The notes under the pieces were generated by a model. The model was not told the DNA's origin, did not search any database, and saw nothing but the letters and a program-made list of their open reading frames with translations. Of a DNA stretch of 64,000 nt, positions 1 through 64,000 are shown piece after piece. The position numbers and the translations under genes were made by a program. How positions within the stretch are numbered: the stretch's first letter is position 1; the number at the start of each line of letters is the position of its first letter. The DNA is from Streptacidiphilus sp. PB12-B1b (GTDB taxonomy: Bacteria > Actinomycetota > Actinomycetes > Streptomycetales > Streptomycetaceae): the NCBI RefSeq assembly GCF_014084125.1, contig NZ_CP048405.1, forward strand, positions 2,604,001 to 2,668,000. The letters run 5' to 3'.

Positions 1-837
1 CCAGTCGCACAGCCGGTTGGGCGTGGCCGGCCACTCGCCCGCCGCCAGCGCCCGCTGGATCGCCGCCCACAGCGCCAGCAGCTTGCGCTCCACCGCCCGC
101 AGATCGTCCAGATCCGGGTCGTAGCTGACGATCGAGCCGCCGCCGCCCAGGTAGACCAGCTGCAGCCGGCGCGGCACCACGCCGCGCAGCCGCCACAGCA
201 CCAGCGCGTAGAACTTCATCTGGAACATGGCCTTGCCCTCGAAGTCCCGCGCGGGCGCCCGGCCGGTCTTGTAGTCCACGATCCTGACCTCGCCGGTCGG
301 CGCCACGTCGACCCGGTCGACGTAGCCGCGCAGCCGCAGCCCGGACTCCAGCTCGGTCTCGACGTACAGCTCCCGCTCGGCCGGCTCCAGCCGGTTCGGG
401 TCCTCCAGCCGGAACCAGCCCTCGATCAGCCGCTCGGCCTCGGCCAGCCAGCGGGCCAGCTCCGCGCCGTCCGCGTCGTCCGGGAACAGCCCGGCCAGCT
501 CCGGACGCTTCTCCAGCATCCGCGCCCACTCCGGGCGCAGCAGCGCCACCGCGGCCTGCGGCGTCCGCTGCCCGGCCGGAGCGTCGAACAGGCGCTCGAG
601 CACGGAGTGGATCACCGTGCCCCGGGTGGCGGCCGGGCTCGGCGGCTCCGGCACCTTGTCGATCACCCGCAGCCGGTAGAGCAGCGGGCAGGTCATGAAG
701 TCGCCCGCCCGCGAGGGCGAGAGCGCCACCGGCACCCCGGCCGGGGCGGCGGCGAGCGCCACGGCGGCGGGTGCGGCGGCGGATGCGGCGGGGTCGGGGG
801 CGGACGCGGGATCGGGGAGCGGACCGGACGGGTGCAT
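1..837 (-). CDS. RecB-family PD-(D/E)XK exonuclease (3' end outside window)
   Basis: The minus-strand frame opens at an ATG at 837 and runs 279 codons off the left edge. It is a RecB-like nuclease of the PD-(D/E)XK fold. GYVDRVD (about 171-177), the IVDYKTG core (186-192, acidic residue and lysine of the active site) and QMKFY (206-210, the QxxxY motif) are all visible. A cysteine at 50 and a C-terminal CDW just before the edge fit the Cys4 iron-sulfur arrangement of AddB/Cas4-like members; the last cysteines would lie outside. The role is presumably DNA end processing or repair; the substrate is unknown. The N-terminal 40 residues are Ala/Pro-rich, so a later start is possible. Confidence 0.85.
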   Translation of the reverse strand, partial: MHPSGPLPDPASAPDPAASAAAPAAVALAAAPAGVPVALSPSRAGDFMTCPLLYRLRVIDKVPEPPSPAATRGTVIHSVLERLFDAPAGQRTPQAAVALLRPEWARMLEKRPELAGLFPDDADGAELARWLAEAERLIEGWFRLEDPNRLEPAERELYVETELESGLRLRGYVDRVDVAPTGEVRIVDYKTGRAPARDFEGKAMFQMKFYALVLWRLRGVVPRRLQLVYLGGGGSIVSYDPDLDDLRAVERKLLALWAAIQRALAAGEWPATPNRLCDW

Positions 838-1090
838 ACGGCGAGCCTAGGGCCCGGCACCGACAGTCCGCCGACCTACGCCCCGACGCCTGCCGTGAGG
901 CACGCCGGGACGCACCCCCTGACGCACCCCCGCGGCCGCCGTCCGGAGCCCGTCACCGGTAGGCGCGGCTCCGCGCGGGTAGACACCCATCGAACGGTCG
1001 GGCCCGTGGCCTCCGCCCCTGGGAGATCGCGTAGGTTGAGGCCGGGGGCGCGCACCCGCACGCCGATCCGACGGTACGGAGGGGGCCGCA

Positions 1091-2281
1091 GTGAGCGACA
1101 CCAAGGAAGACCGCCCCCCAGGCGCGCTGCTGATGGGCCGCCCCTTCGGCGTACCGGTCTACATCACCCCCACCTGGTTCCTCATCACCGGCCTGATCAC
1201 CTGGCTGTTCGGCGGCCAGATCGACCGGGTGCTGCCCGGCCTCGGCGCCGCCCGCTACCTGGTCGCCCTGTTCTTCGCGCTCGCCTTCTACGGCTCGGTG
1301 CTGATCCACGAGCTCGCCCACACCGTCGTCGCGCTGCGCTACCGGCTCCCGGTCAAGCGGATCCAGCTGCAGTTCTTCGGCGGCGTCTCGGAGATCGAGA
1401 AGGAGGCCGAGAGCGCCGGCCGCGAGTTCTGGCTGGCCTTCTCCGGGCCGCTGCTCTCGCTGCTGCTCGGCGCGGTGTTCCTCGGCGGCATGCAGCTGGT
1501 CGAGTCCGCCACCGTGCCCGGTGTGCTGCTGACCGCGCTGATGCTCAGCAACGTCGTCGTGGCCGCCTTCAACCTGCTGCCCGGCCTGCCGCTGGACGGC
1601 GGCCGGATGCTCCGCGCCGTGGTCTGGAAGGCCACCGGCAGCCCCATGGCCGGTACGGTCGCCGCCGCCTGGGTGGGCCGGCTGCTGGCCCTGGCCGTGC
1701 TGGTCGGCATGCCCACCCTGGCCGCCTACCAGGCGCCCGGCTCCGGCTTCAGCGGCCTGCTGGTGGACGCCGTCCTCGGCGCGATCCTCGCCGCCATCAT
1801 CTGGAACGGCGCGGCCGGCAGCGTCCGGGTCGCCCGGCTGCGCGAACGGCTGCCGCAGCTGAGCGCCCGGGGCCTGGCCAGGACGGCCGTCACGGTGGTC
1901 CAGGACACCCCGCTGGCCGAGGCGCTGCGGCGGGTGGAGGCCGAGGGCGCACGCGCCGTGGTGATCGCCGACGGTCGCGGCGAGCCGGTCGCGCTGGTCC
2001 GCGAGGCCGCGGTGCGGGCCGTCCCCGAGCACCGGCGGCCCTGGACGGCGGTCGCCGCGGTCGCCCGCGACCTGGAGCCCGGCCTGATGATCCCCGCCGA
2101 CCTGGTCGGCGAGGAGCTGCTGGACACGCTCCGGGCCAACCCGGCCGCCGAGTACCTGGTCGTGGAGCGGGACGGCAGCCCGCTGGGCGTCCTGGCCGCC
2201 CAGGACGTCGAACTGGCCTTCGCCCGGGCCATGGCCGGCCAGGCGCCGCTCCCGCCGGTCCCCACCGGCACCCCCGCTTGA
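1091..2281 (+). CDS. Site-2 protease family (M50) membrane metalloprotease with C-terminal CBS region
   Basis: A 396-residue integral membrane zinc protease. The HELAH motif (73-77) provides two zinc ligands and the catalytic glutamate, and NLLPGLPLDGGR (161-172) carries the third ligand, D169. Several hydrophobic segments lie between residues 22 and 250. Residues about 260-385 resemble a degenerate CBS pair, as in the SpoIVFB/Rip3-like subgroup that cleaves transmembrane substrates such as anti-sigma factors. The GTG start at 1091 is preceded by a GGAGGGG Shine-Dalgarno. The upstream gap (838-1090) separates it from the divergent nuclease and presumably holds both promoters. The substrate cannot be inferred from neighbours. 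Confidence 0.93.
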   Translation: MSDTKEDRPPGALLMGRPFGVPVYITPTWFLITGLITWLFGGQIDRVLPGLGAARYLVALFFALAFYGSVLIHELAHTVVALRYRLPVKRIQLQFFGGVSEIEKEAESAGREFWLAFSGPLLSLLLGAVFLGGMQLVESATVPGVLLTALMLSNVVVAAFNLLPGLPLDGGRMLRAVVWKATGSPMAGTVAAAWVGRLLALAVLVGMPTLAAYQAPGSGFSGLLVDAVLGAILAAIIWNGAAGSVRVARLRERLPQLSARGLARTAVTVVQDTPLAEALRRVEAEGARAVVIADGRGEPVALVREAAVRAVPEHRRPWTAVAAVARDLEPGLMIPADLVGEELLDTLRANPAAEYLVVERDGSPLGVLAAQDVELAFARAMAGQAPLPPVPTGTPA

Positions 2282-2358
2282 CCGCCCGCGCCCGTCCGCG
2301 CCAGGCCCCGCCTGACCGTCCGCGCCAGGCCCCGGCGGGGAGCACCGCCCGGGGGCAC

Positions 2359-2364
2359 TAGACT
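2359..2364 (+). promoter_or_regulatory. -10 element for leaderless trmI
   Basis: TAGACT is followed by 7 nt and then the ATG. No convincing -35 hexamer and no Shine-Dalgarno are seen. Confidence 0.5.
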
Positions 2365-2371
2365 GTGCCGC

Positions 2372-3331
2372 ATGTCAGAACCGACCGGCGCCGCCCGCCG
2401 CCGCGGGCCCTTCCAGGTCGGGGACCAGGTCCAGCTCACCGACCCCAAGGGTCGCCACCACACCATCACGCTCGAACCCGGCAAGGCGTTCCACACCCAC
2501 AAGGGCGCCTTCTCGCACGACGAGCTGATCGGAGCCCCCGAAGGCTCCGTGGTGCGCACCACCGGGAACATCCAGTACCTCGCGCTGCGCCCCCTGCTCT
2601 CCGACTACGTCCTCTCCATGCCGCGCGGCGCCGCGGTGGTCTACCCCAAGGACGCGGGGCAGATCGTCACCATGGCCGACATCTTCCCCGGCGCCCGCGT
2701 CGTCGAGGCCGGGGTCGGCTCCGGTGCGCTCAGCTGCTCGCTGCTGCGCGCCGTCGGCGACAACGGCTCGCTGTCCTCGTACGAGCGCCGCGAGGACTTC
2801 GCGGAGATCGCCCGCACCAACGTCGAGCGCTACTTCGGCAGCCCGCACCCGGCCTGGCGGCTCACCGTCGGCGACCTCCAGGACAACCTGGTGGAGACCG
2901 AGGTCGACCGCATGGTCCTGGACATGCTCGCGCCCTGGGAGTGCCTGGACGTCGCCGCCAAGGCGCTCGTCCCCGGCGGCGTGATCTGCTGCTACGTGGC
3001 CACCACCACCCAGCTGTCGCGCACCGTCGAGGCGCTGCGCGAGCACGGCTGCTTCACCGAGCCGCAGTCCTGGGAGTCGATGGTCCGCAACTGGCACGTC
3101 GAGGGGCTGGCCGTCCGCCCGGACCACCGCATGATCGGCCACACCGGCTTCCTGCTCACCTCCCGCCGGCTCGCCGACGGGGTCGAGCCCCCGCTGCGCC
3201 GCCGCCGCCCCGCCAAGGGCGCCTACGGCGACGTGGAGGCCCCGATCGCCCCGCAGCCCGGCCGCTTCCTCAAGCTGGCCGAGGCCGCCGCCGACGGCCG
3301 CCCGGACGAGGACGGCCCGGCCGAGGACTGA
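2372..3331 (+). CDS. trmI: tRNA (adenine-58-N1)-methyltransferase TrmI
   Basis: A 319-residue SAM-dependent enzyme that methylates N1 of A58 in the tRNA T-loop. An N-terminal beta domain (1-95) is followed by the Rossmann SAM site EAGVGSGAL (112-120) and the motif DRMVLDMLAPWE (179-190), whose Asp is the conserved catalytic or binding residue of the TrmI/Gcd14 family. Actinobacteria carry TrmI next to the proteasome locus, as here. The ATG at 2372 lies 7 nt after a TAGACT -10 element (2359-2364) with no Shine-Dalgarno, so the message is probably leaderless. Confidence 0.95.
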   Translation: MSEPTGAARRRGPFQVGDQVQLTDPKGRHHTITLEPGKAFHTHKGAFSHDELIGAPEGSVVRTTGNIQYLALRPLLSDYVLSMPRGAAVVYPKDAGQIVTMADIFPGARVVEAGVGSGALSCSLLRAVGDNGSLSSYERREDFAEIARTNVERYFGSPHPAWRLTVGDLQDNLVETEVDRMVLDMLAPWECLDVAAKALVPGGVICCYVATTTQLSRTVEALREHGCFTEPQSWESMVRNWHVEGLAVRPDHRMIGHTGFLLTSRRLADGVEPPLRRRRPAKGAYGDVEAPIAPQPGRFLKLAEAAADGRPDEDGPAED

Positions 3332-3360
3332 GCCGTCCCGCACCGCCCCGACGACCGGCC

Positions 3361-3395
3361 CGAGGGCCCCGCGCAGCCATCGCGCGGGGCCCTCG
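3361..3395 (+). terminator. Hairpin terminator after trmI
   Basis: A perfect 14-bp inverted repeat (CGAGGGCCCCGCGC / GCGCGGGGCCCTCG) with a 7-nt loop starts 30 nt after the trmI stop. It has no U tract, as is common in Streptomyces terminators. Confidence 0.8.
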
Positions 3396-3580
3396 CCCGT
3401 TCCCCGGCCGCGCACCGGCCGCACCCCCGGACAGCCGCACCCCGGAGCCCGTACCCGCCGCCGGGGCACCCCCGCCGGTGTGGGACGATGCTGCCCACCG
3501 CCCGGCCGCCACCGCCCCGGCACGGCCCGCGAACGGCCCCGGCGCGGCTCGGGCGTGCAATGCGGAAGGGGAGTGCTCAG

Positions 3581-4198
3581 GTGGCACAGCAGGCGCCAGG
3601 ACCGGACACGGCACCGCGGCCCGGAGCGGCCCCCGGCGGGCCGCAGCGCCCCGCGCACGCCCGCGCCCGCGCCGCGCACTGGCTCGGCACCGCCGCCGCC
3701 CTGGCCGCCCTCGTCGCCGCGGTGCTGGCGGTGGCCCCCGCCGACGCCACCGCGCCCGTCCCGGACGGCCCGCACGCGCTCCCGGCCGCCGACGCCCCCG
3801 ACCCGGCCCGCGCCGCCTACCCGCTGGGCTGCGACGGCCTGCCGGTCAAGGTCTCGCAGAGCTTCAGCGCCGACCTCACCGGCCGGGGCGCCGACGCCAC
3901 CGTAGCCGCCGCCCACTGCCTGTCCGCCACCGGCACCCCGCCGGACGGCCTCTACATCCTGCGGGCCGGCGGCCCCGGCGGACGCCCCCGGATAGCGGTC
4001 ACCCTGATCACCCCGGGCCAGGACCTGACCGTCCGCAGCGTGACCGTGCGCAGCGACGGCAGCATCCTGGCCGACGTGGACGGCTACTCCTCGCCGGACG
4101 TCCCGCGCTGCTGCGCCGACGTGCACGAGACCTTCACCTGGACGCCGCACGGCGCCGGATACACCCGTACGGTCTCAACCCCCGACGCCGAGACCTGA
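3581..4198 (+). CDS. Membrane-anchored or secreted protein of unknown function
   Basis: I do not recognise the family. From the preferred GTG at 3581 the protein is 205 residues. A GGAAGGGGAG ribosome site lies 7 nt upstream, which favours this start over the in-frame ATG at 3560 or one at 3488. A Pro/Ala/Arg-rich cytoplasmic stretch precedes one hydrophobic segment (about residues 30-55: HWLGTAAALAALVAAVLAV), then an extracellular domain of about 140 residues. That domain has cysteines in GCDG, AHCL and RCCAD, suggesting disulfides. It lies between two perfect hairpins, so it is probably transcribed alone. Confidence 0.7.
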   Translation: MAQQAPGPDTAPRPGAAPGGPQRPAHARARAAHWLGTAAALAALVAAVLAVAPADATAPVPDGPHALPAADAPDPARAAYPLGCDGLPVKVSQSFSADLTGRGADATVAAAHCLSATGTPPDGLYILRAGGPGGRPRIAVTLITPGQDLTVRSVTVRSDGSILADVDGYSSPDVPRCCADVHETFTWTPHGAGYTRTVSTPDAET

Positions 4199-4220
4199 GC
4201 CCGGGCTGAGAGCGCGTCAG

Positions 4221-4250
4221 CCCGCCCTGTGATCTCGGTCACAGGGCGGG
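4221..4250. terminator. Bidirectional hairpin terminator
   Basis: A perfect 12-bp inverted repeat (CCCGCCCTGTGA / TCACAGGGCGGG, 6-nt loop) lies between two converging genes and can serve both. Confidence 0.8.
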
Positions 4251-4266
4251 CCGGTCCTCGAACGGC

Positions 4267-4566
4267 CTACTCGGCGTCGGGGCCGAACACCTCGACCAGA
4301 TCCCGGGCGCGCCGCACGTGGATGCAGTCCCCGGGGCACTCCTTGGCCGAATCCACCACGTCCTGAAGGACCGTCAGCGGAACCGGGACGGTCGCGCCCG
4401 GGGCCTGGCGCAGTTCGTCGTCGTCGCCCTTCACATAGGCCAGACCGTCGATGTCGAGTTCGAATACCTCGGGTGCGTACTGCACACAGATGCCGTCGCC
4501 CGTGCACAGATCCTGGTCGATCCACACTTCCAGAGGCTCGCCCGCACTGTCGTCCACGCTGGACAT
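4267..4566 (-). CDS. Small ferredoxin
   Basis: A 99-residue acidic electron carrier. The cluster motif CTGDGICVQYAP lies at about 21-32, and a distal ECPGDCIHV lies near residues 75-83. The spacing resembles actinobacterial 3Fe-4S/4Fe-4S ferredoxins that serve cytochromes P450 and oxygenases, but no redox partner gene is adjacent. It is transcribed away from arc, from a 287-bp shared promoter region. A ferredoxin beside arc is a conserved arrangement in Streptomycetes; a functional link to the proteasome is unproven. Confidence 0.9.
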   Translation of the reverse strand: MSSVDDSAGEPLEVWIDQDLCTGDGICVQYAPEVFELDIDGLAYVKGDDDELRQAPGATVPVPLTVLQDVVDSAKECPGDCIHVRRARDLVEVFGPDAE

Positions 4567-4787
4567 CCGCCCGCCGTTCCTGGTCGCCGGGGCCCCGGAG
4601 GACGCCCGCTATTCCCGCCATCGGTACACACATCGAACCCTGTCGGAGCAACCCGATCGCTGTTGACCCGTCCGACTCTAACAACTGGTCGCTTTCGAGC
4701 GTCTTCGAGTGGGTATCCCAGTGAGCGAGGGGACGTGCGCAAGGGTGAAGATCGGACACACCCCCTTCCGACTTTCTGATCTAGGGG

Positions 4788-4815
4788 TTTCAACGCTGTC
4801 AGGCACAGGTAGGGT
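4788..4815 (+). promoter_or_regulatory. Candidate promoter of arc
   Basis: TTTCAA (4788-4793) and TAGGGT (4810-4815) are spaced 16 bp apart and lie 37 nt upstream of the arc start. The rest of the 4567-4852 gap shows no other feature I can name. Confidence 0.4.
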
Positions 4816-4852
4816 CTGAAAGCGTTCAGCTCCCCCGGAGGAGGTGAGGACC

Positions 4853-6619
4853 GTGGCAGCCCACGATGACGACTACGCCCGAGGCGGCAGGCCCGCACGG
4901 GGTTCTGAGGAAGCCCTCAGCCAGGTTTCCTTTCTTGAGCAGGAGATTGCTGTCCTGCGCCGTAAGCTCGCAGACTCGCCGCGCCACACGAGAATCCTCG
5001 AGGAGCGCATCGCCGAGCTGCAGGCCAATCTGTCCGGAGTCACCGCCCAGAACGAGCGGCTCGCCTCCACCCTGAGGGAGGCCCGCGACCAGATCGTGGC
5101 CCTCAAGGAGGAGGTGGACCGGCTCGCCCAGCCGCCGGCCGGCTTCGGCACCTTCCTGACCGCCAACGAGGACGGCACCGCCGACATCTTCACCGGCGGC
5201 CGCAAGCTGCGGGTGAACGTCAGCCCCAGCGTCCCGCTGGACGAGCTCCAGCGTGGCCAGGAAGTCATGCTGAACGAGGCGCTCAACATCGTCGACGCGA
5301 TGGAGTTCGAGAGCATCGGCGACATCGTCACCCTCAAGGAAGTCCTCGAGGACGGCGAGCGCGCCCTGGTCACCGGGCACACGGACGAGGAGCGGGTGGT
5401 CCGGCTCGCCGAGCCGCTCCGCGACCTCACCCTGCGCTCCGGCGACGCCCTGCTGCTGGAGCCGCGCTCGGGCTACGTCTACGAGGTGGTGCCCAAGAGC
5501 GAGGTCGAGGAGCTGGTCCTCGAAGAGGTCCCGGACATCGACTACGACCGCATCGGCGGCCTCGGCAGCCAGATCGAGCAGATCCGCGACGCGGTCGAGC
5601 TGCCCTACCTGCACGCCGAGCTGTTCAAGGAGTACGAGCTGCGCCCGCCCAAGGGCGTCCTGCTCTACGGCCCGCCCGGCTGCGGCAAGACGCTCATCGC
5701 CAAGGCGGTGGCCAACTCCCTGGCCAAGAAGGTGGCGGAGGTCACCGGACAGCCCCAGGGGAAGAGCTACTTCCTCAACATCAAGGGCCCCGAGCTGCTC
5801 AACAAGTACGTCGGCGAGACCGAGCGGCAGATCCGCCTGGTCTTCCAGCGGGCCCGGGAGAAGGCCAGCGAGGGCACGCCGGTCATCGTCTTCTTCGACG
5901 AGATGGAGTCGCTGTTCCGCACCCGCGGCTCCGGTGTCAGCTCGGACGTGGAGAACACCATCGTCCCGCAGCTGCTCGCCGAGATCGACGGCGTGGAGGG
6001 CCTGGAGAACGTCATCGTCATCGGGGCCTCCAACCGCGAGGACATGATCGACCCGGCGATCCTGCGCCCGGGACGGCTCGACGTCAAGATCAAGATCGAG
6101 CGCCCGGACGCCGAGGCGGCCAAGGACATCTTCTCCAAGTACCTGAAGAGCTCCCTGCCGCTGCACCCGGACGACGTCAAGGAGCACGGCTCGTCGGTCG
6201 AGGGCACGGTCGACGCCATGATCCAGGCCGTCGTGGAGCGGATGTACACCGAGACCGAGGAGAACCGCTTCCTGGAGGTCACCTACGCCAACGGTGACAA
6301 GGAGGTCCTGTACTTCAAGGACTTCAACTCCGGCGCCATGATCCAGAACATCGTGGACCGGGCCAAGAAGATGGCGATCAAGGACTTCCTCGACCACGGC
6401 CAGAGAGGTCTGCGGGTCACCCATCTGCTCGCCGCCTGCGTGGACGAGTTCAAGGAGAACGAGGACCTGCCCAACACCACCAACCCGGACGACTGGGCCA
6501 GGATCTCCGGCAAGAAGGGCGAGCGGATCGTCTTCATCCGCACGCTGGTCACCGGCAAGCAGGGGGCCGAATCCGGCCGCTCGATCGACACTGTCGCCAA
6601 CACGGGGCAGTACCTGTAG
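4853..6619 (+). CDS. arc: Proteasome-associated AAA ATPase ARC (Mpa)
   Basis: A 588-residue hexameric ATPase that unfolds pupylated substrates and feeds them into the 20S core. An N-terminal coiled coil (about 20-95) is the Pup-binding part. Tandem OB folds (about 95-240) precede the AAA module with Walker A GPPGCGKT (273-280) and Walker B VIVFFDEM (344-351). The C terminus GQYL carries the penultimate tyrosine that docks into the proteasome alpha ring. GTG 4853 is chosen because GGAGGAGG sits 8 nt upstream and translation gives the usual MAAHDDD start; a GTG at 4844 is the alternative. Confidence 0.97.
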
Positions 6620-6634
6620 GTCAGCACCGCCACC

Positions 6635-6670
6635 GTCCGGCTACGGGTGCCCGTCGGCCCGTAGCCGGAC
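6635..6670 (+). terminator. Hairpin terminator after arc
   Basis: A perfect 13-bp stem (GTCCGGCTACGGG / CCCGTAGCCGGAC) with a 10-nt loop separates arc from dop, so dop needs its own promoter. Confidence 0.8.
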
Positions 6671-6751
6671 GCTGGCGTCTGGACGCCGTCCCCCGCCTCG
6701 GCAGGCGTCCGGCGGCACGAAGTGAAAGTAACCCGGGCCGCGATCTCCCGG

Positions 6752-6774
6752 TTGTCAGTGCGCAGTCCTAGGCT
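6752..6774 (+). promoter_or_regulatory. PafBC-type (RecA-NDp) promoter of dop
   Basis: TTGTCAGTG (6752-6760), exactly 8 nt, then TAGGCT (6769-6774). This matches the TTGTCAGTG-N8-TAnnnT architecture of LexA-independent, PafBC-activated DNA-damage promoters described in mycobacteria. The 11-bp gap between TTGTCA and TAGGCT is too short for an ordinary sigma-70 promoter, which supports the activator reading. It lies 66 nt upstream of the dop start codon. Confidence 0.75.
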
Positions 6775-6840
6775 CGGGTTACCGCACCGGGCCGACCGTC
6801 GACGGACGGCTCGTCAGCGGCAGCTTTGAAGGAGGGCCGC

Positions 6841-8352
6841 ATGTCTGTACGGCGCGTGATGGGCATCGAGACGGAGTACGGGATCTCTGTCCCGGGACAC
6901 CCCAACGCCAATGCCATGCTCACCTCGTCCCAGGTGGTGAACGCCTACGCGGCGGCCATGCACCGGGCGAGGCGGGCCCGCTGGGACTTCGAGGAGGAGA
7001 ACCCGCTGCGCGACGCGCGGGGATTCGACCTGGCCAGGGACACCGCGGACGCCAGCCAGCTGACGGACGAGGACATCGGCCTGGCCAACATCATCCTCAC
7101 CAACGGCGCCCGCTTCTACGTGGACCACGCCCACCCCGAGTACAGCTCGCCCGAGGTCACCAACCCCCGCGACGCCGTGCTCTGGGACAAGGCCGGCGAG
7201 CGGATCATGGAGGAGGCGGCCAACCGCGCCCTGCAGCTGCCGGGTGCCCAGCCGATCCACCTGTACAAGAACAACACCGACAACAAGGGCGCCTCCTACG
7301 GCACCCATGAGAACTACCTGATGAAGCGGGCGACGCCGTTCGCGGACATCGTCCGGCACCTCACCCCGTTCTTCGTCTCCCGGCAGGTGGTGACCGGGGC
7401 CGGCCGGGTCGGGATCAACCAGGACGGCTCGGTCAACGGCTTCCAGATCAGCCAGCGGGCCGACTACTTCGAGGTCGAGGTCGGGCTGGAGACCACCCTC
7501 AAGCGCCCGATCATCAACACCCGCGACGAGCCCCACGCCGACGCCGAGAAGTACCGCCGGCTGCACGTCATCATCGGCGACGCCAACCTCTCCGAGATCT
7601 CCACCTACCTCAAGCTGGGCACCACCGCGCTGGTGCTGTCGATGATCGAGGACGGCTTCATCGGCGTGGACCTGGCCGTGGACCAGCCGGTGCGCACCCT
7701 GCACAAGGTCTCCCACGACCCGGACCTCGGCCACCTGCTGTCGCTTCGCAGCGGGCGGAAGATGACGGCCGTTCAGCTCCAGATGGAGTACTGCGAGCTG
7801 GCCCGCAAGTACGTGGAGGACCGTTTCGGCGCCGACGCCGACGAGCAGACCCGCGACGTCCTGGACCGTTGGGAGGACGTCCTCGGCCGGCTGGAGCGCG
7901 ATCCGATGAGCCTGTCCCGGCAGCTGGACTGGATCGCCAAGCGGGAGATTCTGGAGGGCTACCGCACCCGCGACGGCCTCGGCTGGGACAACCCCCGGCT
8001 GCACCTGGTCGACCTCCAGTACGCCGACGTACGGGCCGAGAAGGGCCTCTACAACCGCCTGGTGGACCGCGGCCGGATGGACCGCCTGCTGGACGAGGCC
8101 GACGTGCTCAGGGCGGCCCACAAGCCGCCGGAGGACACCCGGGCCTACTTCCGCGGCCGCTGCCTGGAGCAGTACGCCGACCACGTGGCCGCCGCCTCCT
8201 GGGACTCGGTCATCTTCGACCTGCCCGGCCGTGACTCGTTGCAGCGAGTGCCCACGCTGGAGCCGCTGCGCGGTACCAGGAAGCACGTCAAGGCGCTGCT
8301 GGACCGCTGCCGCACGGCGGAGGAGCTGGTCCGGGTGCTCTCCGGCGGCTGA
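6841..8352 (+). CDS. dop: Depupylase/deamidase Dop
   Basis: A 503-residue glutamine-synthetase-fold enzyme that removes Pup from substrates and, where Pup ends in Gln, deamidates it. The start [14 protein letters not shown] carries the ETEYG nucleotide-site motif. The segment about 42-78 ([17 protein letters not shown] onward) is the Dop-loop, which distinguishes Dop from the ligase Paf[12 protein letters not shown] and the [13 protein letters not shown] block are shared with PafA. ATG 6841 follows GGAGGG by 6 nt; an in-frame TTG at 6826 would place the ribosome site inside the gene. A terminator and a separate promoter isolate it from arc. Confidence 0.96.
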
Positions 8353-8463
8353 ACATCTGTCCGCTTCCGGCGTAACCGCAGCGTAGCGACGGATCACCAC
8401 GGGTGAATGCGGCCGTGCTGGGCATCATCGGAACAGCACCGGACGTTGCACCGGTGAAGGAAA

Positions 8464-8497
8464 ACACGAGGCAACTGTCACACCTCGTGTATAAGGT
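8464..8497 (+). promoter_or_regulatory. pup promoter region with inverted repeat and weak PafBC-like motif
   Basis: ACACGAGG (8464-8471) and CCTCGTGT (8483-8490) form an 8-bp inverted repeat with an 11-nt spacer. Overlapping it, CTGTCACAC (8475-8483) is followed by exactly 8 nt and then TAAGGT (8492-8497). This reproduces the TGTCA core and spacing of the dop promoter. TATAAG (8490-8495) is an alternative -10. The rest of the 8353-8572 gap shows nothing else clear. Confidence 0.5.
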
Positions 8498-8572
8498 CTG
8501 ACCAGGAGTACCGGGTAGCACCGGGCCCAACCGTGCGCAGCGATGCGCCGTCAACCGAGCGGGGTGAGGGAC

Positions 8573-8791
8573 ATGGCGACCAAGGACACCGGCGGCGGCC
8601 AGCAGCGGGCGAACCGCTCCTCCGAGGAGGTCGAGGAGGCGGAGGTCGAGGCCAACGAAGCCTCCGACCTCAAGGAGCGCAAGGCGAAGCTCGACGACGA
8701 CGTGGACGCGGTACTCGACGACATCGACGAGATCCTGGAGTCGGACGCCGAATCCTTCGTCCGGAGCTACGTGCAGAAGGGCGGCGAGTAG
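8573..8791 (+). CDS. pup: Prokaryotic ubiquitin-like protein Pup
   Basis: A 72-residue, acidic, largely disordered tag that PafA joins to substrate lysines. It has the usual MATKDTGGGQ start, a Glu/Asp-rich centre with the ARC-binding helix region LKERKAKLDDDVDAVLDDID, and the C terminus SYVQKGGE. The last codon is GAG, so the protein is translated with the ligation-competent glutamate and needs no deamidation. The ATG at 8573 is preceded by GGGGTGAGGG. It stands between dop and a decayed nuclease gene, upstream of prcBA. Confidence 0.95.
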   Translation: MATKDTGGGQQRANRSSEEVEEAEVEANEASDLKERKAKLDDDVDAVLDDIDEILESDAESFVRSYVQKGGE

Positions 8792-8818
8792 CCCCCCTGC
8801 GGGGCGTGCGGGAATCCA

Positions 8819-8855
8819 CCCGTGGAAATCCCGGCTTTCCCCGGGTTTCCACGGG
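8819..8855 (+). terminator. Hairpin after pup
   Basis: CCCGTGGAAA (8819-8828) pairs with TTTCCACGGG (8846-8855), with an inner CCGG/CCGG stem. It sits 27 nt after the pup stop and could terminate or attenuate read-through towards prcBA. Confidence 0.6.
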
Positions 8856-8906
8856 CGCGCAGGCGATAGGTGTACGAGCTGTCGTCGGCCCCGGCCCTGC
8901 GGCGGT

Positions 8907-9179
8907 GTGCTTTCCGGCCGTGCCGCGAACCTGCCGCGAACCGCGTTCGCGGGCCTCTCCACCCGGCGTCCGCGCCGACCGCGCCGATCCTGCTCCGGGC
9001 ATGTTGATCACGACCGCAAAACGGGTAGGGTCCGAGCCATCCTCTGCTCCAACTGCGACGGCGGACCGGGTCAGTTCAAGGACCGGCCCGAGCTGCTCCG
9101 GCGTGGGGCCGACTATCTGGAAGGGAACGTGTGGAAGCCAACACTCGTGGCACCGGGCGTCTACCGGCTGCCTTCTTGA
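8907..9179 (+). pseudogene. Endonuclease VII-like (HNH) gene remnant between pup and prcB
   Basis: The C-terminal 58 residues read cleanly as the recombination endonuclease VII family: [12 protein letters not shown], then [16 protein letters not shown] and a YLEGN end. The N-terminal half from GTG 8907 is low-complexity Arg/Pro sequence without the upstream zinc CxxC pair. No ribosome site precedes it. The residue after the second Cys pair is Asp (CSNCDGG), where active relatives carry the catalytic Asn. The gene overlaps the prcB start by 49 bp, so its 3' end may be kept because it holds the prcB leader. A shorter functional protein cannot be excluded. Confidence 0.6.
9004..9031 (+). promoter_or_regulatory. 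Candidate promoter of prcBA
   Basis: TTGATC (9004-9009) and TAGGGT (9026-9031) are 16 bp apart, inside the nuclease remnant and 99 nt upstream of prcB. Confidence 0.45.
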
Positions 9180-9979
9180 CACCGGGTTCGTCGTCCTTCG
9201 TCGAATTCCTGGCCGACCACCAGCCGGAGCTGCTCCCCGGCCGCCGGGTCCTGCCCGCAGGCGCGCAGCAGCCGCTGGAGGCCCCGCACGGCACCACCAT
9301 CGTCTCCGTGACCTTCGACGGCGGGGTGATCCTGGCCGGTGACCGCCGGGCCACCATGGGCAACCTGATCGCCCAGCGGGACATCGAGAAGGTGTTCCCG
9401 GCCGACGAGTACTCGGCCGTCGGCATCGCCGGCACCGCCGGGCTCGCGGTCGAGATGGTGCGCCTGTTCCAGCTGGAGCTGGAGCACTACGAGAAGATCG
9501 AGGGCACCCAGCTCTCACTGGAGGGCAAGGCCAACCGGCTGACCACCATGATCCGGGGCAACCTGGGCATGGCCATGCAGGGTCTGGCCGTGGTCCCGCT
9601 GTTCGCGGGCTACGATCTGGACCTCGGCCGCGGCCGGATCTTCAGCTACGACGTCACCGGCGGCCGCTCCGAGGAGCTGGGCTTCGCCGCCACCGGCTCC
9701 GGCTCGCTCTTCGCCAAGGGCTCCCTGAAGAAGCTCTACCGCCCCGACCTGACCGCCGAGCAGGCCGCCACCGCCGTCGTCCAGGCGCTGTACGACGCCG
9801 CCGACGACGACTCGGCCACCGGCGGCCCGGACCTCACCCGGGGCATCTTCCCGATCGTGGGCGTCATCACCGAGGACGGCTTCCGCCGCCTTCCCGACGA
9901 GGAGGTGGGGGCGCTGGCCCGCAGCATCCTCGACCACCGCCTGGAGTTCCCCAACGGCCCGCAGGCCGGGCTGCTCTAG
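9131..9979 (+). CDS. prcB: 20S proteasome beta subunit PrcB
   Basis: The 282-residue precursor of the catalytic beta ring. A 54-residue propeptide ([10 protein letters not shown] onward) ends in APHG; autocleavage exposes Thr55 of TTIVSVTF as the N-terminal nucleophile. The conserved [14 protein letters not shown] (Asp and Arg of the active site) and the GSGS segment follow. The GTG start lies inside the preceding gene remnant and gives the family's conserved N terminus. prcA follows after 68 nt in the same direction. Length is normal for the family. Confidence 0.97.
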
Positions 9980-10047
9980 ACCCGCACAGCTGACTCCTGA
10001 AGACTCCTGATCTACCCTGACCGTTCGACCAGAAGGGGCGACCGCCG

Positions 10048-10803
10048 GTGTCGACGCCGTTCTACGTCTCACCCCAGCAGGCCATGGCCGACCGCGCGGA
10101 GTACGCCCGCAAGGGCATCGCCCGCGGCCGCAGCGTGGTCGTGCTCACCTACACCGACGGCATCGTCTTCGTGGCGGAGAACACCTCGCGGGCGCTGCAC
10201 AAGGTCTCCGAGATCTACGACCGCATCGCGTTCGCCGCGGTCGGCCGCTACAACGAGTTCGAGAACCTCCGGATCGGCGGCGTCCGCTACGCCGACCTGC
10301 GCGGCTACTCCTACGACCGGGCCGACGTCAACGCCCGGGGCCTGACCAACGTCTACGCCCAGACCCTGGGCACCATCTTCTCCTCGGCCGGCGAGAAGCC
10401 CTACGAGGTCGAGCTGATCGTGGCCGAGGTCGGCAAGTCGCCCGACGACGACCAGATCTACCGGCTCACCCACGACGGCTCCGTCGCGGACGAGCGCGGC
10501 ACGGTCGCCGTCGGCGGCAACGCCGAGTCCATCGGCCACTACCTGACGCAGCACCACACCGCCGGTCTGAGCCTCCCCGAGGCCCTCAAGCTGGCCGTGG
10601 ACGCCCTCGCCAGGGATCCCAACGGCGGCAGCCCGCGGACCCTGACCCAGGACCAGCTGGAGGTCGCGGTGCTGGACCGCAGCCGCTGGCAGCAGCGCAA
10701 GTTCAAGCGCCTCGTCGGCGGCCAGCTGGACCGGCTGCTGGCGGGCGACGAGACCGCGACCGGCGACGTGGAGGACGAGCCGGGCAGCTCCGACGAGGGC
10801 TGA
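10048..10803 (+). CDS. prcA: 20S proteasome alpha subunit PrcA
   Basis: A 251-residue structural subunit of the outer rings, which form the gate and dock the ARC ATPase. The N terminus [23 protein letters not shown] has the gate and H0 helix typical of alpha subunits, and no catalytic threonine is exposed. The tail (about 226-251) is acidic and probably disordered. GTG 10048 follows AGAAGGGG by 11 nt. It is co-directional with prcB and closed by a strong terminator. Confidence 0.96.
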
Positions 10804-10832
10804 TCCTCCCGATTCCGACCCGGTTCCGATCT

Positions 10833-10866
10833 GCCGTGAGGGCGTGCTTCGGCACGTCCTCACGGC
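10833..10866 (+). terminator. UUCG-capped terminator after prcA
   Basis: A 15-bp stem (GCCGTGAGGGCGTGC / GCACGTCCTCACGGC, one G-U pair) is closed by a TTCG tetraloop, 29 nt after prcA. Confidence 0.88.
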
Positions 10867-10912
10867 ATTTCCGCGTCATCGAGGAATGATCCGAAACCTC
10901 GCGTCGAAACGG

Positions 10913-10940
10913 TTTCAGACAGCGACTAAAAGCGTAAAGT
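10913..10940 (+). promoter_or_regulatory. Leaderless promoter of pafA
   Basis: TTTCAG (10913-10918), a 16-bp spacer and TAAAGT (10935-10940). The pafA ATG begins 6 nt later and no Shine-Dalgarno is present, so transcription probably starts at or next to the ATG. Confidence 0.6.
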
Positions 10941-10946
10941 CCAATC

Positions 10947-12308
10947 ATGGACCGCCGAATCTTCGGGCTGGAGAACGAGTACGGCGTCACCTGTACGTTT
11001 CGGGGGCAGCGGCGACTCTCCCCGGACGAGGTGGCCAGGTACCTCTTCCGCCGTGTCGTGTCATGGGGCCGGAGCAGCAACGTGTTTCTGCGCAACGGCG
11101 CCCGTCTCTATCTCGACGTGGGCTCGCATCCGGAGTACGCCACTCCGGAGTGCGACGACGTCACCGAACTCGTCACCCACGACAAGGCCGGGGAGCGCAT
11201 CCTCGAAGGACTCCTGGTGGACGCCGAGAGGCGGCTGCACGAGGAGGGCATCGCCGGCGACGTCTACCTGTTCAAGAACAACACCGACTCCGCGGGCAAC
11301 TCCTACGGCTGCCACGAGAACTACCTGGTGGCCCGGCACGGCGAGTTCTCCCGGCTGGCCGACATCCTCATCCCGTTTCTGGTCACCCGCCAGCTGATCT
11401 GCGGCGCGGGCAAGGTGCTGCAGACCCCGCGCGGCGCGGTGTACTGCGTGAGCCAGCGGGCGGAGCACATCTGGGAGGGCGTCAGCTCGGCGACCACCCG
11501 CTCCCGTCCGATCATCAACACCCGCGACGAGCCGCACGCCGACGCCGAGCGCTACCGCCGGCTGCACGTGATCGTCGGCGACTCCAACATGTCCGAGACG
11601 ACCATGCTGCTCAAGGTCGGGGCGACCGACCTGGTGCTGCGCATGATCGAAGCCGGTGTGGTGCTGCGGGACCTCACCCTGGAGAACCCGATCCGGGCGA
11701 TCCGCGAGGTCAGCCACGACCTCACCGGCTCCCGCCAGGTCCGGCTGGCCAACGGCCGCGAGGCCAGCGCGCTGGAGATCCAGGAGGAGTACTTCACCAA
11801 GGCCGCCGAGTTCGCCGACGCCAGGGGCCTGCGCACCGGCACCGTCGCCAAGGTGCTGGACCTGTGGGGCCGCACCCTGGAGGCGATCCGCAGCCAGGAC
11901 CTCACCCTGGTGGAGCGGGAGATCGACTGGGTCATGAAGTACCAGCTGATCGAGCGCTACCGGGCCAAGAACCAGATCAGCATGTCCCACCCGCGGGTCG
12001 CCCAGATCGACCTCGCCTACCACGACATCCACCGCCGCCGGGGGCTGTTCTACCTGCTGCAGAACCGCGGGCAGGCGGAGCGGGTCACCACCGACCTCAA
12101 GATCTTCGAGGCCAAGTCGGTCCCGCCGCAGACCACCCGGGCCCGGCTGCGCGGGGACTTCATCCGCCGGGCCCAGGAGCAGCGCCGCGACTTCACCGTC
12201 GACTGGGTGCACCTGAAGCTCAACGACCAGGCGCAGCGCACCGTCCTGTGCAAGGACCCGTTCCGCTCGGTGGACGAGCGGGTGGAGAAGCTGATCGCCG
12301 GCATGTAG
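10947..12308 (+). CDS. pafA: Pup-protein ligase PafA
   Basis: A 453-residue glutamine-synthetase-fold ligase that phosphorylates the Pup C-terminal glutamate and joins it to a substrate lysine. Visible are the nucleotide motif FGLENEYG (6-13), [11 protein letters not shown], and [13 protein letters not shown], also found in Dop. It lacks the Dop-loop insertion, and this separates ligase from depupylase. Dop and PafA are clear paralogues within one locus. A terminator after prcA and its own promoter make it a separate unit. Length fits the family. Confidence 0.97.
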
Positions 12309-12497
12309 CCGCGCGCCCAGCACATGCAGCCCGCAGGCGCCCGTCCTCTACCCATATCCATGGCATTTGTCCAGCTCTCGACCCTCGTGTCCCGATTGTG
12401 ACGGCGCGGGGGTCGAGTTCTGTGTTCGGTAAGGGGAGCGAGGTCGTAGAGTGGCGCGGAATGTAGGTTCCCCTCCCTCCCACTCCTAAGGACGACC

Positions 12498-13538
12498 GTG
12501 CGCCGAACCACCGCTGCTGCCGCGCTGCTCCTCGTGCCCGCGTTGCTGTTGACCGGGTGCGGTAGCAGCACCAAGGCCGGCACCGCGGACGCGACGACGG
12601 TGGCCCCCGTGTCCTGTCCCGCCGCACCCGCCTCGACCGCTCCCACGGCCACGCCGGTGGTCGGCGGCACGGTGGACTCGGCCGACCCGATGCCGACCGT
12701 GGGCGGGGTGTTCGCCAAGAGCGCCACCATCGCCACCTCCGGCAAGCCGACCGACAAGCTGGTCGTGAACACCGTGACCAAGGGCACCGGCGCGGTGATC
12801 GGCACCGGCGACACGGCCATCACCGACGTCCTGGTCAAGGACTGGAACACCGGCAAGACCGTCAGCGACTCGTACACCAGCAAGGCCCCGCTGGTCGGCA
12901 GCACCGGCGGGATGATCCCGGCGCTCAAGGCCGCGGTGCAGGGCCGCGCCATCGGCAGCCGGATGCTGGTGGTGGCGCCCCCGGCCGACGCCGCCTCGCA
13001 GCTGGCCGCCTCCGAGGCCCAGTCCGGCTCGTCCAGCCTGGGCGTCAGCGCCAAGGACACCCTGGTGATGGTCGTGGACATCACCGGCGCGGTGTCCAGC
13101 AAGGGCCAGGCGTCCGGCACGGCGGCCAAGTCGGTCGCGGCCAGCCTGCCGGTGGTCAACGCCTGTGACGCGAAGGCCGCGACCATCACCATCCCCAAGG
13201 GCGCGACCGCCCCCACCGCGCTGCAGTCGGCGGTGCTGGTCAAGGGCAATGGCCCGAAGGTCGCCAGCGGCCAGACCATCATCGCCCAGTACACCGGCGT
13301 GACCTGGGCCGACGGCAAGGTGTTCGACTCCTCCTGGAACGACGGCGGCGCGGCCTCCTTCGCCATCGGCGTGGGCCAGGTCATCAAGGGCTGGGACCAG
13401 GCGCTGGTCGGCCAGACCGTCGGCAGCCGGGTGGAGATCGTGATCCCGCCGTCCCTGGGCTACGGCAGCAGCGCCCAGGGCAGCATCCCCGCCAACTCCA
13501 CGCTGGTGTTCGTGGTGGACATCCTGGGTGCCGCGTAA
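12498..13538 (+). CDS. Lipoprotein FKBP-type peptidyl-prolyl isomerase with two FKBP-like domains
   Basis: A 346-residue exported lipoprotein. The signal peptide ends in the lipobox LLTGC (Cys21), so the mature protein is lipid-anchored outside the membrane. Residues about 65-200 form a degenerate FKBP-like domain (GKTVSDSYTSKAPL, DTLVMVVDITG). Residues about 225-346 form a canonical FKBP domain (GKVFDSSWNDG, GQVIKGWDQAL, IPPSLGYG, VFVVDILG). It probably helps fold secreted proteins. GTG 12498 follows AAGGACG. It is followed by a cytoplasmic FKBP, a pair conserved next to pafA in this family. Confidence 0.92.
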   Translation: MRRTTAAAALLLVPALLLTGCGSSTKAGTADATTVAPVSCPAAPASTAPTATPVVGGTVDSADPMPTVGGVFAKSATIATSGKPTDKLVVNTVTKGTGAVIGTGDTAITDVLVKDWNTGKTVSDSYTSKAPLVGSTGGMIPALKAAVQGRAIGSRMLVVAPPADAASQLAASEAQSGSSSLGVSAKDTLVMVVDITGAVSSKGQASGTAAKSVAASLPVVNACDAKAATITIPKGATAPTALQSAVLVKGNGPKVASGQTIIAQYTGVTWADGKVFDSSWNDGGAASFAIGVGQVIKGWDQALVGQTVGSRVEIVIPPSLGYGSSAQGSIPANSTLVFVVDILGAA

Positions 13539-13599
13539 CGCGTAACGTAGGGTCGGACGGCCGCTGATCGGCGGTCGCACTGATGAGGAGATCAAGACC

Positions 13600-13971
13600 T
13601 TGAGCATCGAGAAGCCGGAGATCGACTTCCCGGGTGGCGAGCCGCCGGCCGAGCTGCAGATCCGCGACATCTGGGTGGGTGACGGCGAGGAGGCCAAGCC
13701 GGGCCAGAGCGTCAGCGTCCACTACGTGGGCGTGGCCTTCAGCACCGGTGAGGAGTTCGACGCGAGCTGGAACCGCGGCTCGTCCTTCAGCTTCCCGCTG
13801 GGCGGCGGCCGGGTCATCGCCGGCTGGGACCAGGGCGTCGCCGGTATGAAGGTCGGCGGTCGGCGCGAGCTGATCATCCCCCCGCACCTCGGCTACGGCG
13901 ACCGCGGCGCCGGTGCGGCGATCAAGCCCGGCGAGACGCTGATCTTCGTCGTCGACCTGCTGGCTGTCTGA
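13600..13971 (+). CDS. Cytoplasmic FKBP-type peptidyl-prolyl isomerase
   Basis: A 123-residue single-domain FKBP with no signal peptide. All landmark strands are present: VHYVGVAF, EEFDASW, GGRVIAGWDQGV, the substrate-pocket segment IIPPHLGYGDRG and LIFVVDLL. The start is TTG at 13600, supported by GAGGAG 10 nt upstream and by the conserved N terminus MSIEKPEIDFP. It lies 61 nt after the lipoprotein FKBP and is closed by a strong terminator, so the two are probably one transcript. Confidence 0.93.
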   Translation: MSIEKPEIDFPGGEPPAELQIRDIWVGDGEEAKPGQSVSVHYVGVAFSTGEEFDASWNRGSSFSFPLGGGRVIAGWDQGVAGMKVGGRRELIIPPHLGYGDRGAGAAIKPGETLIFVVDLLAV

Positions 13972-13987
13972 CCCACGGCATCTCAAC

Positions 13988-14030
13988 GGCCCCGCCCTAC
14001 CACGGAAGTGGTCGGGCGGGGCCGCGCTTT
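13988..14030 (+). terminator. Intrinsic terminator after the FKBP pair
   Basis: A 16-bp stem (GGCCCCGCCCTACCAC / GTGGTCGGGCGGGGCC, one mismatch) with a GGAA loop is followed by GCGCTTTT. Confidence 0.88.
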
Positions 14031-14105
14031 TGCCGCTGGCCGCCGGACCGGTACGGTCGGGTTCGCCGGGCACACGGAGTGTTCGCGTGCAGGGAGGGGT
14101 GAGCG

Positions 14106-15140
14106 GTGCCCATCGCCAAGTCCGAGCGGTTGATGAACCTCGCGCTGTGCCTGATGAACACCAGGCGCCCGTTGAGCAAGCGGGAGCTGCGGGACTCCAT
14201 CGAGGCGTACCAGGAGGCCGCGGAGAGCGGCACCGAGGACTCCTTCAACCGCATGTTCGAGCGGGACAAGGACGACCTGCGCGAACTGGGCCTGGTCATC
14301 GACGTGGAGGAGAACCCGCTCGACGGCGAGTCCGGCTACCTGGCCCGGCGCGACCGCAACCGGCTGCCGGAGATCTCGCTGGACGCCGAGGAGGCCGCCG
14401 CGCTGAGCCTGGCCGCCGGGGTCTGGCGGCAGGCCCGGCTCGCCGGTGCGGCCAGCGGCGCCCTGCACAAGCTGCGCGCCGCCGGGGTGCTGGCCGAGGG
14501 CGCCGAGGCGGCCGAGGCGCACACCGCGCTGGAGCCGCGCATCCCCGCCCGGGAGACCGCCTTCGAACCGCTGCTGGCAGCCGCCCGCGACCGGCGTCCG
14601 GTCACCTTCGGCTACCGCAAGTCCGGCGCCTCCGCCGCCGAGCCGCGCAGCGTGGAGCCGTGGGCGCTGGAGTGCTGGCACGGCCACTGGTACCTGGCCG
14701 GCTGGGACCGGGACCGCAAGGACGTCCGGGTGTTCCGGCTCAGCCGGATCACCGACCGGGTCAGGGTCCGCGGCGGGGCGTTCACCGCCGACGTCCCGGA
14801 CCACGTGGACGTCCGCCAGCACGTGGCCCGGTTCGCCGGGGAGGGCGCCACCGCCACCGCCCGGATCAGGCTGCGCCGCGGCGCGGCCTTCCCGCTGCGC
14901 ACCAAGGCCCTGTCCATCGATCCGGTCGACGCCGACTGGGACGAGCTGGAGGTCCCGTTCGGGCACGGCCTCGCCGCCGACCTGTCCGAGTTCGGCGCGG
15001 CCGTGCTGGTCGTCGCCCCGGCGGAGCTGCGCTCCGACGTCATCGCCCGGCTGCGCGCCGTCGCCGGGCCCGCCGACCGCGCCGACGCCGGCGCCGCCGA
15101 AGCCGCCGACCGGCCCGCCAGTGAGGGAGCAGCGCTGTGA
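14106..15140 (+). CDS. pafB: WYL-domain transcriptional regulator PafB
   Basis: A 344-residue half of the PafBC activator. An N-terminal winged helix (about 1-85, MPIAKSERLMNLALCL onward) binds DNA. The central WYL domain has the signature HWYLAGWD and VFRLSRI, and a WCX-type C-terminal domain follows. In mycobacteria PafB and PafC together activate the LexA-independent DNA-damage regulon at TTGTCAGTG-N8-TAnnnT promoters. It starts at GTG 14106 behind GGGAGGGG. It overlaps pafC by 4 nt, so the two are translationally coupled. Despite the name, no role in Pup ligation is known. Confidence 0.93.
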   Translation: MPIAKSERLMNLALCLMNTRRPLSKRELRDSIEAYQEAAESGTEDSFNRMFERDKDDLRELGLVIDVEENPLDGESGYLARRDRNRLPEISLDAEEAAALSLAAGVWRQARLAGAASGALHKLRAAGVLAEGAEAAEAHTALEPRIPARETAFEPLLAAARDRRPVTFGYRKSGASAAEPRSVEPWALECWHGHWYLAGWDRDRKDVRVFRLSRITDRVRVRGGAFTADVPDHVDVRQHVARFAGEGATATARIRLRRGAAFPLRTKALSIDPVDADWDELEVPFGHGLAADLSEFGAAVLVVAPAELRSDVIARLRAVAGPADRADAGAAEAADRPASEGAAL

Positions 15141-16123
15141 GCAACGCCATCGACCAGACCCGACGGATGCTCTCGCTGGTCACCTACCTGCGCGAGCGCC
15201 CCGGCGCCCGGGTCGGCGACGTGGCCCGGGCCTTCGGCATCTCCGAGCGCGAGCTGGTCGGCGATCTGAACGTGCTGCCCATGTGCGGCACCAGCTTCCG
15301 CGGCGGCGACCTGCTCGACATCGACACCGACGGCGAGCACATCTGGTGGCACAACCCGGACGACGTGGCCCAGCCGCTGCGGCTGGCCTCGGACGAGGCG
15401 ATCTCGCTGCTGGTCGCCGCCCGCGCGGTGGCCGGACTGCCGGGGCTGCGCGAGCGCGACCGGGAGGCGCTGACCCGCGCCGTCGCCAAGCTGGAGGCGG
15501 CGGCCGGGGACGCGGCCGAGGGCAGCGCCCGGGTCGGCGTCACCTTCGAGGCCGAGGGCAGCGTCTTCGCCGACGTCGACCGGGCGCTCACCGAGCGCCG
15601 CCGGCTGTGGATCCAGTACTACTCCTCCGGCCGGGGCGAGATGACCGAGCGCGAGGTGGACCCGATCCGCCTGGTCACCGAGGGGCACACCTATCTGGAG
15701 GGCTGGTGCCGGCTCTCCGAGGACCGGCGGATCTTCCGGCTCGACCGGATCGCCGACATCCGGGTGCTGGGGGTCGAGTCGGACCCGCCGCCGCTGGAGC
15801 TGCGCGACCTGTCGGACGGGCTGGTGCGCCCGGCGGCCGACGATCCGCAGGTGGTGCTGGAGGTGGGCCCGGCCGGGCGCTGGGTCACCGAGTACTACAC
15901 CCACGAGGAGTCGGTGGAGCTGCCCGACGGCGGCCTGCGGATCACCCTGCGCACGCCGGACCCGGCGGGCCTGCTGCGGCTGGCCCTGCGGCTCGGCGCG
16001 GACGGCAGGATCACCGCCCCGGCGGCGCTCGCGGCCCAGGCCAGGGCCACGGCCGCGGAGGCGCTGGCGCTCTACGGCGACGAGCCGCAGGACGCCGGGG
16101 CCGTCGCCGGGGGCGCCGCGTGA
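15137..16123 (+). CDS. pafC: WYL-domain transcriptional regulator PafC
   Basis: The 328-residue partner of PafB with the same layout: winged helix (1-75, RRMLSLVTYLRERPG), WYL domain (TYLEGWCRLSEDRRIF) and WCX domain. The GTG start at 15137 overlaps the pafB stop (GTGA), and its own stop overlaps the next start in the same way. The pair probably forms one complex, which matches the unfused PafB-PafC arrangement. A PafBC-type promoter is visible in this same window upstream of dop. Confidence 0.93.
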   Translation: MSNAIDQTRRMLSLVTYLRERPGARVGDVARAFGISERELVGDLNVLPMCGTSFRGGDLLDIDTDGEHIWWHNPDDVAQPLRLASDEAISLLVAARAVAGLPGLRERDREALTRAVAKLEAAAGDAAEGSARVGVTFEAEGSVFADVDRALTERRRLWIQYYSSGRGEMTEREVDPIRLVTEGHTYLEGWCRLSEDRRIFRLDRIADIRVLGVESDPPPLELRDLSDGLVRPAADDPQVVLEVGPAGRWVTEYYTHEESVELPDGGLRITLRTPDPAGLLRLALRLGADGRITAPAALAAQARATAAEALALYGDEPQDAGAVAGGAA

Positions 16124-16371
16124 GCGCCGCGCCGCCGACCCGCTTCCGGGCCGCCTGCACGGAGTGCAGGGCCGCCACCGAACTGGACGTGGACGAGTTC
16201 CGGCTCACCGTGGGACGCACCCGCGAACGCACGTTCTACACCTTCACCTGTCCCGACTGCGGCACGGCCGTCCGCCGCACCGCGGGCGAGCGCATCGTCG
16301 AGGCGCTGACCGGCGCGGGCGTACGCACCATGCGCCTGCACCTCGGTGAGCAGTCGCCGAAGGTACCGTAG
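16120..16371 (+). CDS. Small zinc-ribbon protein of unknown function, coupled to pafC
   Basis: An 83-residue protein with two CxxC knuckles, C13/C16 (CTEC) and C44/C47 (CPDC), typical of a four-cysteine zinc ribbon. It has no signal peptide or membrane segment. GTG 16120 overlaps the pafC stop as GTGA, so it is translationally coupled to the regulator pair. I know no assigned function; coupling suggests it is made in step with PafBC and may bind nucleic acid or the complex, which is inference. Confidence 0.8.
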   Translation: MSAAPPTRFRAACTECRAATELDVDEFRLTVGRTRERTFYTFTCPDCGTAVRRTAGERIVEALTGAGVRTMRLHLGEQSPKVP

Positions 16372-16380
16372 GCTGACGGC

Positions 16381-16602
16381 ATGCCTTGGGTGATCGTCTC
16401 CGTCGTCGGCCTGTCCACAGCCGGACTGCTGGTCCTGGGCGTACTCGCGGTCCGCGTGTACGCCGAGGCGGCCCGACTCGCCGGTGAACTGGACGCGGCC
16501 GGCCGGCGTATCTCCCAGGCGGCGGTCGCAGTGGAGCGGGCCGCCGAACCGGTCGCCCGCCGTGCGGGTGACCTCCTGCTCGGTGAACCAGGGCCGACGT
16601 AG
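16381..16602 (+). CDS. Small single-pass membrane protein
   Basis: A 73-residue protein with one N-terminal transmembrane segment (about 3-25, VIVSVVGLSTAGLLVLGVLAV) and an amphipathic Ala/Arg-rich helix behind it (26-66). The layout recalls TatA/TatB-like proteins, and it directly precedes tatA, but the FG hinge is absent. The ATG at 16381 is 6 nt after TAGGCT (16369-16374), so the message is probably leaderless. Function unknown. Confidence 0.75.
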   Translation: MPWVIVSVVGLSTAGLLVLGVLAVRVYAEAARLAGELDAAGRRISQAAVAVERAAEPVARRAGDLLLGEPGPT

Positions 16603-16707
16603 GATCGAACATGCGTGGATAACACAGGAACTGCTCCCGCATCTGGACCCCCCGGCGGCTGGAGTGCGTATCATCAGCGCAGAGACGACAGACGAAGAGG
16701 GAATCCC

Positions 16708-16989
16708 ATGCTCGAGAACCGCGGACTTGAAATCATCATCCTGGCGGTCATCGTGCTGCTGCTCTTCGGAGCGAAGCGGCTGCCCGACACGGCGCGTGCG
16801 CTCGGCAAGTCGCTGCGCATCCTCAAGTCCGAGGTCGGGGCGATGAAGACCGACGACAAGCCTGAGGCGCAGACGGCCCAGAGCAACCAAGCCGAAACCG
16901 TCGCCGTTCCGAAGACCATTCAGGCAGCGCCCGGCGAGTCCGCCACGGCCCGCCCGGTCGCCGACGCCCAGACCCACGTCCAGGGCTGA
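16708..16989 (+). CDS. tatA: Twin-arginine translocase subunit TatA
   Basis: A 93-residue pore-forming component of the Tat export system. It shows the N-terminal transmembrane helix ([15 protein letters not shown], 7-21), the FGAKRLPD hinge, the amphipathic helix [16 protein letters not shown] and a polar tail. ATG 16708 follows GAAGAGGGA. It lies 74 nt upstream of tatC; no tatB is adjacent, as usual in Streptomyces, where tatB sits elsewhere. Confidence 0.95.
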
Positions 16990-17063
16990 CGGCGCCGTCT
17001 TCGGCCTGCGGCTGACCGCGGGCCCTCTCCATCCACCTTCACGCAGGGACTGAAAGCCGCACG

Positions 17064-18050
17064 GTGAGCGACACCCAGGGGACTCGGCATCAGACCGCCG
17101 GCAGGCAGAAGCAGTCCAAGAACGACGAAGGACGCATGCCGCTCGCGGACCACCTCCGCGAGCTGCGCAACCGGTTGGCGGTATCGATCCTCGCGCTTCT
17201 GGTGGGGACGGTGCTCGGGTTTCTCGTTCACAACTGGATACTGCACCAGATGACGGGCCCGATCTGTTCGATCAAGGCCCTGCACGGAGTCGCCGCGTCG
17301 ACCCCCGGATGCCCCAACGGCGTGCTGGTGGTCGACGGTCCCCTCGGCGGCCTGTCGCTGAGCTTCGACGTCTCGATGATGCTCGGCGTGATCATCTCCA
17401 GCCCGGTGTGGTCGTACCAGCTGTGGGCGTTCCTGGCCCCCGGTCTGTACAAGAAGGAGCGGAAGTACGGCCTGACGTTCGTCGGTGCCGCTGTGCCGCT
17501 CTTCCTGGGCGGCGCGGCCATCGCGTACTGGGTCTTCCCCAAGGCCATCCGCATCCTGCTGAGCTTCGTGCCGCCGGGCATGGCGCAGATGATCCAGGGC
17601 GCGGACTTCCTCACCTTCTTCATCCGTATGGTCCTGGTCTTCGGGCTCTCTTTCGAGATCCCGCTGCTGATGGTCGGCCTGAACTTCATCGGCATCCTCA
17701 GCGCGGCCAAGCTGCGCAGCTGGTGGCGGGCGATCGTCTTCATCATCTTCGTGTTCGCGGCCGTGGCCACGCCCACCGGCGACCCGCTCACCATGACCGT
17801 CCTGGCCGTGCCGATCTGCCTGCTGTTCTTCGTCGCCCTCGGGGTGGCCACCCTCCACGACAGGTCCAAGGCCAAGCGCCGCGCGCTGGAGGACCCGGAC
17901 AGCCTGCTGGACGACGACGTGGCCTCCACCCTCGACCTCGCGCCCTCCGAGGTCCCCTCCCAGGGCACCGGCCCGCTGGAGCGCGTCACCGCCTCCGAGC
18001 TGGCCTCCCGCGAGCCGATGGTCTACCACTCGGACGACGACGTCACCTGA
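17064..18050 (+). CDS. tatC: Twin-arginine translocase subunit TatC
   Basis: A 328-residue six-helix membrane protein, the receptor for twin-arginine signal peptides. The diagnostic N-terminal motif MPLADHLRELRNRL lies at about 25-38, and conserved FLAPGLYKKERKY follows later in the chain. The C-terminal 60 residues are acidic and cytoplasmic, longer than in Escherichia coli. It is co-directional with tatA and begins at GTG 17064. Confidence 0.96.
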   Translation: MSDTQGTRHQTAGRQKQSKNDEGRMPLADHLRELRNRLAVSILALLVGTVLGFLVHNWILHQMTGPICSIKALHGVAASTPGCPNGVLVVDGPLGGLSLSFDVSMMLGVIISSPVWSYQLWAFLAPGLYKKERKYGLTFVGAAVPLFLGGAAIAYWVFPKAIRILLSFVPPGMAQMIQGADFLTFFIRMVLVFGLSFEIPLLMVGLNFIGILSAAKLRSWWRAIVFIIFVFAAVATPTGDPLTMTVLAVPICLLFFVALGVATLHDRSKAKRRALEDPDSLLDDDVASTLDLAPSEVPSQGTGPLERVTASELASREPMVYHSDDDVT

Positions 18051-18244
18051 CGCGCCCCCGCGGCCACCGCCACGGGCCGGGGAAAATTGCTGGGTCGAGT
18101 GTCGGTGCGGGCGGGTAGCCTCTGGGTGAGATGCACATCGAAGACGATCAAGACCTGTGCGCCGTCCGCGGCACCGCTGCCGGTACCGCTGAAGCCGCCG
18201 CCCACCGCGCTCCCGTGCGCCCGAACCGGGAGGATGGTGCCGCG

Positions 18245-21142
18245 ATGACCTCCGCCGCCCCCCAGAACGACACCTCCGGCCAGCCCGACGACGAGGAGCT
18301 CAGCCCCGCCGAGCGCTACGCCGCCTTCCGCCGCCGGGCCAAGGAGCAGGCGACCCAGCTGTTCGCCTTCCGGCAGCTGTACGACTTCCCGCTGGACGAG
18401 TTCCAGATCGAGGCGTGCGCCGCGCTGGAGGGCGGGGAGGGCGTCCTGGTCGCCGCGCCGACCGGCTCGGGCAAGACCATCGTCGGCGAGTTCGCCGTGC
18501 ACCTGGCCCTGGCCGAGGGCCGCAAGTGCTTCTACACCACGCCCATCAAGGCGCTGTCGAACCAGAAGTACGCGGACCTGGTGAAGCGCTACGGGCCGGA
18601 CAAGGTCGGCCTGCTGACCGGCGACAACACGGTCAACAGCGAGGCCCCGGTGGTGGTGATGACCACCGAGGTGCTGCGCAACATGCTCTACGCGGGCTCG
18701 CAGACCCTCTCCGGGCTGGGCTACGTGGTCATGGACGAGGTGCACTACCTGGCCGACCGCTTCCGCGGCGCGGTCTGGGAGGAGGTCATCATCCACCTCC
18801 CCGAGTCCGTCACCCTGGTTTCGCTGTCGGCGACGGTCTCCAACGCCGAGGAGTTCGGCGACTGGCTGGACACCGTGCGCGGCGGCACCAAGGTCATCGT
18901 CTCCGAGCACCGCCCGGTGCCGCTGTGGCAGCACGTGCTGGCGGGCAACCGGATGTACGACCTGTTCGTGCAGCAGCGGGGCGGCAGCCGGGTCGCCGAG
19001 GAGCGCGCCTCCGGGCGCAGACGCGACGGGGTGCGCGGCGGCGAGGTGGACGTCAATCCGGAGCTGGTGCGCCTGGCCCGGGCCGAGCAGGACCGCCGCT
19101 ACGGCGGCCGGGACCGCTTCGAGAAGCGCGGCCGGGGCCGCTCCATGTCCAACGGGCGTCCGGGCCGGGCCTGGACGCCGAGCCGGGCCGAGGTCATCGG
19201 CCGCCTGGACGACGAGGGCCTGCTGCCCGCGATCACCTTCATCTTCAGCCGGGCCGGCTGCGAGGCCGCCGTCCAGCAGTGCCTGCACTCCGGGCTGCGG
19301 CTGAACAGCGAGTCGGAGCGGGCCGAGGTCCGCGCCCTGGTCGAGGCCCGCACCGCGGCCATCCCCGACGAGGACCTGCACGTCCTGGGCTACTACGAGT
19401 GGGTGGACGCGCTGGAGCGCGGCGTCGCCGCCCACCACGCCGGGATGCTGCCGACCTTCAAGGAGGTCGTCGAGGAGCTGTTCCTGCGCGGCCTGGTCAA
19501 GGCGGTCTTCGCCACCGAGACGCTGGCCCTGGGCATCAACATGCCGGCCCGCTCGGTCGTCATGGAGAAGCTGGTCAAGTGGAACGGCGAGACCCACGCC
19601 GACGTCACCCCGGGCGAGTACACCCAGCTCACCGGGCGCGCCGGGCGGCGCGGCATCGACGTCGAGGGCCACGCGGTGGTGCTGTGGCAGCCCGGCCTGG
19701 ACCCGGCCGCGCTGGCCGGGCTGGCGGGCGCGCGCACCTATCCGCTGCGCTCCTCGTTCAAGCCGTCCTACAACATGGCGGTCAACCTGGTGTCGCAGTT
19801 CGGCCGGCACAAGTCCCGGGAGCTGCTGGAGACCTCCTTCGCGCAGTTCCAGGCGGACCGCTCGGTCGTCGGCATCGCCCGGCAGGTGCGCCGCAACGAG
19901 GAGGGCCTGGAGGGCTACCGCGAGGCCATCGCCTGCCATCTGGGGGACTTCCAGGAGTACGCCGACCTGCGGCGCGACCTCAAGGAGCGGGAGAACCGGC
20001 TCGCCCGCGAGGGCGCCAGCCAGCGCCGCGCCAGCGCCGCCGACTCGCTGGAGAAGCTGAAGCCGGGCGACGTCATCCACGTCCCGACCGGGCGTTTCGC
20101 CGGGCTGGCGCTGGTGCTGGACCCGGGCATCCCGCCGGTCAGCCGGCACGGCCACCGGCAGGAGCACAGCGACGGGCCGCGCCCGGTCGTGCTCACCGCC
20201 GAACGCCAGGTCAAGCGGCTGGCGATGATCGACTTCCCGGTGCCGGTGGAGGCCGTCGAACGGCTGCGGATCCCGCGCAGCTTCAACCCGCGCAGCCCCC
20301 AGTCGCGCCGCGACCTGGCCTCCGCCCTGCGCTCCAAGGCCGGGCACCTCGAGCCGGGGCGGGTCCGCCGGGGCCGGTCGGCCGCCGCGGACGACCCGGA
20401 GATCGCCCGGCTGCGCGCCGCCCTGCGGCAGCACCCCTGCCACGGCTGTGACGAGCGCGAGGACCACGCCCGCTGGGCCGAGCGCTACGAGCGGCTCAAC
20501 CGCGACACCCGGCAGCTCGAACAGCGGATGAAGTCCCGCACCCACACCATCGCCCGCACCTTCGACCGGGTCTGCGCGCTGCTCACCGACCTCGGCTACC
20601 TCTCCGGCGACACCGTCACCGAGGACGGCCGCCGACTGGCCCGGCTCTACGGCGAGCTGGACCTGCTGGCGTCCGAGTGCCTGCGCGAGCAGGTCTGGGA
20701 GGGGCTGACCCCGGCCGAGCTGGCGGCCTGCGCCTCGGCGCTGGTCTTCGAGTCGCGGCGCGGGGACGACGAGAGCGGCGCGCCCAAGCTGCCGGACGGC
20801 TCGGCCCGCGAGTCGCTCGGCGAGATGGTCCGGCTGTGGGGCCACCTGAACGACCTGGAGGAGCAGCACAAGCTCTCCACCATGGACAACTGGGGCCAGC
20901 GCGAGCCCGATCTGGGCTTCGCCTGGACGGCGTTCCGCTGGGCCTCCGGCCACCAGCTGGACGCGGTGCTGCGGGAGGCCGACATGCCCGCCGGCGACTT
21001 CGTCCGCTGGACCAGGCAGCTGATCGACGTGCTGGGGCAGATCGCCAACGCCGCGCCGGAGACCGGCACCGTCCGCCAGGCGGCCCGCAAGGCCGTGGAC
21101 GGGCTGCGGCGCGGCATCATCGCCTACTCGTCGGTCGGCTGA
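18245..21142 (+). CDS. helY: Ski2/Mtr4-like DEVH-box RNA helicase HelY
   Basis: A 965-residue superfamily 2 helicase. Motif I is APTGSGKT, motif II DEVH (VMDEVHYL), motif III LSATVSN, and motif VI lies in QLTGRAGRRGID. A basic insertion (about 255-315) and the C-terminal DSHCT domain complete the Ski2-like layout; HPCHGCDERE is a possible metal site. It probably unwinds RNA for decay or maturation. The ATG at 18245 follows GGGAGG and gives the family's usual N terminus. An in-frame ATG at 18131 would add 38 residues. Confidence 0.92.
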   Translation: MTSAAPQNDTSGQPDDEELSPAERYAAFRRRAKEQATQLFAFRQLYDFPLDEFQIEACAALEGGEGVLVAAPTGSGKTIVGEFAVHLALAEGRKCFYTTPIKALSNQKYADLVKRYGPDKVGLLTGDNTVNSEAPVVVMTTEVLRNMLYAGSQTLSGLGYVVMDEVHYLADRFRGAVWEEVIIHLPESVTLVSLSATVSNAEEFGDWLDTVRGGTKVIVSEHRPVPLWQHVLAGNRMYDLFVQQRGGSRVAEERASGRRRDGVRGGEVDVNPELVRLARAEQDRRYGGRDRFEKRGRGRSMSNGRPGRAWTPSRAEVIGRLDDEGLLPAITFIFSRAGCEAAVQQCLHSGLRLNSESERAEVRALVEARTAAIPDEDLHVLGYYEWVDALERGVAAHHAGMLPTFKEVVEELFLRGLVKAVFATETLALGINMPARSVVMEKLVKWNGETHADVTPGEYTQLTGRAGRRGIDVEGHAVVLWQPGLDPAALAGLAGARTYPLRSSFKPSYNMAVNLVSQFGRHKSRELLETSFAQFQADRSVVGIARQVRRNEEGLEGYREAIACHLGDFQEYADLRRDLKERENRLAREGASQRRASAADSLEKLKPGDVIHVPTGRFAGLALVLDPGIPPVSRHGHRQEHSDGPRPVVLTAERQVKRLAMIDFPVPVEAVERLRIPRSFNPRSPQSRRDLASALRSKAGHLEPGRVRRGRSAAADDPEIARLRAALRQHPCHGCDEREDHARWAERYERLNRDTRQLEQRMKSRTHTIARTFDRVCALLTDLGYLSGDTVTEDGRRLARLYGELDLLASECLREQVWEGLTPAELAACASALVFESRRGDDESGAPKLPDGSARESLGEMVRLWGHLNDLEEQHKLSTMDNWGQREPDLGFAWTAFRWASGHQLDAVLREADMPAGDFVRWTRQLIDVLGQIANAAPETGTVRQAARKAVDGLRRGIIAYSSVG

Positions 21143-21176
21143 CCGGGGGAGATCCGACCGCCTCGGGCCCCGGGCG

Positions 21177-22127
21177 TCACCCGCCGCCGGGGAGTACCAG
21201 CGACGGGAACAGCCCGGGGCCGGTGGTCGGCAGCGGCTGCGCCACCCCGCACGGGCAGGCGCGGCCGAGCGGTCCGCGCACGCACACGCAGTGCTGCCAG
21301 ACCCGGACGTAGTCGACCTCCATGGCGGCCGGGACCACCGTCCTGCCGCCCGAGCCGCCGACGGCGTAGTTCAGGATCAGGTACATCGGCGAGGGCGTGA
21401 TGCCGGAGGTGATCCGACCGACCTCGGTGCCGTCGTAGTAGTAGGTGACCGAGCCCGGCTCCCAGTCGGCGCCGTAGGTGTGCCAGCCGGAGAAGTCGCC
21501 GAAGGCGCAGCCGCCGGGGCCCCCGAGCAGCGAGTGGAAGTGGAAGCAGGCGCTGCCGCCCAGGCCCTCCATGACGTCCATCTCGCCGTCGATCGGCCAG
21601 TTCTGGCCGTCGGTCCAGAAGGCGGGCCAGTTGGCGATGGAGCGGCCGGACGGCGGCAGGTAGATCCGGGCCTCGAACGCCCCGTAGGCGAACTGCACCT
21701 TGCCGTCGGACTGCACCATGCCGGAGAGGTACGGATAGGTCGTGCCGTCCAGGGTGGTGGGCCGGGCGGCGGCCTGCAGGTGCAGGTAGCCGCCGCCCAC
21801 GCTGACCTGCGAGGGGGCGTACGCCTCCGACTCGTTCAGGGTGACCGGCGCGGTGGTGCAGCCCGGGCAGCCGAGCCAGTTGGGCGTCCAGCTGGCGGTG
21901 TCCAGGGCGGTGCCGTCGAACTCGTCGTCGAAGACCGGGTTCCAGTAGCCGGGCATGCCGAGCGGGGAGCTGCCGGGCGGGGCGGCGGCCAGGGCGCGGG
22001 CGGCGGTCTCCGGCGGCGGCGACCAGGCAGCCGCGGCGCTCACCGACAGCACGGTGGCGAGCCCGGCGGCGGCCAGGGACCGCCGCACGGTCGACGAGGG
22101 GCGTCGGAGCTTCGCATGGATGCGCAT
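21177..22127 (-). CDS. Secreted glycoside hydrolase family 16 (beta-glucanase)
   Basis: A 316-residue exported enzyme. A Sec signal peptide covers about residues 1-50, starting with basic residues and containing a hydrophobic core (LAAAGLATVLSVSAAAA). The GH16 catalytic motif GEMDVMEG provides E182, D184 and E187, with E182 the probable nucleophile and E187 the acid/base. The fold should end near VDYVRVWQ. About 38 extra residues follow, including CVC and CPC, which is unusual. It probably cuts beta-1,3- or 1,3-1,4-glucans. ATG 22127 is preceded by AAAGG. It converges on helY. Confidence 0.87.
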   Translation of the reverse strand: MRIHAKLRRPSSTVRRSLAAAGLATVLSVSAAAAWSPPPETAARALAAAPPGSSPLGMPGYWNPVFDDEFDGTALDTASWTPNWLGCPGCTTAPVTLNESEAYAPSQVSVGGGYLHLQAAARPTTLDGTTYPYLSGMVQSDGKVQFAYGAFEARIYLPPSGRSIANWPAFWTDGQNWPIDGEMDVMEGLGGSACFHFHSLLGGPGGCAFGDFSGWHTYGADWEPGSVTYYYDGTEVGRITSGITPSPMYLILNYAVGGSGGRTVVPAAMEVDYVRVWQHCVCVRGPLGRACPCGVAQPLPTTGPGLFPSLVLPGGG

Positions 22128-22284
22128 GGCTGAGGGAGAACCTTTCGTACCCCCCTGGGCACCGCGGGCCGTCTGACGACAGGAGTCAGACTAGGGCCTC
22201 GCTTGCGCATCGTGTCGGACCAGCGCGCTTCCGGCGCGATCCGAACAGCCGTGCCCGATGGGTCGCCGCCCCAACCATTCGGCG

Positions 22285-22707
22285 CTACTCGGCGCAGATC
22301 GAGGAGACCAGCTCGGCGACGCGCGCCTGCGGCAGGTGCCGGGCCACGTCCGCCTCGGTGATCATGCCGATCAGCCGGTGGTCGGGGTGGTCGATGACCG
22401 GCAGCCGCCGCACCCGGTACTGCTCCATCACCCGGAGCACCTGCTCGGCGTCGTCCTCGCCCTCGATCACCATGGGGCGGCCCACGGCGAGATCCCCGGC
22501 GGTGGTGGTGTCCGGGTCGAGGCCCTCGGCGACGCACTTCAGCACGATGTCGCGGTCGGTGACGATGCCGATCAAGCGGTCCTCGTCCCCGCAGATCGGC
22601 AGCGCGCCGACGTCCAGGTCGCGCATGATCCTGGCTGCTTGGGCGAGCGTCTGGTGCTCGGTGATGCACTGGGCGCCGGAGTGCATGATCTCCTGTGCGG
22701 TCTTCAC
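22285..22707 (-). CDS. Two-CBS-domain protein
   Basis: A 140-residue cytoplasmic protein made only of two CBS repeats (about 8-65 and 75-135: LPICGDEDRLIGIVTDRD and LPVIDHPDHRLIGMITEAD). CBS pairs bind adenine nucleotides and act as energy or redox sensors. The GTG start at 22707 is supported by AGGAGG 5 nt upstream. A similar stand-alone class is the hypoxia-response type in mycobacteria. It stands alone, divergent from the SRPBCC gene. Ligand unknown. Confidence 0.9.
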   Translation of the reverse strand: MKTAQEIMHSGAQCITEHQTLAQAARIMRDLDVGALPICGDEDRLIGIVTDRDIVLKCVAEGLDPDTTTAGDLAVGRPMVIEGEDDAEQVLRVMEQYRVRRLPVIDHPDHRLIGMITEADVARHLPQARVAELVSSICAE

Positions 22708-22926
22708 GGCTGGCCTCCTGGGACGAGTGTGGCCGCTCCCCGTTACTCCATCCTGACCCCATCCCGGGCGCCGCGCCCACTGCGGCGGAGGCCGGTCCGC
22801 ACGCCCGTGCCAGCGCGCCCGTGCTGCTGTCGGCGTGTCCGGGGTGCCCGCACCTGCTCGGACAGTGGCAGATTGGGCTGTGGCCCCGGGGGCGTCCCGG
22901 GCCGCGCGGCTGCGAGGGAGGCCCCG

Positions 22927-23355
22927 ATGACCCATGCCGAGCACACGGTCACCGTCCGCCGTCCGGTCGGCGAGGTCTACGCCTTCCTCCTCGACGGGAC
23001 CAACAACCCTCGGTGGCGGCCGGAGGTCACGGCCGTCCGCCACGTCTCGGGGCAGGGTGCAGGCGCGCGGTACGCGCAGACCATGACCGGCATGGGCGGC
23101 CACTCCATCGCCGGGGACTACCGGCTGACGCTGTGCGAGCCGCCCGGCCGGATCGAGTTCGAGGTGACGGCCGGGCCCGCCCGTCCGACCGGCTGCTTCG
23201 TCCTGCGGGAGGTGGCCCCGGGCGAGACCGAGGTGACCTTCGTGCTCGACATCGCGCTGCACGGTCCGCTGCTGGCGCTGCGCCCGCTGATCACCAACCT
23301 GGCGCGGGCGGAGGTGGCCAACCTGGAGAACCTGGAGCGCGCGCTCGCCGACTGA
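22927..23355 (+). CDS. SRPBCC (START/polyketide cyclase-like) family protein
   Basis: A 142-residue helix-grip protein. The start VTVRRPVGEVYAFLLDGTNNPRW is the standard first strand and helix of this superfamily, and the end is the long C-terminal helix (NLARAEVANLENLERAL). These proteins bind hydrophobic ligands in a central cavity. No catalytic residues or partner genes suggest a substrate. ATG 22927 follows GAGGGAGG by 5 nt. Its promoter must lie in 22708-22926. Confidence 0.85.
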   Translation: MTHAEHTVTVRRPVGEVYAFLLDGTNNPRWRPEVTAVRHVSGQGAGARYAQTMTGMGGHSIAGDYRLTLCEPPGRIEFEVTAGPARPTGCFVLREVAPGETEVTFVLDIALHGPLLALRPLITNLARAEVANLENLERALAD

Positions 23356-23470
23356 GTCGTCCGCGCACTGGCCACACGGGGACTCTGTGCCGAGCTCCGG
23401 GCCGCCGGAAGCCCCGAGCCGCCGGAGCCCGGTCGGCCCGGCTGCCACCGGCGGTTACCACGGGCCTCTG

Positions 23471-23704
23471 CTACAGGTGAGCCTGCAACCGGTGGGTGAG
23501 CCGGTCGGTCCAGGTGGCCAGCTCCGAGCGGCCGTCGGCCTGCCCCGCGCACAAGGCGTCGATCTGCGCGTCGGTGATGCGGTCCGGGCCGGTCGAGTCC
23601 AGCATGGCCGACATCCGCGCCAGCATGTCCTCCAACCGCTCGGCGTCGTCGTGGCCGAGCGTGACCGACGGGTGGAAGTGGCCGATCGTGACGGATCCGG
23701 GCAT
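23471..23704 (-). CDS. Small conserved protein of unknown function
   Basis: A 77-residue acidic protein starting MPGSVTIGHFHP. It has a helical middle (DDAERLEDMLARMSAML) and a Trp-containing C-terminal helix. ATG 23704 is fixed by a GAGGAGG ribosome site 3-9 nt upstream; an in-frame start at 23761 lacks one. It is similar in size to small hypothetical proteins found widely in Streptomyces. I can give no function. It reads in the same direction as the dodecin gene, 95 nt downstream of that gene's stop. Confidence 0.7.
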   Translation of the reverse strand: MPGSVTIGHFHPSVTLGHDDAERLEDMLARMSAMLDSTGPDRITDAQIDALCAGQADGRSELATWTDRLTHRLQAHL

Positions 23705-23798
23705 GTCTGCCTCCTCGTTGGTCGAGCTGCCTCCACCGTACGACCGCAGACCGCGCGACACCTCCCGGTACGGTCGAGCCCGCAGCTCTGCCCGCTGC

Positions 23799-24017
23799 TC
23801 AGCCCGCCGTGTCCTCCAACCGGAACCCGACCTTCAGCCCCACCTGGAACTGGCTCACGCCGCCGTCCTCGATGCTGCCCCGGACCTGGGTCACCTCGAA
23901 CCAGTCCAGGCCGCGCAGGGTCTGCGAGGCCCGGTTGATCCCGTTGCGGATCGCGGCGTCGACGCTCTCCGGCGAGGTTCCGACGATCTCGGTGACCCGG
24001 TAGGTGTGGTTGCTCAT
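23799..24017 (-). CDS. Dodecin flavoprotein
   Basis: A 72-residue protein matching dodecin along its length: HTYRVTEIVGTS, then a helix with AIRNGINRASQTLR, then DWFEVTQVRG carrying the tryptophan that stacks on flavin, and QVGLKVGFRLE. Dodecins form hollow dodecamers that store or buffer riboflavin/FMN or, in actinobacteria, also CoA. ATG 24017 gives the family's normal start. It appears to be its own transcript. Confidence 0.93.
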   Translation of the reverse strand: MSNHTYRVTEIVGTSPESVDAAIRNGINRASQTLRGLDWFEVTQVRGSIEDGGVSQFQVGLKVGFRLEDTAG

Positions 24018-24126
24018 GACGGACTCCGTCCTACGTTCCTGAGTGAGGTGGCCCCCGTCCAATCTGCCCCACACCCGGCCCCGGCGCAGCGCGACCGTCC
24101 GCCGGGGCCGCCGGGGCCGACCTCCG

Positions 24127-25041
24127 TCAGCCGCCGACCCGCAGGTAGTGCGCCCAGTAGCCCTGCAGCTCGCCGTAGCCGGAGGCGAGCCGCCGGAACT
24201 CCGGCTCGTCCACCGGGTGGCCGTACGCCCGGGTGGCGGCGCGGGCGGCCTCCCGGTCGTAGGCGATGTGCTCCATCCGCCCCAGCCCCCGGATCAGCAG
24301 GAACGACGCCGACCAGGGCCCGATGCCGGGCAGCGCGAGGACGCGCTCGCGGACCTCGTCGTAGTCGCCACTGCGCAGGAAGCCCTCGTCCAGGTCCAGC
24401 CAGCGGCTGATCGAGCCGTGCAGGAAGCCGGCCTTGCGCTGGTTGCCGATGAGCGAGGCCAGCTCAGCCTCGCTCAGCGCGGCCAGCTGCTGCGCGTCCG
24501 GGAAGGCCCACAGCTCCCGGCCGTCCAGGTCGATCCGGTTGCCGACGGTCTCCACCAGCGCCTGCTTCATCGTCCTGGCCACGGGCATCGGGACGCGCTG
24601 GCACAGGATCGCCCAGCACAGCAGCTCGAACGGCGAGGGGAACTTGACCTGGTGGTAGCCGCGCAGCCGGTCCGCGATCCGCTGGAACGCCGGGTCGCGC
24701 CGCGCGGCGGCGTGCAGCGGCGCCAGGTCGTCGTCCAGGCCCAGGTAGAAGCTCAGCCGGTCGGCGGCGGCGTCCGCTGTCGCGCTGTCGATCGGCCGTT
24801 CCGCCGTCAGTTCGCAGTTTAGGCCCGGGCCCGAACCTGCGGCGATGAGCCGGGCGGCCAGCGTGGTGCCGTTCTCGTGCAGCGCCAGCGTCAGCGTCCG
24901 CGCCGCCTGTTCGGCGTCCTGCTGCCCGGTCATCGCCGGGAAGGAGCCGATGAACGCGAGCGAGGCGCCGAAGTCGAAGGGCTGCCGGGCCGGGAGGTGC
25001 AGGGTGACGGTGGACCGGTGCGGGGCGGTGGGTGCGGGCAT
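24127..25041 (-). CDS. DNA-3-methyladenine glycosylase II-like (AlkA/HhH-GPD)
   Basis: A 304-residue base-excision repair glycosylase. An AlkA-type N-terminal domain (1-110) precedes the HhH-GPD domain. The helix-hairpin-helix is LPGIGPWSASF and the following IAYD supplies the candidate catalytic aspartate. FELLCWAILCQRV is the usual helix before it. It should remove alkylated purines. It is divergent from a WYL regulator, and a 9-bp-arm palindrome lies between them, which suggests control by that regulator. Confidence 0.87.
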   Translation of the reverse strand: MPAPTAPHRSTVTLHLPARQPFDFGASLAFIGSFPAMTGQQDAEQAARTLTLALHENGTTLAARLIAAGSGPGLNCELTAERPIDSATADAAADRLSFYLGLDDDLAPLHAAARRDPAFQRIADRLRGYHQVKFPSPFELLCWAILCQRVPMPVARTMKQALVETVGNRIDLDGRELWAFPDAQQLAALSEAELASLIGNQRKAGFLHGSISRWLDLDEGFLRSGDYDEVRERVLALPGIGPWSASFLLIRGLGRMEHIAYDREAARAATRAYGHPVDEPEFRRLASGYGELQGYWAHYLRVGG

Positions 25042-25095
25042 GGGGCTGTCCTCCGGGGTGGGCTGATCTCTGTTGCCGGCACCACCATCCCGCTG

Positions 25096-25126
25096 AAACC
25101 TGACATCGTCCGTCAGGTTTTATGCT
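25096..25126. promoter_or_regulatory. Palindromic operator and -10 between the glycosylase and WYL regulator
   Basis: AAACCTGAC (25096-25104) and GTCAGGTTT (25112-25120) form a perfect 9-bp inverted repeat with a 7-nt spacer. It abuts TATGCT (25121-25126), the probable -10 of the regulator, whose ATG follows 7 nt later. A factor bound here would block the regulator promoter and could control the divergent glycosylase. Confidence 0.7.
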
Positions 25127-25133
25127 GACTTCC

Positions 25134-26102
25134 ATGAAGGCCGACCGACTGCTCTCGATCATGCTGCTGCTGCAGACCCGGGGCCGGGTCTCGGCGGTGG
25201 AGCTGGCCGAACGGCTGGAGGTCTCGGTCCGCACGGTCTACCGGGACGTCGAGGCGCTCTCGGCGGCCGGGGTGCCGGTCTGGACGGAACAGGGGCGCAA
25301 CGGCGGCGTCCGGCTGCTGGAGGGCTACCGCACCGACGTCACCGGCCTGACCAGCGACGAGGCCCGGGCGCTGTTCGTGCTCACCGCCGAGGGCACCTAC
25401 GACGCGCTCGGCCTCGGCAGCGCCGTCGCCTCGGCGCTGCGCAAGGTCATGGCGGCGCTCCCGGCCCCCTACCGGGCGGACGCCGAACGCACCAGCGAGC
25501 GCATCCTGGTCGATCCGGTGCGCTGGCGCACGGCCGCGCCCGCCACGGTCGAACTGGCCGAGCTGCAGCAGGCGGTCTTCACCGACCGACGCCTGGAACT
25601 GACGTACCGCCACAGTGGCAGCACCGAGCTGCACCGCTACACCGTGGACCCGTACGGCCTGGTCAGCAAGGCCGGCGTCTGGTACCTGGTCGCCGACCGG
25701 GAGGGCGAGCCACGGCTGTTCCGGGCCGACCGGGTGCACTCCGCCGCCACCTCGGCCGAGCCGGTCCGCCGCCGCCCCCGGCAGGGCCTGTCCGAGGTCT
25801 GGTCCGCCCTGCGCGACCAGGTGGAGCGCCGCCCCTCGGACCAGATCCTGGTCCGCTGCCGGGTCCACCGGCCACAGCTGGACATGTTCCTGCGGCTCCA
25901 GTCCGCCAACCTGCTCGGCCCGCCCGCCGAGCCCGCGCCGGACCCGGACTGGCCCGAACTCGACCTGGGCTTCCCGGCCCTGCGCGCCGTCCGCGCCCTC
26001 CTGGTCTTCGGCGCCGACGTCCGGATCCTCACCCCGCCCGAAGCCCGCACCGAACTCGCCACCGCCGCCGCCGAGATCACCGCCCTCTACGCCACCCCGT
26101 GA
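25134..26102 (+). CDS. HTH-WYL transcriptional regulator (YafY type)
   Basis: A 322-residue regulator. Its DeoR-like N-terminal helix-turn-helix (ADRLLSIMLLLQTRG, then SVRTVYRDVEAL) is followed by GVPVWTEQGRNGGVRL and the WYL domain (KAGVWYLVADREGEPRLFRADRV). WYL proteins often sense DNA damage or nucleic-acid ligands. ATG 25134 has no Shine-Dalgarno but lies 7 nt after TATGCT, so the transcript is probably leaderless; an in-frame ATG at 25122 falls inside the -10. The adjacent palindrome suggests autoregulation and control of the neighbouring repair gene. Confidence 0.92.
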   Translation: MKADRLLSIMLLLQTRGRVSAVELAERLEVSVRTVYRDVEALSAAGVPVWTEQGRNGGVRLLEGYRTDVTGLTSDEARALFVLTAEGTYDALGLGSAVASALRKVMAALPAPYRADAERTSERILVDPVRWRTAAPATVELAELQQAVFTDRRLELTYRHSGSTELHRYTVDPYGLVSKAGVWYLVADREGEPRLFRADRVHSAATSAEPVRRRPRQGLSEVWSALRDQVERRPSDQILVRCRVHRPQLDMFLRLQSANLLGPPAEPAPDPDWPELDLGFPALRAVRALLVFGADVRILTPPEARTELATAAAEITALYATP

Positions 26103-26165
26103 CGTCGACGGCTGCCGTGCCCCCGCCGACGGCTCGGACCGCGCTGAGGCACCCTGCGCCCTGCC

Positions 26166-26209
26166 ATTGGTCCAGACCTATTGACGGGGCCCGCCGCCCC
26201 TCATACGCT
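26166..26209 (+). promoter_or_regulatory. Chitinase promoter with DasR-type (dre) site
   Basis: ATTGGTCCAGACCTAT (26166-26181) resembles the dre consensus around TGGTCTAGACCA (10 of 12 core bases). It abuts the -35 TTGACG (26181-26186); TACGCT (26204-26209) follows 17 bp later. DasR is the GlcNAc-responsive repressor of streptomycete chitin genes, and chitinase promoters carry such repeats at the -35. Confidence 0.7.
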
Positions 26210-26313
26210 CCGGTCCGGTACAGCCCCCACATGTCCCCACCTCACCCAGAGCCGGGCGTCACGCCCCCACGCGTCGGTCATGTCCATGACGCTCGGCGGG
26301 AAGGGAGCGCAGC

Positions 26314-28107
26314 ATGTTCCGTCGGAGGTCGAGAACCTTACGTCTGTCGGGTGGTCTCCGCCCTAGCCCGGATCCCGGCCGCATCGGTGGCGACCGGGCC
26401 GGGAGCGAGCCGCTCCGAGCTGCTCGCCCGCAGAGGGCGACGGTGGACCCGGCGTCGCAGGTGCAGCGGACCGGCCGCGACACGCCCGGACCGGCCGTCC
26501 TGATTCGTTCCCTCGCCGGGGTGACCGCCGCCGTCGTCATCGGCGCCGGCACCGTCGTGGCCGGTACGGTCACGGCCGGGGCTGCCACCACCAACCTGGT
26601 GGCCAACCCGGGATTCGAGAACGGACTTTCTGGCTGGACCTGCTCCAGCGGCTCCGGCACCACCGTCGGCAGCCCGGTCCACTCCGGCGCCTCCGCACTC
26701 CAGGCCACGCCGACCGGCCAGGACGACGCCCAGTGCGCCCAGACCATCAGCGTGCAGCCCAACTCCCAGTACACGCTGAGCTCCTACGTCCAGGGCAGCT
26801 ACATCTACCTGGGCGCCACCGGCACCGGCCTCACCAGCGCCCCGTCCACCTGGACGCCCAGCAGCTCGTCGTACAGCCAGCTCAGCGTCGGCTTCACCAC
26901 CGGGTCGACCACCACCTCGGTGACCGTCTACCTGCACGGCTGGTACGGGCAGCCCGCCTACTACGCGGACGACGTGGCCCTCACCGGCCCCGCCGGCAGC
27001 AGCCCCCCGCCGACCACCGCGCCGCCCACTACCGCGCCGCCGACCACGGCCCCGCCGACCACCGCGCCGCCGACCACGGCCCCGCCCACTACCGCGCCGC
27101 CCACTACGGCTCCGCCCACTACGGCTCCGCCGACCACGCCGCCGCCGGGCGCCACCTGCGCCGCGAAGCCCAAGCCGACGGGCAAGGTCCTGCAGGGCTA
27201 CTGGGAGAACTGGGACGGCGCCCTCAACGGCGTCCATCCCGGCCTGGGCTGGATCCCCATCACGGACAGCCGGATCGCCGCAAACGGCTACAACGTCATC
27301 AATGCCGCCTTCCCGGTGATCCTCTCGGACGGCACCGTCGAGTGGCAGGACGGCATGGACACCAACGTCAAGGTCCCGACCCCCGCTGAGATGTGCCAGG
27401 CCAAGGCGGCCGGGGAGACGGTCCTGATGTCGATCGGCGGCGCCAGCGCCGGCATCGACCTGAGCTCCAGTACCGTCGCCGACCGGGTGGTGGCGACCCT
27501 CGTCCCCATCCTCAAGGAGTACAACTTCGACGGAATCGACATCGACATCGAGACCGGCCTGACCGGAAGCGGCAACGTCAACACGCTCTCGACCTCCCAG
27601 GCCAACCTGGAGCGCATCATCGACGGCGTGCTGGCCCAGATGCCCGCGGGCTTCGGCCTGACGATGGCTCCCGAAACCGCGTACGTCACCGGCGGCAGCG
27701 TCACCTACGGCTCGATCTGGGGCGCCTACCTGCCGATCATCAAGAAGTACGCCGACAACGGGCAGCTGTGGTGGCTGAACATGCAGTACTACAACGGCAG
27801 CATGTACGGCTGCTCCGGCGACTCCTACGAGGCCGGTACCGTCCAGGGCTTCACCGCGCAGACCACGTGCCTGAACAACGGCCTGGTCATCCAGGGCACC
27901 ACGATCAAGGTGCCGTACGACGAGCAGGTGCCTGGTCTGCCGGCCCAATCCGGCGCGGGCGGCGGCTACATGACACCGAGCCTGGTCAGCCAGTCATGGA
28001 ACGCCTTCGGCGGCGCGCTGAAGGGGCTCATGACCTGGTCGATCAACTGGGACGGCTCACTGGGCTGGACCTTCGGTGACAACGTCAAGACCCTCCAGGG
28101 CCGTTGA
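26314..28107 (+). CDS. Secreted chitinase: carbohydrate-binding module, Thr/Pro linker and GH18 domain
   Basis: A 597-residue exported enzyme. A long basic N-terminal region leads to a hydrophobic signal (about 62-90, VLIRSLAGVTAAVVIGAG). A carbohydrate-binding module (about 92-228, NLVANPGFENGLSGW) is followed by a PPTTA-repeat linker (about 230-275). The GH18 barrel has the catalytic motif DGIDIDIE (406-413), with E413 the proton donor. ATG 26314 has a good site (GGGAAGGGAG, 6 nt away) although the signal then starts late. A DasR-like site at its promoter fits chitin-controlled expression. Confidence 0.93.
   Translation: MFRRRSRTLRLSGGLRPSPDPGRIGGDRAGSEPLRAARPQRATVDPASQVQRTGRDTPGPAVLIRSLAGVTAAVVIGAGTVVAGTVTAGAATTNLVANPGFENGLSGWTCSSGSGTTVGSPVHSGASALQATPTGQDDAQCAQTISVQPNSQYTLSSYVQGSYIYLGATGTGLTSAPSTWTPSSSSYSQLSVGFTTGSTTTSVTVYLHGWYGQPAYYADDVALTGPAGSSPPPTTAPPTTAPPTTAPPTTAPPTTAPPTTAPPTTAPPTTAPPTTPPPGATCAAKPKPTGKVLQGYWENWDGALNGVHPGLGWIPITDSRIAANGYNVINAAFPVILSDGTVEWQDGMDTNVKVPTPAEMCQAKAAGETVLMSIGGASAGIDLSSSTVADRVVATLVPILKEYNFDGIDIDIETGLTGSGNVNTLSTSQANLERIIDGVLAQMPAGFGLTMAPETAYVTGGSVTYGSIWGAYLPIIKKYADNGQLWWLNMQYYNGSMYGCSGDSYEAGTVQGFTAQTTCLNNGLVIQGTTIKVPYDEQVPGLPAQSGAGGGYMTPSLVSQSWNAFGGALKGLMTWSINWDGSLGWTFGDNVKTLQGR
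27004..27141 (+). repeat. Tandem 15-bp repeats encoding the PPTTA linker
   Basis: About nine near-identical copies of a 15-bp unit (CCGCCGACCACCGCG with synonymous variants) encode the Pro-Thr linker of the chitinase. Such arrays change copy number by slippage. Confidence 0.9.
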
Positions 28108-28180
28108 CGCCCCCCTGACGTCCCGCCCCCGGCGCACCCCTGCGCACGGGAACCGCTCACCGACCAGAACCACCCCGCGC

Positions 28181-28213
28181 GGCGACCCGAGCCCAAACCG
28201 GCCTCGGGTCGCC
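28181..28213 (+). terminator. Hairpin terminator after the chitinase
   Basis: A perfect 11-bp stem (GGCGACCCGAG / CTCGGGTCGCC) with an 11-nt loop, 74 nt after the stop. Confidence 0.7.
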
Positions 28214-28424
28214 GTAGGCGGCTGGGCAGGCCGTCGCCGGGGTCGCCACCCGGGACGGCGGCGTCCAGGCAGGCTGCCGCTCGCCGAATAACGGTCCTGA
28301 CGTCGGACCCTGAAGATCTGCTCATGCTCGGCGGCTCCGGTGTGACTGTCGTCAAAGTGTGAGCCGGTCCCCATGCAGAAGATGTGGGTGCGCCTGTGGT
28401 TTTCAACCTCGCGGCTGTGTCCAT
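28214..28424. other. Intergenic stretch, nothing further recognised
   Basis: This is the rest of the 317-bp gap between the chitinase stop and the exonuclease stop. Base composition becomes less GC-rich towards 28430. I see no coding sequence, repeat or RNA gene. Confidence 0.5.
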
Positions 28425-29360
28425 TTACTTTCCGGCGTCGGCGAGGGTGTCGAGGAGGCGTTTGACGGGGGTGGTGAGGTTCCAGCGTTCGGTGAGGTCG
28501 TCGAGGGCGGCGGGGTGGAGGGGTTCGTGGGGGAGGGTGGGGTCGTAGGTGGGGAGGGGGATGTCGGTGGCCACGGCGACGACCTTGGGGGCGACGGCGA
28601 GGTAGGGCGTGGCTTCGGCGAGGCGTCGGCGTTGGGCGGGGGTGATCTTGGACGTGGGGTCGGCTGCGGCGGTCTGGATGGCGGCGAGGTCGCCGTATTC
28701 GGCGATGAGCTTGGTGGCGGTCTTCTCGCCGATGCCGACGACGCCGGGCAGGCCGTCGCTGGGGTCGCCGCGCAGGACGGCGAAGTCGACGTACTGGGCG
28801 CCGGTGACGCCGTACTTGCCGACCAGGAGGGCCTCGTCGGTGAGTTGGAGCGAGCCGACGCCCTTGAGCGGGTAGAGCACCCGCACCCCGCGCGCGTCGT
28901 CCACGAGCTGGAACAGGTCCCGGTCGCCGGTGACCACGTCGACCGGGCCGGGGGCGCGGGTGGCGAGGGTGCCGATGACGTCGTCCGCCTCGTAGCCGGG
29001 GACGCCGACGCGGGCGATGCCGAGGGCGTCCAGGACCGCTTCGATCACCGGCACCTGCGGGGCCAGGGTGTCGGGGGTGTCCTCCGCGCCCTCGGTCGGG
29101 GAGTCGGCGGCGAGCCGGTGGGTCTTGTAGCTCGGGATGAGGTCCACCCGCCACTGCGGGCGCCAGTCGGCGTCCCAGCAGGCGACCAGTTGGTCGGGGG
29201 CGTGGTCCTGGACGAGTCGGGTGATGAACTCCAGCAGCCCGCGCACCGCGTTGACCGGCTGCCCGTCGGGGGAGCGGATCGAGTCGGGGACGCCGAAGAA
29301 CGCGCGGTAGTACAGGCTGGCGGAGTCCAGAAGCATGAGCCTGGGGGCAGGAGCGGTCAT
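28425..29360 (-). CDS. 5'-3' exonuclease (PIN-like / H3TH family)
   Basis: A 311-residue stand-alone homologue of the polymerase I 5'-nuclease domain. The acidic active-site clusters LMLLDSASLYYRAFFG, CWDADW, YEADDVIGTLA and VTGDRDLFQLV are all present. The helix-hairpin region is GDPSDGLPGVVGIGEKTATKL. It should process flaps and RNA primers. ATG 29360 is preferred to a TTG at 29369; there is no Shine-Dalgarno, and CATAGT lies 8 nt upstream, suggesting a leaderless message. Its last 100 codons use less extreme third-position GC than its neighbours. Confidence 0.92.
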   Translation of the reverse strand: MTAPAPRLMLLDSASLYYRAFFGVPDSIRSPDGQPVNAVRGLLEFITRLVQDHAPDQLVACWDADWRPQWRVDLIPSYKTHRLAADSPTEGAEDTPDTLAPQVPVIEAVLDALGIARVGVPGYEADDVIGTLATRAPGPVDVVTGDRDLFQLVDDARGVRVLYPLKGVGSLQLTDEALLVGKYGVTGAQYVDFAVLRGDPSDGLPGVVGIGEKTATKLIAEYGDLAAIQTAAADPTSKITPAQRRRLAEATPYLAVAPKVVAVATDIPLPTYDPTLPHEPLHPAALDDLTERWNLTTPVKRLLDTLADAGK

Positions 29361-29429
29361 AGACTGCAACTATGCCGCACGGGTACGACACCCACCCGGC
29401 GACACCATCGCTTCGGGAGGACGAACCCC

Positions 29430-30326
29430 ATGCCCTGGACCTCAGCCGATGTGCCCGACCAGTCGGGGCGGGTCGCCCTGGTCACCGGTGCCAACAGCGG
29501 TCTGGGCCTGGCGACCGCCACGGTGCTCGCGCAGCGCGGTGCGACGGTCGTGCTGGCCTGCCGCAACCCGGTCCGGGCGCGGGAGGCGGCGGACCGGATC
29601 GGCGGCCGTACCGAGCTGCTGGAGCTGGACCTGGCCTCGCTGGCGTCGGTCCGGGCGGCGGCCGAGGAACTCCACCGCCGGCACGACCGGCTCGACCTGC
29701 TGGTCAACAACGCCGGGGTGATGGTCCCGCCGCACCGGCGCACCGCCGACGGCTTCGAACTCCAGCTCGGCACCAACCACTTGGGGCATTTCGCGCTCAC
29801 CGGCCTGCTCCTGGACCTGCTGCGGGACGTCCCCGGCTCGCGGGTGGTGGTGCTCAGCAGCCTGGCGCACCGGATCGCCCGGCACGGCATCAACTTCGCC
29901 GACCTGCAGTACGAGCGCCGCTACAACCGGGTGGAGGCGTACGCGCAGTCCAAGCTGGCCAATCTGATGTTCATGTACGCCCTGCAGCGCCGCCTGGCCG
30001 GTTCGGACGCCCGGACCATCGCGCTGGGCGCGCACCCCGGCTACTCCGCGACCGAGCTGACCCGCTACCTGCCCAAGCCGCTGCAGGCCGCCAACCGGAT
30101 GATGCTCGGGCCCGTCTCGCAGCCGCCGGAGCGCGGCGCGCTGTGCCCGCTGCGCGCGGCCACCGACCCCCGGGCCATGGGCGGCCACTACTACGGCCCG
30201 GACGGGCCGTTCGAGATCCGCGGCTGGCCGGTGCTGAAGGCGGCGGCCGCGGCCGCGCACGACGAGGCGGTGCAGGAACGGCTCTGGACGGTCTCGGAGC
30301 AGCTGACCGGCGTCGCCTACGCGTGA
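29430..30326 (+). CDS. Short-chain dehydrogenase/reductase (retinol dehydrogenase-like)
   Basis: A 298-residue NAD(P)-dependent oxidoreductase. The Rossmann motif TGANSGLG lies at about 19-26, NNAG at about 93-96, the catalytic serine in VVVLSSLAH, and Y171xxxK175 (YAQSK) follows. The QLGTNHLGHFALT segment is typical of the WWOX/retinol dehydrogenase-like group. ATG 29430 follows GGGAGGACG. Its stop overlaps the converging amidotransferase gene by 10 bp. Substrate unknown. Confidence 0.9.
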   Translation: MPWTSADVPDQSGRVALVTGANSGLGLATATVLAQRGATVVLACRNPVRAREAADRIGGRTELLELDLASLASVRAAAEELHRRHDRLDLLVNNAGVMVPPHRRTADGFELQLGTNHLGHFALTGLLLDLLRDVPGSRVVVLSSLAHRIARHGINFADLQYERRYNRVEAYAQSKLANLMFMYALQRRLAGSDARTIALGAHPGYSATELTRYLPKPLQAANRMMLGPVSQPPERGALCPLRAATDPRAMGGHYYGPDGPFEIRGWPVLKAAAAAAHDEAVQERLWTVSEQLTGVAYA

Positions 30327-31099
30327 ACCGCCGCGGTCGCCTGCGCTTGTGCCGGCGTCGCCTGCGCCTGCGCCGCCTCCGGCCGGGCGGCGCCTGGGCC
30401 TGCGCCTGCGGCCTGCACCAGGGCCCGGGTCAGGCGCAGGTCCGTGCCCTGCTCCGGGTGCCACTGGACGCCCAGGGCGAAGCCGCCCGGCAGCTCCACC
30501 GCCTCGGTGGTGCCGTCCAGCGCGCGGGCGCAGGGGACCAGCCCGTCGCCGAGCCGGCGCACCGCCTGGTGGTGGTAGGTGGGGACGTCCAGGGCGGCCT
30601 CGCCGAGGACCCCGGCCAGCCGGGTGCCCGGGGTCGGGGTGACCGGGTGGCTCGCGTACGCGCCGTAGCTGGGGGAGTGGCCGTCGTGCCCGACCAGGTC
30701 GGGCAGGTGCTGGGTGAGGTCGCCGCCGAGGGCCACGTTGAGCAGCTGCATGCCCCGGCAGATGCCCAGCAGTGGCAGGCCGCGCCGTAGCGCGGCGGTC
30801 AGCAGGGCCAGCTCCCAGGCGTCGCGGGCGGTGGGCGGGTGGTCGGTGTGCGGGCCGGGCTGCTCGCCGTAGCGGGCCGGGTCGACGTCCGGGCCGCCGC
30901 TGATGACCAGGGCGTCCAGCCGGGCCACGGCCTCGTCCGCGACGGCCGGGTCGTCGGGGGGCAGCAGCGCGGCGATGCCGCCGGACTCCTGCACCAGCCG
31001 TGGGTACTGGACCGGCAGCAGCACGGCGGACTGCTGCTGCCAGACGCTCCAGCTCGCTTCGGCGAAGTAGGTGGAGACACCGATCAGTGGACGGGGCAC
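30317..31099 (-). CDS. Class I glutamine amidotransferase-like gamma-glutamyl hydrolase (PuuD family)
   Basis: A 260-residue peptidase C26 family enzyme. The nucleophile C114 lies in GICRGMQ, and H214/E216 in WHPEQ complete the triad. Family members hydrolyse gamma-glutamyl amides such as gamma-glutamyl-GABA, which fits the adjacent glutamine synthetase-like gene. The last 25 residues are an Ala/Gln repeat tail. GTG 31099 follows GGGAG by 7 nt. It lies 77 nt downstream of the GntR regulator and is probably co-transcribed with it. Confidence 0.88.
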   Translation of the reverse strand: MPRPLIGVSTYFAEASWSVWQQQSAVLLPVQYPRLVQESGGIAALLPPDDPAVADEAVARLDALVISGGPDVDPARYGEQPGPHTDHPPTARDAWELALLTAALRRGLPLLGICRGMQLLNVALGGDLTQHLPDLVGHDGHSPSYGAYASHPVTPTPGTRLAGVLGEAALDVPTYHHQAVRRLGDGLVPCARALDGTTEAVELPGGFALGVQWHPEQGTDLRLTRALVQAAGAGPGAARPEAAQAQATPAQAQATAAVHA

Positions 31100-31176
31100 G
31101 GCAGGGATCTCCCGAAGGTGTCGGAGGTCGTCGGGTCGTCGGGGCGGTGGGGTCGTCGGGCGTCGCGTCGACGGGG

Positions 31177-31917
31177 TCAGCTGAGGAAGCCGCGCAGGAG
31201 GGCGGCGCTGCCGGCCAGGTGCTCCCGCATGGTGCTGCGGGCGCGGTCGGGGTCGCCGCCGAGGATGGCGTCCACCAGCTCGGCGTGTTGCTGCTCGGAG
31301 TGCTCCAGGTTGGGCGGCAGCAGCGGTATGCAGTCCAGCAGCTCGTTGACGGTGGCGCGGACGGCGGCGTACTGCGCGGCGACCGAGGGCGAGCCGCAGA
31401 GGTCGGCGATGGCGAGGTGGAGCCGGGTGTCGTGGCGGCGGTAGTCGCCGAGCCCGGCGGCGCGGGTGCCGGCCAGGCAGTCCCGCAGGCGCTGGGCGTC
31501 GGCGCCGACCGGGGGCCTGGCCGCGCACAGCTCGGCCGCGCCGACCTCCAGCACCTCGCGGAAGAGCAGGGTGTCCTCGAGTCGGTCGCCGAGCTGCGAG
31601 GCCCGGCAGCGCAGTTCGGTGCCGGTGCGGGGGGCGGCGGCGTCCGGCGCGTGGCGGACGAAGGCCCCGCCGTAGCGTCCGCGCCGGATCTCGACCATGC
31701 CGGTGTCCTTGAGCACCGCCAGGGCCTCGCGCAGGGTGACCCGGCTCACCTGGAGCCGCTCGGCGAGGTCGCGCTCGGACGGCAGCCGCTCGCCTTCGGA
31801 CACCAGTCCGAGGTGGATGAGCTGCAGCAGCCGGTGAATGGTTTCTTCGAACGCGTTGCCCGACCGGATCGGCCGCAACGCGCCCGCCAGCGGGTCCTGG
31901 CCCACGGTGTCCGTCAT
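31177..31917 (-). CDS. GntR-family (FadR subfamily) transcriptional regulator
   Basis: A 246-residue regulator. The winged helix (about 20-90) contains LPSERDLAERLQVSRVTLREAL, and the all-helical FCD effector domain (about 105-240) keeps metal-site histidines in YRRHDTRLHLAI. It is divergent from the glnA4-like operon and upstream of the amidotransferase. An imperfect palindrome lies between them (31937-31958), so it probably controls both directions. The effector may be a gamma-glutamyl or amine intermediate, which is inference. ATG 31917 is chosen by conservation of the N terminus. Confidence 0.92.
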   Translation of the reverse strand: MTDTVGQDPLAGALRPIRSGNAFEETIHRLLQLIHLGLVSEGERLPSERDLAERLQVSRVTLREALAVLKDTGMVEIRRGRYGGAFVRHAPDAAAPRTGTELRCRASQLGDRLEDTLLFREVLEVGAAELCAARPPVGADAQRLRDCLAGTRAAGLGDYRRHDTRLHLAIADLCGSPSVAAQYAAVRATVNELLDCIPLLPPNLEHSEQQHAELVDAILGGDPDRARSTMREHLAGSAALLRGFLS

Positions 31918-31936
31918 GGCCACCCCCTTCCGCTTC

Positions 31937-31958
31937 AATGGTACAAGGACATACCTTT
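31937..31958. promoter_or_regulatory. Candidate FadR-type operator
   Basis: AATGGTA (31937-31943) and TACCTTT (31952-31958) pair at 6 of 7 positions around an 8-nt centre. The site is 20 nt from the regulator start and 40 nt from the synthetase start. GGTA/TACC half-sites are typical of FadR-subfamily operators. Confidence 0.55.
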
Positions 31959-31998
31959 GGACAGCCCCACCTGCCCGCACACGCCTGGAGGCGCCACC

Positions 31999-33360
31999 GT
32001 GAGCGAACGCCAACCACCCTTGAGCGTTCACGACCTACGCAACCTCGTCGTCTCGGGGGAGATCCACACCGTCGCCCTCGCCTTCACCGACATGCAGGGC
32101 CGATTGCAGGGCAAGCGGTTCGCGGCCGGCTTCTTCCTGGACGAGGTGCTCGCCCACGGCAGTGAGGGCTGCGCCTACCTGCTCGCCGTCGACGTCGAGC
32201 TGAACACCGTCGACGGCTACCCCATGGCCTCCTGGGACACCGGCTACGGGGACTTCGCCCTCGTCCCCGACCTGTCCACGCTCCGGCGCACCCCCTGGCA
32301 GCCCGGAACCGCCCTGGTCACCGCCGACCTCGCCTGGCTGGACGGCGCGCCGGTCACCGCCTCGCCCCGGCAGATCCTGCGTCGGCAGCTGGAGCGGCTG
32401 GCCGAGCACGGGCTCACCGCCTGGGCCGGCACCGAGCTGGAGTTCATCGTCTTCCGCGACAGCTACGAGGACGCCTGGAAGCGCGGCTACCACGAGCTCA
32501 CCCCGGCCAACCAGTACAACGCCGACTACTCGCTGCTGGCCACCGCCCGGATCGAGCCGCTGCTGGCCCGCATCCGCAACGAGATGGGCGCGGCCGGGAT
32601 GGTCGTGGAGTCCGCCAAGGGCGAGTGCAACCTGGGCCAGCACGAGATCGCCTTCCGCTACGACAACGCGCTCACCACCTGCGACCAGCACAGCGTCTAC
32701 AAGACCGGGGCCAAGGAGATCGCCGCCCAGCAGGGCGTCTCGCTGACCTTCATGGCCAAGTTCAACGAGCGCGAGGGCAACAGCTGTCACATCCACCTCT
32801 CGCTGCGCGACACCTCCGGGATGCCGGTCTGCGCCGGACCGGACGGGGAGATGTCCCCGCTGATGCGGCACTTCCTGGCCGGGCAGCTGGCCGCCATGCG
32901 CGAGCTCACCCTCTTCTACGCGCCCAACATCAACTCCTACAAGCGCTTCCGGCCCGGCTCCTTCGCGCCGACCGCCGTCGCCTGGGGGCGCGACAACCGC
33001 ACCTGCTCGCTGCGGGTGGTCGGCCACGGCCCCTCGCTGCGCATGGAGAACCGGGCCCCGGGCGGCGACGTCAACCCGTACCTGGCGGTGGCCGCGATGA
33101 TCGCCGCCGGACTGCACGGCATCGAACGGCAGTTGGAGCCCGCCGAGCCCTGTACCGGCAACGCCTACACCGCCGACTACGCCCACCTGCCCGGCACCCT
33201 GCGCGAGGCCGCCGCACTGTGGTCCGGCAGTGAAATCGCCGAGGCGGCCTTCGGAAAGGACGTCGTCCAGCACTACCTGACGATGGCTCAGGTGGAACTG
33301 GACGCCTACGACAGCGCCGTCACCGACTGGGAGCGCAAGCGCTCCTTCGAACGAATGTGA
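31999..33360 (+). CDS. glnA4: Glutamine synthetase-like gamma-glutamyl amine ligase (GlnA4 type)
   Basis: A 453-residue GS-I fold enzyme. It has a beta-Grasp domain (about 10-100) and a catalytic domain with ELEFIVF, CNLGQHEIAFRYDNAL, HIHLSL and the RMENRAPGGDVNPYLA block. Such enzymes ligate glutamate to amines rather than ammonia. In Streptomyces coelicolor the gene at this syntenic place, GlnA4, makes gamma-glutamylethanolamide; assignment here rests on neighbourhood. GTG 31999 follows CTGGAGG. It overlaps the dehydrogenase start by 4 nt. Confidence 0.88.
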   Translation: MSERQPPLSVHDLRNLVVSGEIHTVALAFTDMQGRLQGKRFAAGFFLDEVLAHGSEGCAYLLAVDVELNTVDGYPMASWDTGYGDFALVPDLSTLRRTPWQPGTALVTADLAWLDGAPVTASPRQILRRQLERLAEHGLTAWAGTELEFIVFRDSYEDAWKRGYHELTPANQYNADYSLLATARIEPLLARIRNEMGAAGMVVESAKGECNLGQHEIAFRYDNALTTCDQHSVYKTGAKEIAAQQGVSLTFMAKFNEREGNSCHIHLSLRDTSGMPVCAGPDGEMSPLMRHFLAGQLAAMRELTLFYAPNINSYKRFRPGSFAPTAVAWGRDNRTCSLRVVGHGPSLRMENRAPGGDVNPYLAVAAMIAAGLHGIERQLEPAEPCTGNAYTADYAHLPGTLREAAALWSGSEIAEAAFGKDVVQHYLTMAQVELDAYDSAVTDWERKRSFERM

Positions 33361-34748
33361 GCAATCGTCAGATGACCGACGAGCAGAGCCCGTTGATCGT
33401 GCTCAACCCGGCCACGGAAGAGGCCGTCGCCACCGTCCCCGGCACCACGCCGGAACAGGTGGACGCCGCCGTCGCCCGCGCCGCCCAGGCCCAGCGCGGC
33501 TGGGCCGCCCTCGCCCCCGCCGACCGGGCCAGACTGCTCCGCCGCTTCGCCGACACCGTCGACTCCCACCTCGACGAACTCGCCGAGCTGGAGGTGCGCG
33601 AGGCCGGCCACACCCGGGGCAACGCCCGCTGGGAGGCGGGCAACGTCCGCGACCTGCTGGAGTACGCCGCCGCCGGGGTCGAGCGACTGATCGGCCATCA
33701 GATCCCGGTGGCGGGAGGCCTGGACGTCACCTTCCACGAGCCGCTCGGCGTGGTCGCGGTGATCGCACCCTGGAACTTCCCCATGCCCATCGCCGCATGG
33801 GGCTTCGCCCCCGCGCTGGCCGCAGGCAACGCCGTACTGCTCAAACCCGCCGAGACCACCCCGCTGACCGCCCTGCGGCTGGCCGAACTCGCCCTCACCG
33901 CAGGGCTTCCGGAGCACCTGCTGCAGGTGCTCCCCGGCCACGGCACGGTCACCGGCCGCGCCCTGACCGGCCACCCGGGCGTGCGCAAGGTGGTCTTCAC
34001 CGGCTCCACCCCGGTCGGCAAGGAGATCATGGCCCGCTGCGCCGGGCAGCTCAAGCGGGTCACGCTGGAACTCGGCGGCAAGAGCCCCAACATCGTCTTC
34101 GCCGACGCCGACCTGGAGCGCGCCGCCGCCAGCGCCCCCATGGCCTTCCTCGACAACGCCGGGCAGGACTGCTGCGCCCGCACCCGCATCCTGGTCCAAC
34201 GCGAGGTCTACGACGACTTCCTGGCACTGGTCGCGCCCGCGATCGAGGCCGTGCGGGTGGGCGACCCGGCCGACCCCGCCACCGAGATGGGCCCGCTGAT
34301 CTCCGCCCGCCAGCTCGCCCGGGTCAACGGCTACCTCACCCCGGACGCACCCGTCGCCGCCCAGGGCAAGGCCCCCGCCGGGCCCGGCTTCTGGTGCGCG
34401 CCGACGCTGCTCGCCCCCGACGACCCCGGCAGCCCCGCCGCCGTCGAGGAGATCTTCGGGCCGATCGCCGTCGTCCTGCCCTTCACCGACGAGGCCGACG
34501 CGCTGCGCCTGGCCAACGCCACCCGCTACGGCCTCTCCGGCTCCATCTGGACCCGCGACCTCGGCCGGGCGCTGCGGATGGCCCGGGGCGTCGAGGCGGG
34601 CAACCTGTCGGTCAACTCCCACAGCTCCGTGCGCTACTGGACCCCTTTCGGGGGCTTCGGCGAGTCCGGCCTCGGCCGCGAACTCGGCCCCGACGCCCTC
34701 GCGCACTTCACCGAGACCAAGAACGTCTTCATCAGCACAGAGGAGTAG
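33357..34748 (+). CDS. Aldehyde dehydrogenase
   Basis: A 463-residue NAD(P)-dependent enzyme. PWNFPMPI binds the cofactor, FTGSTPVGKEI is the Rossmann loop, the general base Glu lies in LELGGKSPN, and C272 in GQDCCART is the nucleophile. It is translationally coupled to the ligase (GTGA overlap), so it probably oxidises the aldehyde made from a gamma-glutamylated amine or ethanolamine. The GTG at 33357 or an ATG at 33372 may start translation. The SDR gene follows after 9 nt. Confidence 0.93.
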   Translation: MSNRQMTDEQSPLIVLNPATEEAVATVPGTTPEQVDAAVARAAQAQRGWAALAPADRARLLRRFADTVDSHLDELAELEVREAGHTRGNARWEAGNVRDLLEYAAAGVERLIGHQIPVAGGLDVTFHEPLGVVAVIAPWNFPMPIAAWGFAPALAAGNAVLLKPAETTPLTALRLAELALTAGLPEHLLQVLPGHGTVTGRALTGHPGVRKVVFTGSTPVGKEIMARCAGQLKRVTLELGGKSPNIVFADADLERAAASAPMAFLDNAGQDCCARTRILVQREVYDDFLALVAPAIEAVRVGDPADPATEMGPLISARQLARVNGYLTPDAPVAAQGKAPAGPGFWCAPTLLAPDDPGSPAAVEEIFGPIAVVLPFTDEADALRLANATRYGLSGSIWTRDLGRALRMARGVEAGNLSVNSHSSVRYWTPFGGFGESGLGRELGPDALAHFTETKNVFISTEE

Positions 34749-34757
34749 AGCCCACCC

Positions 34758-35543
34758 ATGACCGACAACGAGATCGTCTGCCGACGCCTGGTCGGCCGCA
34801 CCGCCGTCATCACCGGCGCGGGCAGCGGCATCGGCCTGGCCACCGCGCGCCGCCTCGCCGGTGAGGGCGCGAACGTGGTCTGCGCCGACATCGACGAGAC
34901 CGCCGGCAAGGCCGCCGCCGAGGAGGTCGGCGGGCTGTTCGTCCGGGTCGACGTCACCGACGCCGACCAGGTCGAGGCGCTGTTCAAGGCCGCGTACGAC
35001 ACCTACGGCAGCGTCGACATCGCCTTCAACAACGCCGGCATCTCGCCGCCCGACGACGACTCCATCCTGACCACCGGCATCGACGCCTGGCGCCGGGTCC
35101 AGGAGGTCAACCTGACCTCCGTCTACCTGTGTTGCAAGGCGGCCCTGCCGTACATGCAGCGGCAGGGCAAGGGCTCGATCATCAACACCGCCTCGTTCGT
35201 GGCGGTGATGGGCGCGGCCACCTCGCAGATCTCCTACACCGCGTCCAAGGGCGGGGTGCTGGCGATGTCCCGGGAGCTGGGCGTGCAGTTCGCCCGCGAG
35301 GGCATCCGGGTGAACGCGCTGTGCCCCGGCCCGGTCAACACCCCGCTGTTGCAGGAGCTGTTCGCCAAGGACCCGAAGCGCGCCGCCCGCCGCCTGGTGC
35401 ACATCCCCCTCGGCCGCTTCGCCGAGCCGCAGGAGATCGCCGCCGCCGTGGCCTTCCTGGCCAGCGACGACTCCTCGTTCATGACCGCCAACGAGTTCCT
35501 CGTGGACGGCGGTATCGGCGGGGCGTACGTCACCCCGCTGTAG
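34758..35543 (+). CDS. Short-chain dehydrogenase/reductase
   Basis: A 261-residue classical SDR. TGAGSGIGLA is the cofactor site, with an acidic residue after the second strand (CADID) that favours NAD. NNAG follows, then the catalytic Y160xxxK164 (YTASK), and a DGGIGGAYVT end. It is the third gene of the operon with the ligase and dehydrogenase and may act as the alcohol dehydrogenase step of amine-alcohol breakdown. It reads into a hairpin shared with the converging glycosyltransferase. Confidence 0.92.
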   Translation: MTDNEIVCRRLVGRTAVITGAGSGIGLATARRLAGEGANVVCADIDETAGKAAAEEVGGLFVRVDVTDADQVEALFKAAYDTYGSVDIAFNNAGISPPDDDSILTTGIDAWRRVQEVNLTSVYLCCKAALPYMQRQGKGSIINTASFVAVMGAATSQISYTASKGGVLAMSRELGVQFAREGIRVNALCPGPVNTPLLQELFAKDPKRAARRLVHIPLGRFAEPQEIAAAVAFLASDDSSFMTANEFLVDGGIGGAYVTPL

Positions 35544-35556
35544 GCCGACCGCCTGT

Positions 35557-35580
35557 GGCCCCGGCTACCCGGCCGGGGCC
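35557..35580. terminator. Bidirectional hairpin between converging genes
   Basis: GGCCCCGG (35557-35564) pairs with CCGGGGCC (35573-35580), overlapping the glycosyltransferase stop codon. Confidence 0.6.
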
Positions 35581-36713
35581 AACCGGGTTGTGCCCTGCCC
35601 GAGTTGCTCGATGCGGGGGACGGTCGTTTCCACCCCGGGCAGGGCGTTGATCTCGTCGCGGAGCCGCCCGGCGGCGCGGCGGTAGGCGTGATCGGCGAGG
35701 ACGGTCGCCACCGCCTCGCGTACGTCCTCGGGGGAGGCGGTGACCGGATCGAGGACCCGTCCGGTGCCGAGTGCGACGCAGCGTCTCGCGTTGTGCGGCT
35801 GATCGGCGCCCATCGGAAGCAGGACCGACGGCAGGCCATGGGCGAGGGCTCCGGCGAGGCTGCCGGAACCGCCGTGCGAGACGACGAGGTCGCAGCGCGG
35901 CAGGATCTCGTCCTGGGGGATGAACCTCTCGATCCGGACGTGGTCCGGCTGCGGTCCGAACTCGGCGGGATCGATGCCCGCGCCCACGGTCATGACCACG
36001 TCCGCAGGCAGCTGTCGCAGCCCGGCCAGGACGCGCGCGTGCAGTTCGGGGTGGGTGTAGACGGTGCCGAGGGTGAAGTAGACGGTCGGTCGCCGCGAGG
36101 CCGCGCCCGGTGGCGGCACGGACGCCGTCCGGAACGAGAACGCCGTGGACGGCAAGGGCGCGTCGGGGCTGCGGAAGCTCGGCGGGAAGGGCGACAGGAC
36201 CAGGTCCCGGTCGAGCATGGCGAGCCCCGGATCCGGCGGAAGCCCGAGGCCGGACCGCAGTTGGTGCAGCGGAGCGGCGACCAGATCCTTGCGCAGGAAC
36301 GTCCCGGCCGCGAGGACGAGCACGGTCGCGCACGGCAGGCCCAGCAGTTCGGCCGCGACCGCCGTGCCGAAGTCGACCTCGTCCCGGACGACAACGTCGG
36401 GCCGCCATGCGCGGACGATGTCCGGAATCGCCCCGGCGTGCCGCCGCGCCCCGCGCCCGGCGAAGCCGTCCCGCAGCCCGCGGTCGTCGCCCTCGGCGTC
36501 GACGGGCTCCAGCGGCGTGCGGTCCGGTTCCTGCGGTCGGGGCCGCGGCTCGCTCGTGGCGAACGCGGTGAACCCAGCCGCCTCGATCGTGGGGACCAGG
36601 TTTCCGCCACCGGCCACGGCGACCGTGTGCCCGGCCGCCTCGGCGGCGCGGGCGATGGGGACGAGGGGATGGAAGTGGCCGCTGCCGCCGATGAAGGTGA
36701 ACAAGATCCTCAT
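35565..36713 (-). CDS. GT1-family glycosyltransferase (macrolide/UDP-glycosyltransferase type)
   Basis: A 382-residue GT-B enzyme. The N-terminal acceptor domain begins MRILFTFIGGSGHFHPLVP with the catalytic-base histidine region. The donor domain carries the nucleotide-sugar signature SHGGSGSLAGALAHG followed by PSVLLPMGADQPHNA. It resembles glycosyltransferases of natural-product tailoring or drug inactivation by glycosylation. No biosynthetic genes are adjacent. The upstream gap (36714-36775) separates it from a gene remnant. Confidence 0.9.
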   Translation of the reverse strand: MRILFTFIGGSGHFHPLVPIARAAEAAGHTVAVAGGGNLVPTIEAAGFTAFATSEPRPRPQEPDRTPLEPVDAEGDDRGLRDGFAGRGARRHAGAIPDIVRAWRPDVVVRDEVDFGTAVAAELLGLPCATVLVLAAGTFLRKDLVAAPLHQLRSGLGLPPDPGLAMLDRDLVLSPFPPSFRSPDAPLPSTAFSFRTASVPPPGAASRRPTVYFTLGTVYTHPELHARVLAGLRQLPADVVMTVGAGIDPAEFGPQPDHVRIERFIPQDEILPRCDLVVSHGGSGSLAGALAHGLPSVLLPMGADQPHNARRCVALGTGRVLDPVTASPEDVREAVATVLADHAYRRAAGRLRDEINALPGVETTVPRIEQLGQGTTRLAPAG

Positions 36714-36775
36714 CGGAGGAGGCTACCGCGGCTCCCGATCGCCCGTCCGGCGAAGGCGGGAGCGGGGGTAGCCAC

Positions 36776-36952
36776 TCACACGAGGGGGGCCAGGTCGGGA
36801 GTGTGCCCGTCCTCCCGGCCGGTGTCCCTGGCCTCGCAGCGCGCGAACAGCAGCCGACAGGCCAGGTCGTCCCGGCAGATCAGCACGGGGAACCCGGGCC
36901 CGCTGTTCTGCTCGATGTGCCGTACGAAGGTGAGGTCTGTGAGCGCGCATCA
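36776..36952 (-). pseudogene. Short coding remnant without a start codon
   Basis: An open stretch of about 58 codons ends at a TGA at 36776. Its translation (TFVRHIEQNSGPGFP, ICRDDLACRLLFARCEA) has protein-like composition, but no start codon precedes it before an in-frame stop at about 36953. I do not recognise the family. It lies just beyond the terminator of the GntR-UTRA gene and looks like the broken end of a small gene. Confidence 0.35.
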
Positions 36953-36955
36953 GAA

Positions 36956-36989
36956 AGGGCGCCTGCTCGGTCGACCGAACAGACGCCCT
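36956..36989 (-). terminator. Intrinsic terminator of the GntR-UTRA gene
   Basis: AGGGCGCCTGCTCGGT pairs with ACCGAACAGACGCCCT (14 of 16, two G-U type) around CG. On the minus strand the stem is followed by TTTCT, 12 nt after the gene's stop. Confidence 0.75.
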
Positions 36990-37000
36990 GCAACTCGCTT

Positions 37001-37726
37001 CTAGAGGGCGTACTCCTCCACGCGCGCCCAACGGCCGGCCGGGATGACACCCACCTCGTAGCCCAGGGGGTTGCCGTCCGCATCGAACACGGTGTGCCGA
37101 GTTTCCGAAACGGCTGCTGGAGCTTCAAGTTGAAGCAGGGTCAACTCCTCCGGAGTGGCAAGACGTGCCGTCCAGGTGTCGCGTCCCGACGACGGGCGCC
37201 GCCCGGTCTGCACCTCCAGATACCGCGTCGTGCCCTCGCGGATGCGGTCCCGCATCAGCAGGCGCGGGCACTGTGTGGCCAGGTCCGCGAGAAACCAGGA
37301 GATGGACGTACCGGTGGGCAACTGGCCTTCCAGAGTCACGCGCTGACGCCAGACCACCGCTGTTCCCGGCTCGACGCCCAGCGCCGCCGCGACCTCCTCG
37401 GAGGCTTCCGCGCGCTCTGCGCCAAGGATTTCGGCGTGCTCGCCGGACGTGTAGATGTTGCCCGTGGCCCGGGCGGTCTGATAGCGCTCACCAGCGGTGT
37501 ACGCCAGGAGGACGCGCTCGCGTACAACCGTGCCGACCCCTTGGCGGCTGTCGACAAGGCCCTCCTGTCGCAGCACCGCAATGGCCCTCTCGGCCGTGGC
37601 CTTGGCCACCTCCCACGTCCGCGAGAGTTCCGGGACGGACGGAATGGTGTCGCCGGGGACGAGTTCGCCCCGAACGATGCTGCCGCGCAGGCTCTGCGCG
37701 ATCTGCTCGTACTTGGGCAGTGCCAC
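37001..37726 (-). CDS. GntR-family regulator with UTRA domain (HutC/KorSA type)
   Basis: A 241-residue repressor. The winged helix (about 1-70) contains IPSVPELSRTWEVAKATAERAI, and a UTRA ligand-binding domain (about 90-235) follows. The HutC-like group includes KorSA-type regulators of integrated actinomycete plasmids as well as metabolic repressors. GTG 37726 is fixed by GGAGG 5-9 nt upstream. A TTTCCTAGGTAA near-palindrome lies 15 nt upstream. Its neighbours on both sides are gene remnants, so it may be a survivor of a decayed element. Confidence 0.9.
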   Translation of the reverse strand: MALPKYEQIAQSLRGSIVRGELVPGDTIPSVPELSRTWEVAKATAERAIAVLRQEGLVDSRQGVGTVVRERVLLAYTAGERYQTARATGNIYTSGEHAEILGAERAEASEEVAAALGVEPGTAVVWRQRVTLEGQLPTGTSISWFLADLATQCPRLLMRDRIREGTTRYLEVQTGRRPSSGRDTWTARLATPEELTLLQLEAPAAVSETRHTVFDADGNPLGYEVGVIPAGRWARVEEYAL

Positions 37727-37740
37727 GAGTGCGCCTCCAC

Positions 37741-37752
37741 TTTCCTAGGTAA
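37741..37752. promoter_or_regulatory. Candidate operator of the GntR-UTRA regulator
   Basis: TTTCCTAGGTAA is a 12-bp near-palindrome (10 of 12) around CCTAGG, just upstream of the ribosome site. Its minus-strand TACCTA could also be the -10. Confidence 0.4.
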
Positions 37753-37765
37753 CTGGTTCGATCAG

Positions 37766-37963
37766 GGAGCGTACGGCTGGCACAAGGCCAGCGCGAGTGC
37801 GAACCAGAACGAGTGTGTCGAGGTTGGGACTTTCCCGCTCGGGCTCGACGTGGTTGCTGTCCGCGACACCAAGGCGCAGGGTGCTGGCGCGGTCCTCGGC
37901 TTCACAGCTGAGGCGTGGTCGGCGTTCGTCGCCGACGTGAAGAGTGGACGCTTCACGTCGTAG
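37766..37963 (+). pseudogene. 5'-truncated DUF397 gene
   Basis: The translation GAYGWHKASASANQNECVE, then DVVAVRDTKAQ, then FTAEAWSAFVADVKSG is a nearly complete DUF397 domain. No ATG, GTG or TTG lies in frame between the regulator promoter and the domain, so the start appears lost. DUF397 genes normally follow an XRE-type helix-turn-helix gene in Streptomyces; none is present. The nearby GntR promoter suggests a rearrangement at about 37750. Confidence 0.65.
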
Positions 37964-38026
37964 ACAGCACGCGCGTGCTGATTCGTGGTCCCCGGTGGGT
38001 GAGATGCCGGGGGTAGGGTCGGCCGG

Positions 38027-38794
38027 ATGACGCTCTCTCATGACCTGGCCGGAGAAGGCCCCACCCTGGTCCTGCTGCACTCCGGGGTGTGCGACCGGCG
38101 GATGTGGGACGCCCAGTGGTCCCCCCTGATCGACGCCGGGTTCCGGGTGCTGCGCTGTGACTTCCGGGGCTTCGGCAGCACCCCGGCCCCGGACCGGCCG
38201 CACAGCGATGCCGATGACGTGCTGGAACTCCTGGACGCTCTCGACATCGGCCAGGCGGCGCTGGTCGGGGCCTCGTACGGTGGCGGCGTCGCCCTGGAGA
38301 TCGCGGCGCGCCGACCGGAGCGGGTGAGCGCTCTGGCGCTGCTCTGTTCCGCGCTGGCCGGGCACGAGCCCTCCGCCGAACTGGCCGCTGTCGGTGCGCG
38401 CGAGGACGCGCTGATCGAGGCGGGGGACGTCGCCGGTGCGGTGGAACTCATGGTCGGGACCTGGCTCGGACCGGACGCCGACCAGGCCGTCCGGGAGGCC
38501 GTACGCCGGATGCAGCGGCGGGCCTTCGACGTCCAACTGGCCGCCGCCGCACGGTTCGAGCCGATCGAGGCTGCGTACGACCCGGCGGCGGTACGCGCCC
38601 CCTGCCTGGCCCTGTCGGGCGCGCACGATCTGCCGGACTTCCGGCAGATCGCGGCCCGGCTGCCGACGCTGCTCGCCGACGCCCGCCATGTGGAGCTTCC
38701 CTGGGCGGGCCATCTCCCGAGCCTGGAGCGGCCGTCGGCGATCACCGACCTGCTGGTCGGCTTTCTGCGTGAGCGGACCGTGCCGCGTCGATGA
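38027..38794 (+). CDS. Alpha/beta hydrolase
   Basis: A 255-residue alpha/beta-hydrolase. The oxyanion segment is LLHSGVCDRRMW, the nucleophile S83 lies in GASYGG, the acid is probably in SGAHDLPDF, and the base His in WAGHLPSLERP. It resembles 3-oxoadipate enol-lactonase/haloperoxidase-like enzymes, but the substrate is open. ATG 38027 lies 7 nt after TAGGGT (38014-38019) without a ribosome site, so it is probably leaderless. Its 3' end overlaps a fragment of another gene on the opposite strand. Confidence 0.88.
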   Translation: MTLSHDLAGEGPTLVLLHSGVCDRRMWDAQWSPLIDAGFRVLRCDFRGFGSTPAPDRPHSDADDVLELLDALDIGQAALVGASYGGGVALEIAARRPERVSALALLCSALAGHEPSAELAAVGAREDALIEAGDVAGAVELMVGTWLGPDADQAVREAVRRMQRRAFDVQLAAAARFEPIEAAYDPAAVRAPCLALSGAHDLPDFRQIAARLPTLLADARHVELPWAGHLPSLERPSAITDLLVGFLRERTVPRR

Positions 38795-39026
38795 GGGCCT
38801 GGACGAGCCGGGCGTTCTCCGGGGCGGTGCCGCCGGGGCAGGCGAAGCGGCGGCGGACGTAGCCGTAGGCCAGACCGCTGCGCGGGTCGGCGAAGCCGAG
38901 GGCGCCGGCCGCGCCGCAGTGGCCGAAGGCGTCGGGGCCCAGGCCCGGGAACTCGGTCGCCGGGCGTTCGAAGCCCAGGCCGAATCCGGGCGCCACCACG
39001 CCGTGCACGTCCACCTTCTCCGGCAT
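38742..39026 (-). pseudogene. C-terminal fragment of a beta-lactamase-family serine hydrolase
   Basis: A 94-codon stretch reads GLGFERPATEF, then FGHCGAAGALGFADPRSGLAYGYV, the typical C-terminal part of esterase EstB/beta-lactamase class C-like proteins, with HCGAAG replacing the HxG motif. The N-terminal two thirds with the SxxK nucleophile are missing. Upstream sequence (39027-39236) is non-coding. It overlaps the alpha/beta hydrolase 3' end by 53 bp, consistent with a deletion that joined unrelated genes. Confidence 0.7.
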
Positions 39027-39236
39027 GTCCCCACCTCTGAATGTCGGTCGTCCGCGCTTCCGCGACCGACAACGGCGGTCGGGGGCGGGTACTCCGATCA
39101 ACGAATCGGTGCCGGGGCGTGCGCGGGGGGCGCGCGTTGCGCTCAGTTCCATATCAAAGGGGGCGAAGCGTCGGGTGATACCGCCACTGAGGTGGTACAA
39201 CCGTGCGCAGGGTCCTTACGAGGGGGGAATTCGGTG

Positions 39237-39923
39237 ATGAAGCTCGACCTGCGCGCTCACGCCCGGCAGGCGCTCATACGCCTGGGGGGCAGGCTGGGGA
39301 CGGAGCGGCTCCACGACGCACGCAACGTGCTCGGAGCGCTGGCCCTCGGCCGGTGGCTGGCGGACCACCCGTCGGTGACCGGCGTCATCGGCAAGCACCC
39401 GGAGAAGACCGGCGTCTACCAGGACGCCGTGGCGATGGTCACCGGCAAGACGCCGCTCTACCTGGAGTTCGGCGTCTGGGAGGGGCTCTCGCTGCGCTGG
39501 TGGGCCGAGCACCTGAAGCAGCCGGGCGCCCGGTTCGTCGGCTTCGACAGCTTCGAGGGGCTGCCCGAGCAGTGGCGCCCCGACTACCCGCCGGGCACCT
39601 TCGCGGTCGGCCGGCCGCCGGCCATCGACGACGACCGGGTGTCGTTCCAGGTCGGCTGGTTCGCCGACACCCTGCGGGATTTCGAACTCCCCGAGCACGA
39701 CCAGCTCGTGGTCAACATCGACTGCACGCTGTACTCCAGCACCGCCACGGTGCTGCAGGCCCTGGAGAAGCACATCAAGCCGGGCGACCTCATCTACTTC
39801 GACGAACTGCCCGAGTACGATCACGAGCTGCGGGCCTTCTTCGAGCACGTCGAGCGCTGCGGCTGGGTGATCCGTCCGGTGTCGCACGCGCGCGGCTACT
39901 ACTGGCTGTTCAGCTACGAGTGA
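39237..39923 (+). CDS. Class I SAM-dependent methyltransferase-like protein
   Basis: A 228-residue protein. YLEFGVWEGLSLRWW resembles a modified SAM motif I, FVGFDSFEGLPEQW resembles the TylF/macrocin O-methyltransferase signature, and VVNIDCTLYSSTATVLQ is the region where TylF-like enzymes place metal-binding Asp. LIYFDELPEYDHE adds acidic residues. The acceptor is unknown. ATG 39237 follows GAGGGGGGA; a GTG directly before it is equally possible. Confidence 0.78.
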   Translation: MKLDLRAHARQALIRLGGRLGTERLHDARNVLGALALGRWLADHPSVTGVIGKHPEKTGVYQDAVAMVTGKTPLYLEFGVWEGLSLRWWAEHLKQPGARFVGFDSFEGLPEQWRPDYPPGTFAVGRPPAIDDDRVSFQVGWFADTLRDFELPEHDQLVVNIDCTLYSSTATVLQALEKHIKPGDLIYFDELPEYDHELRAFFEHVERCGWVIRPVSHARGYYWLFSYE

Positions 39924-40043
39924 CCCCCGGCGGGTGATCCCGACCCGGGTCTGGACGGGCGGCACCCCGGTGAAGGCGTCCGCAGGGCGATCCGTAGGCT
40001 TGGGCTCCGGTTGTCAGGGTGCGAGAAGACGGGGGACGGGCCG

Positions 40044-40478
40044 GTGGACGGGACGACTGCGCGCAGAATGCGCTCCGGAGCGGTGGCACTGGGGCTGGTG
40101 AGCAGCCTCGCGGTGGCGCTGACCTCGTGCGGCAGCACGCCGGACACCCGCTGCCTGGACACCAGTACGTACAAGGTCGTCGCCGACCGGCTGTGCAACA
40201 GCGAGCCGGACAACGGCTACTCCGACGCCGACCGCTACCAGTGGTACCAGCAGGGCGGGAACTCCACCCACGTCACTGGCTACCACCGCTACTACGGCAG
40301 CAGCGGCAGCGGGTTCGGCGGCGGCTCGGGGACGTCCCGCAGCAGGAGCAAGGGGGGCTCCTCCGGCGACGGCTCGTCCGGCGACGAGGGCTCGACCGGC
40401 AAGGGCGTCAGCAGGGGCGGCCACAGCGGCAGGTCGCACGGCGGCGGCTCGCACGGCGGCGGCTCGCACGGCGGCTGA
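40044..40478 (+). CDS. Small lipoprotein with Gly/Ser/His-rich tail
   Basis: A 144-residue exported lipoprotein. The signal peptide ends in the lipobox ALTSC at about Cys29. Two more Cys (RCLDTS, LCNSE) may form a disulfide, and the tail is Gly/Ser-rich, ending in HGGGS repeats. The YQWYQQGGN and GYHRYYG segments are Tyr-rich. I recognise no function. GTG 40044 follows GGGGGACGG; an in-frame ATG at 40068 is the alternative. Confidence 0.72.
   Translation: MDGTTARRMRSGAVALGLVSSLAVALTSCGSTPDTRCLDTSTYKVVADRLCNSEPDNGYSDADRYQWYQQGGNSTHVTGYHRYYGSSGSGFGGGSGTSRSRSKGGSSGDGSSGDEGSTGKGVSRGGHSGRSHGGGSHGGGSHGG
40433..40478 (+). repeat. 15-bp tandem repeat encoding SHGGG
   Basis: Three consecutive copies of TCGCACGGCGGCGGC, the last shortened by the stop codon, encode the histidine/glycine tail. 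Confidence 0.85.
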
Positions 40479-40487
40479 TCCGCAGCC

Positions 40488-40688
40488 GTGGAGCGCCACC
40501 GCATCGAACTCCGCCCCGGCTGGCAGGCCACCGTCGAGTTCGCGCCGCTGCCGGACTTCGACGGCAACCGGGTGGTCCTCGGCGCCTGGGTGGTGGACGG
40601 CGAACCCGCAGGTCCGGGCCTACGCGCGTCCTGCGGCCTGGTCACCGATGAGTACGCGCGCTTCCTGCCTCACACCATTCTCAGCTGA
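40488..40688 (+). CDS. Small protein of unknown function
   Basis: A 66-residue soluble protein starting at GTG 40488, only 9 nt after the lipoprotein stop, so probably co-transcribed. The composition is ordinary (MERHRIELRPGWQATVEF, VVLGAWVVDGEP) with alternating strands predicted by eye. I know no family. No ribosome site better than GCAGCCG is seen. Confidence 0.55.
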   Translation: MERHRIELRPGWQATVEFAPLPDFDGNRVVLGAWVVDGEPAGPGLRASCGLVTDEYARFLPHTILS

Positions 40689-40741
40689 TCCTCAGACGGG
40701 GTTGACCGCGCGTTTAACGCCGACGGCCTAGATTCTGCTGC

Positions 40742-41746
40742 GTGAGTACGACAACACCTGCCGGCTGGTACCCGGACCCGAAGCCGAGCGATCCTGCCAA
40801 CCCCGGTAAGCGGTGGTGGAACGGCACCGACTGGACCGTCAGCACCAAGACGGACGAGGTGCTGACCGCCTCCACGGCCGCCTACCCGGCCTATCCGGCG
40901 GCCCCGGCCCACCCCCTGGACCCTGCGGCCGTCGCGGTCGAGCCGAAGAAGCCGCGCAAGCGCCGCCCCGTGCTGGTCGCTGCCTCGGTCGCGGCCGTCC
41001 TCGGGCTCGGGGTGGGATCACTCGCCACGTACCTGATCATGCACAACGACCACGCGTCCAGCAGCGCCTCCTCGGCCGCGCGCAACCCGGCCGGCGGCTT
41101 CGGCGGCAACGGCGGCGGCTCGGACGGCCTCGGCGGTTCCGGCGGCAGCACCGGCGGCTCGGGCAGCACCGGCGGCGGCACCGGCGGCAGCGGCTCGGGC
41201 GGCGGCAGCTCCTCCGGCAACGTCGCGGTGGACGTCGCCAACGGGATCACCCTCCCGGACCCGGGCACCGGCTGGACCGGCGGCACCGACCAGAACGGCG
41301 ACGCCTACCTCTCGTACGGCAGCTACACCTGCTCGGGCTCCAGCGGCGGCACCTGCTCCCTGGCCGGGGCCTCCACCAGCACGCTGACCGCCCCGGTCAG
41401 CGGCGGCGCGCAGGCGGCCGCGACCGCCGACATGGCGACGGCGGTCAGCCAGTCCTACGGCACGATCACCGGCCACAAGCAGCTGGAGGCGAAGGCGGTG
41501 ACCGTGGCCGGGCGCTCCGGCTACCTCATCCGCTGGCAGGTCGACGCCAAGGTCGGCAACAACGGCACGGTGGAGGACGTCGTCTTCCCCAACAGCGCCA
41601 ACACCAAGCTGATCGCCGTCCACCTGGGCTTCGACATCGCCAGCAAGGCCCCGGCGGTGTCGGTGATGGACAGCATCATCTCCGGCATCCAGGACTACAG
41701 CGGCGGCGCGGCCGGCGGCGGCACCGGCGGAGGCACGACCTCCTGA
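40742..41746 (+). CDS. DUF2510-containing membrane protein
   Basis: A 334-residue protein. An N-terminal DUF2510 motif (PAGWYPDP, then WWNGTDWT, about 6-30) precedes one transmembrane segment (about 78-100). A long Gly/Ser linker (about 115-160) and an extracellular domain (about 165-325) with two Cys (SYTCSGSSGGTCS) follow. DUF2510 is widespread at the N terminus of actinobacterial membrane proteins; its role is unknown. The GTG start lies 7 nt after TAGATT (40729-40734), suggesting a leaderless message. Confidence 0.85.
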   Translation: MSTTTPAGWYPDPKPSDPANPGKRWWNGTDWTVSTKTDEVLTASTAAYPAYPAAPAHPLDPAAVAVEPKKPRKRRPVLVAASVAAVLGLGVGSLATYLIMHNDHASSSASSAARNPAGGFGGNGGGSDGLGGSGGSTGGSGSTGGGTGGSGSGGGSSSGNVAVDVANGITLPDPGTGWTGGTDQNGDAYLSYGSYTCSGSSGGTCSLAGASTSTLTAPVSGGAQAAATADMATAVSQSYGTITGHKQLEAKAVTVAGRSGYLIRWQVDAKVGNNGTVEDVVFPNSANTKLIAVHLGFDIASKAPAVSVMDSIISGIQDYSGGAAGGGTGGGTTS

Positions 41747-41782
41747 CCGGTCGGCCCCGACCGGGGCCGCAGAACCACAGCG

Positions 41783-41808
41783 CGCCCGCCGACTCCCCTC
41801 GGCGGGCG
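41783..41808. terminator. Hairpin between converging genes
   Basis: A perfect 10-bp stem (CGCCCGCCGA / TCGGCGGGCG) with a 6-nt loop. Confidence 0.75.
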
Positions 41809-41836
41809 GCGCTGCGCCGTGCGTTCATCGGACGCC

Positions 41837-43039
41837 TCAGAGGAAGGTCCGGCCCTCGCCCCGGTACGTCGGGACGGTCGCGGTGATCCGGTCGCCCTCG
41901 ACCAGGTGCAGATCGGCGAAGCGCTCGCACAGCTCGCCCGCCTTCGCATGCCGGAACCACACCCGGTCGCCGATCAGCAGGTCGTCCGCCGCCGCGCCGA
42001 GCAGCGGCGTCTGCACCTCGCCCGCGCCCTCCTGCGGGTCGTAGCGCAGCCCCGGCGGCAGGTAGGGCACGGGCGAGCGGTCCGGGCCCGCCGCGCCCGA
42101 GGCCGGGTAGCCGCCGCCGAGCACCGTCACCACGCCCACGCCCGGACGCCGCACCACCGGCTGGGCGAACAGCGCGGCCGGACGGCCGTGGAACGAGCGG
42201 TAGTTGTCGAACAGCCGGGGGACGTACAGCCCCGACCCGGCCGCGACCTCGGTCACCGCGTCCTCGGCGACCGTGGACTCCACACTGCCGGTGCCGCCGC
42301 CGTTGACGAACTCCAGATCCACCACCCGGCGCACCGCCCGCACCGTCTCCGCCCGCCGCTGCGCCAGCTCGGCCCGGGCCCTGGCCTGCATCAGCTGGAT
42401 CATCCGGGAGCGCAGCGGCCGCCCGGCGACGGAGTCGCCGACCCCGGCCACATGCCCCTCGTACGCCATCAGCCCGACCACCCGGAAGCCCGGACGCTGC
42501 TGCACCAGCTCGGCGAAGGACGCCAGCGCCTCCGGCGTCCGCAGCGGGGAGCGCCGCGCGCCGACCCGCACCCGGCCGCCGAACAGGTGCAGCGCGGTGT
42601 CCAGCTCCAGGCAGACCCGGATCTCCTCGGTGCCCGCCTCGCCCCGGGCCGCGTCGATCAGGTCGAGCTGCGCCGGATCGTCCAGCAGCACGGTGATCGT
42701 CCCGGCCAGTTTGGCGTCCGCGGCCAGCTCGGCGTAGCCGGCCCGGTCCACCGAGGGGTACGCCAGCAGGATGTCCTCGAAGCCCGCCCGGGCCAGCCAG
42801 ACCGACTCGGCCAGGGTGAAGCTCATGACCCCCTGGAAACCGTCCAGGCCCAGCACCCGCTCCAGCAGCGCCCGGCAGCGCACCGACTTGCTCGCCACCC
42901 GGATCGGCTTGCCGGCGGCACGGCGGACCAAGTCGGCCGCGTTGGCGTCGAAAGCCTCGAGATCCACGATCGCCAGCGGCGCGTCGAGGTGGGCGGTGGC
43001 ACGGTCGTAGCGGGCGCGGTCGACAGAAAGGGTCACCAT
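41837..43039 (-). CDS. PLP-dependent amino acid aldolase/deaminase (alanine racemase fold)
   Basis: A 400-residue fold-type III PLP enzyme. The first strand APLAIVDLEAFDAN is followed by IRVASKSVRC, where K51 should bind PLP. The barrel contains VCLELD and VNGGGTGS (phosphate binding), and the C-terminal domain has the DRVWFRHAKAGE segment typical of D-threonine aldolase/D-serine dehydratase-like proteins. The substrate is probably a D-hydroxy amino acid; this is inferred from the family. ATG 43039 gives the best N terminus. Confidence 0.85.
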   Translation of the reverse strand: MVTLSVDRARYDRATAHLDAPLAIVDLEAFDANAADLVRRAAGKPIRVASKSVRCRALLERVLGLDGFQGVMSFTLAESVWLARAGFEDILLAYPSVDRAGYAELAADAKLAGTITVLLDDPAQLDLIDAARGEAGTEEIRVCLELDTALHLFGGRVRVGARRSPLRTPEALASFAELVQQRPGFRVVGLMAYEGHVAGVGDSVAGRPLRSRMIQLMQARARAELAQRRAETVRAVRRVVDLEFVNGGGTGSVESTVAEDAVTEVAAGSGLYVPRLFDNYRSFHGRPAALFAQPVVRRPGVGVVTVLGGGYPASGAAGPDRSPVPYLPPGLRYDPQEGAGEVQTPLLGAAADDLLIGDRVWFRHAKAGELCERFADLHLVEGDRITATVPTYRGEGRTFL

Positions 43040-43131
43040 GCGCGAAGACTGCCACACGTCCACTACCCACGGGTAGGGCCTTCACGCAGGCTGCGCGTTC
43101 CCTGCGAACGCCCGCCCCGAGGGGCCCGGAT

Positions 43132-44082
43132 TCAGCTGCCGTTCAGCGAATCGGCAGCCGCCCGGGCGACCGACTGCACCAGCGCGATCCCACTGGACTC
43201 GCTGAGGTTGCCGTCCGAGACCGCCGCGATCAGCAGCTCGTGCCCGTCCCGCTGGACCATCCCGATGCTGTTGATCACCCACAGGCCGGTCGCGGACCGC
43301 GGCAGCCAGCCGTTCTTCACCGCGTAGTCGCTGCCGCTGGCCGCCGCACTCACGCCCCAGCGCTGGTCGCTCTCCACCTGCCCGAGCAGCCCCTGGACGT
43401 AGCTGCGCGAGGCGGACGACAGCAGCGAGTCGCCGGTGAAGACCTGGCGCAGCAGCCGCACCTGGTCGGCGGCGGTGGTCGAGGTCAGGCCCCAGTTGCC
43501 GTCCGTGCCGCCCGAGGTGGAGACCAGCCCGAAGCGCCGGTTCGCCGTGTTCAGACCGCTCTCCTGGCCGATCTGGTTCCACAGGGCGGTCGCGGCGTTG
43601 TTGTCGCTGTTCTCGATCATGGTGGTGGCCAGGCTGCGCTGTGCGGCGGTCAGCACGGTGCCCTGGTCCTGGGCCTGCAGCAGCAGCGTGGACAGGATGT
43701 CGAGCTTGACGATGCTGGCGGTGGCGAAGCCGTGCCCGGGCGCGCCGTACGTCAGCGACCGCCCGGTGCCCAGGTCGGTCACCGAGACCGAGACCGCGCC
43801 GTTGGCCCCGGCCACGGCGCTGCGCAGCGCGGCGTTCGCGGCGGGGGCGGCCGGGGCGGTTGCCGAGGGCTTCGGCTTGGCGGACGGCTTCGCGGACGCG
43901 GGGGCTGCGGCGGACGCGGGAGCTGCGGAAGAAGAGGTCGAGTCGGCCACGGAGGACATTCTCGCGTGGCTCTCGGCCGCACTGGAATGCCCTTGCAGCA
44001 GCAGGACGGTGATGATGCCCGCAGCTGTGAGGACGCTCACCAGGGTCAGCATCCTCGTCAGGGAGACACTTCGCATCGACAT
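43132..44082 (-). CDS. Exported class A beta-lactamase-like serine hydrolase
   Basis: A 316-residue protein with one N-terminal membrane anchor (about 9-29) and an Ala/Pro/Ser/Lys linker (45-83). The beta-lactamase fold has S123IVK126 (SxxK nucleophile), S159DN161 and K256NG (KTG-like). No acidic residue is seen where the class A deacylating Glu166 should lie, so efficient beta-lactam hydrolysis is unlikely. A role in cell-wall handling or penicillin sensing is more plausible. ATG 44082 is favoured; a start further upstream at 44163 is possible. Confidence 0.82.
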   Translation of the reverse strand: MSMRSVSLTRMLTLVSVLTAAGIITVLLLQGHSSAAESHARMSSVADSTSSSAAPASAAAPASAKPSAKPKPSATAPAAPAANAALRSAVAGANGAVSVSVTDLGTGRSLTYGAPGHGFATASIVKLDILSTLLLQAQDQGTVLTAAQRSLATTMIENSDNNAATALWNQIGQESGLNTANRRFGLVSTSGGTDGNWGLTSTTAADQVRLLRQVFTGDSLLSSASRSYVQGLLGQVESDQRWGVSAAASGSDYAVKNGWLPRSATGLWVINSIGMVQRDGHELLIAAVSDGNLSESSGIALVQSVARAAADSLNGS

Positions 44083-44179
44083 GACGGTGACGCTAGAGAG
44101 CGGCGCTTTGAGCAGCCTGAAGACAGTATGGGCGTTTCCTGATACTTCGCCCTTACCAGTCATCGACTAGGCTCACCGG

Positions 44180-45004
44180 GTGCAGCGCAAGAACATTCCA
44201 GACCCCGGTTTCGCGGGCGACGACGGTTCCGCCGATCCCCTGCTCGCCGCAGCCCTGGCCCGCCACGCGGCGGAGCCCTCCCCGGAGACCGAGCGCGAGC
44301 TGGTGGCGCTCCTCGCCGGGGCGCGGCTGATGGTGCCGATCGTGGCAATCCTCGGCGAGGTCGAGACCGACGCCGACGGCCTGAAGCACGACAAGTCCAG
44401 CGACATGGCCGTCCCCACCATCGACGCCCCGGACGGACGCAAGGGCCTCCCGGCGTTCACCTCGCTCGACGCCATGGCGCGCTGGCGGGCCGACGCCCGC
44501 CCGGCGCCGGTCCCGGCCCGGCAGGCGGTGCAGGCGGCCTGGTCGGAGCAGGCCGACGCGCTGCTGATCGACCTGGCCGGTCCGGCCTTCTACGAGCTGT
44601 CCGGCGCGGCCATGCGCGCTGTCGCCGAGGGCCGCGCCATGGTCGATCCGCTGCGCGACCCGGAGGTCGCCGAGGCAGTGCGGACGCTGTTGGCCGCGCA
44701 CCCGGTGGTGCTCCGCGCCCACCTGCTGCCCAGCACCGAGACGGACGCGCTGCTGGCGCTGGTGCCCGACCCGGCCGTGGACCGCGAGGGCCTCGGGCCG
44801 GCGGTGCAGCGGGTCGCCGAGGCGCTCGGCGCGGACGAGCTGCTGCGGATCCGCCTCGACCGGGGGCTGGACCTCGCGGTCGTCGCCGCCTCCCCTCCGA
44901 ACCCGCGACCCCCCTCTACACCCGCGCCCCCTGAAGCCGCCCCGCCGGGGGCGCCGGGGGGCGACCCCCGGACCCCCGCGTACAGGCGGGCGGGTCAGCC
45001 GTAG
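44180..45004 (+). CDS. SseB-family protein
   Basis: A 274-residue protein. LARHAAEPSPETERELVALLAGARLMVPIV is the typical SseB start, and GRKGLPAFTSLDAMARW is its signature. The C-terminal half has the second SseB-like repeat. Actinobacterial members lie next to infC; function is unknown (named after enhanced serine sensitivity). The last 40 residues are Pro-rich and run into a duplicated sequence, so the natural stop was probably earlier. GTG 44180 lies 6 nt after TAGGCT (44168-44173), suggesting leaderless translation. Confidence 0.85.
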   Translation: MQRKNIPDPGFAGDDGSADPLLAAALARHAAEPSPETERELVALLAGARLMVPIVAILGEVETDADGLKHDKSSDMAVPTIDAPDGRKGLPAFTSLDAMARWRADARPAPVPARQAVQAAWSEQADALLIDLAGPAFYELSGAAMRAVAEGRAMVDPLRDPEVAEAVRTLLAAHPVVLRAHLLPSTETDALLALVPDPAVDREGLGPAVQRVAEALGADELLRIRLDRGLDLAVVAASPPNPRPPSTPAPPEAAPPGAPGGDPRTPAYRRAGQP

Positions 45005-45089
45005 ACCGGGCCGGTACTGTGCCGGCCCGGGGGGCGACCCCCGGACCCCCGGCGTACGGATCGGCGGGTCAGCCGTAGACCGGGCCGGT
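44955..45089. repeat. Imperfect direct duplication (61/62 bp) at converging gene ends
   Basis: 44955-45015 and 45028-45089 are near-identical, with one 1-nt indel and a few substitutions. The second copy holds the last six codons and stop of the minus-strand DUF1844 gene (TGPVYG). The first repeats that end and now encodes the SseB tail. Each copy contains GGGGGGCGACCCCC, itself able to form a hairpin. Confidence 0.85.
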
Positions 45090-45449
45090 GAACTTCTCGC
45101 CGGGGCCGGTGCCGGGCTCGTCCGGGACCAGGGACGCCTCGCGGAAGGCCAGCTGGAGCGACTTGAGGCCGTCCCGGAGCGGGGCCGCGTGGAAGTTGCT
45201 GATCTCCGGCGCGCCGGCGGTGACCAGCCCGGCCAGGGCGGTGATCAGCTTGCGGGCCTCGTCCAGGTCCTTGTGGGCCTCGCCGCCCTCCGCGAGTCCG
45301 AGGTTGACCGCCGCCGCGCTCATCAGGTGCACGGCCACCGTGGTGATGACCTCGACCGCCGGGACGTCGGCGATGTCGCGGGTGAGGTCGTCGAAGCGGG
45401 GGCCGTCGTCGGCGACGGGCAGGTCGGGGGTCTCGGGCTGGCTGCTCAT
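45069..45449 (-). CDS. DUF1844 domain protein
   Basis: A 126-residue acidic protein. The DUF1844 core is VEVITTVAVHLMSAAAVNLGL through DLDEARKLITALAGLV (about 34-80). The domain is common beside infC in actinobacteria; function is unknown. The C terminus GEKFTGPVYG is conserved and its coding sequence has been duplicated downstream. ATG 45449 is the natural start. It diverges from the infC leader. Confidence 0.85.
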   Translation of the reverse strand: MSSQPETPDLPVADDGPRFDDLTRDIADVPAVEVITTVAVHLMSAAAVNLGLAEGGEAHKDLDEARKLITALAGLVTAGAPEISNFHAAPLRDGLKSLQLAFREASLVPDEPGTGPGEKFTGPVYG

Positions 45450-45561
45450 GGAAAATTCGCCTCGCTGCAGATGGATGTCTCTCCGAAGTCTGCCCGATGG
45501 CCGCGCGGGCTCGGAAAAAGAGCCACGAACGCACGGATTCTGCGCTAGCGCCGGTCGCTGC

Positions 45562-45567
45562 TATGCT
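45562..45567 (+). promoter_or_regulatory. Candidate -10 of the infC operon
   Basis: TATGCT is preceded by a poor -35 (TTCTGC, 45538-45543). Transcription would begin near 45573. Confidence 0.4.
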
Positions 45568-45766
45568 TGCGGAGACCGGCCAGGTACAGCCACGTCCCCG
45601 CGAGGGTGACAGCGGAGGTTCCCGGCCCGCAAGTGGAGGCTCCCTCCCACCCGCATCGACCCGAGGGTCGTCGGGTTCCGGTCAGGCGGTTCGCGCTTCA
45701 TACCCGCGATTCCGCCCTGTGCACGCCGCAGACGTCACCGTCGGCGGCAGCGTACCCGGTTCGTGG

Positions 45767-45798
45767 AGCCCCGCCTGCCTGTCATGCGGGGCTTTTTT
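45767..45798 (+). terminator. Intrinsic terminator/attenuator in the infC leader
   Basis: AGCCCCGC / GCGGGGCT with an 11-nt loop is followed by six T. It lies 122 nt before infC and after the predicted promoter, so it most likely works as an attenuator. Confidence 0.75.
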
Positions 45799-45919
45799 CG
45801 TGCCCGCGGTAGCGCCCTATGCGGCACCGCGGCACGAATGAAGCCCTGTGTGGCGGTAACCAGTCCGCTGTTCACGCGACTGCCGACGGCAGCCGCGGAG
45901 GTGCAACCGAGGAGGATCC

Positions 45920-46636
45920 ATCAGCACCGAGCCCCGCATCAACGACCGGATTCGCGTCCCTGAGGTGCGACTCGTCGGTCCCAGTGGCGAGCAGGTCGGC
46001 ATCGTGCCGCTTGCCAAGGCCCTGGAACTTGCGCAGGAGTACGACCTGGATCTGGTCGAGGTCGCGGCCACCGCCCGGCCGCCGGTGTGCAAGCTCATGG
46101 ACTACGGCAAGTTCAAGTACGAGTCCGCCATGAAGGCCCGTGAGGCGCGCAAGAACCAGGCCCACACGGTCATCAAGGAGATGAAGCTCCGCCCGAAGAT
46201 CGACCCGCACGACTACGACACCAAAAAGGGTCACGTCGTCCGGTTCCTCAAGCAGGGCGACAAGGTCAAGATCACGATCATGTTCCGCGGCCGCGAGCAG
46301 TCCCGGCCCGAGCTGGGCTTCCGGTTGCTGCAGCGACTCGCCTCCGACGTTGAGGAGTTGGGCTTCATCGAGTCCAACCCCAAGCAGGACGGCCGGAACA
46401 TGATCATGGTTCTCGGCCCGCACAAGAAGAAGACCGAAGCCATGGCCGAGGCCCGCGAGGCGGCTGCCGTCCGCAAGGCCGAGCGTCAGGGCCGCTCGGC
46501 CGACGAGACGGACGTCGAGGACGCTCCGGCCGAATCGGCCGACGCGCCCGAGGCGACTGAGGAGACCGAAGCGGACTCCGCGCAGGCCGAGCAGGCCGAC
46601 GCGACCGCCGACGCCTCGGAGGCTGCAGCCAGCTAG
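45920..46636 (+). CDS. infC: Translation initiation factor IF-3, apparent AUC start
   Basis: A 238-residue factor that binds the 30S subunit and proofreads initiator tRNA and start codons. The conserved N domain begins [19 protein letters not shown] and is followed by the linker and C domain ([23 protein letters not shown]). The last 55 residues are an acidic Ala/Glu tail. The only start that keeps the conserved INDRIR segment is ATC at 45920, directly behind GAGGAGG; the first GTG (45965) would delete it. A rare start codon allows IF-3 to limit its own synthesis, as AUU does in Escherichia coli. Confidence 0.93.
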
Positions 46637-46755
46637 GCTGCCGCGTCCACCCCCGGCCCCCCGGCACCCGCCGGAGGGCCCTGGAGATCCACCAGCGCTC
46701 CCGCCCGCGCCCCGGCGCACGGGCGGGAGCGGACCGACGAGGAGAGTACGGCGAC

Positions 46756-46950
46756 ATGCCGAAGAACAAGACGCACTCCGGTGCCAGCAAGCGCTTCAAG
46801 ATCACTGGCTCCGGCAAGGTCATGCGCCAGCAGGCCGGCCGTCGTCACCTGCTCGAGCACAAGTCGTCCACGCTGACTCGTCGCCTGGCCGGCACGGTCG
46901 AGGTGGCCCCCGCCAACGCCAAGAAGGTCAAGAAGCTTCTCGGCAAGTGA
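46756..46950 (+). CDS. rpmI: Ribosomal protein bL35
   Basis: A 64-residue, strongly basic ribosomal protein of the 50S subunit: [18 protein letters not shown] start, then [15 protein letters not shown] and a lysine-rich end. It is full length. It lies 119 nt after infC and 86 nt before rplT in the universal infC-rpmI-rplT order. The ATG follows GACGAGGAG. Confidence 0.98.
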
Positions 46951-47036
46951 TCCTGCGCCCAGCGCACTGGATCCCCTCGACCCATTCGTACCGGATCGCG
47001 TGAATCAGCCCGCGGTCCTCACCAAGGAGTAACAAC

Positions 47037-47432
47037 GTGGCACGCGTCAAGCGGGCAGTGAACGCCCACAAGAAGCGCCGGGTAGTCCTCGAGCGGGCCA
47101 GCGGTTACCGCGGCCAGCGCGGGCGTCTGTACCGCAAGGCGAAGGAGCAGCTGCTCCACTCCTTCACCTACAACTACAACGACCGGAAGAAGCGCAAGGG
47201 CGACTTCCGTCAGCTGTGGATCCAGCGCATCAACGCTGCGGCGCGTGCGAACGGCATGACCTACAACCGCCTCATCCAGGGCCTGAAGGCTGCCAACGTC
47301 GAGATCGACCGCAAGATGCTCGCCGAGCTGGCGGTCCACGACTCCGGCGCCTTCGCTTCGCTGGTCGAGGTCGCGCAGAAGGCCCTCCCGGCCGACGTGA
47401 ACGCGCCCCGCGTCGCCGCCGACGCCGCCTGA
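47037..47432 (+). CDS. rplT: Ribosomal protein bL20
   Basis: A 131-residue 23S rRNA-binding protein needed for 50S assembly: [14 protein letters not shown] start, [16 protein letters not shown], and [18 protein letters not shown]. It is full length. The start is GTG 47037 behind AAGGAG. In other bacteria bL20 represses this operon through the leader; whether it does so here is not visible. Confidence 0.98.
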
Positions 47433-47476
47433 GCGAGCGTCACGCGGTAGTGGCGCGCGAGCGCCGCGACGCATCC

Positions 47477-47510
47477 CGGGCCCGCAGGGGGATCACCCCT
47501 TGCGGGCCCG
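47477..47510 (+). terminator. Terminator after rplT
   Basis: CGGGCCCGCAGGGG pairs with CCCCTTGCGGGCCCG (one bulge) around a short loop, followed by TTCT. Confidence 0.8.
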
Positions 47511-47648
47511 TTCTGTCGGGTGACGCCCCTCGAGCGGCCCTTGAATGCCCCTCGGGTGCCCCTTGAGTCGAGCGCGCCCGGAATGACGCCCCAGCACCAG
47601 CCAGCCCCTCATGTCCCTGCGAAGACCCGAGCGCCGAAGCGAGAGACG

Positions 47649-48512
47649 ATGCCCCAGCAGCAGTACCCCGAGCTGACCTCGCTGCGCTCGCCCCGGGTCA
47701 GCGCCGCCCGTCGGCTCTCCCGCCGGGTGCAGCGGACCAAGGAGCGCCGGTTCATCGCCGAGGGGCCGCAGGCGGTGCGTGAGGCCGTCGCCTACGGCCG
47801 GATCCCCGGCGGCGGGGGCGCACACGCGGTGGTGGAGATCTACGTCACGCCCGAGGCCGCCGAGCGCCACGCCGACCTGCTGGCGGACGCCCACGGCGCG
47901 CGGGTGCCGGTGCTGACCGCCACGGACGAGGTGGTCGCGGCGGTGTGCCAGACCGTCACCCCGCAGGGCATCGCCGCCGTCTGCCGCTTTGTCGACACCC
48001 CGTTCGAGACGGTGCTGGCCGGACGCCCCCGGCTGGTCGCCGTGCTCGCCAGCGTCCGCGACCCCGGGAACGCCGGAACGGTGCTGCGGACTGCCGACGC
48101 CGCCGGGGCCGACGCGGTCGTCCTCACCGACGCCTCGGTGGACCTGTACAACCCCAAGGCCGTGCGCGCGTCCGTCGGCAGCCTCTACCACCTGCCGGTG
48201 GCCGTGGGCGTGCCGGTCGAGCAGGCGGTCGCCGGGCTGCGTGCCGCCGGGGTGCGCATCCTGGCCGCCGACGGCGCGGGCGGGCGGGATCTGGACGCCG
48301 AGCTGGACGACCACGCCCTCGGCGGGCCCACTGCCTGGGTGTTCGGCAACGAGGCGTGGGGCCTGCCGGAGCAGACCCGCGCACTGGCGGACGAGGTGGT
48401 GCGCGTGCCCATCCACGGGCACGCCGAGAGCCTCAATCTGGCGACCGCCGCCGCCGTGTGCCTGTACGCCTCCGCGCGCGCCCAGCGCGCCTCCGGCGGG
48501 TGCCGCGGCTGA
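47649..48512 (+). CDS. TrmH/SpoU-family rRNA 2'-O-ribose methyltransferase
   Basis: A 287-residue SPOUT methyltransferase. The N-terminal L30e-like substrate domain (RRVQRTKERRFIAEGPQAVREAV) is followed by the knotted catalytic domain with motif 1 LASVRDPGNAGTVLRTADAAG, motif 2 WVFGNEAWGLP and motif 3 IPIHGHAESLNLATAAAVCLY-like (VPIHGHAESLNLA). It probably modifies 23S rRNA; the exact nucleotide is unknown. ATG 47649 follows GAGAGACG. It lies between rplT and the histidine kinase, the usual order. Confidence 0.93.
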   Translation: MPQQQYPELTSLRSPRVSAARRLSRRVQRTKERRFIAEGPQAVREAVAYGRIPGGGGAHAVVEIYVTPEAAERHADLLADAHGARVPVLTATDEVVAAVCQTVTPQGIAAVCRFVDTPFETVLAGRPRLVAVLASVRDPGNAGTVLRTADAAGADAVVLTDASVDLYNPKAVRASVGSLYHLPVAVGVPVEQAVAGLRAAGVRILAADGAGGRDLDAELDDHALGGPTAWVFGNEAWGLPEQTRALADEVVRVPIHGHAESLNLATAAAVCLYASARAQRASGGCRG

Positions 48513-48550
48513 TGTTATTTTCGCTAAGGTGGCCATCTGAGGGGGTGGCG

Positions 48551-49735
48551 ATGTCCGGTACCGAACGCAGCCGCGAAGCGATACTGCCTGCCGGGTCCGC
48601 CCCCGCCGCCGACGAGCCCGCGCCCTGTCCACCGGCCGACGAGCCCCGTCCATCGGCCGCCGCCGAGCCGGGCCGGCTGGACGTCGAGGACCTCCCCGAC
48701 GGCCTGGTCGTCGCCGACGCCGACGGCCGGGTGGTCTGCTTCAACGCCGCCGCCGTCCGGATCAGCGGCATCCCGGCCGCCTCCGCCCTGGGCCGCCCGC
48801 TGGCCGAGGCGCTGCCGCTGGAGGATCTGGAGGGCCGCCGCTGGTGGCAGCTGACCGACCCGTACGGCGGCCTGGCCACCCGTACCCGCCAGCCCGAGCG
48901 CAACCTGCTGCTGCCCGGCGGCCGCGAGGTCCTGGTCTCCGCCCGCTACCTGCGGGCCGACGCCCGTACCGGCCCGGTCTGCCGGGTCGTGGTCGCGCTG
49001 CGCGGCACCGAAGCCCGGCAGCGCACCGAGCGCAGCCACGCCGAGCTGATCGCCACCGTCGCGCACGAGCTGCGCTCCCCGCTGACCAGCGTCAAGGGCT
49101 TCACCGCGACCCTGCTGCAGAAGTGGGAGCGCTTCACCGACGACCAGAAGCGGCTGATGCTGGAGACCGTCGACGCCGACGCCAACCGGGTCACCCGGCT
49201 GATCGCGGAGCTGCTCGACATCTCCCGGATCGACGCCGGACGCCTGGAGATCCGCCGCCAGCAGGTCGACCTGCCCGCCGCCATCCGGCACCAGGTGGAC
49301 GGCAAGACGGCGGCCGGGGTCGCGCCGGAGCGGTTCGCCATCCGGGTGCAGGAGCCGCTGCCGCCGCTGTGGGCCGACGCCGACAAGATCGACCAGGTGC
49401 TGGGCAACCTGCTGGAAAACGCGGTGCGCCACGGTGAGGGGACTGTCACCATCGAGGTCCAGTCGGAGAAGGCAGCCCTCGCCCCCGGCCAGGTACGGGA
49501 GTGGACGGTGGTGACGGTGAGCGACCAGGGCGCCGGCATCCCCGAGGAATCCATCCCGCGCGTCTTCACCCGCTTCTGGCGCGGCAGCAAGCGCGGCGGC
49601 ACCGGCCTGGGCCTGTACATCGTCAAGGGCATCGTGGAGGCGCACGGCGGCAGCATCGCCGTGGACCGGGTGCCCGAGGGCGGGGCCCGGTTCCGATTCA
49701 TCCTGCCTGCGGGCATCCCCGAGTTCATGGTCTGA
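48551..49735 (+). CDS. PAS-domain sensor histidine kinase, no adjacent response regulator
   Basis: A 394-residue soluble kinase. A Pro/Ala-rich start is followed by a PAS domain (about 53-150, DLPDGLVVADADGRVVCFN). The HisKA helix has H172 in TVAHELRSPLTSVKGF. The ATPase domain has the N box LLENAVRHGEG, DQGAGIPEE and GTGLGLYIVKGIVEAHGG. No transmembrane segment is seen, so it senses something cytoplasmic. No response regulator is encoded nearby. ATG 48551 follows GAGGGGGTG. It sits 38 nt after the methyltransferase and upstream of pheS. Confidence 0.93.
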   Translation: MSGTERSREAILPAGSAPAADEPAPCPPADEPRPSAAAEPGRLDVEDLPDGLVVADADGRVVCFNAAAVRISGIPAASALGRPLAEALPLEDLEGRRWWQLTDPYGGLATRTRQPERNLLLPGGREVLVSARYLRADARTGPVCRVVVALRGTEARQRTERSHAELIATVAHELRSPLTSVKGFTATLLQKWERFTDDQKRLMLETVDADANRVTRLIAELLDISRIDAGRLEIRRQQVDLPAAIRHQVDGKTAAGVAPERFAIRVQEPLPPLWADADKIDQVLGNLLENAVRHGEGTVTIEVQSEKAALAPGQVREWTVVTVSDQGAGIPEESIPRVFTRFWRGSKRGGTGLGLYIVKGIVEAHGGSIAVDRVPEGGARFRFILPAGIPEFMV

Positions 49736-49950
49736 ACAGCCGACCGCTCGACCCCCGCAGGCCGCCGCACGGCCGGGAACGGCCCTCGTCGATCCCGGTA
49801 GACTCGGCCATTGGCGTTGTCCGACGCCTCTCGCGGCCCCGCCGCGGACACCCCGCCCGACCCCGGGCCGCGATGCCCGCCGCAGGACTGCGCGCGGCCG
49901 GTCCCCACCGCCCACCCGAGCAGCACACCGCTGGAGCACGGAAGAGAGCG

Positions 49951-51060
49951 ATGTCCGCACCGAACAAGTCCTACGACCCGGTCGAGGTCGAGGCGCTGAA
50001 GCCCGAGGAGATCGAGCGCCTGCGCGACGAGGCCCTGGCCGCGTTCGCCGCCGCCGCCGACCTCGCCGCCCTGCAGGAGGCCAAGGTCGCGCACTGCGGC
50101 GACCGCTCCCCGCTGGCGCTGGCCAACCGCGAGATCGGCGCGCTGCCGCCGCAGGCCAAGGCCGAGGCGGGCAAGCGCGTCGGCCAGGCCCGGGGCGCGG
50201 TCAACAAGGCGCTGGCCGCCCGGCTGGTCGAGCTGGAGGCCGAGCGCGACGCGCGCGTCCTGGTCGAGGAGGCCGTGGACGTCACGCTGCCGTACGACCG
50301 CGCCCCGCGCGGCGGCCGGCACCCGCTCACCACGCTCTCCGAGCGGCTCGCCGACATCTTCACCGCCATGGGCTACGCCGTCGCCGAGGGCCCCGAGGTC
50401 GAGGCCGAGTGGCTGAACTTCGACGCTCTCAACATGGGCCCGGACCACCCCGCGCGCTCCACCCAGGACACCTTCTTCCTGGAGGGCGCCGACTCCGTCG
50501 TGCTGCGCACCCACACCTCGGGCGTGCAGATCCGCTCCCTGCTGGCCAGCGCCGAGCCGCCGGTCTACGTGATCTGCCCGGGCCGGGTGTTCCGCTCCGA
50601 CGAGCTGGACGCCACCCACACCCCGGTCTTCAACCAGATCGAGCTGCTGGCCGTGGACGAGGGCCTGACCATGGCCGACCTCAAGGGCACCCTGGACCAC
50701 ATGGTGGTCTCGCTGTTCGGCGAGGGCATGAAGACCCGGCTGCGGCCCAACTACTTCCCCTTCACCGAGCCGTCCGCCGAGATGGACATGGTGTGCTTCC
50801 ACTGCCGCGGCGAGTCCGTCGGCAACCCCGACCGGCCCTGCCGCACCTGCTCGTCCGAGGGCTGGATCGAGCTGGGCGGCTGCGGCATGGTCAACCCCCG
50901 GGTGCTGGTCGCCTGCGGGATCGACCCCAACAAGTACAGCGGCTTCGCCTTCGGCTTCGGCATCGAGCGGCTGCTGATGTTCCGGCACAACGTCGAGGAC
51001 ATGCGAGACATCGTGGAGGGTGACGTGCGCTTCACCCTTCCCTTCGGGATGGAGATCTGA
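49951..51060 (+). CDS. pheS: Phenylalanyl-tRNA synthetase alpha subunit
   Basis: The 369-residue catalytic subunit of the alpha2-beta2 enzyme that charges tRNA-Phe. An N-terminal coiled coil (about 10-95) contacts tRNA. Class II motif 2 includes [19 protein letters not shown] and motif 3 [11 protein letters not shown] four-cysteine insertion (CFHC and CRTC) is typical of actinobacterial PheS and probably binds zinc. ATG 49951 follows GGAAGAGAG. Its stop overlaps the pheT ATG. Confidence 0.97.
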
Positions 51061-53582
51061 TGCGCGTCCCGCTTTCCTGGCTGCGGGAGTACGTCGACCT
51101 GCCCGCGGGCGAGACCGGCCGTGACGTGGCCGACCGGCTGGTCCGGGCCGGTCTGGAGGTCGAGACCGTCGAGCAGCTCGGCGGCGACCTCAAGGGCCCG
51201 CTGGTGGTCGGCAAGGTCCTCGCCATCGAGGAGCTGACCGGCTTCAAGAAGCCCATCCGCTACTGCCAGGTGGACGTCGGCGACGCCAACGGCACCGGCG
51301 AGCCGCAGAACATCGTCTGCGGCGCGCGGAACTTCGCCGTCGGCGACAAGGTCGTCGTGGTGCTCCCCGGCGCGGTCCTGCCCGGTCCGTTCCCGATCGC
51401 CGCCCGGCAGACCTACGGCCACACCTCCGAGGGCATGATCTGCTCCGCCCGCGAGCTGGGCATGGGCGACGAGCACGACGGCATCATCGTGCTGCCGCCG
51501 GAGTTCGAGCCCGGCACCGACGCCGTCGAGCTGCTGGAGCTGGTCGACGAGGTCCTGGACATCGCCGTCACCGCCGACCGCGGCTACTGCCTGTCGGTGC
51601 GCGGCGTCGCCCGCGAGGCCGCCATCGCCTACGGCCTGGCGCTGCGCGACCCGGCGCTGCTGGACACCCCGGCGCCCAACGCCTACGGCCCGCTGGTCAA
51701 GGTGCTGGACCCGGCCGGCTGCGACCGCTTCACCGCGCGCACCGTCGTCGGCCTGGAGCCCGAGGCGCTGTCGCCGATCTGGCTGCAGCGGCGGATCCAG
51801 AAGGCCGGGATGCGCCCCATCTCGCTGACCGTCGACATCACCAACTACGTGATGCTGGAACTCGGCCAGCCGCTGCACGCCTACGACTGCTCGCGCATCG
51901 ACGGCCCGATCATCGTCCGCCGCGCCGAGGCCGGGGAGAAGCTCACCACCCTGGACGGCGTCCAGCGCACCCTCGACCCCGAGGATCTGCTGATCTGCGA
52001 CAACTCCGGGCCGATCGGCCTGGCCGGGGTCATGGGCGGCGCGGGCACCGAGATCGCCGCCCCGTCGGTGGACCCGGAGACCGGCCGGGTCACCGGTACC
52101 ACCCAGGTCGTCATCGAGGCCGCGCACTTCGCGCCGGTCTCCATCGCCCGCACCGCGCGCCGCCACCGGCTGCCCTCCGAGGCGGCCAAGCGCTTCGAGC
52201 GCGGCGTGGACCCGCAGGCCGGCAAGGCCGCCGCGCAGCGCGCCGTGGACCTGCTGGTCCTGGTCGCCGGGGGCACCGCCGAGGGCGGGGTCACCGAGTA
52301 CGCCGTGGACTACCCGGTCTACTCGATCACCATCGCCGCCGACCACCCCGACCGGGTCGCCGGGCAGGAGTACGGCCGCGAGACCGTGGTCCGCCGGCTG
52401 CAGGAGGTCGGCTGCACCGTCGAGGGCGGCGACGTCCTGGTGGTCACCCCGCCGAGCTGGCGGCCCGACCTCACCGACCCCAACGACCTGGCCGAGGAGG
52501 TCATCCGGCTGGAGGGCTACGCCGAGCTGCCCTCCACCCTGCCGAGGGTCCCGGCCGGGCGCGGCCTCACCGAGGCCCAGCGGCTGCGCCGACGCACCGG
52601 CCTGGCGCTGGCCGGGGCCGGCTACGTCGAGGTGTTGAACTACCCGTTCGTCGGCGAAGCCGCCCTGGACGCCCTCGGCCTGGAGCCGGACGACGACCGC
52701 CGCCGGGCGGTCCGGCTGGCCAACCCGATCTCCGACGAGGAGCCGGCGCTGCGCACCACGCTGCTGCCGGGACTGCTCGCCGCGCTGCGCCGCAACACCG
52801 GCCGGGGCGCGACCGACGTGGCGCTGTTCGAACAGGGGCTGGTCTTCCGCGTCGACGGCACCGACCCCGAGCGGCTGTTCAAGGCCCCGCGGCTGCCGGT
52901 CGACCGGCGCCCCACCGACGAGGAGATCGCCGAGCTGGACGCCGCCCTGCCGCGCCAGCCGCGCCGGGTCGCCACCGTCCTCGCGGGCAACCGCGAGCCC
53001 GACGGCTGGTGGGGCAAGGGCCGCCCGGCGAGCTGGGCCGACGCGGTCGAGTCCGCCCGCACGGTGGCGGCCGCCGCCGGTGTCGAGCTGACCGTCCGGC
53101 AGGAGCAGCACGCGCCCTGGCACCCCGGCCGCTGCGCCGCGCTGTACGCGGGGGAGCGGCTGGTCGGCCACGCGGGCGAGCTGCACCCGCGCGTGGTCAA
53201 GGCGCTGCACCTGCCCGACCGCACCTGCGCGATGGAGCTGGACGTCGACCTGCTCACCGCGGACGGCGCGGCGCGGGTCGAGGGCCCGAGGATCTCCGGC
53301 TTCCCGGTCGCCACCCAGGACGTCGCCCTGGTGGTGGACGGCGCGGTGCCGGCCGCCGAGGTCGAGGCGGCGCTGCGGCAGGGCGCCGGCCCGCTGCTGG
53401 AGTCGCTGCGGCTGTTCGACGTCTACACCGGCGAGCAGCTCGGCGAGGGCCGCAAGTCGCTCGCTTACGCGCTGCGCTTCCGCGCCCCGGACCGCACGCT
53501 GACGGCGGAGGAGGCCGGTGCGGCCCGGAACGCCGCCATCGCCGAGGCCGTCGCCCGCACCGGCGCGGTGCTGCGCGGCTGA
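51060..53582 (+). CDS. pheT: Phenylalanyl-tRNA synthetase beta subunit
   Basis: The 840-residue tRNA-binding and editing subunit. Domains in order: B1 with the OB-fold tRNA-binding module (about 40-155), B3/B4 editing (about 210-400), B5 (about 405-480), the inactive class II core and the FDX-ACB anticodon-binding domain (about 745-840). The ATG overlaps the pheS stop (TGATG), so the two subunits are coupled for equal synthesis. It is full length and followed by a strong hairpin. Confidence 0.97.
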
Positions 53583-53599
53583 TACGCGGTCACGACGCA

Positions 53600-53645
53600 C
53601 GGCAGTGGCGGTCCGCCCCCTCGGGGGTGGGCCGCCGCTGCCGTT
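53600..53645 (+). terminator. Terminator after pheT
   Basis: ACGGCAGTGGCGG pairs with CCGCCGCTGCCGT (one G-U), with a second inner GC stem. It serves pheT and possibly the converging ArsR gene. Confidence 0.8.
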
Positions 53646-53687
53646 GGCGCAGGGGGCGGGTCGGGGTCAGGCCGGGCCGGGTCCGGG

Positions 53688-54032
53688 TCAGGCCCGCAGG
53701 TGGTTGACGTGGTAGACGGCCTGGTCGAGCAGCTCCGCGACATGGTGGTCGTAGAGGCCGTAGACCACGGACCGGCCCCGGCGCTCGCCGATGACCAGGT
53801 CGAGGTTGCGCAGCAGCCGCAGCTGGTGCGAGCAGGCGGACTGCTCCATGCCCACGGCGGCGGCCAGCTCGCTGGCCGGGCAGGGGCCCTCGCGCAGCCG
53901 GGCCAGGATCAGCAGCCGGGAGGGCGTGGCCAGTGCCTGCATGGTGGCGGCGACCTTGGCGGCGTTGCCCGCGTCCAGTCGTGCCGGGGGCACGGTCTCG
54001 GGGGGCGCGGTGTCAGGACCCATGGCCGCCAT
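53688..54032 (-). CDS. ArsR/SmtB-family metal sensor, NmtR-like alpha5 site
   Basis: A 114-residue winged-helix repressor. The recognition region is MEQSACSHQLRLLRNLDLV. The last helix reads YDHHVAELLDQAVYHVNHLRA, giving D-x-H-x10-H-x2-H, the alpha5 ligand pattern of NmtR (nickel/cobalt) and SmtB (zinc). NmtR's N-terminal histidine ligands are not seen here. Apo-repressors of this type release DNA on metal binding. No efflux pump or transporter is adjacent, so its target is elsewhere. A TTGAA/TTCA half-site pair lies upstream (54047-54061). Confidence 0.9.
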   Translation of the reverse strand: MAAMGPDTAPPETVPPARLDAGNAAKVAATMQALATPSRLLILARLREGPCPASELAAAVGMEQSACSHQLRLLRNLDLVIGERRGRSVVYGLYDHHVAELLDQAVYHVNHLRA

Positions 54033-54107
54033 GGTACGTCATACGATTGAAGGACTGTTCATGTGTTCCTGTGTCGCGCGGACGTACTGACGATTGCTTC
54101 ACGCATA

Positions 54108-54121
54108 CTTGAGTACTCAAG
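54108..54121. promoter_or_regulatory. Perfect palindrome upstream of the MarR gene
   Basis: CTTGAGTACTCAAG is a perfect 14-bp palindrome 17 nt before the MarR start. MarR repressors bind such short palindromes in their own promoters. TAGCCT-like sequence at 54129-54134 may be the -10. Confidence 0.7.
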
Positions 54122-54137
54122 CATCTGCTAGCCTGGA

Positions 54138-54593
54138 GTGGTGAACGACGCACTCGAAGCCTCTCTGCGGCTGGTCCGCGCCCAGAGCGCCCTGGTCAAG
54201 CGGTTCGACGGCCGACTCGCCTCGCTGCACGGCGTCAGCCTGGCCGACCTGCTGATCCTGCTGCACCTCGGGCGGGCCGAGGGCGGCCGGATGCGCCGGG
54301 TGGACCTGGCCCAGGCGCTCGGGCTCACCGCTTCCGGGGTGACCCGGGGGCTGATCCCGCTGGAGCGCATCGGCCTGGTCGTCCGCGAGCCCGATCCGCG
54401 CGACGCCCGGGTGGCGTACGCGGCGCTGACCGACACCGGCCGCGAGCGGCTCACCGAGATGCTCGGCACCGCCGAGGAGGTCGCCGCCGACGTCTTCGCC
54501 GCCCCGCGCTGGGCCGACGGCGGCTTCGACCTGCTCGCCGACCTGCTGGCCGACCTGGAAGGCGGCCGGACCAGGCCGCCCGGCCATGGCTGA
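54138..54593 (+). CDS. MarR-family transcriptional regulator
   Basis: A 151-residue winged-helix regulator. LHLGRAEGGRMRRVDLAQALGLTASGVTRGLIPLERIGLVVRE is the DNA-binding unit, followed by the wing DPRDARVAYAALT and dimer helices. It starts at GTG 54138 or the GTG directly after it. The perfect palindrome just upstream indicates autorepression. The downstream HipA-like kinase gene is co-directional and may share the transcript. Ligand unknown. Confidence 0.92.
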   Translation: MVNDALEASLRLVRAQSALVKRFDGRLASLHGVSLADLLILLHLGRAEGGRMRRVDLAQALGLTASGVTRGLIPLERIGLVVREPDPRDARVAYAALTDTGRERLTEMLGTAEEVAADVFAAPRWADGGFDLLADLLADLEGGRTRPPGHG

Positions 54594-54711
54594 GCCCGAG
54601 GCGGACGTCCGGGCGGCGCGGAGTGCGCAGCGGGCGGACGCGGCGGCCTGGCGGATGCTGGAGTGGGTACTGGGAGGCGGCTGGACCCTCCCGCGAGGAG
54701 AGGCGGAACGG

Positions 54712-55620
54712 GTGGCTTCGGAAACAGCCGGTCCGGCGGGGCTCGCCGAGACGGTGGCGCTGCGCTACCTGCACCCGCTGCGGTCCGGCAGCTCGGTCCC
54801 CGGCATCGTCGAGACCGACGACCTGGGCACCTACGTGGTGAAGTTCACCGGCGCCGCGCAGGGGCGCAAGGCGCTGGTCGCCGAGGTCGTCGTGGGCGAG
54901 CTGGGGCGGCGGCTCGGCCTGCGCGTGCCCGAGCTGGTGCTGGTCGACTTCGACCCGGCGGTGGCGGTCGCGGAGCCGGACCCGGAGATCCAGGACCTGC
55001 TGCTGGCCAGCGCCGGGCGCAACCTGGGCATGGACTACCTGCCCGGCGCGCGGGACCTCACCGCCGAGGAGCTCACCGCCCCGCGCCCGGGCGGACCGGA
55101 CCGGTCGTTCGCGCCGACCCCCGCCGAGGCCGGCCGGGTGGTCTGGTTCGACGCGCTCGTCGGCAACGTCGACCGGACGCTGCACAACCCCAACCTCATG
55201 CTCTGGCACGGTCGGCTCTGGCTGATCGACCACGGCGCCGCCCTGATCTTCCACCACCGCTGGTCGGCGGCGGCCGAGTCGGTGGTCAAGCGCTACCCGA
55301 TGAGCGCGCACGCGCTCGGCGGCTTCGCCCCCGACGTCGCCGCCGCCGACGCCGCGCTCGCGCCGCTGGTCACCGAGGAGCTGCTGACCGAGGTGCTCGG
55401 CCTGGTCCCGGACGAGTGGCTCGCGGACGAGCCCGGCTTCGACTCGCCCGCCCGGCTCCGGGAGGCGTACGTCGCCCACCTGTCCGCCCGCGCCTCCTGC
55501 TCCGAGGCATGGCTGCCGGAGGGCTTCGCCACCCCGGAGCAGCTGGCCCGGGAGGAGGCGCAGCGCCGCGCCGCCGCCCTCGCGGGTCGCCCGACCTGGC
55601 TGCAGCACGTCAAGGGCTGA
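54712..55620 (+). CDS. HipA-like kinase domain protein
   Basis: A 302-residue protein of the HipA-related kinase fold common in actinobacteria. LGTYVVKFTGAAQGRKALVAEVV is the nucleotide/lysine region. WFDALVGNVDRTLHNPNLM holds the catalytic DxxxxNxDR-like loop, and LIDHGAALIFHH the metal-binding DHG motif. No HipB-type antitoxin is present. GTG 54712 is preferred because GGAGAGG lies 7 nt upstream and the conserved domain starts directly; an in-frame ATG at 54586, overlapping marR, would add 42 residues. Substrate unknown. Confidence 0.8.
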   Translation: MASETAGPAGLAETVALRYLHPLRSGSSVPGIVETDDLGTYVVKFTGAAQGRKALVAEVVVGELGRRLGLRVPELVLVDFDPAVAVAEPDPEIQDLLLASAGRNLGMDYLPGARDLTAEELTAPRPGGPDRSFAPTPAEAGRVVWFDALVGNVDRTLHNPNLMLWHGRLWLIDHGAALIFHHRWSAAAESVVKRYPMSAHALGGFAPDVAAADAALAPLVTEELLTEVLGLVPDEWLADEPGFDSPARLREAYVAHLSARASCSEAWLPEGFATPEQLAREEAQRRAAALAGRPTWLQHVKG

Positions 55621-55680
55621 ACCCCGGCCGCGCGGGGCCGGGCTGCCGGGTGCGGCCGGGCGGGGGATAGGTTGGCGGCC

Positions 55681-56655
55681 ATGCGGATCTGTGTACTGGG
55701 TGCAGGGGCCATCGGCGGTTTCGTCGGCGCGCGGCTGGCCGCCTCCGGCCTGGAGGTCTCGGCGGTGGCGCGCGGCGCCACCCTGGCCGCGCTGCGGGAG
55801 CACGGCTGGCGGGTGCGGTCCGGGCAGGGCCTGCTGACGGCCCCGGTGCGGGCGGTCGGCGACGCCGCCGAGCTGGGCGAACAGGATGTGGTGCTGCTCG
55901 CCGTCAAGGGCCAGTCGCTGGAGGCGGCCCTGCCGAGCCTGATCCCGCTGCTCGGCCCGGACACCGTGGTCGTCGCCGCACTCAACGGGGTGCCCTGGTG
56001 GTTCTTCGACGGCTTCGGCGGCCCCTGCGAGGGGCGGCGGCTGGCCAGTGTCGACCCGCACGGGCGGATCGCCGCGGCGGTGCCGGTCCGGCAGGTCCTG
56101 GGCTGCGTGGTGCACATGAGCTGCAGCGTCCCCGAACCCGGCCTGGTGCGGCACTCGGGCGGCAGCGGCCTGATCCTGGGCGAGCCGGACAACGGCGACT
56201 CGCCCCGGGTCCGCGAGATCGCGGCGCTGCTGGGCGCGGCCGGCTTCGAGGCCACCGTCTCCCGGCAGATCCAGCGGGACGTCTGGTACAAGCTGTGGGG
56301 CAATATGACCATCAACCCGGTCTCCGCCCTCACCGGGGCCACCGCCGACCTGATCCTGGACGACGAGCTGGTGCGCGACTTCTGCCACGCGGCCATGCGG
56401 GAGGCGGCGGAGGTGGGCGCGGCGATCGGCTGCCCGATCACCGAACTCCCCGAGGACCGCAGCAGGCTCACCCGCGAGCTGGGCGCGTTCCGCAGCTCCA
56501 TGCTGCAGGACGCCGACGCCGGGCGCAGCCTCGAACTCGGCGCCCTGGTCGGCGCGGTACGGGAGATCGGCGGCCTGGTGGGCGTCCCCACCCCCAGCGT
56601 GGACGCCCTGCTCGGCCTCACCCGGCTCGGCGCCCGCGTCCGCGGCCTGAACTGA
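55681..56655 (+). CDS. 2-dehydropantoate 2-reductase family protein
   Basis: A 324-residue NADPH-dependent reductase. The N-terminal VLGAGAIGGFVGARL (5-19) binds the cofactor, VVLLAVKGQ and ALNGVPWW follow, and the C-terminal helical domain has VWYKLWGNMTINPVSALTG with the conserved lysine. It may make pantoate for CoA, but many genomes hold several homologues acting on other 2-oxo acids. ATG 55681 lies 7 nt after TAGGTT (55668-55673), so it is probably leaderless. Confidence 0.88.
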   Translation: MRICVLGAGAIGGFVGARLAASGLEVSAVARGATLAALREHGWRVRSGQGLLTAPVRAVGDAAELGEQDVVLLAVKGQSLEAALPSLIPLLGPDTVVVAALNGVPWWFFDGFGGPCEGRRLASVDPHGRIAAAVPVRQVLGCVVHMSCSVPEPGLVRHSGGSGLILGEPDNGDSPRVREIAALLGAAGFEATVSRQIQRDVWYKLWGNMTINPVSALTGATADLILDDELVRDFCHAAMREAAEVGAAIGCPITELPEDRSRLTRELGAFRSSMLQDADAGRSLELGALVGAVREIGGLVGVPTPSVDALLGLTRLGARVRGLN

Positions 56656-56662
56656 CGTACCG

Positions 56663-57334
56663 TCAATAATTCTCGGCGGCAGGGCTGAAGGGGCCGTCGA
56701 GGGCGGCCCAGTGCAGCAGCATGATGGTCTTGGCGTCTTCGACGGCTCCGCTGCGGACCATGGCGAGCGCTTCGCTGAAGGGCAGTTCGACGGTGGCGAT
56801 GTCCTCGCCCTCGGCGGCGATCCCGCCACCGTCGGCGGTGGCGGTGGCCGGGCTGTAGGGGGCGGCGAAGAAGTGCAGCCGCTCGGTGACCGAACCGGGG
56901 CTCATGTAGGCGTCGAAGACGTGGCGCACCTCGCCGACGGTGTGCCCGGTCTCCTCGGCCGCCTCCCGGCGGATCGCCTCGCTGGGGGCCTCGCCGTCGA
57001 GCAGTCCGGCCGCGGTCTCGATCAGCATGCCGTCCGGGTGGCCGTTGGCGTAGGCGGGGAAGCGGAACTGACGGGTCAACAGGACGGTTCTGCGGTCCGG
57101 GTCGTAGAGCAGGACGGTGGCGCCGTCGCCCCGGTCGTAGGTCTCGCGCTGCTGGCGGCTCCAACGGCCGTCCCGGTGCTGGAAGTCGAAGGTGGTCCGG
57201 CGCAGCACGTACCAGTCGCAGGACAGCAGCTCCACCTCCCGCACCCGCACCCGCGGGTTGCCGGTCAGGTCGCGGCCGTGCCGGTCCAGTCCGGTGCGCC
57301 CGCGGCGGTCGGGGGTGTCGATTCCGGCGGTCAC
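56663..57334 (-). CDS. Nudix hydrolase (GDP-mannose pyrophosphatase NudK type)
   Basis: A 223-residue Nudix enzyme. The Nudix box lies at 110-131 (GLLDGEAPSEAIRREAAEET), with E124, E127 and E128 for metal binding. The flanking RQFRFPAYANG and YMSPGSVTERLHFF are typical of ADP-sugar/NudK pyrophosphatases. It should hydrolyse nucleotide sugars. Its start overlaps the stop of the DUF4406 gene by 4 nt, so it is coupled as last gene of the DeoR-DUF4406-Nudix operon. Confidence 0.92.
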   Translation of the reverse strand: MTAGIDTPDRRGRTGLDRHGRDLTGNPRVRVREVELLSCDWYVLRRTTFDFQHRDGRWSRQQRETYDRGDGATVLLYDPDRRTVLLTRQFRFPAYANGHPDGMLIETAAGLLDGEAPSEAIRREAAEETGHTVGEVRHVFDAYMSPGSVTERLHFFAAPYSPATATADGGGIAAEGEDIATVELPFSEALAMVRSGAVEDAKTIMLLHWAALDGPFSPAAENY

Positions 57335-57792
57335 CGGGCGGCCTTGATTTCGTCGGGGTTGGAGATCGGGTCAGGGCTCAAGTCCCCTTCGGGGCGGGGT
57401 ATTTCGTCGGCGCTGGTGTAGACGGCCTTGCCCGCGGCACGGGCCTGGCGCACCATCATGTCCGCGCCCGCCGAGGCGCCGCCGATGCGCAGCACCGCGT
57501 CGCAACGGGCCAACAGCCGCTCCGCCACCGGGTGGAAGATCTCCTCGAAGGCGGCGTCGCCGGGGCGGGCGCCGCCTGCCGCCTCCAGCAGCGGCAGGGC
57601 CAGGGCCTCGCCGGTCACGGCCAGGTGCCCGGCGCGGAAGAGGTCCAGGGCGGCTTCGTGCATCGCCCGGGCGTGCGCGGCGAGCCGGGCCGGGTCGTCG
57701 CCGGTGCCCGAACGGTAGGGGCCGGCGACCAGGACCATCAGCGGACGCGGGGCAGTCGGCAGCGGGGCGGTGGACAGCGGGGCGGCGGACAT
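57331..57792 (-). CDS. DUF4406 protein (nucleoside deoxyribosyltransferase-like fold)
   Basis: A 153-residue protein. PLMVLVAGPYRSGTGDDPARLAAH is the DUF4406 start; FHPVAERLLARCDAVLRIGGASAGADMMV closes the Rossmann-like fold, as in nucleoside 2-deoxyribosyltransferases. The catalytic Glu/Asp of that family cannot be assigned with confidence. ATG 57792 is chosen because GGAG lies 8 nt upstream. It is the middle gene of a three-gene operon with a DeoR regulator and a Nudix hydrolase, which suggests nucleotide or nucleotide-sugar turnover. Confidence 0.8.
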   Translation of the reverse strand: MSAAPLSTAPLPTAPRPLMVLVAGPYRSGTGDDPARLAAHARAMHEAALDLFRAGHLAVTGEALALPLLEAAGGARPGDAAFEEIFHPVAERLLARCDAVLRIGGASAGADMMVRQARAAGKAVYTSADEIPRPEGDLSPDPISNPDEIKAAR

Positions 57793-57840
57793 GGGCATCA
57801 CTCCGTACGCGGGTGGGTGGCGGGCGGGGGCGGTCGGGGG

Positions 57841-58626
57841 TCAGGCCAGGACGATCCCGACCCCCGCGTCGCGCAGCGCGGCGAGCGTCTCCGGCCCCTG
57901 GGGGTGGGTGGCGGCGTCGTCGGCGGCGGTGTCGGTGACGAAGACGTCCGCCCGGTCCAGGGCGGCGACCCGGTTGAAGGCGCGCACGCCGAGTTTGGTG
58001 GCGTCGGCCACGACGACGGTCCGGGCGGCCTGGGCGAGTGCGGTCTGCTTGACGGCGGCGTCGTCCAGGGCGAACTCCGACCATCCGTACCGGGGGTGGA
58101 CGCCCCCGATGGACATCACGAACGTGTCGAAGGCCATGGTCTCCAGGGTCCGCAGCGCATGCGGGCCGACCAGGGAGCGCTCGCCCGGACGGGACAGGCC
58201 GCCGATCACCAGCAGCCGGATGCCGGGCCGGTCCGCCAGCCGCACCGCCGCCTGCAGGCTGAGCACGGCCACCGTCAGCGGGGCGCGGGCGATCAGGTGT
58301 TCGGCGACGTGCACGGTGGTCGTGCCCGCGTCGAGCAGCACGGTCGAGCCCGGTGGCACCAGCTCGGCCACCGCACGCCCGAGGCGTTCCTTGGTCGCCG
58401 CCTGCCAGCCCTCCCGCGCGGCGAAGCCGGACTCCTCCTCGCTCGAACGCGTGGCCTCCGCGCCGCCGTGCACCCGCTTGACCAGCCCCTGGCGCTCCAG
58501 CTCGTCCAGATCACGGCGCACCGTCATCTCCGACACGCCCAGCCGCCGGGACAGCTCCGCGACCGAGACCCGGGCCGTGCCCTGGACCAGCCGCAGGGTG
58601 AGGTCCAAACGATTCGCTACTCCCAT
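57841..58626 (-). CDS. DeoR-family sugar-phosphate-responsive repressor
   Basis: A 261-residue repressor. The helix-turn-helix (about 1-57) includes VSVAELSRRLGVSEMTVRRDLDELERQG. The sensor domain has VLLDAGTTTVHVAEHL, LLVIGGLSRPGERSLVGPHA and DTFVMSIGGV, the phosphosugar pocket of GlpR/DeoR proteins. ATG 58626 coincides with the predicted transcription start of a TTGTTC-17-TTAGAA promoter, so it is probably leaderless; a palindrome lies inside that promoter. It heads the operon with DUF4406 and Nudix genes and diverges from dnaE2. Confidence 0.93.
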   Translation of the reverse strand: MGVANRLDLTLRLVQGTARVSVAELSRRLGVSEMTVRRDLDELERQGLVKRVHGGAEATRSSEEESGFAAREGWQAATKERLGRAVAELVPPGSTVLLDAGTTTVHVAEHLIARAPLTVAVLSLQAAVRLADRPGIRLLVIGGLSRPGERSLVGPHALRTLETMAFDTFVMSIGGVHPRYGWSEFALDDAAVKQTALAQAARTVVVADATKLGVRAFNRVAALDRADVFVTDTAADDAATHPQGPETLAALRDAGVGIVLA

Positions 58627-58633
58627 GCCCACT

Positions 58634-58662
58634 TTCTAACATGCTGGCGTTCGAACGAACAA
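58634..58662 (-). promoter_or_regulatory. Promoter and internal palindrome of the DeoR operon
   Basis: On the minus strand TTGTTC (58662-58657) and TTAGAA (58639-58634) are 17 bp apart. CGTTCGAACG (58648-58657) is a perfect 10-bp palindrome within the spacer, a likely repressor site. Confidence 0.6.
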
Positions 58663-58719
58663 GCCTGTGGGAGATAGGACCGCGCTGCTCGACCGGATGG
58701 TTCACTATTACCCTTGGTG

Positions 58720-58735
58720 TCGAATGCTTGTTCGA
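58720..58735. promoter_or_regulatory. LexA (SOS) box upstream of dnaE2
   Basis: TCGAATGCTTGTTCGA matches the actinobacterial SOS box TCGAAC-N4-GTTCGA at all but one fixed base. It lies 76 nt upstream of the dnaE2 start. Confidence 0.8.
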
Positions 58736-58811
58736 TAGCGAGCGTATGCTCGGGATATCGAAAGGGATATGTCGGACATCGACCGACGGGAAGGAGGGAG
58801 GCGGTGGCGGT

Positions 58812-61800
58812 GTGTTTACCCATCTGCAGGTCGCGTCCGGCTACTCCGTGCGCTTCGGCGCCTCCCACCCGGACGCCCTGGTGCGCCGGGCCGCCGGTCA
58901 GGGCATGGCCGCACTGGCCCTGACCGACCGCGACACCGTCGCCGGGGCGGTGCGCTTCGCCAAGGCGTGTGCGGAGGTGACGGTCCGGCCGGTCTTCGGC
59001 GCGGACCTGGCCGTCGCCGCGTTCGAACAGCCGCGCAGCACGGCGTCCGGGCGCCGTACGCCGGCGCGCGGCGGGGCGTTCGTGGACGAGTCCGCCCCCC
59101 GGGTCACCCTGCTCGCGCGGGACCGGGCGGGGTGGGCGGCGCTGTGCGCGCTGCTGACCGCCGCCCACGCCGACCCGGCCTCCCGGCGGCCGCTGCTGCC
59201 CTGGTCCGCGCTGGAGCAGGCCGACGGCGACGGCCTGACCGTGCTGCTCGGCCCCGACTCCGAGCCGCTGCGGGCCCTGGCCGCCGGACGCCCGGACCGC
59301 GCCGCCGCCCTGCTCGCCCCCTGGCGGCAGCTGTTCGAAGGGCGGCTGCGGCTGGCCGCGGTCGCCCTCCACCGGGGCGACGCCGGTCCCGGCTCGCTGC
59401 GGCTGGCCGCCCGTACCGTCGGCCTGGCCGCCGACCTCGGCATCGAGGCCGTGCTGAGCAACGCCGTGCGCTACGCCGACCCGGCTCAGGCCCCGATCGC
59501 CGACGTCCTGGACGCGGCCCGCCGACTGCTGCCGATCGACGAGCGCCACCGCGACCGGGGCCAGCGCTGGCTCAAGCCCGAGCCGGTCATGGCGCTGATC
59601 GCCGAGCATGTCGCCGCGGCCGCCGGGCAGGAGCACGGCGGCGCGGCCCGGCTGCTCGCCGCCACCGAGCGCACCGCCCAGCAGTGCCGGGTGGACCCGT
59701 ACGCCGACCTCGGCCTGACCCGCCCGGAGGCGGACCGGATCGAGGCCCGGCTGCCCGAACCGGGGAAGGTGGGCGCGGAGCGCCGCCCGGCCTACCAGGT
59801 GCTGCGCTCGCGGACGGTCACCGCCATGCTGCGGCGCGGCTACCACCGGGACGGCTCCACCCGCAGGCGGCTGGAGGACGAGCTGCGGATCATCCGCGAC
59901 CGGCGCTTCGAGACGTACTTCCTCACCGTCGCGGCCGTGGTCGACGACGCCCGCGACCTGGGCATCCGCACCGCCGCCCGGGGGTCGAGCGCCGGCTCGC
60001 TGGTGGTGCACCTGCTCGGGATCGCCAGTGCGAACCCGATGGAGCACGGCCTGCTGATGGAACGTTTCCTCTCCCGGCACCGCCGCGCGCTGCCGGACAT
60101 CGACATCGACGTGGAGTCCGCCCGCCGACTGGAGGTCTACCGGGCCGCGTTCGCACGCTTCGGCGCGGAGCGGGTCGCGGCGGTGGCCATGCCGGAGACC
60201 TACCGGGTCCGGCACGCCATCCGCGACGCCGGCGCCGCCCTCGGCATCGACCCGGACGAGCTGGGACGCCTGGCCAAGGCGTTCCCGCACATCCGCGCCC
60301 GCGACGTGCGCGCGGCCATGGCCGAGCTCCCGGAGCTGCGCGCGGTCGCCGCCGACGCCGACCGCTACGGCCCCCTGTGGGACCTGGTCGAGGGCCTGGA
60401 CGCGCTGCCGCGCGGCACCGCCATGCACCCCTGCGGGCTGATCCTCTCCGACGACTCCCTGTTGCGGCGCACCCCGGTGCTGCCCACCCCCGGCGAGGGC
60501 CTGCCGATGAGCGTCTTCGACAAGGAGGACGTCGAGGACCTTGGCCTGCTGAAACTGGACGTCCTGGGCGTGCGGATGCAGTCCGCGATGGCGCACGCCG
60601 TCACCGAGATCGCCCGCACCACCGACCACCGGATCGACCTGGACGACCCCGCCCAGGTCCCGCCCGACGACCCGGCGACGTTCGAACTGATCCGCAGCTC
60701 CCAGACCCTGGGCTGCTTCCAGATCGAGTCGCCCGGCCAGCGGGAGCTGATCGGGCGGCTGCAACCGGAGCACTTCCACGACCTGGTCGTGGACATCAGC
60801 CTGTTCCGCCCCGGCCCGGTCGCGGCGGACATGATCAGCCCGTTCATCGAGGCCCGGCACGGCAGGCGGCGTCCCTACTACCCGCACCCCGAGCTGAGGC
60901 CCGCGCTGGAGGGCACGCTGGGCGTGGTCGTCTTCAACGAGCAGGTCATGCAGATCCTGCAGGTCATGACCGGCTGCGACCTCGGCCGCGGGGACGTCGT
61001 CCGGCGCACCATGAGCGACAAGGAGCGCCTGCCCGGGGTCGAGCACTGGTTCCGGCAGCAGGCCCGGGCCAAGGGCCACCGCCCCGAGGTCGTCGACGAG
61101 GTCTGGGGCATCCTGCTGGCCATGGCCTCCTACGGCTTCGCCAAGGCCCACGCGGTGGCGTTCGCCGTGCCCACCTACCAGTCCGCCTGGCTCAAGACCC
61201 ACCACCCGGCCGCCTTCTACGCCGGGCTGCTCACCCACGACCCGGGCATGTACCCGGCCCGGCTGCTGCTGGCCGACGCCCGCCGGCGCGGGGTGCCGAT
61301 CCTGCCCCTGGACGTCCAGCACTCCGCCGCCGACTACCGCACCGAACCGGTGGAGACCCCGCAGGGCCGCCGGTGGGGGGTGCGGCTGGCGCTGTCCGGG
61401 GTGCAGGGCATCTCGGCGGGGGAGACCGCCCGGATCGCGGCCGGCCAGCCCTACGGCTCGGTCTCGGACTGGTTCACCCGCGCCCGCCCGGCGCTGCCGG
61501 TGGCCGAGCGGCTGGCCCGGATCGGCGCGCTGGCCTCCCTCGCCCCCGGCCTGCCCCGCCGGGACCTGCTGCTGCAGGTCACCGAGCTGCACCGGCAGCA
61601 GCGCTCCACCGCCGTCCCCACCCAGCTCACCCTGGCCGCCCACAGTACCGACGCCGGGCCCGACGCCGCCGCGTCCGCCGGTACCGGGCTGCCGGTGATG
61701 ACCGCCGCGGAGGAGCTCGGCGCGGAGCTGTCGGTGCTGGGCCTGGACGTCTCCCGGCACCTGATGACCGACCACCACCGGCTGCTCGCCGAGCTGGGCG

Positions 61801-62309
61801 TCATCCCCGCCCACCGCCTGGCCGAGCTGGAGACCGGCGCCCAGGTGCTGGTCGCCGGGGCCAAGGTCGCCAACCAGACCCCGCCCAACCGCACCGGTCG
61901 GCGCATCCTGTTCGCCACCCTGGACGACGGCACCGGCCTGGTCGACCTCGCCTTCTTCGACGACGCCCAGCACTGCGCCCACACCGTGTTCCACAGCTTC
62001 CTGCTGGTGGTGCGCGGCGCCATCGCCCGGCGCGGCCCGCGCAGCCTCAGCGTGGTCGGCGCCCAGGCGTGGAACCTCGCCGACCTCGCCGCCGCCCGCG
62101 AGACCGGCGGCCTGGACGCCGTCCGCCGACTGCTCACCGCCGCCCCGGACACCGCCGCCCCGGACGCCGGGGGTCCGCAGCCCCCGCACCGGGTGCTGAC
62201 CCTGCCCAGCGGCTACACCCTCGCCCCCTGGGCCGACCTGCAACCGGCGGGCGAGGGCACCGCGGCCACCCGCAAACTGTGGACCTCCAGCCCCGGGAGC
62301 GCCGGATGA
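58812..62309 (+). CDS. dnaE2: Error-prone DNA polymerase DnaE2 (ImuC-like)
   Basis: A 1165-residue C-family polymerase. An N-terminal PHP domain (about 1-270), polymerase core with PDIDIDVE at about 428-435 (catalytic Asp pair), a helix-hairpin-helix region and a C-terminal OB fold (about 1000-1100) are seen. PHP metal residues are eroded (HLQVAS, TDRD), so proofreading by that domain is unlikely. GTG 58812 follows GGAGGGAGG by 10 nt. The LexA box and the coupled ImuB-like gene identify it as the translesion rather than the replicative polymerase. QLTLA near residue 940 could bind the clamp. Confidence 0.93.
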   Translation: MFTHLQVASGYSVRFGASHPDALVRRAAGQGMAALALTDRDTVAGAVRFAKACAEVTVRPVFGADLAVAAFEQPRSTASGRRTPARGGAFVDESAPRVTLLARDRAGWAALCALLTAAHADPASRRPLLPWSALEQADGDGLTVLLGPDSEPLRALAAGRPDRAAALLAPWRQLFEGRLRLAAVALHRGDAGPGSLRLAARTVGLAADLGIEAVLSNAVRYADPAQAPIADVLDAARRLLPIDERHRDRGQRWLKPEPVMALIAEHVAAAAGQEHGGAARLLAATERTAQQCRVDPYADLGLTRPEADRIEARLPEPGKVGAERRPAYQVLRSRTVTAMLRRGYHRDGSTRRRLEDELRIIRDRRFETYFLTVAAVVDDARDLGIRTAARGSSAGSLVVHLLGIASANPMEHGLLMERFLSRHRRALPDIDIDVESARRLEVYRAAFARFGAERVAAVAMPETYRVRHAIRDAGAALGIDPDELGRLAKAFPHIRARDVRAAMAELPELRAVAADADRYGPLWDLVEGLDALPRGTAMHPCGLILSDDSLLRRTPVLPTPGEGLPMSVFDKEDVEDLGLLKLDVLGVRMQSAMAHAVTEIARTTDHRIDLDDPAQVPPDDPATFELIRSSQTLGCFQIESPGQRELIGRLQPEHFHDLVVDISLFRPGPVAADMISPFIEARHGRRRPYYPHPELRPALEGTLGVVVFNEQVMQILQVMTGCDLGRGDVVRRTMSDKERLPGVEHWFRQQARAKGHRPEVVDEVWGILLAMASYGFAKAHAVAFAVPTYQSAWLKTHHPAAFYAGLLTHDPGMYPARLLLADARRRGVPILPLDVQHSAADYRTEPVETPQGRRWGVRLALSGVQGISAGETARIAAGQPYGSVSDWFTRARPALPVAERLARIGALASLAPGLPRRDLLLQVTELHRQQRSTAVPTQLTLAAHSTDAGPDAAASAGTGLPVMTAAEELGAELSVLGLDVSRHLMTDHHRLLAELGVIPAHRLAELETGAQVLVAGAKVANQTPPNRTGRRILFATLDDGTGLVDLAFFDDAQHCAHTVFHSFLLVVRGAIARRGPRSLSVVGAQAWNLADLAAARETGGLDAVRRLLTAAPDTAAPDAGGPQPPHRVLTLPSGYTLAPWADLQPAGEGTAATRKLWTSSPGSAG

Positions 62310-63334
62310 GCCGCGCCATCGCCCACGTCCACCTGCACCTGCCGCGCTCCGGGGACGAGACCTACCGGCAGCTGTTCACCGTGCTGGCCGGCATCACCCC
62401 GGTCGTCCAGGCGCTGCCCGCCGATGCCGCGCTGCTGGACCTCACCGGCGCGCTGCGCTACTTCGACCGCGACCCGGCCCAGCTCGCGTCGCTGCTGCAA
62501 CTGCGGCTGGCGGCCCGGTTCGGCGTCCAGAGCACCGTCGGCATCGGCCCCAACCGGATGCTCGCCACCCTGGCCGCGCAGACCGCCGACCCCACCACCG
62601 TCCAGGTGCTGCCCGACGACCCGCGGGCGGTCACCGCCTTCCTGGACCCGCTCCCGGTCCGGGCCCTGCCCGACGTCGGCCCCCGGACCAGCCGCACCCT
62701 GGCGGCGTACGGGCTGGCCACCGTCGGCGAGCTGCGCGGCGTCCCCCGGGCCACGCTGCAGCGGATCACCACCGCCGGCACCGGGCGGCTGCTGGCCGAG
62801 CGCGCCCGCGGCCACGACCCGCGCACCGTCCAGCCGGGCGGCCCGCCCGCCCTCCTGACCGCCCGCCGCGACTTCGGCCGCGACACCGTCGACCCCGACA
62901 CCGTCCGCCGGGCCCTGCTCTCCTGCGCCCTGGAGCTGGGGGCCCGGCTGCGCACCGGCGGCCAGGTCGCCGGCCGCCTGGAACTGGAGATCCGCCTCGC
63001 CGACCGCTCCAGCACCGGCCGATCCCGCGCCCTGGGCGAGGCCACCGACCACACCGGCACCCTGCACACCCTGCTCTACGACCTCCACGACAGCCTCGGC
63101 CTGCAACGCGCCCGGCTGCGCGCCATGACCGTCCGGGCCCAGGCGCTGCGCCCGGTGGAGTCGGCGACGGTCCAGCTCAGCTTCGACCGCCGGGCTGAGC
63201 TGCGCCGCAGGCTCGACCCGGTGATGGACCGGGCCGCCGCCTGCTTCGGCCCCGGCGCCCTGACCCGGGCCGCCCTGCTGCTCACCGGCGGCCCCCGGAC
63301 CGCGCCGGGCGGCCCGGGAGGCGCGCCCGGCTGA
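62306..63334 (+). CDS. imuB: Catalytically degenerate Y-family polymerase-like protein (ImuB type)
   Basis: A 342-residue protein with the Y-family palm, fingers and little-finger order: GVQSTVGIGPNRMLATLAAQ (fingers/palm), the helix-hairpin-helix ALPDVGPRTSRTLAAYG, and a C-terminal DNA-binding domain. The metal-binding residues are missing: motif I reads IAHVHLHLP without the DxD, and the SIDE-like motif III is LLDLTGALRYF. It should act as an adaptor for DnaE2, as ImuB does in mycobacteria. QLSFD near residue 292 resembles a clamp-binding motif. Its ATG overlaps the dnaE2 stop. Confidence 0.88.
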   Translation: MSRAIAHVHLHLPRSGDETYRQLFTVLAGITPVVQALPADAALLDLTGALRYFDRDPAQLASLLQLRLAARFGVQSTVGIGPNRMLATLAAQTADPTTVQVLPDDPRAVTAFLDPLPVRALPDVGPRTSRTLAAYGLATVGELRGVPRATLQRITTAGTGRLLAERARGHDPRTVQPGGPPALLTARRDFGRDTVDPDTVRRALLSCALELGARLRTGGQVAGRLELEIRLADRSSTGRSRALGEATDHTGTLHTLLYDLHDSLGLQRARLRAMTVRAQALRPVESATVQLSFDRRAELRRRLDPVMDRAAACFGPGALTRAALLLTGGPRTAPGGPGGAPG

Positions 63335-63353
63335 GCCGTTGCAGTCTGGGAGC

Positions 63354-63572
63354 ATGAACAGCCGTACGCCGCCGGTCGTGGTCGGCCCGCTGGTGGCCGA
63401 CGACCGCCCCTACCGCCGGGTGATGATCCTCGGCCACGAGGTCGGCCGCGCCTACGGGCCCGCCGACGTGGACGAGTTCTGCCGCCGCGCCGGCCTGGCC
63501 GACGCCGACCTGGACGACCCGGCGACGGTGACCTGGACCGGCGGCGGCCCGGAGGACTGGAGCCTCAGCTGA
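63354..63572 (+). CDS. Small protein of unknown function
   Basis: A 72-residue acidic protein (RRVMILGHEVGRAYGPADVDEFCRRAGL, then WTGGGPEDWSLS). ATG 63354 is taken because GGGAG lies just upstream, though very close; an in-frame TTG at 63339 is possible. Small proteins of this type occur widely in Streptomyces. It lies 19 nt after the ImuB-like gene and may share its transcript. Confidence 0.65.
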   Translation: MNSRTPPVVVGPLVADDRPYRRVMILGHEVGRAYGPADVDEFCRRAGLADADLDDPATVTWTGGGPEDWSLS

Positions 63573-63584
63573 CCGGCACCGGCA

Positions 63585-64000
63585 TCAGTACTGGTAGAAG
63601 CCCCGGCCGGACTTGCGGCCCATCAGGCCGGCGTCGACCATGCGCTGCAGCAGCGGCGGGGCGGCGTACAGCGGTTCCTTGTACTCGTGGTACATGGACT
63701 CGGCGATGGAGACGATGGTGTCCAGGCCGATCAGGTCGCACAGCCGCAGCGGCCCCATCGGGTGGGCGCAGCCGGCCTCCATGCCCTTGTCGATGTCCTC
63801 GGCGGTCGCCACACCGGTCTCGAACATCCGCACGGCGGAGAGCAGGTAGGGCACGAGCAGCGCGTTGACCACGAAGCCGGCCCGGTCGCGGGCCCGGATC
63901 GGGTCCTTGCCGAGCACCTCGCGGGCGAACTCCTCGGCCCGGCCCACGGTCTGCGCGGAGGTGGTGAGCGTCGGGATGATCTCGACCAGCTTCTGCACCG
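63585..64000 (-). CDS. 3-hydroxybutyryl-CoA dehydrogenase (C-terminal part; 5' end outside window)
   Basis: The last 138 codons of a 3-hydroxyacyl-CoA dehydrogenase. KLVEIIPTLTTSAQTVGRAEEFA, GFVVNALLVPYLLSAVRMFE, the dimer-domain signature MEAGCAHPMGPLRLCDLIGLD and the end KSGRGFYQY are all diagnostic. The NAD domain and catalytic His lie beyond the right edge. It functions in fatty-acid or polyhydroxybutyrate/ethylmalonyl-CoA metabolism. It converges on the small gene with a 12-bp gap. Confidence 0.94.
   Translation of the reverse strand, partial: VQKLVEIIPTLTTSAQTVGRAEEFAREVLGKDPIRARDRAGFVVNALLVPYLLSAVRMFETGVATAEDIDKGMEAGCAHPMGPLRLCDLIGLDTIVSIAESMYHEYKEPLYAAPPLLQRMVDAGLMGRKSGRGFYQY

Follow-up and report, generated by a model that had tools for sequence, protein, structure and literature searches.

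Genes and promoter elements of the Pup-proteasome locus

The window analysed here (the whole stretch of 64,000 nucleotides from Streptacidiphilus sp. PB12-B1b, whose numbering is used throughout) carries a Pup-proteasome locus in which dop, prcB, prcA and pafA all score above the curated NCBIfam cut-offs. The genes of the locus are as follows:

6841-8352, forward strand: dop, depupylase (TIGR03688, 799 bits against a cut-off of 492)
8573-8791, forward strand: pup, whose product ends in GGE (PF05639, above the Pfam cut-off)
9131-9979, forward strand: prcB (TIGR03690)
10048-10803, forward strand: prcA (TIGR03691)
10947-12308, forward strand: pafA (TIGR03686)
14106-15140, forward strand: pafB (WYL and WCX; matches the PafB chain of 7p5x, E 9.7e-55)
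15137-16123, forward strand: pafC (HTH_PafC, WYL and WCX; matches the PafC chain of 7p5x, E 2.9e-48)

The first-pass annotation of this DNA had noted pafB and pafC 7 kb downstream of a proposed DNA-damage promoter in front of dop, and both genes are indeed present in the genome, the distance from the dop site to pafB being 7.3 kb. The segment RMFERDK of the encoded PafB, presumably its recognition helix, is identical to the PafB chain of 7p5x, which we take to be an M. smegmatis structure. The promoter elements considered in this work are located at the following positions of the window:

844-866, reverse strand: CTGTCGGTG-N8-TAGGCT, 6 bp before the ATG of a RecB-like PD-(D/E)XK nuclease gene
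6742-6749, forward strand: GATCTCCC, upstream block of an older dop promoter, 19 bp before the shared TAGGCT
6752-6760, forward strand: TTGTCAGTG, PafBC-type -26 element by match to the motif, of a class enriched genome-wide
6761-6768, forward strand: N8 spacer between TTGTCAGTG and TAGGCT
6769-6774, forward strand: -10 element TAGGCT, common to the PafBC-type motif and the older dop promoter
8476-8497, forward strand: TGTCACAC-N8-TAAGGT before pup, of the same geometry, with TGTCAC for TGTCRG; counterpart of TGTCRGAC-N8-TAGGGT elsewhere
18099-18121, forward strand: GTGTCGGTG-N8-TAGCCT, 9 bp before the first ATG of a DEAD-box helicase gene

The RecA-NDp consensus comprises the core TGTCRGTG, an 8-bp spacer and TANNNT. 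The DNA in front of dop had been said to fit this architecture at every fixed base and at the exact spacing, and TTGTCAGTG-N8-TAGGCT is found exactly so at 6752-6774: it has the TGTCRGTG of the consensus, which the sites of the own genome back, at 8 bp from TANNNT, and it is the sole match without mismatches in the 64-kb window. Under a first-order Markov model, TTGTCRGTG-N8-TANNNT is expected 0.0004 times in 64 kb, counting both strands, and 0.05 times in the 7.67-Mb genome. The start codon of dop, at 6841 and preceded by AGGAGGG, lies 66 bases 3' of TAGGCT. When scored with a leave-one-out matrix among the sites of its own genome, the dop core ranks 15th of 31, and the site ranks 22nd of 31 once 20 bp upstream and 12 bp downstream are included.

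A simple scan of positions 6500-9200 gave no consensus sigma-70 promoter. Control of dop by LexA was also considered and rejected, there being no SOS box (GAACN4GTTC) near dop; the sole exact match to this pattern in the window is at 16225-16236, against 0.25 expected by chance.

The motif class in the genome and in the family

In the own genome, TTGTCAGTG-N8-TANNNT has 13 matches and NTGTCRGTG-N8-TAGNNT has 26, in both cases against 0 for the reversed pattern, and the motif class is therefore real in this genome. The second pattern recurs in 61/61 family genomes, each of which holds 4 to 33 copies against 0 to 2 for the reversed control. Twelve of the 31 distinct sites of the own genome precede frames counted as repair or replication genes by their Pfam matches, from which we assigned the gene names: recA, uvrB, dnaX, a DNA polymerase III delta-prime-like gene, polA, two UvrD-type helicases, an exonuclease III-type gene, the RecB-like PD-(D/E)XK nuclease, the DEAD-box helicase, an SNF2-type helicase and a radA-like gene. 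The remaining sites stand before rpsF, before genes with no evident repair role and, in several cases, before no clear gene. A possible start codon occurs 2 to 9 bp after the -10 element at 8 of the 12 repair-gene sites, so that those 8 messages could be leaderless; dop, with its distance of 66, differs from them.

The two ends of the -26 core behave differently across the 12 Streptacidiphilus genomes. The pattern TGTCRGTH-N8-TAGNNT, without the last G, gives 78 matches against 7 for the control (three of the 78 being dop sites), which indicates that the last G of TGTCRGTG is not essential. VGTCRGTG-N8-TAGNNT, in which the first T is changed, gives only 20 against 12, and this first T thus seems essential. 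We had considered that TTGTCAGTC variants at dop might be non-functional, based on the absence of last-base mismatches, a view overturned by the same 78 matches against 7.

An older dop promoter shares the -10 element

Upstream of dop, GATCYCCN-N19-TASKCT is found in 68 of 148 genomes belonging to 11 of 17 genera, all 68 matches having a spacing of 19 even though 14 to 26 was allowed, and shuffled upstream regions yield 0.05 matches per 148. Since GATCTCCC, which forms the upstream block of this older promoter in the window, shares TAGGCT with the PafBC-type motif, the PafBC-type element falls inside the older promoter's spacer; overlying it in this way, the PafBC-type site can be at most an added input to dop. 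The short gap between the -35 and -10 positions had been taken to argue against ordinary sigma-70 use, an argument that needs a qualifier because the -10 element TAGGCT also serves an older conserved promoter with its own block at 6742-6749. We discarded GATCTCCC-N19-TAGGCT as a regulon motif, its only exact match in the own genome being the one at dop; with up to two mismatches it has 30 matches against 6 for the control.

Identity between the two halves of Streptacidiphilus is 96% for GATCTCCC, 85% for TTGTCAGT, 64% for the N8 spacer and 50% for the last G, in comparison with 32% for the 33 bp further upstream and 78% for dop third codon positions. Judged by these values, GATCTCCC and TTGTCAGT both look constrained, GATCTCCC more so.

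Distribution of the dop site among relatives

A dop gene was found in 149 of 150 family genomes, and 148 upstream regions were readable. The two genomes outside the 148 are G066, with no dop match, and G070, whose dop start was unreadable in the fetched stretch and whose promoter was read from another stretch (L284). The lack of a dop match in G066 and the occurrence of dop and recA in pieces in G070 may be assembly faults.

The full 11/11 match is present at dop in 5 of the 12 Streptacidiphilus genomes, in 2 of the 38 genomes of the sister genus and in 0 of the 98 other family genomes. With the relaxed form TGTCRGTN these counts become 8/12 (9/13 including G070), 3/38 and 0/98, respectively. 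The four Streptacidiphilus genomes without the site read TGTCAGCC (one genome, G037) or TGTCACCG (three genomes). In other families, for which 40 of 121 dop-bearing genomes were read, none of the 40 upstream regions has the full match and one has 10/11. At recA, checked in 30 of the 101 genomes with a recA match, the full motif occurs in 30/30 loci, 13 of them from Streptacidiphilus and including the four genomes that have no dop site. The first-pass annotation had suggested comparing dop upstream regions across Streptomycetaceae for conservation of the motif; at the family level this conservation fails, being ruled out by the 0/98 outside the two sister genera and the 3/38 in the sister genus, while recA keeps its site throughout. 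The dop site is a speciality of Streptacidiphilus and not a family trait.

As a separate observation on the other families, 17 of the 40 regions (L167-L206) have TAGGCT at a distance of 12-15 bases upstream of the dop start, which would suit a leaderless or almost leaderless dop in those bacteria.

The relaxed motif was also searched in 61 locus regions (60 stretches, each 15.9 to 19.9 kb long, plus the first 22 kb of the window), with 55 matches against 0 for the reversed pattern. By position, 35 of these lie at the nuclease gene, 11 at the helicase gene, 8 at dop and 1 at pup. Within Streptacidiphilus the site is present at the nuclease gene in 9/12 genomes, at the helicase gene in 10/12 and at dop in 8/12, which makes the dop site about as frequent in this genus as the two neighbouring repair-type sites; in two of the three Streptacidiphilus genomes lacking the nuclease site, no nuclease gene was found in the stretch either. 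When 98 dop promoters were anchored on TAG[GT]CT, at least 7 of the 8 TGTCRGTG bases were found in 14 at the N8 spacing and in 0 at 24 other spacings, the 14 not being independent events because the genomes are related. A quick dop tree, for which the rows were taken as aligned and in which L082 and L281 have very long, probably false branches, groups Streptacidiphilus and the sister genus together with 84% SH-aLRT only. Given this grouping, separate gains and a single origin followed by many losses are equally possible.

The pup promoter and the TGTCRGAC variant

The window's pup element, TGTCACAC-N8-TAAGGT, is weaker than the TGTCRGTG or TGTCRGAC form, and its TGTCAC is found at pup in 6 of the 12 Streptacidiphilus genomes. 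Among the 61 genomes, TGTCRG-N10-TANNNT stands before pup in 22 and TGTC at the same distance in 34; in a scan of TGTCRG versus TAGNNT before pup, all 22 matches had the N10 spacing, and the 18 other spacings tried gave 0. Most often the element reads TGTCRGAC-N8-TAGGGTCTG. The pup sites of other genera have TGTCRG at one fixed spacing, mostly as TGTCRGAC and not with the full TGTCRGTG core. The sole relaxed-motif (TGTCRGTN) match before pup in the 61 regions belongs to G003 and reads TGTCAGTC. With TGTCRG as the requirement, 9 of the 61 genomes have a dop site (all Streptacidiphilus, including G037 with its TGTCAGCC), 22 have a pup site and 0 have both, which gives 31/61 genomes with a site of this geometry at pup or dop, pup being unexpectedly the commoner position. 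From the sister genus, the 61 cover 9 of 38 genomes, and the three in which dop has a site are not among these 9.

Over 20 genomes, TGTCRGAC-N8-TAGNNT gives 90 matches, some of which are pup sites, against 4 for the control. Leaving out the pup sites, we fetched 20 of the 90 from four genomes and scanned 10 downstream frames against Pfam. Two of the fetched sites precede sbcD (one by Pfam, one by like sequence), and one each precedes xseB, uvrC and an SNF2 helicase. In G016 the site precedes a protein that shares 77% identity with the window's helicase across 694 aligned positions, the site reading TGTCGGTG in the window and TGTCGGAC in its G016 counterpart. The other fetched sites precede genes for MarR-type, NUDIX, TerD-domain and pentapeptide proteins, unscanned frames, or nothing clear. 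Because TGTCRGAC fronts repair genes and a helicase orthologue, the last two bases of the -26 element seem to vary among TG, TC and AC at one promoter class.

Two further features were observed in this part of the survey. An inverted repeat, ACACGAGG...CCTCGTGT, at 8464-8490 overlaps the PafBC-like element before pup and could be an operator. In addition, a near-identical TGTCRGACCCKGCCGGTAGYGT site with similar DNA after it occurs in three genera (L322, L326, L333 and L338, from G000, G009, G016 and G050, respectively); these sites have no convincing reading frame and perhaps represent a promoter of the damage type that drives a short RNA or leader lacking annotation.

A candidate PafBC input to dop

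The reading that we favour, and regard as somewhat probable, is that the dop site is a working PafBC-type (RecA-NDp) element which provides a damage-responsive input to dop in this species and in most of its genus. Dop is not needed to activate a Pup that already ends in Glu. Considering that Pup here ends in GGE, more Dop should therefore mean less tagging, and the extra Dop would mainly remove Pup, sparing repair proteins from the proteasome during the damage response. Basal dop transcription would be supplied by the older promoter, GATCTCCC-N19-TAGGCT, and TTGTCAGTG, within the spacer of that promoter and centred near -26 if transcription starts about 7 nt after TAGGCT, would act as the PafBC contact. 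In the available text of PMC11804915, PafBC is described as activated by single-stranded DNA, with the HTH of PafB on the -26 motif and the HTH of PafC on sigma-A domain 4, the housekeeping polymerase thereby using PafBC-dependent promoters. At dop, PafBC activated by single-stranded DNA after damage would likewise hold the housekeeping polymerase on the shared -10 element. What the sequences show is the motif with its geometry, enrichment, distribution and presence at repair genes, the older promoter, and pafB and pafC; PafBC binding, induction, how large the effect is and which way it goes, and where transcription starts are inferred for this promoter.

The reading is made plausible by the enrichment of the motif class, the repair genes downstream of its members, the presence of the dop site in 8/12 genomes of the genus, the exact N8 spacing and the free last base, together with the better conservation of TTGTCAGT (85%) than of N8 (64%) or the 33 bp upstream (32%) and the RMFERDK identity. 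Against it count the absence of the site from 98/98 other family genomes and 35/38 of the sister genus, its 0/40 in other families, the four of 12 Streptacidiphilus genomes that have a recA site and no dop site, the rank of 22/31 with flanks, and the 66-bp distance to the start codon as opposed to within 10 bp at 8/12 repair-gene sites. Moreover, TTGTCAGT (85%) is kept no better than GATCTCCC (96%), which lies outside the motif. In M. smegmatis, deletion of pafBC left the protein levels of Dop, Mpa, PrcA and PrcB unchanged under the conditions tested, according to the available text of PMC5656591, and the unchanged Dop level counts against a transfer of the arrangement from mycobacteria.

Several of these observations would also fit a dop gene driven by the older promoter alone, with TTGTCAGTG as a remnant or a lineage-specific spacer of little effect, kept partly by descent. 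GATCYCCN-N19-TASKCT is the widely conserved feature of the region (68/148, at a single spacing), GATCTCCC, which is not part of the PafBC motif, is where the block conserved across the genus starts, and the site is missing in 4/12 Streptacidiphilus and 35/38 sister-genus genomes. However, the presence of the dop site in the genus is similar to that of the two repair-type sites, TTGTCAGT is better kept than the adjoining N8 and the spacing is exact, and we consider this explanation unlikely, although one to be reckoned with. We judge it improbable that the element is read by some other regulator, whether a WYL-domain protein other than PafB and PafC or a factor resembling ClgR, which has been proposed to act at this promoter class in mycobacteria. 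Reported recognition of the mycobacterial P1 motif by ClgR (a point taken up in PMC5656591) speaks for such a regulator; against it stand the presence of this motif in the PafBC sites mapped in vivo by immunoprecipitation after cross-linking (PMC6789036) and the location of pafB and pafC, the WYL-domain genes covered here, at the locus itself.

A further proposal, that in the family the damage input to the Pup system goes mainly through pup and that the dop site is the same input moved in Streptacidiphilus, is possible if rather doubtful; it is compatible with PafBC acting at dop, so that the likelihoods given here overlap and need not sum to a whole. In its favour are the 22/61 pup sites, for which 18 other spacings gave 0 and which in no case share one of the 61 genomes with a dop site, as well as the 90 TGTCRGAC-N8-TAGNNT matches against 4 in 20 genomes and the positions of some before sbcD, xseB, uvrC and the orthologue of the window's helicase. 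On the other hand, PafBC binding to TGTCRGAC is putative, the exclusivity of pup and dop sites follows phylogeny and so reflects only a small number of independent events, the 61 genomes do not take in the three of the sister genus that have a dop site, and the window's own pup has TGTCAC instead of TGTCRG.

Returning to PafBC input at dop, the proposal of the first-pass annotation that dop falls under the LexA-independent damage response is supported in part, by the motif class, the repair genes that carry it, the nearby pafBC and the 8/12 genomes of the genus; the lack of conservation across the family and the position of the site on top of an older promoter speak against it. On sequence grounds the proposal is plausible at the level of the genus.

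Relation to known systems and meaning for the family

The arrangement resembles the mycobacterial PafBC regulon, with its RecA-NDp or P1 promoters, in the core TGTCRGTG, the 8-bp spacer and TANNNT, in the position of pafBC at the Pup-proteasome locus and in the repair genes that carry the motif. It differs in that the target here is a Pup-system gene, whereas in M. smegmatis no influence of PafBC on Pup-system components was seen under the conditions tested (PMC5656591), and in that the dop site overlies a second promoter and was found in only two genera. The RecA-NDp promoters published for recA and SCO6735 of S. coelicolor, the latter gene being reported as UV-inducible, are of the same promoter class and come from the same family (PMC5087735), but neither dop nor pup is their target, the genes concerned encoding a recombinase and a macrodomain protein. 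In the available text of a later publication, the systems are linked by the clearance of RecA and other repair proteins following damage, not by control of Pup-system genes (PMC8223512). In the literature searched, as far as its available text extends, we found no report of a PafBC-type site at dop or pup. According to the available text of a 2022 paper, a first search pointed to a lack of conservation of the M. smegmatis motif in S. venezuelae, and a RecA/LexA-independent response in Streptomyces had yet to be demonstrated (PMC9380542); the motif copies in 61/61 family genomes bear on that reported non-conservation.

The more general result is the repeated occurrence of damage-type promoter elements in the Pup locus, in front of either pup or dop. 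We propose tentatively, as an idea that may well prove wrong, that Streptomycetaceae wire the PafBC response into the Pup system at pup (in eight sampled other genera) or at dop (in Streptacidiphilus), with tagging shifting in opposite directions, and that the PafBC -26 element is TGTCRG followed by TG, TC or AC. If this were true, pup standing for tag supply and dop for tag removal, damage would push tagging opposite ways in related bacteria, and the damage input to the Pup system may thus enter at different genes in different lineages.
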